From: a virus
Virus record (IMG/VR): IMGVR_UViG_3300042198_000073
Span: 1 to 21,508 of that record
Length of the DNA: 21,508 bases
Direction: 5' to 3' (one strand)
Shown here: piece after piece, positions 1-21,508 of the stretch
How the letters are laid out: the number at the start of each line of letters is the position of its first letter
Position numbering within the stretch: position 1 is the stretch's first letter
The notes under the pieces: model-generated
Databases searched by the model: none
Told to the model about the DNA's origin: nothing
What the model saw: only the letters and a program-made list of their open reading frames with translations
Made by a program: the position numbers and the translations under genes

Positions 1-74
1 GTGTTTGATCCAGCAACAGCGGGGGCGTCGATTTCGGTGTAGCCACTGGTGGCACCGTTGAGTCTGAGTGTCAT
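1..74 (-). CDS. Phage fibre/tail-type structural protein, 5' end only
   Basis: Only the first 24 codons are in the window and the frame stays open to base 1. The start is well supported. ATG lies at 74-72, and a perfect GGAGGT (bases 86-81) sits 6 bases upstream, the strongest ribosome binding site in the left part of the window. The ATG overlaps the TGA of the upstream gene (ATGA), so translation is probably coupled. The visible N-terminus begins MTLRLNGATSGYTEIDAP, a motif I recall at the start of many short phage tail/fibre proteins. With the other fibre-like genes just upstream, a virion surface or fibre role is the best guess. The C-terminal part is not visible, so the function is open. 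Confidence 0.75.
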   Translation of the reverse strand, partial: MTLRLNGATSGYTEIDAPAVAGSN

Positions 75-490
75 GGGGTCACCTCCAGGGCGGCTTTGAT
101 TTCATCGGGTGTTGCAGCAGCGTCGATCTGCTCCTGCACTTGGGCGTACTTGTTGCGGATCTGCTGGCGAGCCTCTTCAGCCGCAATGGCATCAGCACCA
201 GGAATCTGCTTCATGATCACCTCGTCGTATGGCTTGAACTCTTCAGCGCGTTGCTGACGGCGGATGTCGTGACCCAGTGCCTTGCACTTCTCAAGGTCGT
301 GTTCAATGCAGCAGTCGCCCATGACCCACGCATTACGGAAGGTGCGGTCGGATGGGATGGCGTCGTCTTCCACGATTTCGTAGGCGACACCTTCGGGAAC
401 GTCCTTAGCGGCGACTTCTTCGATGCTCAGCTCACCTGTGGGATGGATAACGCTGACGCCGCCTTCTGAGTTTTGGTAGATGATTTTCAT
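71..490 (-). CDS. Conserved tail-module protein of unknown function (139 aa)
   Basis: This is a soluble, acidic 139-residue protein with no signal peptide or membrane segment. Residues 1-60 look like a small beta domain (start MKIIYQNSEGGVSVIHP, then a DRTFRNAW motif). Residues 75-139 are charged and predicted helical, including the motif EVIMKQIPG. I recall similar proteins beside fibre genes of aquatic phages, but none with a proven role. The size, position and helical end would suit a fibre assembly chaperone, which is inference only. The start ATG follows the stop of the upstream gene by 9 bases, with TGAGG overlapping that stop. The end overlaps the next start (ATGA). Confidence 0.8.
   Translation of the reverse strand: MKIIYQNSEGGVSVIHPTGELSIEEVAAKDVPEGVAYEIVEDDAIPSDRTFRNAWVMGDCCIEHDLEKCKALGHDIRRQQRAEEFKPYDEVIMKQIPGADAIAAEEARQQIRNKYAQVQEQIDAAATPDEIKAALEVTP
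81..86 (-). promoter_or_regulatory. Strong Shine-Dalgarno (GGAGGT) for the leftmost gene
   Basis: GGAGGT lies 6 bases before the ATG at 74-72 and is inside the last codons of the upstream gene. It fixes the start of the truncated leftmost gene and suggests higher translation than for its neighbours, whose sites are weaker. Confidence 0.7.
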
Positions 491-499
491 GGGGTGGCC

Positions 500-985
500 T
501 CAGCGGAAGATGGCGACGCAGACGACCAGAAAATCCTGGTTTGAGCCATCGCTGCCATTGCTGACAACGCGCACAGAACCATTACTAACTGCGCCTGCTG
601 TTCTACTAATACCAACCTTGCGATCATTGCCACCAGTTGTGTCAAACTGGCCAGACATGGTTGCTGAGTAATTCGCATCCGCCATCGCTGTCGTGAAGTT
701 CACCGTATAGTCACCCGTGCCGTTATCAGTAATGCTGCTCACATTGCCGCTAGCGCGAATAGCGACCGTCGAAGTGCCATTGAAGTTCACCCACGCCCGC
801 GCTGCATAGATCGGTGCAGAGCCTGACTGTGCGCCATCAAGTTTGGCAGCAGTGATGTTGGCGTCAGCAACCTTGGCGGTGGTGACTGCACCAGCAGCAA
901 TGTCTGCGGTGACAATCGAATCATTCGGCAACCCGCCTGCGCTGATGCCAGTGATTGTTCCAGAGCCGTTGATTGCGATTGGCAT
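500..985 (-). CDS. Short tail fibre-type protein (161 aa)
   Basis: This is probably a trimeric virion surface protein. Residues 1-55 hold imperfect repeats rich in Ala, Thr, Asp and Ile (DSIVTADIAAGAVTTAKV, then DANITAAKLDG) that are typical of the shaft segments of short phage fibres. Residues 60-161 form a beta-rich domain with the motifs ARAWVNFNG and SITDNGTGDYTVNFTTAM, seen in short fibre proteins of many environmental phages. Beta strands alternate with small residues and there are no enzymatic motifs. It lies between another fibre-like gene and the 139-residue protein, downstream of gpJ. The start ATG is 3 bases after the upstream stop. No strong ribosome binding site is seen, so translation may depend on coupling. 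Confidence 0.82.
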   Translation of the reverse strand: MPIAINGSGTITGISAGGLPNDSIVTADIAAGAVTTAKVADANITAAKLDGAQSGSAPIYAARAWVNFNGTSTVAIRASGNVSSITDNGTGDYTVNFTTAMADANYSATMSGQFDTTGGNDRKVGISRTAGAVSNGSVRVVSNGSDGSNQDFLVVCVAIFR

Positions 986-988
986 GAC

Positions 989-1570
989 TTACACCACCAC
1001 CCAAGAAGCGCCCGAGGGCACCGTAACGGTCACCCCAGCGTTGATCGTAATCGGTCCGGCCGACATGGCGTTTTTATTTGCAGTCAAAGTGTAGTTGGTA
1101 GTCACCGTCTGACCATTCTCGTAGAAGATGTCATCAGACGATCCACCCGTTGCACCGCCGCCAATGGCGCCCCAGGCGCTGGCTTTGTAGCCCTCGAACT
1201 GGTTGAGGGTGGTGTTGTACCGGATCATCCCGTTGACCGGGGTGCCGGGGCGTTGGCCGGTGGTGCCGTCCGGCAGTTCCAGTGCCGTAGTCGTGGCAAG
1301 GATAACGTTGCCGGTGAAGGTCGCACCAGCCAAAGACGCCAGGCCGAGGTTGGTGGAGGCCAGCGTGCCAACAGTTACCCAAGCCGAGTTGGCGGCATTG
1401 CGGATCTTGAGCAGGCCGGTAGTCGTATCAGGCCACCACTGGTAGGCATAGGTGGTTGTCGGCGCAGTAGCACCGCTGTTGTTGGTGGCGATTGCGGCAA
1501 GGGCACCGTTGAGGTCTGAACGGACTGCCGCCCCTGTGCCGTTGGATATGACGTAATCGTGCTGAGCCAC
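989..1570 (-). CDS. Short tail fibre-type protein (193 aa), GTG start
   Basis: The N-terminal half carries a block I recall from phage tail fibre proteins: MAQHDYVISNGTGAAVRSDL near the start and TTYAYQWWPDTTTGLLKI in the middle. Around residues 70-130 is a GATFTGNV...LPDGTTGQRPGTPVNGMIRYNT...FEGYKASAW motif, the shaft and knob linker common in fibre proteins. The last 50 residues (from about 140) are Thr/Val-rich beta structure ending in WVVV. The start is GTG at 1570-1568, preceded by AGGGGG about 10 bases upstream, and lies just after the gpJ stop. Its position suggests it decorates or extends the tail tip and contributes to host recognition. The receptor cannot be told from sequence. Confidence 0.85.
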   Translation of the reverse strand: MAQHDYVISNGTGAAVRSDLNGALAAIATNNSGATAPTTTYAYQWWPDTTTGLLKIRNAANSAWVTVGTLASTNLGLASLAGATFTGNVILATTTALELPDGTTGQRPGTPVNGMIRYNTTLNQFEGYKASAWGAIGGGATGGSSDDIFYENGQTVTTNYTLTANKNAMSAGPITINAGVTVTVPSGASWVVV

Positions 1571-1598
1571 GAATCAGGCGCCCCCTAATACAAGAAGT

Positions 1599-4500
1599 TT
1601 AGCCCTGCCGTCCATATCCGGTTGCACTCCATGTGAAGTTGCGGGTGACTGGACTACCACCGGAGTTGTAGAAGCTGATCTGGAAGCCCGTTCCGGTCAC
1701 GTTGGAGATCTGGAAGTAATCGCCGGCCTGCAGGTTTTGTGCCGTCACACCGACGCTCGGCAGGTAAGCGTTCAAGCCGCCGATGCTGGCCGTCCCAGTG
1801 AAGAACGGGTAGGGGAACGTCACGGCGGTGTTGGTGGTGCCGCTCACTGCGGCGTTGCTTTGCTCGGTCCGGCGTTGGACGGTGGCGAGGTAGCCCAGCT
1901 CATCGACAAGGATGTTTTCGGCAACGTCGTTGCTGGTCAGCGTGGTGCGGAACTGGAAGCCACGGCCACGGAAGGTGCCATTGACGAACGGCTGCCATGC
2001 GTTCCACGTCGGGGTGCCGCTCGGGTTGTCGGTGGTGCTGCGGAGTTCGAGGATGGCGTTCACCGCGTCGATCACGCCGCCGTCCCAATCGCTCCAAGCG
2101 TCCACATCAGCAAGGCGGCTGTCAATCAGGTCGCTGGGGAAGTAGCCGCGGGTGACGAAGTAGCGGCTGAAATCGATGGAGAAGGTGTTGCCGAAATCAA
2201 CGGTGGTGGCGAAGTCGTAGGTGCCGGAACTTTGAACGTCACCAATCACGTCGAACGTAACCATGGCGTCCACGTCAAGCACGGTGTCAAATAATTCCGA
2301 GCCATCCAGCGTCAGGGCGTCAAATTCGTCGCTGTAGAAGGTGTTGGTGCAAGTGCCTTGGAAGGGCGGCACGTCTTGGTCCTCGCGCCGGTTGATCAGC
2401 GTGAGCGGTGCCAGCGTGTCAGGCAGGTCGATGATGATGCTGGTTTCGCTGGCGCTCTGGCGGCCGCCGTCATCCTCGAACTTGACCAGCACCTCACCTT
2501 CCACCAGCGGGATGATGGCCTCGGTGGAGCTACCGGATTTGGCGGGAATCAGGTCAACGCTGTTGCTCCAGCTAGCCGAGCCGTCGGTCAGGTTGCTGTG
2601 GCGGATGTGGATTTTGCCGCCAACCTTCACGTCGAGGTCTACGGTTTCGTCCCAGCGCAGGCGGCCGGAGTTGGCATTGATGGCTTCAAAGCTTAGGTTT
2701 TGAACATTTCCTGGAACTGCAGTTTTACCAAGTAAGACAAACTGATCAGTGGCGATTGCACCACCCTTGTTGACGTAGTTGTACGCCTGAATTTGTACGT
2801 AAAGCGTTCCAGGATGCGTGTTGAGGATCTTGATTGACGGCGAGGTGGTGTTGACCTGCTGCCAGTTGTCGTTATCGACGCGGTATTTAACGCGAAACTC
2901 AGAAACGCGATCTTTGGGGCTGATCCAGCTAAGGGTGAAGCCGGAAAAAACGCTTTGGCCGTCTTGGTATAGATATTCAGTGCCGTCAATGCTGCTGACT
3001 GCATCGGGCGGGTCGCTGAGGTTGCTGATGTCGCGGGTGGTCAGCGTGTTGTCGCTTTCAATCGCGTTGTAAATGCTGCTGTTGTATTGCAGGGCGGTGA
3101 CGCCGTAGATGCCGTCGTCCGATTCAGCGACGTTGAGGACGCGGAATTGCTGGGATTCGATGTCGTCGGTTTGGATGAGCCAGATGGCGTTGGCGTTGGG
3201 TGCTTCGCTAAATGGGTTGCCGACCGTGATTGTGCGGTCGCTGATGGATTGGATTGGGCGGAGTTCAACGTTGCCGCTGGGCAGGATCACCGAAATGCGC
3301 GGGTTGCTAGCCGGGTTGACGGACAGGCTGCTGCTGGAATCAACCGTGATGGTGGTTGTGGTGGCAGAGCTGACGCGGCCGCTGCGACGTGTACCAGCCT
3401 TCATCGGGTCGGCAACATCAATCACCATCCCAGGGCGCAGGATGATGCCGCTGTCAATAGACACCGAGAAGGTGACGGTTTCGGTCAGGTTTTGTTCGCT
3501 CAGCAGCGCCCACTTACCAGCGCGATGCGCTTGACCTTGGCTGTAACAACCGAGGGCTTTGATGTCTTTGTTGATGATGCCGTATTTGGCTACAGCGTCT
3601 GCGTCTTCGACGTATTCGTACTCAACTTCGCCAAGAGTGTCGTAGGACTGCCAAGCAACGGTGGCGACACTGTGGCGGGCTTTTTGTGATGTGCCGCTAT
3701 AAACAAAAATGCCATCAACAACATTGCTTTGTCCGAGCAGATATTGCGAGTCGGTCGGTTTGTCTTGCTGGAGAACCAGCGAGCCGGCGCCGTAGTATGC
3801 GATGCCACGGAACAGGCTGGTCATCTCTTGGATAACGTTATAAACCTCGTCGCGGCTGTTAATCAGCAGGTTGCAAGAAAAGCGGGGTTCTAGGCCACCT
3901 TTGCCGTCGTCAACAAGGGCGTTGCAGTATTGGCTGATGGCGTAGAAGTCGTAGCGGTCAAGGCTGCTGGTGGGGATGCTGGCGCCGTAGCGGGTGTTGG
4001 TGAGCAAGTCCCACAAGCACCAGGCGGGATCGTTACACCAAGTTGCAGCGCCGAAGGTGCCATCCCAGACGCCGGAGTAGGTGACGCGACCCAGGTAAGT
4101 GGTGGTGTCAACGGTGGCGTTGCTGGGCAGTTGGATTTTTTGTCCGCGAATCAGGTATTTGCGGGTTGGAATTGAGTCAAATTGGCGGGAATCAAATCGC
4201 AGATAACAAAGGGCGCTGTTGGGATAGCGCAGTTTTTCGTCGAAGATCTCGGTGTAGCTGAACCAGTAGGTTTGGTTTTGGCGTTTGGTGCTGGATTCGT
4301 CGGCGCTGACGCGAATGACTTTGATGTCAACGGGGAACGCACCAGACAGCGGGATCATGTAATCACGCTGATAGCGGTTGCTGGTTTTGCCGCTGATTGT
4401 GTCGTCTACGACGGTTGTGTAGCCGCCGGCGTTGTACTGGACTTGGATGCGAACTTGGACACTGTGACCAACAATGTCGCCGTCGTCTTCGATAATCTGC

Positions 4501-4925
4501 AGTGATGGAACTTGCAGCGTGATGCGCACACGATCCACGTCGGAATCAGTGATGGTGCGTACAACTGGCGTGGCATTAATAACTTCGACGTTGACACCTT
4601 CTTCGCTTTCGGTGCCGATTGCGTTGCTGATGTAGCTCTGGGCTTGCGTACCAGTGCGGGTGACGACTGTGTAGCCCTCGAAATTGGCGTTGTTGGCGGC
4701 GTCGCGGACTGGTGTGCCTTCCAGATAAATGCCCTTTTCGCCGTTTTCGATGCCGTCAATTTCCCCTTCGCACAGCAGATCCAGCACACTGGCGTACTGA
4801 ACTGATTGCAGCGAGTCGTCGGCTTCTGTTGGCGTGCGGCTTGATCCACCGCCACCGCCACCGCCGCCCTTGCCGCCGCCTCCACCGCCGCCGCCTCCAC
4901 CACCAGCACCAAGAATCCGTGTCAT
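1599..4925 (-). CDS. J: Tail tip/host specificity protein, lambda gpJ family
   Basis: This 1108-residue homologue of lambda gpJ forms the central tail tip and contacts the host receptor. After a polyglycine leader (residues 6-27) it follows the gpJ pattern: TPTEADDSLQSVQYASVLDL at 31-50, a beta-rich hub domain, and the conserved block NTRYGASIPTSSLDRYDFYA around 310-329 followed by CNLLINSR. Two fibronectin III-like regions lie near 637-740 and 735-835. The C-terminal 250 residues are low in cysteine and rich in beta structure, Thr and aromatics. They do not resemble lambda's and are probably the variable, receptor-determining part. ATG overlaps the gpI stop (ATGA). Length is close to lambda gpJ (1132). 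No signal peptide or enzyme motif is visible. Confidence 0.93.
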   Translation of the reverse strand: MTRILGAGGGGGGGGGGGKGGGGGGGGSSRTPTEADDSLQSVQYASVLDLLCEGEIDGIENGEKGIYLEGTPVRDAANNANFEGYTVVTRTGTQAQSYISNAIGTESEEGVNVEVINATPVVRTITDSDVDRVRITLQVPSLQIIEDDGDIVGHSVQVRIQVQYNAGGYTTVVDDTISGKTSNRYQRDYMIPLSGAFPVDIKVIRVSADESSTKRQNQTYWFSYTEIFDEKLRYPNSALCYLRFDSRQFDSIPTRKYLIRGQKIQLPSNATVDTTTYLGRVTYSGVWDGTFGAATWCNDPAWCLWDLLTNTRYGASIPTSSLDRYDFYAISQYCNALVDDGKGGLEPRFSCNLLINSRDEVYNVIQEMTSLFRGIAYYGAGSLVLQQDKPTDSQYLLGQSNVVDGIFVYSGTSQKARHSVATVAWQSYDTLGEVEYEYVEDADAVAKYGIINKDIKALGCYSQGQAHRAGKWALLSEQNLTETVTFSVSIDSGIILRPGMVIDVADPMKAGTRRSGRVSSATTTTITVDSSSSLSVNPASNPRISVILPSGNVELRPIQSISDRTITVGNPFSEAPNANAIWLIQTDDIESQQFRVLNVAESDDGIYGVTALQYNSSIYNAIESDNTLTTRDISNLSDPPDAVSSIDGTEYLYQDGQSVFSGFTLSWISPKDRVSEFRVKYRVDNDNWQQVNTTSPSIKILNTHPGTLYVQIQAYNYVNKGGAIATDQFVLLGKTAVPGNVQNLSFEAINANSGRLRWDETVDLDVKVGGKIHIRHSNLTDGSASWSNSVDLIPAKSGSSTEAIIPLVEGEVLVKFEDDGGRQSASETSIIIDLPDTLAPLTLINRREDQDVPPFQGTCTNTFYSDEFDALTLDGSELFDTVLDVDAMVTFDVIGDVQSSGTYDFATTVDFGNTFSIDFSRYFVTRGYFPSDLIDSRLADVDAWSDWDGGVIDAVNAILELRSTTDNPSGTPTWNAWQPFVNGTFRGRGFQFRTTLTSNDVAENILVDELGYLATVQRRTEQSNAAVSGTTNTAVTFPYPFFTGTASIGGLNAYLPSVGVTAQNLQAGDYFQISNVTGTGFQISFYNSGGSPVTRNFTWSATGYGRQG
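4845..4910 (-). repeat. Polyglycine-coding tract in gpJ N-terminus
   Basis: Codons 6-27 of the gpJ-like gene encode Gly-Ala, eleven glycines, a lysine and eight glycines, using mixed GGT/GGC/GGA codons. The plus strand shows a run of (CC[GAT]) triplets. Lambda gpJ has only a short Gly/Ser/Lys-rich leader here. The tract is in frame and the codon mix is heterogeneous, which argues against a simple sequencing stutter. Confidence 0.85.
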
Positions 4926-5584
4926 ATCAGTTGGTCAACATCAAGGCCGCTGGAAAGAACAGCGGAGCCGACAAATACGCGCCCGTATGCAATAGGAACT
5001 GGCAAACCCTGCTTTGCGGTGTTGACGATGCCGGAGAATGTAAAGGACTCAAACTTTGCAGCTTCACGTCCGCGTTCTGTTACTGCTGTCGATTGAACTG
5101 GGGCGGGTGAAAGTGCTTGTGCGACGCCACCCAACACAAGAGATGCGCCTAATCCGCTGAGCGCAACGCCCAAAGTTGTTAATGCACCAGCGGTGCCTGC
5201 TGTAGCTGCTGTGGCTCCAAAAATACTGGTTGCGCCAAACAGACCAGCGCCTGGCAACAAAAACGAAAGTGCAATCAAGCCGACGCCAATACCAATTTGA
5301 CCACCCAAACCACCTGCACCGGCCAACACGGGAGTGATGCTAAAAACTTCACGTTCACTCCATGGACCGACAATTAACGCTGCATTTTGTTCAGTAATTT
5401 TTTCTTTTCCGAGGGTTACGCGATAACCAACGCCGTCTTTTTCGCTATCCAGCAGCCACTTTTCAAGGCCGGGAAAATTGACGCAAAGTGCCTTGAGGGC
5501 TTGGGCTGGCGTGTCGGCTTCAAACTGGAAGCGGCACTGGCCGAGCTTTTTGCGGAGTGCGCCGTAGACCTTAACGACTTTCAT
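4922..5584 (-). CDS. I: Tail tip assembly protein, lambda gpI family
   Basis: This 220-residue protein matches the gpI pattern. An N-terminal domain of about 85 residues (MKVVKVYGALRKKLG, then ALKALCVNFPGLEKWL) resembles the beta-grasp/ubiquitin-like fold of gpI. A long Gly/Ala-rich hydrophobic stretch follows (about 100-165), and the C-terminal tail contains PVPIAYGRVFVGSAVLSSGL. In lambda, gpI is needed to start tail tip assembly but is not found in mature virions. The hydrophobic segment looks membrane-like, although these proteins act in the cytoplasm during assembly. It overlaps K by 14 bases and J by 4 bases. The K-I-J order is the lambda order, which strengthens the call. Confidence 0.88.
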   Translation of the reverse strand: MKVVKVYGALRKKLGQCRFQFEADTPAQALKALCVNFPGLEKWLLDSEKDGVGYRVTLGKEKITEQNAALIVGPWSEREVFSITPVLAGAGGLGGQIGIGVGLIALSFLLPGAGLFGATSIFGATAATAGTAGALTTLGVALSGLGASLVLGGVAQALSPAPVQSTAVTERGREAAKFESFTFSGIVNTAKQGLPVPIAYGRVFVGSAVLSSGLDVDQLI

Positions 5585-6284
5585 GCCGCAGGACTCGGGC
5601 GGTGCTCTTCAAATAATAACCGCCGTACAGATCACGGCTACTGAGTCGGCTTTGTAGGTGGTGCAGGATCAACTGGTCGCCCAAATAGATGGCGGCGTGG
5701 TTGGGTAGCGGTGATGCAAGCTGCATCAGAATCGCATCGCCGTACTGCAGTTCTTCCAGGGGGATGGGGTAAAAGCCTTCGTTGGCGAAGTTGTCTAGGT
5801 ATAAATTCTCACCCCGCAGCCAGAACTCGTCACGGCGGTCGTAGTCGCTCAGGTTGAGGCCGAATTCGCGGTTGTACCAGTCGCGGCACAGGCTGTAACA
5901 GTCCACAATCCCGAAGACAAACTCGCGTCCCACGTAGGGGAGTTCGAAGCCGCTGGGTTCGCAGTAGCCCCACTGCTCAGTTTGCGGGTTGATGATGTGC
6001 CAGGGGAGCCCGGATTTTTCGCAGGCAACACGGTCGGCTTGGGATGGGGCGTGGTTTGTTTTGGGGTGGCTATGCACCACGGCCACGATTTCGCCCTGTT
6101 CCTCGGCGGCAACGTAGTCGGCAGGATCCAGTACAAAGTGCTCGTCTGGTGTTTCGGCCATGTTGCGGCACGGAAAATACCGCTTGCGGCCTTTGACCAC
6201 GGCGACCAAGCCGCAGGATTCCCTTGGAAATTCCGCCTTGGCGTGCTCCAGGGCAGCCTCTTGGATGGATTTGCTGAGTTTCAT
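5571..6284 (-). CDS. K: Tail tip protein, lambda gpK family: JAMM peptidase plus NlpC/P60 domain
   Basis: This is a 237-residue two-domain enzyme. Residues 1-110 are a JAB/JAMM (MPN) metallopeptidase-like domain with its zinc ligands intact: Glu22, the HSHP motif with His71 and His73, Ser81 and Asp84 in PSQADR. Residues 120-237 are an NlpC/P60 cysteine peptidase domain with the VDCYSLC motif (Cys129), NHAAIYLG (His196) and LHHL (His208/209). In lambda relatives gpK acts in tail tip assembly, and the NlpC/P60 part is thought to cut cell-wall peptides during DNA injection. All visible catalytic residues are present in both domains. ATGA overlap with L and 14-base overlap with I indicate coupled translation. 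Confidence 0.93.
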   Translation of the reverse strand: MKLSKSIQEAALEHAKAEFPRESCGLVAVVKGRKRYFPCRNMAETPDEHFVLDPADYVAAEEQGEIVAVVHSHPKTNHAPSQADRVACEKSGLPWHIINPQTEQWGYCEPSGFELPYVGREFVFGIVDCYSLCRDWYNREFGLNLSDYDRRDEFWLRGENLYLDNFANEGFYPIPLEELQYGDAILMQLASPLPNHAAIYLGDQLILHHLQSRLSSRDLYGGYYLKSTARVLRHESR

Positions 6285-7054
6285 TGGGTCAGGCCAGCGC
6301 CTGGGAAGGATCCAAAGGGCAACTCGGCGGTTTCACCGAAACGCAGCTTGCAGGAGCTGAGGCGTTTGCCGCATTTGTCCTGCGCCAGTATGCCCACCAC
6401 GTTGTCGTTGATGTCCCAGTAGTTGTTTCCGGTATAGCCGCACTCGGTGCTGCGGTATTTCCATTGGCAGATGTTTGCGATGATTTGGCGCTTGGGCAGC
6501 ATGACGCCAGCCAGATCAAATTTGCTGGCCAGTTCGAAGCTCACCGAGTCGCGGTTTTCGCTTGCCTTGCGGTCTACGTACCAAACCTCATCGGGGAATT
6601 TGGCGTTTGGATCGGCGGCAGTCTCGCCATCTAAGTATTTCTTCAGGGTGCGAATGCGTTTGACCGTGGCGCCACCAAGGTCATTGCCGGGTGTGGTGGC
6701 GTTGACCAGCAACAGCAGCGTGGTCATCGTGCCATCCAAGTTGCTGATAGTCAGCGTGGGGCGCGGCAGGGTGCCTGTGTTGCTGTATTCAAAGCCCTCG
6801 GCCTTAACGGGCAGGCGGGTGTAAGTATTGCCGTTCCAGGTGATGTTGCCGGTGACGTTGGCGTTGCAGCCGTTGTGCCAGCGGTAGGTGTCGCTGCTGC
6901 CGTGCAGGGTTGTATCCAGGGTCATCTCAAATAGTTCGATGATGGCGCTTGGATTAATTGCTTGTAATTCACTGTTTAATGCGTAATCGCTTTCGCCTAC
7001 GGCGTAGCCATAAACCCAATAGCCTTCAGCAACATAAAGGTTTTGATCGGCCAT
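6281..7054 (-). CDS. L: Tail tip protein, lambda gpL family, with [4Fe-4S] cysteine set
   Basis: This 257-residue protein matches lambda gpL. The N-terminal half is beta-rich (IIELFEMTLD, then FEYSNTGTLPRPTLTISNLDG), and the middle block FELASKFDLAGVMLPKRQI is typical. The C-terminal domain has cysteines at 196, 205, 228 and 235. These spacings (9, 23, 7) equal those I recall for the lambda gpL iron-sulphur ligands C173, C182, C205 and C212, so cluster binding is very likely. The protein is part of the tail tip between the hub and M. GAGGTG (7066-7061) lies 6 bases before the ATG and overlaps the upstream stop region. It overlaps K by 4 bases. Confidence 0.94.
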   Translation of the reverse strand: MADQNLYVAEGYWVYGYAVGESDYALNSELQAINPSAIIELFEMTLDTTLHGSSDTYRWHNGCNANVTGNITWNGNTYTRLPVKAEGFEYSNTGTLPRPTLTISNLDGTMTTLLLLVNATTPGNDLGGATVKRIRTLKKYLDGETAADPNAKFPDEVWYVDRKASENRDSVSFELASKFDLAGVMLPKRQIIANICQWKYRSTECGYTGNNYWDINDNVVGILAQDKCGKRLSSCKLRFGETAELPFGSFPGAGLTQ

Positions 7055-7067
7055 TATTTACACCTCA

Positions 7068-7556
7068 TCAAACCCATTCAAGTGAGACTGCCAAGCCGCG
7101 AACAACGGGGTCGGCAACGGCATCACCACCTTGCATGGCGACGCGGAAATAAATGTCCGTGCCAACAGCGCCAGCGGGGAGCGTGATCCAGCTTGTGACT
7201 TTTGTACCGGTAGAAGCAAGCGAAATTACATCACTGCCGCTGCCACTACCGATTGTCGTCCAAGTCGTAGTATCTGTGCTGTATTGAAGAAAAATAATGG
7301 GCGTATTAACGCTGGCCGATAAGGTGGCAACGTAACAATTTAGGCGAATTCTGTTAAATCTATTTGTCGTTGTTACCTCAAACCATGAAAAACCAGTGGA
7401 ACTGAAATCTGACAGAGCAACTGCTTGGTTAGTCAGCGTTGTGGTGCCAGCAATAAAAATAGTTTGAGACGCATTGTTCAAGTTGGTGAAGTTGGCATCC
7501 ACCTCAGCGTGGGTAAGGGGTGAACCCTTGCCGGCTCTGGTAACGATGGTGCTCAT
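7068..7556 (-). CDS. Fibre-motif structural protein inserted between M and L (162 aa)
   Basis: The N-terminus VTRAGKGSPLTHAEVDANFT is a motif found at the start of many phage fibre and tail proteins, probably an attachment or trimerisation segment. Residues 30-162 are a beta-rich, Thr/Ser/Val-rich domain with no enzyme motif, similar in style to carbohydrate-binding or jelly-roll domains, though I cannot name the family. Lambda has no gene between M and L, so this is an insertion. It has its own good ribosome binding site, AGGAG ending 7 bases before the ATG. This suggests substantial expression and a virion role, perhaps a side fibre or tail tip decoration. Function is inferred only from motif and position. 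Confidence 0.82.
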   Translation of the reverse strand: MSTIVTRAGKGSPLTHAEVDANFTNLNNASQTIFIAGTTTLTNQAVALSDFSSTGFSWFEVTTTNRFNRIRLNCYVATLSASVNTPIIFLQYSTDTTTWTTIGSGSGSDVISLASTGTKVTSWITLPAGAVGTDIYFRVAMQGGDAVADPVVRGLAVSLEWV

Positions 7557-7579
7557 GGGTGGTCTCCTGTACTAGTAGT

Positions 7580-7951
7580 TTAAGGTTCGAAAACCTGGCG
7601 GAAGGTGGCCGTAATGGTATTCACATTGGCGTAACGCAGGTCACGCGACCAATTTTCAACAACCCACTTGTAGGCCGTTGCTTCGTCCAATGGCGTCCAA
7701 TCAAAGCTGGCATTGTCAGCAGCGCGTGCATCAAAGAACGCCTCAATGGCATCGGCGTCCGTGCTGTCCTTTGCCGTCCAAGTTAGATCCCAAACGCGTG
7801 GGTTTTGATTCAACCCGTAGGTCAGTCTTTGCTCGTAGCCATCACCAAACTGCACCTTGCGGACAGCAGGTTGGCTTTTGCGTGACGCACCGAAATCAGG
7901 CGTTGTACCGCCGGTGCTGGTGCCAACCGTTGCATCGTTGAACGTAGCCAT
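7580..7951 (-). CDS. M: Minor tail protein, lambda gpM family
   Basis: This 123-residue protein has the compact gpM pattern: KVQFGDGYEQRLTYGLNQNP around 33-52, WDLTWTAKD at about 54-62, a FFDARAADNASFDWTPL block, and C-terminal ITATFRQVFEP. gpM joins the tail tip complex next to gpH and gpL. The length equals the family norm (lambda gpM 109). The ATG overlaps the tape measure stop (TAATG), so expression is coupled to the tape measure protein. Nothing odd is seen. Confidence 0.92.
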   Translation of the reverse strand: MATFNDATVGTSTGGTTPDFGASRKSQPAVRKVQFGDGYEQRLTYGLNQNPRVWDLTWTAKDSTDADAIEAFFDARAADNASFDWTPLDEATAYKWVVENWSRDLRYANVNTITATFRQVFEP

Positions 7952-10446
7952 TAGGCGAGCAAGCCTCCAGGACGCTTCTGCTTGATCAGTTCTTGTTGAA
8001 CAGCAAGACCGATGACCTTGCCGAGTTGACCGGCTTGACCAGGATCGCCTTCAACATTAGAACCGCTGGCATCAACATTCACGTTGACGTTGACGCCACC
8101 AGCACCATTCTTCATCGTCACAGGGATTGTGCGACCGTCAGGAAGGGGCACGTAAGCCTCAGGGCGGCTACCTTCGCCAAACATGGCAAGCTGCGGGCTA
8201 GAGGCAATACCACCGGCTGCATAACGGCGAAGCTTGAGCGGACCGCTACCGGTCATGATGCCGCCCATGGCAAACCCAAAACCGCCAGTGAATGCCAAAG
8301 GATTAAAGCCAACGCCGCTGGCATTGAATTGAGAAACATTGGCAAGGGGTGAGCCAAGAGAAGATGCAGCCGCTGGACCAAAGCCAATTGCGCTCATGAT
8401 GCTCTTCAACACAAATTGCTGAATAATCATGCGGGTGGTGTATTCAAGAATCTGCACAGCAAATTCGCGGAAGTTATATGATCCATTGACCATCAACGAA
8501 ACAATTGAATCTTCAACGCCTTTGATACCGCGCAGACTAAGCTCAGCCATTGCGTTTCTAACGGTGCCAACGTTGTCGGCGTAACCACGCAGCCCATCAC
8601 CCAAACCAGCAATGGCATTGTTGTTGTATTCAAAAGCGCGAGTCATCGCATAGGTTTGATCCGTGATGGCAATAAATGTGTCGGACAAGCCTTGCCAGTA
8701 ATCACTCATCTTTTGCGCAGATTCACCTGCGGCAAGATTCATCTGACTTTCATTTAGGTCATCAATCGCTTGGACGAGAGGTGCAACGTTCAGATCGCCA
8801 CCAGCTTCTTTGTACGCCTTGGCAAGATCAAAAACCTGCTTAAGCAGTTGGTCAGTTTCTTTATTTGCCGAACGAACTGCTTTGGTGTAGTTATTTTCAA
8901 AAGCCTCAAAAGCACTGCCACCAAGTAGTCGAGTTTCCAGTGAGACATCCTCGGTTGTTTCTCGTATTTTTCTAAGAAATTGTTCGCTTTTGCGATAAAT
9001 ATCATTTCTTTGTTCAGCTAATCGCGCCTGCTGTTTTGCCGCTTTATCTGTTGCGGCTTGACTGGCAGCTCCACCACCAGCTTCACCGGCGCCAAAACCA
9101 GCACCTGCCGCCCCGCCACCAGCGCCTCCCTTGGGAATGCGCGAACGCTCTTCTCGCAATTCTTTTTGCAATTGCGTCAAAACGCCACGACGGCGTGCAG
9201 TCATGGAATCCGCTGGTCCGGCGACTAAAGCTGATTGGTCGCGAATTCTTCTTTCTAAATCTGCGATGCGTTCGGGATCATAAAATTTCATCCCAAAGAA
9301 ACGCGCTAACGCATTTGCAGCCCTGGTAATCGCAGCAACAATATCAGCAAAAATTGTTTGAAATGCCGCACCAATAGGGGCAAGAAGACGACCGACGCTT
9401 TCGCTTAGTTTGGACAGTGAAGCTTGCAGTCTGTCACCAGCGGATTGCGGTCCACGAGCAATAATTTCCGCGTTTTTGCCGTACTGCTTGAATAGTTCCT
9501 CTGCAAATTTCATAAAGTCTTGCAGGGTGACGCGACCGTCCTCAAGAGCCTTGTCCAACTCTTTAGGTGTCATGCCAATGCTCTTAGCAAACAACGTAAA
9601 TGCACCGGGTAGTCGCTCACCAATTTGCTGGCGCAGTTCTTCAGCCGATACCTTGCCTTTGCTGAACACCTGAGCAGTAGCGCGAAGAGCTGCATCAAGA
9701 TCTTCAAGACTGCCACCAGTGCCACGGATACCAGCAGCAATGCCAAGAAATGCTTTTTCAGCATTTTTTACGTTGCCACCAGCACCAATAACAGATGCCG
9801 ATAGCTGCGTAAATTGACGGGTGATAAGTTCTTGTGGAATAGCAAGTCGCTGACTTGTTTGATAAATAAAATCAAGACCTTGTTGGTACGACGCAGCATC
9901 TTGAGTGATTAATTTCAGAGCAATTCTTTGCTTTTCGATGCCAGCCGTATAACTTGCCAGACCAGCTACTTGCTGACCCATCATTCCAGCTTGAGCGCCA
10001 ATGGCACCACCGGCAGCCATGCCAGCAACGCCAAACGGTGCGCCAGCCAATGCGCCAACAGCACCTAGCGGACCGCCAAAGACGCCAGCAGCAGCAACAG
10101 TGCCCACGCCTTGGGCGATGCCCTTGAAGCGACCAGCATTGCCAGGCTGCAGTCGCTTGAGTTGCGCTTCTAGCTTCGCCGCCTCAGCATTTGCCTGTTT
10201 AAATTCATCGCTCGCAACATCAACACTATTTGCAATCTCACGCCAAGTATTTGCATAACCGCGAAGGTTGTTGATGCTTTGCGTTGAAGTTGCTTGAACC
10301 TTCCGCAGTTCTGAGGATAATTCTTTGAAATTTACGTTGGCAGCAGAAGTTTGCTGGGCAAGACTTTTTACGCTGCTTTGAAGCCGGGTGAGTTGTTGAT
10401 CACCTTGCTGCTTGATCCTGATTAGCAGTTCAGTGACTTGGCTCAT
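7951..10446 (-). CDS. H: Tape measure protein, lambda gpH type
   Basis: This 831-residue protein sets tail length. Residues 1-100 are a heptad-rich coiled coil. Residues 109-165 are Gly/Ala-rich and hydrophobic, a possible membrane-active segment. Residues 165-345 match the tape measure N-terminal domain, with the signature GKVSAEELRQQIGERLPGAF at 264-283. The middle is helical, with a Gly/Ala linker near 440-460. The C-terminal 140 residues resemble the gpH C-terminal domain (GGIMTGSGPLKLRRYAAGGI, then EAYVPLPDGRTIPV). Its length is close to lambda gpH (853), so a tail of roughly 120-135 nm is expected. The ATG overlaps the chaperone stop (ATGA), the usual position directly after the G/GT pair. 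Confidence 0.95.
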   Translation of the reverse strand: MSQVTELLIRIKQQGDQQLTRLQSSVKSLAQQTSAANVNFKELSSELRKVQATSTQSINNLRGYANTWREIANSVDVASDEFKQANAEAAKLEAQLKRLQPGNAGRFKGIAQGVGTVAAAGVFGGPLGAVGALAGAPFGVAGMAAGGAIGAQAGMMGQQVAGLASYTAGIEKQRIALKLITQDAASYQQGLDFIYQTSQRLAIPQELITRQFTQLSASVIGAGGNVKNAEKAFLGIAAGIRGTGGSLEDLDAALRATAQVFSKGKVSAEELRQQIGERLPGAFTLFAKSIGMTPKELDKALEDGRVTLQDFMKFAEELFKQYGKNAEIIARGPQSAGDRLQASLSKLSESVGRLLAPIGAAFQTIFADIVAAITRAANALARFFGMKFYDPERIADLERRIRDQSALVAGPADSMTARRRGVLTQLQKELREERSRIPKGGAGGGAAGAGFGAGEAGGGAASQAATDKAAKQQARLAEQRNDIYRKSEQFLRKIRETTEDVSLETRLLGGSAFEAFENNYTKAVRSANKETDQLLKQVFDLAKAYKEAGGDLNVAPLVQAIDDLNESQMNLAAGESAQKMSDYWQGLSDTFIAITDQTYAMTRAFEYNNNAIAGLGDGLRGYADNVGTVRNAMAELSLRGIKGVEDSIVSLMVNGSYNFREFAVQILEYTTRMIIQQFVLKSIMSAIGFGPAAASSLGSPLANVSQFNASGVGFNPLAFTGGFGFAMGGIMTGSGPLKLRRYAAGGIASSPQLAMFGEGSRPEAYVPLPDGRTIPVTMKNGAGGVNVNVNVDASGSNVEGDPGQAGQLGKVIGLAVQQELIKQKRPGGLLA

Positions 10447-10784
10447 TTGCGGCTCGCATTCAAAACGGCAAGGGCAGCCATTTCCATCACCTGCACGCCT
10501 TCAAAGATGGCAACAGGATCCTTGACTGAATACAGCTTACAGAGCCATTCAAGACTCGGGTAGTTCAGACCGGTCAAACCCGCCATGCTCGTGTGCCACT
10601 GCGTAGACATGCGGATGAACATCAACACGATGTCCCAGTTCTCTTCCCAGATTTCGCAGTCATCCGGCTTTGTGCTGGCAAGCGCAGCAGCAATCTGCTC
10701 AGGACTTGCACCCAAAGCCTTAAGATCAGCCTCACGCTCGTCAACAACGCCGCCTTTTGCCCAGTATTCGGCGGCGGCTTTTAG
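10443..10784 (-). CDS. Tail assembly chaperone extension (gpT part of gpGT), reached by -1 frameshift
   Basis: The open frame continues without interruption from the slippery site (first shifted codon CTA at 10784) to the TGA at 10443 and adds 113 residues, giving a 221-residue G-T fusion. The shifted segment starts LKAAAEYWAKGG and contains a helical domain with IWEENWDIVLMFIRMSTQWH and MAGLTGLNYPSLEWLC, a pattern I recall from DUF1799-type phage tail proteins. There is no good independent start. The only upstream candidate is a TTG at 10715 without a ribosome binding site, so the frameshift is the likely route. The domain should recruit tail tube subunits to the tape measure. It overlaps the tape measure ATG by 4 bases. 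Confidence 0.88.
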   Translation of the reverse strand, partial: LKAAAEYWAKGGVVDEREADLKALGASPEQIAAALASTKPDDCEIWEENWDIVLMFIRMSTQWHTSMAGLTGLNYPSLEWLCKLYSVKDPVAIFEGVQVMEMAALAVLNASRK

Positions 10785-10790
10785 TTTTTT
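10748..10790 (-). promoter_or_regulatory. Programmed -1 frameshift site: slippery A AAA AAC plus hairpin
   Basis: In the G reading frame the last codons are GCA AAA AAC TAA. The heptamer A AAA AAC (10790-10784) fits X XXY YYZ and sits directly before the stop. Seven bases after it begins a 7-bp stem, CGCCGCC (10776-10770) with GGCGGCG (10754-10748), closing a 15-base loop. Slip site, spacer and stem all have the usual geometry. Shifting by -1 enters exactly the frame of the downstream T domain. Confidence 0.9.
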
Positions 10791-11107
10791 GCGGGCGCTC
10801 CCGTCACGCTGTCGGCATACGCCTGAATCAGCGCCTTCATCACATACGGGTCATCACACAGTTCTTTTTTGTTCTTCTGCGTGAAGGGCACATCCTTGCC
10901 TTCTTCATCCTTGATCCCCTCCCAACCTTCAAGGATCCCATCAACAAGAGCGTCATCACCCTTGTCAATGAGATCGTTGAAAGCCGAGCGACTCATCTTC
11001 TTGAAGACCGCTTCGAACGTTTGAGTCTCAAAGCGATTCCCGTCAACCGGGATTTCAACCTTGACTTCCCACTTGTAGGAAGCAGTCTTCTTGAGGACGA
11101 AAGCCAT
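10781..11107 (-). CDS. Tail assembly chaperone, gpG-like
   Basis: This small, charged, soluble 108-residue protein begins with a beta-rich segment (MAFVLKKTASYKWEVKVEIPVDG, split here as MAFVLKKTASYKWEV and KVEIPVDG) and continues with helices containing FKKMSRSAFNDLIDKGDD. It sits between the tail tube and tape measure genes, where nearly all siphophages encode the chaperone pair. It ends at TAA directly after the slippery A AAA AAC, so a fraction of ribosomes should produce the longer GT form. G and GT are known to coat the tape measure protein before tube polymerisation and are absent from finished tails. No clear Shine-Dalgarno precedes the ATG, which is 6 bases after the tail tube stop, so coupling is likely. 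Confidence 0.9.
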   Translation of the reverse strand: MAFVLKKTASYKWEVKVEIPVDGNRFETQTFEAVFKKMSRSAFNDLIDKGDDALVDGILEGWEGIKDEEGKDVPFTQKNKKELCDDPYVMKALIQAYADSVTGAPAKN

Positions 11108-11113
11108 GAAGGA

Positions 11114-12055
11114 TCAGGTGAAGACCAGAGACATCTCGTTGTTGCCAGCCGTCGTAGGCAGAGCCAGGTACGGCATCGACAGGGAGATTACTCCATTAGT
11201 ATCACCATAGCTGCAACCGGTGATATCGGTTTGAGCAGCGTTCATGGTCACGATGTTGCCGGCAGTAGCGCCCAGTACGACGCTGGTGTTGCCAGTGGCG
11301 ACCGCGACAGCCTTGGCGAAGAAGTCCGTGGTGCCAATCGCAGGAGCCTCAAGCACGCAAGTGCCGCCTGGGGCGCGGTTGGTGATCAGAACCTCTTTGT
11401 TCGAGGCAGTCTCCTTGTACAGCAGCTCGTTGTTCAGAGCCAGATCAATGGACTCGATGCGGCTGCTGGTGACGCCGTGGAAGGTCGCGGTGGTGACGTT
11501 GGTGTCGTTCACCTCGATGGCTGCAGCTTGGTTGGCAACGGTAAAGCTGCCGCTCAGTGCAGTGCCATCAGGGGCGTTGTAGATGCCGATGAACTGGAAG
11601 CTGGCGACAGCAAATTGACCAGCAGTCAGGTTGAAGCTGACAGTGCCGCGAGCACCGGTGATCTTGTGCTGGGTACCGTCGTAGAAGCAGTAGATGGTGG
11701 CGGAGCTGAAGCTGCTGCTCACCGGGGCGTAGGTCACCGAGGTGGAAGAAACAATCGTCTCGCTCAGGCCGCAGGACTTCAGCAGCGGACCGAAGGCAGG
11801 AGCGGTGCCAGCAGTGCCAGAACCAGCCAGCTCAACATCAAAGGTCACGCTGACGCGCTTGTTGGCAACCAGGGTGCCACGGGTGCTGTTACCAAGGAAG
11901 CCTTGATAAGAAGCCGCTTGAACGTTGTCCGACTCAATCGGAGTTACTTCAAGGTTGGTAACTTGAACCGCGTCAGAACCGCCGACAGGACTAGGGTCAG
12001 TCCCATAGGTTGACTCAATCTTCGCGATCAGAAACTTCTTCCGAGTCAGTGCCAT
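11114..12055 (-). CDS. Major tail (tail tube) protein
   Basis: This 313-residue protein polymerises into the tail tube. It has the beta-rich pattern of siphophage tube proteins: MALTRKKFLIAKIESTYGTD at the start, a strand-rich middle with VTFDVELAGSG and FNLTAGQFAVASFQFIGIY, and a C-terminal ISLSMPYLAL block. Low charge and high Thr/Ser/Ala/Val suit a major structural protein. Position between the tail terminator and the chaperone gene is the lambda V position, although sequence resemblance to lambda gpV itself is not evident. It is closer to the larger tail tube families. The first 41 bases overlap the end of a small upstream frame. No strong ribosome binding site is seen. Confidence 0.88.
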   Translation of the reverse strand: MALTRKKFLIAKIESTYGTDPSPVGGSDAVQVTNLEVTPIESDNVQAASYQGFLGNSTRGTLVANKRVSVTFDVELAGSGTAGTAPAFGPLLKSCGLSETIVSSTSVTYAPVSSSFSSATIYCFYDGTQHKITGARGTVSFNLTAGQFAVASFQFIGIYNAPDGTALSGSFTVANQAAAIEVNDTNVTTATFHGVTSSRIESIDLALNNELLYKETASNKEVLITNRAPGGTCVLEAPAIGTTDFFAKAVAVATGNTSVVLGATAGNIVTMNAAQTDITGCSYGDTNGVISLSMPYLALPTTAGNNEMSLVFT

Positions 12056-12167
12056 CGGTGGTAGGAGCGGCGGTTTCTGTGATCAGTGTAAGCTTCCCAG
12101 ACTTAGGGTCAAACAAATAGCTGCCGCCCACTCCGGGATTGGGAACTTCCCTTTCAATCTTAGCCAT
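12015..12167 (-). CDS. Small overlapping gene between tail terminator and tail tube (50 aa)
   Basis: A 50-codon frame starts at ATG 12167, 4 bases after the TAA of the tail terminator gene, and ends at TGA 12015. It runs 41 bases into the tail tube gene in another frame and fills what would otherwise be an 116-base gap in an operon with almost no gaps. The protein contains GGSYLFDPKSGKLTLI followed by an acidic, Thr-rich tail ending EEVSDRED. I recall similar short proteins in phage genomes but no proven role. There is no good Shine-Dalgarno, so it may be translated by coupling and may in turn feed ribosomes to the tail tube start. Confidence 0.6.
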   Translation of the reverse strand: MAKIEREVPNPGVGGSYLFDPKSGKLTLITETAAPTTDGTDSEEVSDRED

Positions 12168-12171
12168 GATG

Positions 12172-12597
12172 TTAGGCGCTAGTTAATGAAGTCCTGCTCG
12201 TGCGATACCGCACAAGGAAGTCTTGGCTAATGATACCCAAAGGCACATCGGCTTCATAAAGACTGAAGTCAGTACGGTCAGGTGTCAAGTCAAGTGCATA
12301 ACCATTGACGGTTTGATCAGCCATCAATTTTTGATGCACCTGCTGCGTGTAGGTATCTGAATCGTCGTCAGGAATGGCAGCGCGAACAAGCGTGGTGATC
12401 CTGACCCGCATCGTCCAATCCAACTTGTCGTAAAAGTTGGTGTCAATCGGTTGATCATTGACGGGTTCGACGATGACAGCAGGCACTTCTCCGCGTGCCA
12501 AAGGCTCCACACGGCTGCGGTAGACCGTTGCACCGGTGATGCTGCTCAGGTTGCTTGCGATGCGAGCAAGAATAAGTTCGCGGCGTGTATCAGCCAT
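12172..12597 (-). CDS. Tail terminator protein, gpU-like
   Basis: This 141-residue alpha/beta protein has an N-terminal helix RRELILARIASNLSSI, a VYRSRVEPLARGEVPAVIVEPV segment (residues 24-45, key PAVIVEP strand) and a C-terminal strand DFLVRYRT. This arrangement matches tail terminators of the lambda gpU type, which cap the finished tube and set up joining to the head. Length (lambda gpU 131) and position directly before the tail tube gene agree. A gpZ-like member of the connector family is an alternative, but only one such gene is present. The ATG follows the stop of the upstream gene within 2 bases. Confidence 0.8.
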   Translation of the reverse strand: MADTRRELILARIASNLSSITGATVYRSRVEPLARGEVPAVIVEPVNDQPIDTNFYDKLDWTMRVRITTLVRAAIPDDDSDTYTQQVHQKLMADQTVNGYALDLTPDRTDFSLYEADVPLGIISQDFLVRYRTSRTSLTSA

Positions 12598-12599
12598 GA

Positions 12600-13238
12600 T
12601 CAGGCAGAGGCGACTTGAACAACGGTGCAGATGATGCCCGGAATGCTTGGATGAGCAAATGGACTTGTTGCTGCCGTCTCAGCGTGAATGTAGGCATCGG
12701 CATCTGACGTTGCCCAGATCAACTCCAAATAATCATTTGCCACCACAGGCAAAACAAAGTTGATGGTGCCAACAACGTTGCCGGCAATCCCGCCGTGACT
12801 GGCGACGATACTGAATCTGCTATCAGAAGCTGCCACATCGCCACTTGCGCCGCTGTCGTTCTTGCGCAGCCATACGTTGATGTCGTGAATCTGTTCGTCG
12901 TTATTACTGAACTGAATTGAGAAGGTAATGCTGTAAACGCCAGCGTGATCAAAGGTAATTCGAGTGTCGGAAACAACCCGAATGCCGCGACTGCCAGTGT
13001 CACGTTGCCGCAGGTAAATCGATGTCGGCGTATTGGCAGTTGCAGTCTGAGAGGTGCTATCCCAGAAAGAACCCCAATAACCAGGAGACGAAAAATACGG
13101 AAGCCGACTCCAAGTTGAAACCCCGTCTCCAATCTTGAGATTATTTGTCTGTGTCTCAATGGCGGCTTCGCCCGGAAGCAACACAGGATTCAATGCCGCC
13201 CAATTCGCTCTGGTGTTGACTTTGAAGATGCTGCTCAT
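12600..13238 (-). CDS. Fibre-like virion protein: Mtd-type N-terminal domain plus C1q/TNF-like domain
   Basis: Residues 7-49 match the N-terminal domain shared by major tropism determinant and phage fibre proteins: VNTRANWAALNPVLLPGEAA, then LKIGDGVSTWSRLPYF. Residues 55-212 look like a C1q/TNF-type jelly roll: a TSIYLRQRDTGSRGIRVVSD block, an ITFDHAGVYSITFSIQFSNN strand pair, and VWLRKND. Proteins of this build are trimeric surface proteins that often bind glycans. It is unusual here because it sits between the gpFII-like connector and the tail terminator, where lambda has gpZ. It may be a neck or collar fibre. The ATG is preceded by GAGG at an unusually short 2-3 bases, so expression may depend on coupling. 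Confidence 0.83.
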   Translation of the reverse strand: MSSIFKVNTRANWAALNPVLLPGEAAIETQTNNLKIGDGVSTWSRLPYFSSPGYWGSFWDSTSQTATANTPTSIYLRQRDTGSRGIRVVSDTRITFDHAGVYSITFSIQFSNNDEQIHDINVWLRKNDSGASGDVAASDSRFSIVASHGGIAGNVVGTINFVLPVVANDYLELIWATSDADAYIHAETAATSPFAHPSIPGIICTVVQVASA

Positions 13239-13248
13239 GACCTCAAAG

Positions 13249-13530
13249 TCAGACTTTGCTCAATAGTAGTTCTGAAAAAACACCGTCATCAACAGGGCGA
13301 TTCTCACGCACGGTGTAAGACGCGGAATCAACCGTAATAGAAGTGCCGCGAGCGGCAGTGCTGACATCAGAAGTCTTTGCCGTAAGCAAGTACTCCCGAG
13401 ACAACGCCATACCGCCCGCGATCACATCCATTGGCGAATCCAGAATGCCAAGGAACGCAGTACCAGCACCAATTTGGCAAGTAACGCCAAACTCGTTCAG
13501 GAAAGCATCTGGCAGTTCAGGAAACGCCAT
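13249..13530 (-). CDS. Head-tail joining protein, gpFII-like
   Basis: This short 93-residue beta-rich protein has the FII-type pattern: an N-terminal helix MAFPELPDAFLNEFG, a turn with GILDSPMDV, then ALSREYLLTAKTSDV and ITVDSASYTVRENRPVDDG near the end. The sequence around ILDSP and the closing VRENRPVDDG correspond to the VFDDP and VDRVSPDDG parts of lambda gpFII. gpFII completes the head so that the tail can dock. Lambda gpFII has 117 residues, so this is slightly shorter. The ATG lies 5 bases after the upstream stop. Confidence 0.75.
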   Translation of the reverse strand: MAFPELPDAFLNEFGVTCQIGAGTAFLGILDSPMDVIAGGMALSREYLLTAKTSDVSTAARGTSITVDSASYTVRENRPVDDGVFSELLLSKV

Positions 13531-13535
13531 CAGGA

Positions 13536-13925
13536 TCAGTTGCCGTACTTCTTGCTGTAAACCAGCGAGACGCCGTACACAAACACAGGGCTGGTGCCAG
13601 CTTGAGTACCAACGGCACGCACATAACGGCGCACGTCGTTGCAGTTGATGCTGATTTTCTCAAAAGCAGCAGCAGCACTGGTGACCTCGGTGAAGGTTTT
13701 GCCAGTGATATCTGCCCAAGCAGAGTTATCAGCAGAATCCTGAAGTTTGACGTTCAGGGTAGGCGAGGTGCCGCTACCAGCTTCGCAATCGAGGATCACG
13801 ATGGCTTCGCCTTCAGCATCGTTCGAACCTTGCAGATCGAAACCGGTGCCGGTGGCGGTAGCAGTGCGGGAATCAGCGGCCAGAAGGCTCTGGATGTAGG
13901 TCTTAGATCCCAGGTTGTGGATCAT
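13536..13925 (-). CDS. Conserved head/neck structural protein, possible decoration protein (129 aa)
   Basis: The chosen start is ATG 13925-13923 with GGAG (13937-13934) 8 bases upstream. The longer open frame reaching 13994 lacks such a site. The 129-residue product is beta-rich and contains TYIQSLLAADSRTATATGTG, a GSGTSPTLNVKLQDSADNSAW block and a C-terminal RRYVRAVGTQAGTSPVFVYG, ending SKKYGN. I recall this pattern in hypothetical proteins next to capsid genes of many phages. It looks like a small domain repeated on the virion, and a capsid decoration role is the best inference. It has no similarity to lambda gpD that I can see. It overlaps the end of the upstream gene by 23 bases. Confidence 0.82.
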   Translation of the reverse strand: MIHNLGSKTYIQSLLAADSRTATATGTGFDLQGSNDAEGEAIVILDCEAGSGTSPTLNVKLQDSADNSAWADITGKTFTEVTSAAAAFEKISINCNDVRRYVRAVGTQAGTSPVFVYGVSLVYSKKYGN

Positions 13926-14133
13926 TGGTCTTTCTCCGTTTGGGAGCGGGTTTGCTTTGAACAGGATCCGGCTGCTCGTCAGCCGTAACAACAACTTCCT
14001 CGATGATGGGAGCGGGAATGGCCTTCTGAATACCGATCAACAGCAGAGCTGATTTTTTATCGGTTTCCACGTAATCACCAACTTTCACCTGCTTGAGGTC
14101 AACGATGGTGTCACGCAGCATTTGAATGCGCAT
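13903..14133 (-). CDS. Small protein following the capsid gene (76 aa), gpFI position
   Basis: The start ATG 14133 is preferred because ACGGAG lies 6 bases before it. An in-frame ATG at 14151 directly overlapping the capsid stop (TGATG) would add six residues. The N-terminal 40 residues (MRIQMLRDTIVDLKQVKVGD, then LLIGIQKA) fit a small SH3-like domain that I recall in short proteins encoded just after major capsid genes. The C-terminal half is a Pro/Lys-rich, probably disordered tail. Lambda has FI here, but I see no clear sequence match. Role unknown, possibly head completion or packaging. Confidence 0.72.
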   Translation of the reverse strand: MRIQMLRDTIVDLKQVKVGDYVETDKKSALLLIGIQKAIPAPIIEEVVVTADEQPDPVQSKPAPKRRKTNDPQPGI

Positions 14134-14150
14134 TACCCGCTCCGTAATCA

Positions 14151-15386
14151 TCAGGACAGCTTGCAGATGGACTCAGGATGACGCACGGCCACGTCATAGT
14201 CCTGCATGGCCACCACACGCACGGTGCCGGAAGCGGAACCGGTGTAGGGGTCAACCATGATGTCCAGACCGCTCCAGAAGCCGATCAGGATGTCGCTGAA
14301 GTTAGCGAACACCGCAGTGTTGTTCGGCATGGAGTTGGACACGTAAGCCGGGTAACCGTTGATGGTGTTGTCGGCTTCGTAGATGAAGTTGGCGTTGGTG
14401 CCGGTGGCCGACTTCTCGGTGGTCTTCAGAGTGCCGCGCAGAGCGGAATTCATCAGATAGCCGAGGCTGCCCAGCAGGGCGTTATCGGTGCTAAGAGCGG
14501 CTTCAGCGTTCACGTAATCAGCGAACGTGGTGTAGCCGGACTCAGTGTTGATACCGGTCACGTTCAGGAAGCCCAGCGGATACGAAGCAGAGCCGGTGCC
14601 GTTGATGGCTTGGTTCTCAACTTCGATAGCAATCTGTTGAGCCAGATCGCGACGCACCAGGTTCTCGATGTCGATGCTGGACTGAAGCAGCAGACGACGC
14701 GAGTAATCAGTCAACGCACCAATCGTGCGGGGCTGCATCGTCACTTGGTCGACGGTGAGCTGGGACTCGTTGATCGAGCCGGACTCAGCGACGTGGTACA
14801 CAGTGGCACCACCAGACTGACGGGGCAGAGCAACCATGCCTTGCAGGCCGGTCATCACGGTCGCGCCAGCGGTCTGCATCACAAGAGCCTTGCGGAGCAG
14901 ATCGATGAAGCTGTCGCTCATCAGGTCGGTGGCAACCAGATCACCACCACCGGAGGCAGAACCCACGGTCAGGTCACGGCGGCCATAACCCAGCACATCA
15001 GCGGGGATCAGGATGCCACGGGCTTCCTTGCCAGACTTCTGCTGAGCAGCACGGCTGACTTCCATTTCGAAAGCAGCAGCACGCTGAGCTTCTTGGCTGT
15101 TGGGGTGAGCCAGAGCGTTGATGGCGCGGATGAAGGAGAAGTCACGCTTCTCTTTGTCCGACATGCCGATCTCGGCATCCTTGGGGTTCAGGGGCTTCTC
15201 TTCCACACCCATCTTTTCCAGAAGGGCAGAGCGAAGCTCATCAAGGCTGCGGGAGTTGGCGATGAACTCCTGAGCCAGTTCAATGTTCTTGGTGCGTTGA
15301 CCAAGAGCGATCATGTCGGCCATTTCCTTAGCCTTGGCCTGAGCGGCCTCAGCGCGGATAGCCTCAACATTGAGGTTTTGATCCAC
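14151..15386 (-). CDS. Major capsid protein with delta/scaffold domain, from internal GTG start (411 aa)
   Basis: Inside the 887-residue frame, GTG 15386-15384 (codon 477) is preceded by GGAG (15398-15395) at 8 bases. It falls exactly at the boundary between the protease domain and the helical delta region (DQNLNVEAIRAEAAQAKAK). The resulting 411-residue protein has the usual length of an HK97-type capsid precursor. Its first 120 residues would act as internal scaffold and be removed by the protease. An in-frame nested start would supply many capsid subunits and few protease copies, which the capsid stoichiometry requires. This is inferred from the ribosome binding site and domain boundary and is not demonstrated. 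Confidence 0.7.
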   Translation of the reverse strand: MDQNLNVEAIRAEAAQAKAKEMADMIALGQRTKNIELAQEFIANSRSLDELRSALLEKMGVEEKPLNPKDAEIGMSDKEKRDFSFIRAINALAHPNSQEAQRAAAFEMEVSRAAQQKSGKEARGILIPADVLGYGRRDLTVGSASGGGDLVATDLMSDSFIDLLRKALVMQTAGATVMTGLQGMVALPRQSGGATVYHVAESGSINESQLTVDQVTMQPRTIGALTDYSRRLLLQSSIDIENLVRRDLAQQIAIEVENQAINGTGSASYPLGFLNVTGINTESGYTTFADYVNAEAALSTDNALLGSLGYLMNSALRGTLKTTEKSATGTNANFIYEADNTINGYPAYVSNSMPNNTAVFANFSDILIGFWSGLDIMVDPYTGSASGTVRVVAMQDYDVAVRHPESICKLS

Positions 15387-16814
15387 GGTTGTAACTCCGT
15401 TGGGTTGACTGTGAACGGCTGAGGCCGTATCGACGTTCTCATTATGGGAGAAAGAACGTCCGATTCCAACCGAGTTATCAGCCGGCACGGTGACCAGGCT
15501 TATTTCAAACGGTTGGAAACTGGTAGCGCGATAAGTCACAGGTGATGTGGACTCATCGGCTTCCATCGAGTTGATCTTGTAGCCGAAGCTGACATTGCGG
15601 ATGATTCCATCCTTGATCAACTCTTGCATCTCGCGACCGAGTTCGTTGTTCGCGAGTTTTACGCGTGCATAGGCACGCTTGTTTTTGATATAAGCCTTCT
15701 GCACAACACCGACGATCTTGTCTGCATCGTGTTGGTAAAGCAGAGGCGCACCATCATTGAGACGGGTGAGATCCATGGACTTGTCATCCATGCTCAACAC
15801 TTCCATGCCGTAATAACGCTCAACCGGCGCTTCACTGGCAAATGGGAACTCCAGAGTGCGATCTTCTGAATCAGCGCGGAACTCAGTGGCGAGTGAGCGC
15901 TTCAGCGTCTCGCCTTCAAAGAAACGCAACGCAGCAATCTTGCGCAGTTCAGAGAACTTATGACCAACCAAAGTCTCGGTCTCTTTGTAATCACCTTCGC
16001 TGTCTTTGCGGTACACGCGAATCAATGCAGCGGGATCTTCTTCAGATGCGTTAATGCTAAACGAAGAATCAGGAACACCAAGTACACCTTCACGCATCAC
16101 GTGTTCAACTTTCCCGCGTGCGGTGCCACCACTTGAATCCCATTCCACGAAATCACCGACTTTAACCGCATCAGGAGCAGCACGCTCTTCGCTGCGTTCA
16201 CCAGTGGCTTCTTCAAACATCATCGGGTCAAAGTCGTGATCCACCAGCCATTCACGAGCCTCGCCGGGCGTGAAGCGATCAGCATCAAAACGGATGGCTT
16301 GCAGCTCAGAGGTGCCATCCTTGATCCCGTAAATAGCATCAATGCCAGCGCCGAATTCATCGTTGACGCGGCGGATGCTGTCGTACTGATCAGGATCAGT
16401 CAGGCGAGCGGCATGCTCATTCGGATAGGGGCGTCCATCGACGATCTCTTCGTTGATTTCCATGGCACGCTCCTGTGCTTTTTTGATGGCTTTGGATTTC
16501 ATGTTGCTCCAGGTTTGACCTGAATCACCGCCCCATGCTGCCCATGCTACGCGACCCGGAGAAGGATAGTCATCACCATCAGGGCGGAAGCCCTTGCCCT
16601 GCTTGTCAACCTCATGGCGTGCAAACCATGCGGCCATCGTGATGACAGTGTCGGGACTCAATTCATCACCCGACAGGATCTGACTGGCACGGGTTGCAGC
16701 AACATCAGTGCCACCGGGGCGACCATCTTTCTTCCATGCGCGATAACGACGCGCTTCGGCCTTCATGCCTTCTGTTGGCATCAGGTCGATTGTTTTGTCA
16801 CCAACCTTTGCCAT
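14151..16814 (-). CDS. Prohead protease-scaffold-major capsid fusion polyprotein (887 aa)
   Basis: One uninterrupted frame joins head maturation and shell functions. Residues 1-115 form a small domain with GRVAWAAWGGDSG at 87-99. Residues 118-205 carry PYPNEHAARLTDP and IRFDADRFTPGEAREWL, a module I recall beside phage proteases. Residues 216-295 look like a tudor/SH3-type domain (VKVGDFVEWDSSGGTARGKV). Residues 305-455 are an S78 HK97-type prohead protease with likely triad His362 (LLYQHDADKIVGVV), Ser409 (IRNVSFGYK) and Glu437 (PFEISLVTVPAD). Residues 477-600 resemble a helical delta/scaffold segment, and 600-887 the HK97-fold capsid protein (ILIPADVLG, then LTDYSRRLLLQSSIDIENLV). GAGGA lies about 9 bases before the ATG. 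In most relatives protease and capsid are separate genes. Confidence 0.9.
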   Translation of the reverse strand: MAKVGDKTIDLMPTEGMKAEARRYRAWKKDGRPGGTDVAATRASQILSGDELSPDTVITMAAWFARHEVDKQGKGFRPDGDDYPSPGRVAWAAWGGDSGQTWSNMKSKAIKKAQERAMEINEEIVDGRPYPNEHAARLTDPDQYDSIRRVNDEFGAGIDAIYGIKDGTSELQAIRFDADRFTPGEAREWLVDHDFDPMMFEEATGERSEERAAPDAVKVGDFVEWDSSGGTARGKVEHVMREGVLGVPDSSFSINASEEDPAALIRVYRKDSEGDYKETETLVGHKFSELRKIAALRFFEGETLKRSLATEFRADSEDRTLEFPFASEAPVERYYGMEVLSMDDKSMDLTRLNDGAPLLYQHDADKIVGVVQKAYIKNKRAYARVKLANNELGREMQELIKDGIIRNVSFGYKINSMEADESTSPVTYRATSFQPFEISLVTVPADNSVGIGRSFSHNENVDTASAVHSQPNGVTTVDQNLNVEAIRAEAAQAKAKEMADMIALGQRTKNIELAQEFIANSRSLDELRSALLEKMGVEEKPLNPKDAEIGMSDKEKRDFSFIRAINALAHPNSQEAQRAAAFEMEVSRAAQQKSGKEARGILIPADVLGYGRRDLTVGSASGGGDLVATDLMSDSFIDLLRKALVMQTAGATVMTGLQGMVALPRQSGGATVYHVAESGSINESQLTVDQVTMQPRTIGALTDYSRRLLLQSSIDIENLVRRDLAQQIAIEVENQAINGTGSASYPLGFLNVTGINTESGYTTFADYVNAEAALSTDNALLGSLGYLMNSALRGTLKTTEKSATGTNANFIYEADNTINGYPAYVSNSMPNNTAVFANFSDILIGFWSGLDIMVDPYTGSASGTVRVVAMQDYDVAVRHPESICKLS
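15384..15398 (-). promoter_or_regulatory. Internal ribosome binding site and GTG start within protease-capsid frame
   Basis: GGAG at 15398-15395, an 8-base spacer, then GTG at 15386-15384. It lies in the low-complexity linker between protease and scaffold segments, and the spacing is ideal for initiation. Confidence 0.65.
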
Positions 16815-18373
16815 CAGTCGATGTCCTCAAGTTCAGGTTCTTCCTCATGTTCCATCGGATGCTCAGTAGGAGCAACAGGAACAGGCTGAGAGACACCGCT
16901 GTTAGAAACCTGCGACGGGTCAGTATCAAGCACAATGCCGTACTCATCAGCAACAGCAAGTTCATGCTGGCGTTGACGCATCTGATCCTCGAAATCACCG
17001 CCGTGCAGGGCGATCACCTGCGAGAGCGTCATGATGCCTGAGCGGATCAGTTCCTTGTAGGCAGCGGCTTCTTTCTGCGGATCAACGAACTGGGCAGCGG
17101 GTGCAATCCACTTGGCTTCTTCGTAACGCTCAGGGTTGCTGTCGTAATTCGGCAGATCCAGAACGCCAGCCAACACCGCCATTTCAATCCACTTCTCGTA
17201 GACCTCTTCGCACAGCGATTCGATCAAATACTGCTGGAGCGTCTTGTAATGCGTTCTTGTTTCAAGCAGTTCCAATCGTGAAGAGCTGTAGTTGCTTTGA
17301 GAGAAATCTGAGCTGACTTGCGTGTAAGAACAGCCAATCCCAGCAGCCACAGCTCGCAGCATTTGCTGCACAAAAGGAGTGAATGCATCATCAGGGCGAT
17401 TGGGCGTAAAGAACTGCATCTCTTCACCGGGAGCCAGTCGACGGATGCTGCCGGGCGAGAAGTCGAGGACAGACTCCTGATCAAACGTGCCATCTTCAAA
17501 CAGCTCCTGATCTGGTGTCTTCACGAACGCCATCATGCTGCTGCTGGCACGGGCAGCGACAATCTCGGCTTCCTCGTAACCAGACAAGTTACGCAGGCGC
17601 ATGATCGCCGTAGCAAACGCGCTAACACCACGCGTCTGACCGGGGCGCTCGATCAAATAAAGATGAATGATGTCTTCAGCGGGAATGCGCACGCGGCGCT
17701 TCATTGCTTTTGCGGCGTAAGCAAATTGGTAATCGCCAGGGTGGTAATCAAAGAAGTGATAGGCAACCGGTCTGCCCCACTTGTCAATCTCCACGCCCAT
17801 TCGTACTTCATTGCCGTTCTTTTCGATGCCGCTGTAATCATCATCAAGAAGATCCGACTCGATGAGTTCAAGACCGAGCGGTACTTTGCTGCCGCCAAAA
17901 GGCTGCTTGACAAGACGGATGAAGACTTCACCGGACTCAAGGACAGAGGTGATGCTGAGGCGTTGGATGTCATACCAGCTCAGTTTGCCGCCGGTGTGAC
18001 AACGCTTGGCTGAAGTCCAGCGATCAAACTCTTCCTCGATGCGGCGGTTGATTTCATCAGCAAGGCGGCCACCACGCTGCATGCGCACCTGAGCCTGCAT
18101 CCTGATGCCGGTGCCAACCACGTTGTTGCGAACAGCACGCAGGGCGGACTTGGCGAAGTCGGAATCACGCACCAATTGACGGGCGCGATTGCGAAGCATC
18201 CTGATGCTGCCTCGGATCTCACTGTCAGCCGATGTGGCTTGACTGATCCAGTCAGACGTGAGGCGATTGTTCTGAGCGGCGGCGTAGGCACGCTTCAGAT
18301 AACCGTTCTTCTGCTGCGCTTCAGCCAGTTGCTTACGCAGCCCACCGGTGCGACCGATACCGAAGATCGCCAT
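16814..18373 (-). CDS. Portal protein, lambda gpB family
   Basis: This 519-residue protein forms the dodecameric DNA gate at the capsid vertex. Family blocks include RQLVRDSDFAKSALRAVRNN (66-85), the region around LSWYDIQRLSITSVLESGEV (131-150), VEIDKWGRPVAYHFFDYHPG (194-213), and PAEDIIHLYLIERPGQTRGV (231-250). These match the lambda-type portal family, and the length is near lambda gpB (533). The last 40 residues are acidic and Pro-rich (ending EEEPELEDID) and probably disordered. The ATG overlaps the gpW-like stop (TAATG) and its TGA overlaps the polyprotein ATG. Lambda gpB is trimmed by the head protease, and similar processing is possible here but not visible. Confidence 0.95.
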   Translation of the reverse strand: MAIFGIGRTGGLRKQLAEAQQKNGYLKRAYAAAQNNRLTSDWISQATSADSEIRGSIRMLRNRARQLVRDSDFAKSALRAVRNNVVGTGIRMQAQVRMQRGGRLADEINRRIEEEFDRWTSAKRCHTGGKLSWYDIQRLSITSVLESGEVFIRLVKQPFGGSKVPLGLELIESDLLDDDYSGIEKNGNEVRMGVEIDKWGRPVAYHFFDYHPGDYQFAYAAKAMKRRVRIPAEDIIHLYLIERPGQTRGVSAFATAIMRLRNLSGYEEAEIVAARASSSMMAFVKTPDQELFEDGTFDQESVLDFSPGSIRRLAPGEEMQFFTPNRPDDAFTPFVQQMLRAVAAGIGCSYTQVSSDFSQSNYSSSRLELLETRTHYKTLQQYLIESLCEEVYEKWIEMAVLAGVLDLPNYDSNPERYEEAKWIAPAAQFVDPQKEAAAYKELIRSGIMTLSQVIALHGGDFEDQMRQRQHELAVADEYGIVLDTDPSQVSNSGVSQPVPVAPTEHPMEHEEEPELEDID

Positions 18374-18951
18374 TAACGGAACCTCACTTTGGCGAGACCG
18401 GGATTGCCGAGACCTTGACGGATTTTCTCAGCCTTGCGTTCCATTGCAATCTCATTTTTGAGATCGTCACGCAATTGCATCAGCTCGGTCATCTTGTACC
18501 GCTTCAGGCTACGCCCACCGATCTGATATTCCTGCACCATCCCGCCCTGAGCGAGCGTACGGATGGCTGCCTCAACGTAAGACAGATCAATCTCAGCGCG
18601 AGACCGATCATCAAATGCACCGGGTGAGCCAGCGTATTTGGCAGTTGCCTTGACAGTGAACTGGCCGCGACCAGCGGTGTATTGCAGCGTGCTGTAAGTA
18701 GCAATCGCCTGCCAAGTCCACAAGCCAGCGTCAAAGCCCGTGGTGGTCGAAGCGGGAACTGTCACCCGCCAACCAGTGCCTTCAGCAACGCCAACAATCG
18801 TCGTGCCTTCACTTGCAACATTCGTCCGGGCATACCACGTAAGCGTGTACGTGCCACTGTCGATGTTGGTTCCAATGGCGTCCTTGAACGCAGGTACGTC
18901 AAAAATGACGGTGTCACCCGCGTAGATCAGGTTCGGGACAAGGATGCTCAC
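18373..18951 (-). CDS. Head completion protein: N-terminal Ig-like domain fused to gpW-like domain
   Basis: Residues 120-192 resemble lambda gpW: a helix IDLSYVEAAIRTLAQGG, a beta hairpin VQEYQIGGRSLKRYKM, a second helix TELMQLRDDLKNEIAMERKA, and a basic tail. gpW itself (68 residues) attaches below the portal and stabilises packaged DNA. Residues 1-105 are a separate beta-sandwich-like domain (IYAGDTVIFDVPAFKD, YTLTWYART, and a WTWQAIATYS strand), rich in Thr and aromatics. The location between terminase and portal equals the lambda W position. The start is GTG 18951, overlapping the terminase stop (GTGA). An unrelated adaptor with a similar helix pattern cannot be excluded. Confidence 0.82.
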   Translation of the reverse strand: MSILVPNLIYAGDTVIFDVPAFKDAIGTNIDSGTYTLTWYARTNVASEGTTIVGVAEGTGWRVTVPASTTTGFDAGLWTWQAIATYSTLQYTAGRGQFTVKATAKYAGSPGAFDDRSRAEIDLSYVEAAIRTLAQGGMVQEYQIGGRSLKRYKMTELMQLRDDLKNEIAMERKAEKIRQGLGNPGLAKVRFR

Positions 18952-20861
18952 CAGCTCGTCACGAATGAAGGATTGCTGCGCCTGAGCCGCCTTTGCGGTG
19001 GCCGATATGGTGAGTCTATCGGCTTGTCAGGCAATACGTCACTTGTATCTGCTTTTTTTGCAGCCTTGCCAATACTCCGTTCAAACTGCTCAAAAATCGT
19101 GTTCCTGTTGAACCGCATGTACAGGAAGTGCAGCGCCGCATAGCTGTACACAAAACAGTCCAATGCTTCGTTGCGATCACCCGGCCTCTTCTTCCACTCT
19201 CGAATCGCGAAACCCTTGACGTAGCGGACGACCTGACGCTCCGAAGTGATTTGCTTGAAGTACTCCTGACCGGCCTCGGCGTGGAAGTGGATGTAACCCG
19301 CGCCATGCTCGTTGTGCTTCAATCTGCCGAACAAGGTGGACTTGATCGTGTCAGAACCAACAGGGAACACCTCAGCCGAATTTTTCAAAACTTGCCCCTT
19401 GTAGTTAATATCCACCTTGGAAGGCTTCCCAATAGGCGGTTTGTTCCGCACCGATTGTCCTTTCAAAGCAAACACTCCTTTCCCCTTTCTGACCCTGGCA
19501 TACGTATACACCTCGGAGGTGTAGTGGCCGCCAGAGTCAACACCAATTGCCGAAACTTTCAACCTTCCGCCTTCGGCATGCGGGTAATCCCTTAGCAAGA
19601 GGTCATCAACTTGTTCCCACAACTTTTGTCCGGCTGGATCGCCGTAAATCTCTGTGTGACTGATCAGCCAGCACTCCTCATCAGCACCCCACGCATAAAG
19701 CCCAACAGCGACACGATTGTCCTGTACGTCCACCCCAGCAGTGAGTATTACCGCCCCTTTAGGGACTTCACCGGCGGGGTAGAACTCGGCTCGCTCAGAA
19801 AGGCTATCGGCACCAAGTTTTGCCCCAGTTTCTTCCTCCCAAGTCTCGCCCAAAATGGTATTAACGAACGTCTTCAACAACGGAGCGTCGTTCTTCGCAC
19901 GTAGAAACTCGCCAACAATTTCTTCCCAACTCTTCCAACCAAGCGGCGAGTACAAGGAGGACAAATGGAATCCAACCGTCCTTACATCTTGGCTTGTGGC
20001 CGTCGCACGCCACTCACCTTTGCGCAGCATTTCGCTCTTGTAATGCTCTGGTATGTGCGTCCCGCAAGCCTCGCAGACATACGCAGCAGTCTTTGGATCA
20101 CCGTCACGCCACTGCAGGTTCTTCCACTGCAGCCATTGCATGTGATCACAATGTGGACACGGGACAAAATATCGGCGCTGATCCGATGCCAAATACTCTG
20201 TCTCAATTCGGCTCGTGTCCTTTACCGTTGGCGTGGAGGTGAGAATGATCTTCCGCCTAGAGAAGGTTGACGCACGTCGTTCAGCCAATGCACAAGGATC
20301 ACCCTCACCGTCCACATCACTCGGAAAAGCATCAACTTCATCAAGAAGAACCCAGCGACAAGGAGCAGAGCGCAACCCCGTAGCAGAGTTGGCACCCGTG
20401 AGAAGAAGGATGCCACCGGGAAACTCCTTGCTGAACATCGTGTTGCCTGAATCCCTGCTTCGAGCAGGAGCGACCTTGTCAGCCAAACACGGTGTCTCAT
20501 GAATCAACGAGTCGAGACGCTGTTTACTCAGCCTTTTAGCCATCTCAATCGTCGGCTGCACGAAAAGTGCTGGTCCGGGCGCGTGGGCGATCATGTAACC
20601 CACAACGTTATTGATGCCTTCCGTCTTGCCAAGCTGGGCGCCAGCCATGAACACCACCTTCTGCACAGAGGAGTTGGCTGACATGCAATCCATAATTTCC
20701 CGGAGGTAAGGAGTCCTTTCCGTCCGCCACGGTCCAGGTTCCGCGCTCGCCTTGTTGGACAGCATCCGGTACAGATCCGCCCACTGGCTCACCGTCAAAT
20801 CGGGGTCAGGCTTCAACCCATCGCGAAATGCGCTGCGGTAAACCAGTGCGCCGTCAATCAT
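18948..20861 (-). CDS. terL: Terminase large subunit, GpA family
   Basis: This 637-residue packaging motor and nuclease has a Walker A-type loop at AGAQLGKTE (73-81), a Walker B at WVLLDEVDAFP (170-180, acidic D174/E175) and the coupling motif LTSTPT (207-212). A zinc-ribbon pair CPHC (235-238) and CEAC (263-266) is typical of GpA-type terminases. The C-terminal nuclease keeps acidic residues in AGVDVQDNR (Asp378), GVDSGG (Asp442) and NEALDCF (Asp568). Lambda gpA is 641 residues, so the length is normal. All key residues are intact. It overlaps the small subunit gene by 8 bases. GpA-type enzymes usually cut at cos sites, so cohesive ends are the more likely packaging mode. Confidence 0.96.
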   Translation of the reverse strand: MIDGALVYRSAFRDGLKPDPDLTVSQWADLYRMLSNKASAEPGPWRTERTPYLREIMDCMSANSSVQKVVFMAGAQLGKTEGINNVVGYMIAHAPGPALFVQPTIEMAKRLSKQRLDSLIHETPCLADKVAPARSRDSGNTMFSKEFPGGILLLTGANSATGLRSAPCRWVLLDEVDAFPSDVDGEGDPCALAERRASTFSRRKIILTSTPTVKDTSRIETEYLASDQRRYFVPCPHCDHMQWLQWKNLQWRDGDPKTAAYVCEACGTHIPEHYKSEMLRKGEWRATATSQDVRTVGFHLSSLYSPLGWKSWEEIVGEFLRAKNDAPLLKTFVNTILGETWEEETGAKLGADSLSERAEFYPAGEVPKGAVILTAGVDVQDNRVAVGLYAWGADEECWLISHTEIYGDPAGQKLWEQVDDLLLRDYPHAEGGRLKVSAIGVDSGGHYTSEVYTYARVRKGKGVFALKGQSVRNKPPIGKPSKVDINYKGQVLKNSAEVFPVGSDTIKSTLFGRLKHNEHGAGYIHFHAEAGQEYFKQITSERQVVRYVKGFAIREWKKRPGDRNEALDCFVYSYAALHFLYMRFNRNTIFEQFERSIGKAAKKADTSDVLPDKPIDSPYRPPQRRLRRSNPSFVTSW

Positions 20862-21336
20862 TGGTCAACGTCTCCAGTGCCTTGCGGATCTCCTCAGTCA
20901 ACGTCTGGTGGATAACGACCGGATCGCTTTCAGCGGCAAGTTGATTGCTGACTCGATCAGGAATATTACCCAGAGCATCCCGTACAGCACGAGCAGCAGT
21001 GAAAGCCTCGCGCTGAACACGAGCAACTTCCACCAGTTGTTGCTCCTTGACCTCCAAATCAAGACGAGCAAGCTCAGCTCTGAAATGCTCAGACTTTGCC
21101 CTGCTCTCATTGAACGTCGGGATCTCAAGCTCATCAGACTTCTTGCGCGTGGGACTCGTTGAGACAAGCGGGTTGCCTTCCGTGTACGCCTTGACCGCAG
21201 CTTCCTTGTCCCACTCAATCTTGTTGCGGACAACGGTGAAGCAGCCGTCGAAGCGCCCCTGACTCTTCATCTGGCTGATCCGCGCCTGGGTAATCCCCAG
21301 CGTCTGAGCCAGTTCTTTGGTGTCGCATATGGGCAT
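20854..21336 (-). CDS. terS: Terminase small subunit, Nu1-like
   Basis: This 160-residue DNA-binding protein recognises phage DNA for packaging. Residues 4-30 form a helix-turn-helix (CDTKELAQTLGITQARISQM), the winged-helix type of lambda Nu1. Residues 75-160 are helical, with a heptad-like segment FRAELARLDLEVKEQQLVEV suited to oligomerisation and contact with the large subunit. It directly precedes and overlaps terL. The start ATG 21336 lies after a 170-base non-coding leader with repeats. No strong Shine-Dalgarno is visible before it. The CDTKELA start is close to the family pattern, which supports this start. Confidence 0.9.
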   Translation of the reverse strand: MPICDTKELAQTLGITQARISQMKSQGRFDGCFTVVRNKIEWDKEAAVKAYTEGNPLVSTSPTRKKSDELEIPTFNESRAKSEHFRAELARLDLEVKEQQLVEVARVQREAFTAARAVRDALGNIPDRVSNQLAAESDPVVIHQTLTEEIRKALETLTND

Positions 21337-21344
21337 GGTGCCAA

Positions 21345-21388
21345 TTTAAGCCAAATAGCGGCGTTTTAAGCCAGATAGTGCCCGATAG
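21345..21388. repeat. Phased direct repeats TTTAAGCC[A]RATAG upstream of terS
   Basis: On the plus strand, TTTAAGCCAAATAG (21345-21358) and TTTAAGCCAGATAG (21365-21378) match at 13 of 14 bases with a 20-base period. A third partial copy, GCCCGATAG (21380-21388), ends 10 bases further on. All lie on one helical face, as expected for binding by an oligomeric protein such as the small terminase or a repressor. Confidence 0.65.
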
Positions 21389-21427
21389 CGTTTTCTTGGC
21401 ATATAATTGTCGGCTTTTTGATTTTTG

Positions 21428-21480
21428 GCGTCTTACGCGTCCAAAATGCGTCCATGCTGCGACACGCATATTTCTGACGC
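21428..21480. repeat. GCGTC(C) cluster with an inverted partner
   Basis: On the plus strand GCGTC occurs at 21428 and GCGTCC at 21437 and 21448, spaced 9 and 11 bases. An inverted GACGC lies at 21476-21480. These are short, but the near-helical spacing inside a non-coding leader suggests a protein binding cluster, possibly part of a cos-type recognition region. Confidence 0.35.
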
Positions 21481-21508
21481 TAAAAAATAAAGGGGGTTCG
21501 AAATTACC

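Follow-up and report, generated by a model that had tools for sequence, protein, structure and literature searches.

In phage lambda, the tail assembly chaperone genes G and T are linked by a -1 frameshift that gives rise to the fusion protein GT (Levin 1993; Xu 2004, 2013, as cited in PMC5009743). A review (PMC5009743) describes lambda-type G as a coat on the tape measure and assigns binding of the tail tube protein to the T domain. The slippery heptamer A AAA AAC has been reported in the tail chaperone genes of the Caulobacter phage phiCbK (gp93/gp94; PMC3556154) and of the haloarchaeal HCTV-2 (PMC5009743), possibly in that of the Paenibacillus phage Dragolir (PMC6003738), and in gp12-gp13 of the Acinetobacter phage Loki, where it adjoins the stop codon (PMC5313236). 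Ribosomes of E. coli shift far less readily on A AAA AAC than on A AAA AAG (PMC5009743), a point that counts against slippage in the phage considered here and makes its rate in the host hard to predict.

We analysed a 21,508-nucleotide stretch of viral DNA (IMG/VR record IMGVR_UViG_3300042198_000073, positions 1 to 21,508; hereafter, the window), for which a preliminary description had proposed a frameshift of the same sort. Judging from sequence comparisons across a large set of relatives, the locus is almost certainly a site of programmed -1 ribosomal frameshifting like that of lambda G/GT, by which one gene would yield two tail assembly chaperones. As A AAA AAC beside the G stop had already been described, this frameshift belongs to a known kind.

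Results

Gene order and protein families of the tail locus

On its minus strand, the window carries a run of tail genes, tail tube first, then G, T and tape measure:

11114-12055, minus strand: tail tube protein of 313 aa, encoded ahead of G (PF18906 Phage_tube_2)
10781-11107, minus strand: gene G, upstream tail assembly chaperone, 108-aa open reading frame, stop TAA at 10783-10781
10443-10784, minus strand: T domain, 113 aa after the slip, in the -1 frame, stop TGA at 10445-10443
7951-10446, minus strand: tape measure protein, 831 aa (PF20155, PF09718), its ATG overlapping the GT stop

The upstream protein G falls in a tail assembly chaperone family, with matches to PF08748 Phage_TAC_4 (27.5 bits, cutoff 21.1), phrog_569 (7e-21) and phrog_313, and its orthologues in viral contigs share 74-100% identity with it. 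T matches PF08809 DUF1799 (53.3 bits, cutoff 26) and also phrog_680. By these profile matches, G and T are assigned to tail-chaperone-type families, and their place, with the tail-tube gene on one side and the tape-measure gene on the other, is that of lambda. Structure searches with AlphaFold2 models of G (pLDDT 72) and T (pLDDT 88) returned no convincing PDB match, and no tRNA genes were found in the 21.5-kb window.

Elsewhere in the window, a single 887-aa protein (14151-16814, minus strand) consists of a prohead protease (Peptidase_S78) fused to the major capsid protein, with an extra N-terminal part that carries a phrog_2859 match and a TUDOR-like Hva1 domain.

Anatomy of the slip site

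The 3' end of G reads GCG CCC GCA AAA AAC TAA, and three elements can be recognised at and beyond it:

10784-10790, minus strand: slippery heptamer A AAA AAC, in phase GCA AAA AAC
10781-10783, minus strand: G stop codon TAA, adjoining the heptamer
10748-10776, minus strand: downstream hairpin, presumed stimulatory, with a 7-bp stem CGCCGCC/GGCGGCG and a 15-nt loop

The preliminary description had placed the heptamer directly before the G stop, and so it is (A AAA AAC at 10790-10784, TAA at 10783-10781); AAAAAAC occurs on the minus strand of the window at this site only. The 7-bp GC-only stem with a 15-nt loop that had been proposed 7 bases past the heptamer is also present (CGCCGCC at 10776-10770, GGCGGCG at 10754-10748). 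The claim that the -1 frame is open through T to the tape measure start holds as well, this frame running for 113 codons from the slip site to the TGA at 10445-10443, which overlaps the tape-measure ATG at 10446-10444. Translation through the slip gives the proposed sizes, that is 108 residues for G and 108 + 113 = 221 for GT. For the junction peptide, either AKN or AKK had been allowed before LKAAAEYW. As tandem slippage retains Asn, the prediction is narrowed to AKN-LKAAAEYW, and AKK is dropped.

The GCC repeat downstream of the heptamer can also pair in an alternative register of 6 bp + 3 bp (10778-10749), which starts 5 nt after the heptamer and is favoured by RNAfold (-17.2 kcal/mol, against -14.6 for the 7-bp register); relatives unable to form the 6+3-bp register still retain the 7-bp one. 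Compared with dinucleotide shuffles, the fold of the window's own sequence at this site is not exceptional by itself (z -1.2 to -1.6); the case is carried by comparative evidence.

Conservation of the heptamer, the stop and the downstream hairpin

Conservation of the heptamer and stem in relatives had been set beforehand as the test on which the frameshift might fail. Homologous loci were gathered from viral contigs, using T, G and distant T queries, and from named phages; both elements proved to be conserved, and the claim stands. Each of the 92 distinct close relatives in which both genes are present carries AAAAAAC followed by TAA, TGA or TAG. In a wider set of 254 distinct relatives, nearly all of them viral contigs, the heptamer is A AAA AAC in 251, G GGA AAC in two and A AAA AAA in one. 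It stands exactly at the start of T homology in 253 of these 254, and is directly followed by the G stop (TAA, TGA or TAG) in 237, nearly all the others having the stop one codon later (+3). The site is AAA AAC in 239 of 242 G genes; elsewhere in those same genes, lysine is encoded by AAG 1571 times vs 875 for AAA, and asparagine by AAT half the time (321 vs 330). Among Pseudomonadota genome loci of the T family with G in a -1 arrangement, which partly overlap the set of 254, all 26 have either A AAA AAC (20) or G GGA AAC (6), located at the stop of G or close to it.

Genome scans returned four named MAG contigs with the T alignment and no relatives with the G alignment. The genome locus L521, with a near-match at the slip site, was considered as a close relative and rejected, its G protein being clearly divergent and devoid of the hairpin inside G presented below. 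Two further loci (L110:1721-2388 and L244) have a G that is 92% identical to that of the window and a T that is only 54-55% identical; from this pattern of identity, they read as mosaics with a joint at or near the slip site.

For the downstream hairpin, we counted stems of 5 bp or more, including 4 or more GC pairs, that start 4-8 nt past the heptamer, in representatives of 88 clusters defined at 85% identity. Such a stem is found in 84 of the 88 representatives, against 16.2 expected from dinucleotide shuffles, and comprises 56 distinct stem sequences. When compared with synonymous recodings of the same T protein, the 48 nt past the slip gave a mean z of -1.74, negative in 86 of 88 clusters, against -0.27 to +0.03 at three control positions in T, and the 45 nt past the slip have the highest mean stability across G-T. 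Within the close clade, the 7-bp stem is paired in 95.7% of cells, and no pairs changed on both sides were found. Moreover, its arms encode conserved Ala-Ala and Gly-Gly, so that part of its conservation lies at the protein level. Because double-side changes are missing from the close clade, the evidence for selection at the RNA level consists of the recoding test and the between-clade comparison. As judged from these two, the downstream hairpin is under selection beyond the protein sequence.

Expression of the T frame

T might be a separate gene, with TTG 10715 as its start codon or translated by reinitiation past the G stop, and no frameshift would then be involved. It does appear in the mechanical list of open reading frames as a 90-aa frame starting at TTG 10715, and the deposited annotations of the Synechococcus phages S-CBS1, S-CBS3 and S-LBS1 also present two separate CDS, the second being truncated. 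However, both the homology and the conserved residues LKxAAEYW start at the slip site, 23 codons ahead of that TTG. In addition, the T frame of 80 of the 88 cluster representatives lacks any ATG, GTG or TTG from the upstream stop to residue 8, which makes an own start for T unlikely, and a separate gene would leave the invariant heptamer and hairpin unexplained. We therefore consider this reading very improbable, and take the three annotations as instances of what the preliminary description had anticipated, namely that gene callers miss the fusion.

The frame could also be changed before translation, if RNA polymerase slipped on the run of A and produced a mixed pool of mRNAs. A stretch of six A's is close to the shortest on which polymerases can slip, and the protein products would be identical. 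It is made unlikely by the relatives in which G GGA AAC, a tandem-tRNA-slip motif and a poor polymerase-slip site, replaces A AAA AAC, and the position-specific downstream hairpin fits ribosomal stimulation. The chance that the polymerase is responsible seems slighter still than that of a separate T gene, and slippage by the ribosome is the reading that we retain.

In the GenBank records of S-CBS1, S-CBS3 and S-LBS1, the G/GT fusion is unannotated, and G of S-LBS1 is labelled as an ABC-transporter ATPase.

A 29-bp hairpin inside gene G

The scan for structure turned up another strong signal, some 200 nt ahead of the slip:

10923-10986, minus strand: 29-bp RNA hairpin inside G, with one internal mismatch, arms at 10986-10957 and 10952-10923

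With -39.0 kcal/mol, this mid-G hairpin is the most stable 66-mer on either strand of the 21.5-kb window (mean -16, s.d. 4.6-4.8). Its z is -4.08 against synonymous recodings, a null that ignores other codon constraints. With 8 G-U pairs among its 29, the hairpin loses much of its stability on the antisense strand (-18.5 kcal/mol); it is thus stable on the mRNA strand only, and by this asymmetry looks like an RNA element and not a DNA palindrome.

Across 113 distinct sequences of the clade, 88.6% of the cells of the mid-G hairpin pair, and double-side changes are seen at 12 of its 29 pairs. These sequences share ancestry, and the number of cells with double-side changes (112) compares with 33 +/- 6.4 in shuffled and 19-65 in slid controls, while the covariation score is 0.286 against at most 0.112 for slid pairings. 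By parsimony counts on the tree, pairing is preserved through a double change on 11 branches, compared with 2.2 +/- 1.6 branches (maximum 7) when pairings are random and no more than 6 when they are slid. This covariation is the strongest such signal in the 2.8 kb around the slip. The RNAalifold consensus retains only the inner 12 pairs, indicating that the outer part of the hairpin is less uniform.

The best-window z in 19 other G genes ranges from -1.3 to -4.1, at scattered positions and with the multiple testing that this entails; what makes the mid-G hairpin credible is the combination of its rank in the window, its strand specificity and its covariation. It has no match above the gathering threshold in Rfam, where the search gave sub-threshold hits only, one of them overlapping (RF02191, 22.5 vs 60 bits), it was not seen in the other PF08809-linked G genes tested, and we found no description of it in the open-access literature. 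The structure minimum of lambda G (z -3.54) was considered as a counterpart and set aside, as it lies within the multiple-testing range of the 19 other G genes; the lambda relatives from IMG/VR are 96-100% identical and so cannot show covariation. Weaker signals of stable structure occur at about 11033-11188 on the minus strand (clade mean z -1.3 to -1.5 vs synonymous recoding), with offsets of -315 and -405 from the slip, that is at the start of G and at the end of the tail tube gene.

Discussion

We infer from the locus that slippage occurs, how frequent it is and what G and GT do, as follows. Most ribosomes would terminate at the TAA, with the 108-residue G as their product. A smaller share, held up by the downstream hairpin while AAA-AAC occupies the P and A sites, would slip back by one base onto AAA-AAA, bypass the stop and go on to complete the 221-residue GT. 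By analogy with lambda, a coat of many G and few GT copies may form on the tape measure protein, with tail-tube subunits recruited through the T domain. In frameshifts of this kind, GT is expected at a few per cent of G, both proteins are expected to be required for assembly of the tail and to be missing from virions, and a downstream stimulatory RNA structure is common without being obligatory.

The set of relatives assembled here adds large and uniform conservation to what had been described; as a rule, the heptamer is A AAA AAC or G GGA AAC and in most cases adjoins the stop. These heptamers end in AAC, unlike the AAG favoured in E. coli, which should be helpful to prediction tools. In the annotation of the named relatives, G and T are listed separately and GT is absent.

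Tentatively, and with slightly less than even confidence, we propose that the mid-G hairpin is a cis-acting mRNA element, not described before, in the tail chaperone genes of a mostly environmental phage clade, with a role in pacing or in processing/stability. As it lies 132 nt (44 codons) upstream of the heptamer, it is probably too far to touch the slipping ribosome. It could instead slow or space ribosomes 44 codons ahead of the slip, so that the stimulatory hairpin would refold between one ribosome and the next, and such spacing could steady the G:GT ratio. Alternatively, the mid-G hairpin may serve to process, protect or stabilise the mRNA of the tail operon, for instance as a target of RNase III. 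As an RNA structure under selection within a coding region, it is directly testable.

Comparison with known systems

The locus shares with lambda the order tail tube - G - T - tape measure, a heptamer of the X XXY YYZ type towards the 3' end of G, and a -1 fusion to T, which is a minority product in lambda and is predicted here. Its heptamer differs, being A AAA AAC where lambda has G GGA AAG. This contrast had been drawn in the preliminary description and is correct, although A AAA AAC in tail-chaperone genes was already published. The G stop adjoins the heptamer in this phage, whereas in lambda it comes several codons later (heptamer at nt 399-405 of the 423-nt G), and the conserved downstream hairpin is also a difference from lambda.

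Loki, phiCbK and HCTV-2 resemble this phage in having A AAA AAC in their tail chaperone genes, a likeness drawn at the level of the heptamer, and Loki further resembles it in that the heptamer is directly beside the stop. The Rhodobacter phage RcWaterboi and the Rhodovulum phage RS1 have the same G-T arrangement and -1 slip, with a TGA directly past the heptamer, but their heptamer is G GGA AAC.

The closest named relatives of G are in S-CBS1, S-CBS3 and S-LBS1 (26-35% identity), and those of T in S-CBS1 and S-LBS1 (33-35%). The mid-G hairpin is absent in the same form from these three Synechococcus phages. All of them carry A AAA AAC TGA with a downstream stem, where this phage has A AAA AAC TAA with its own stem.
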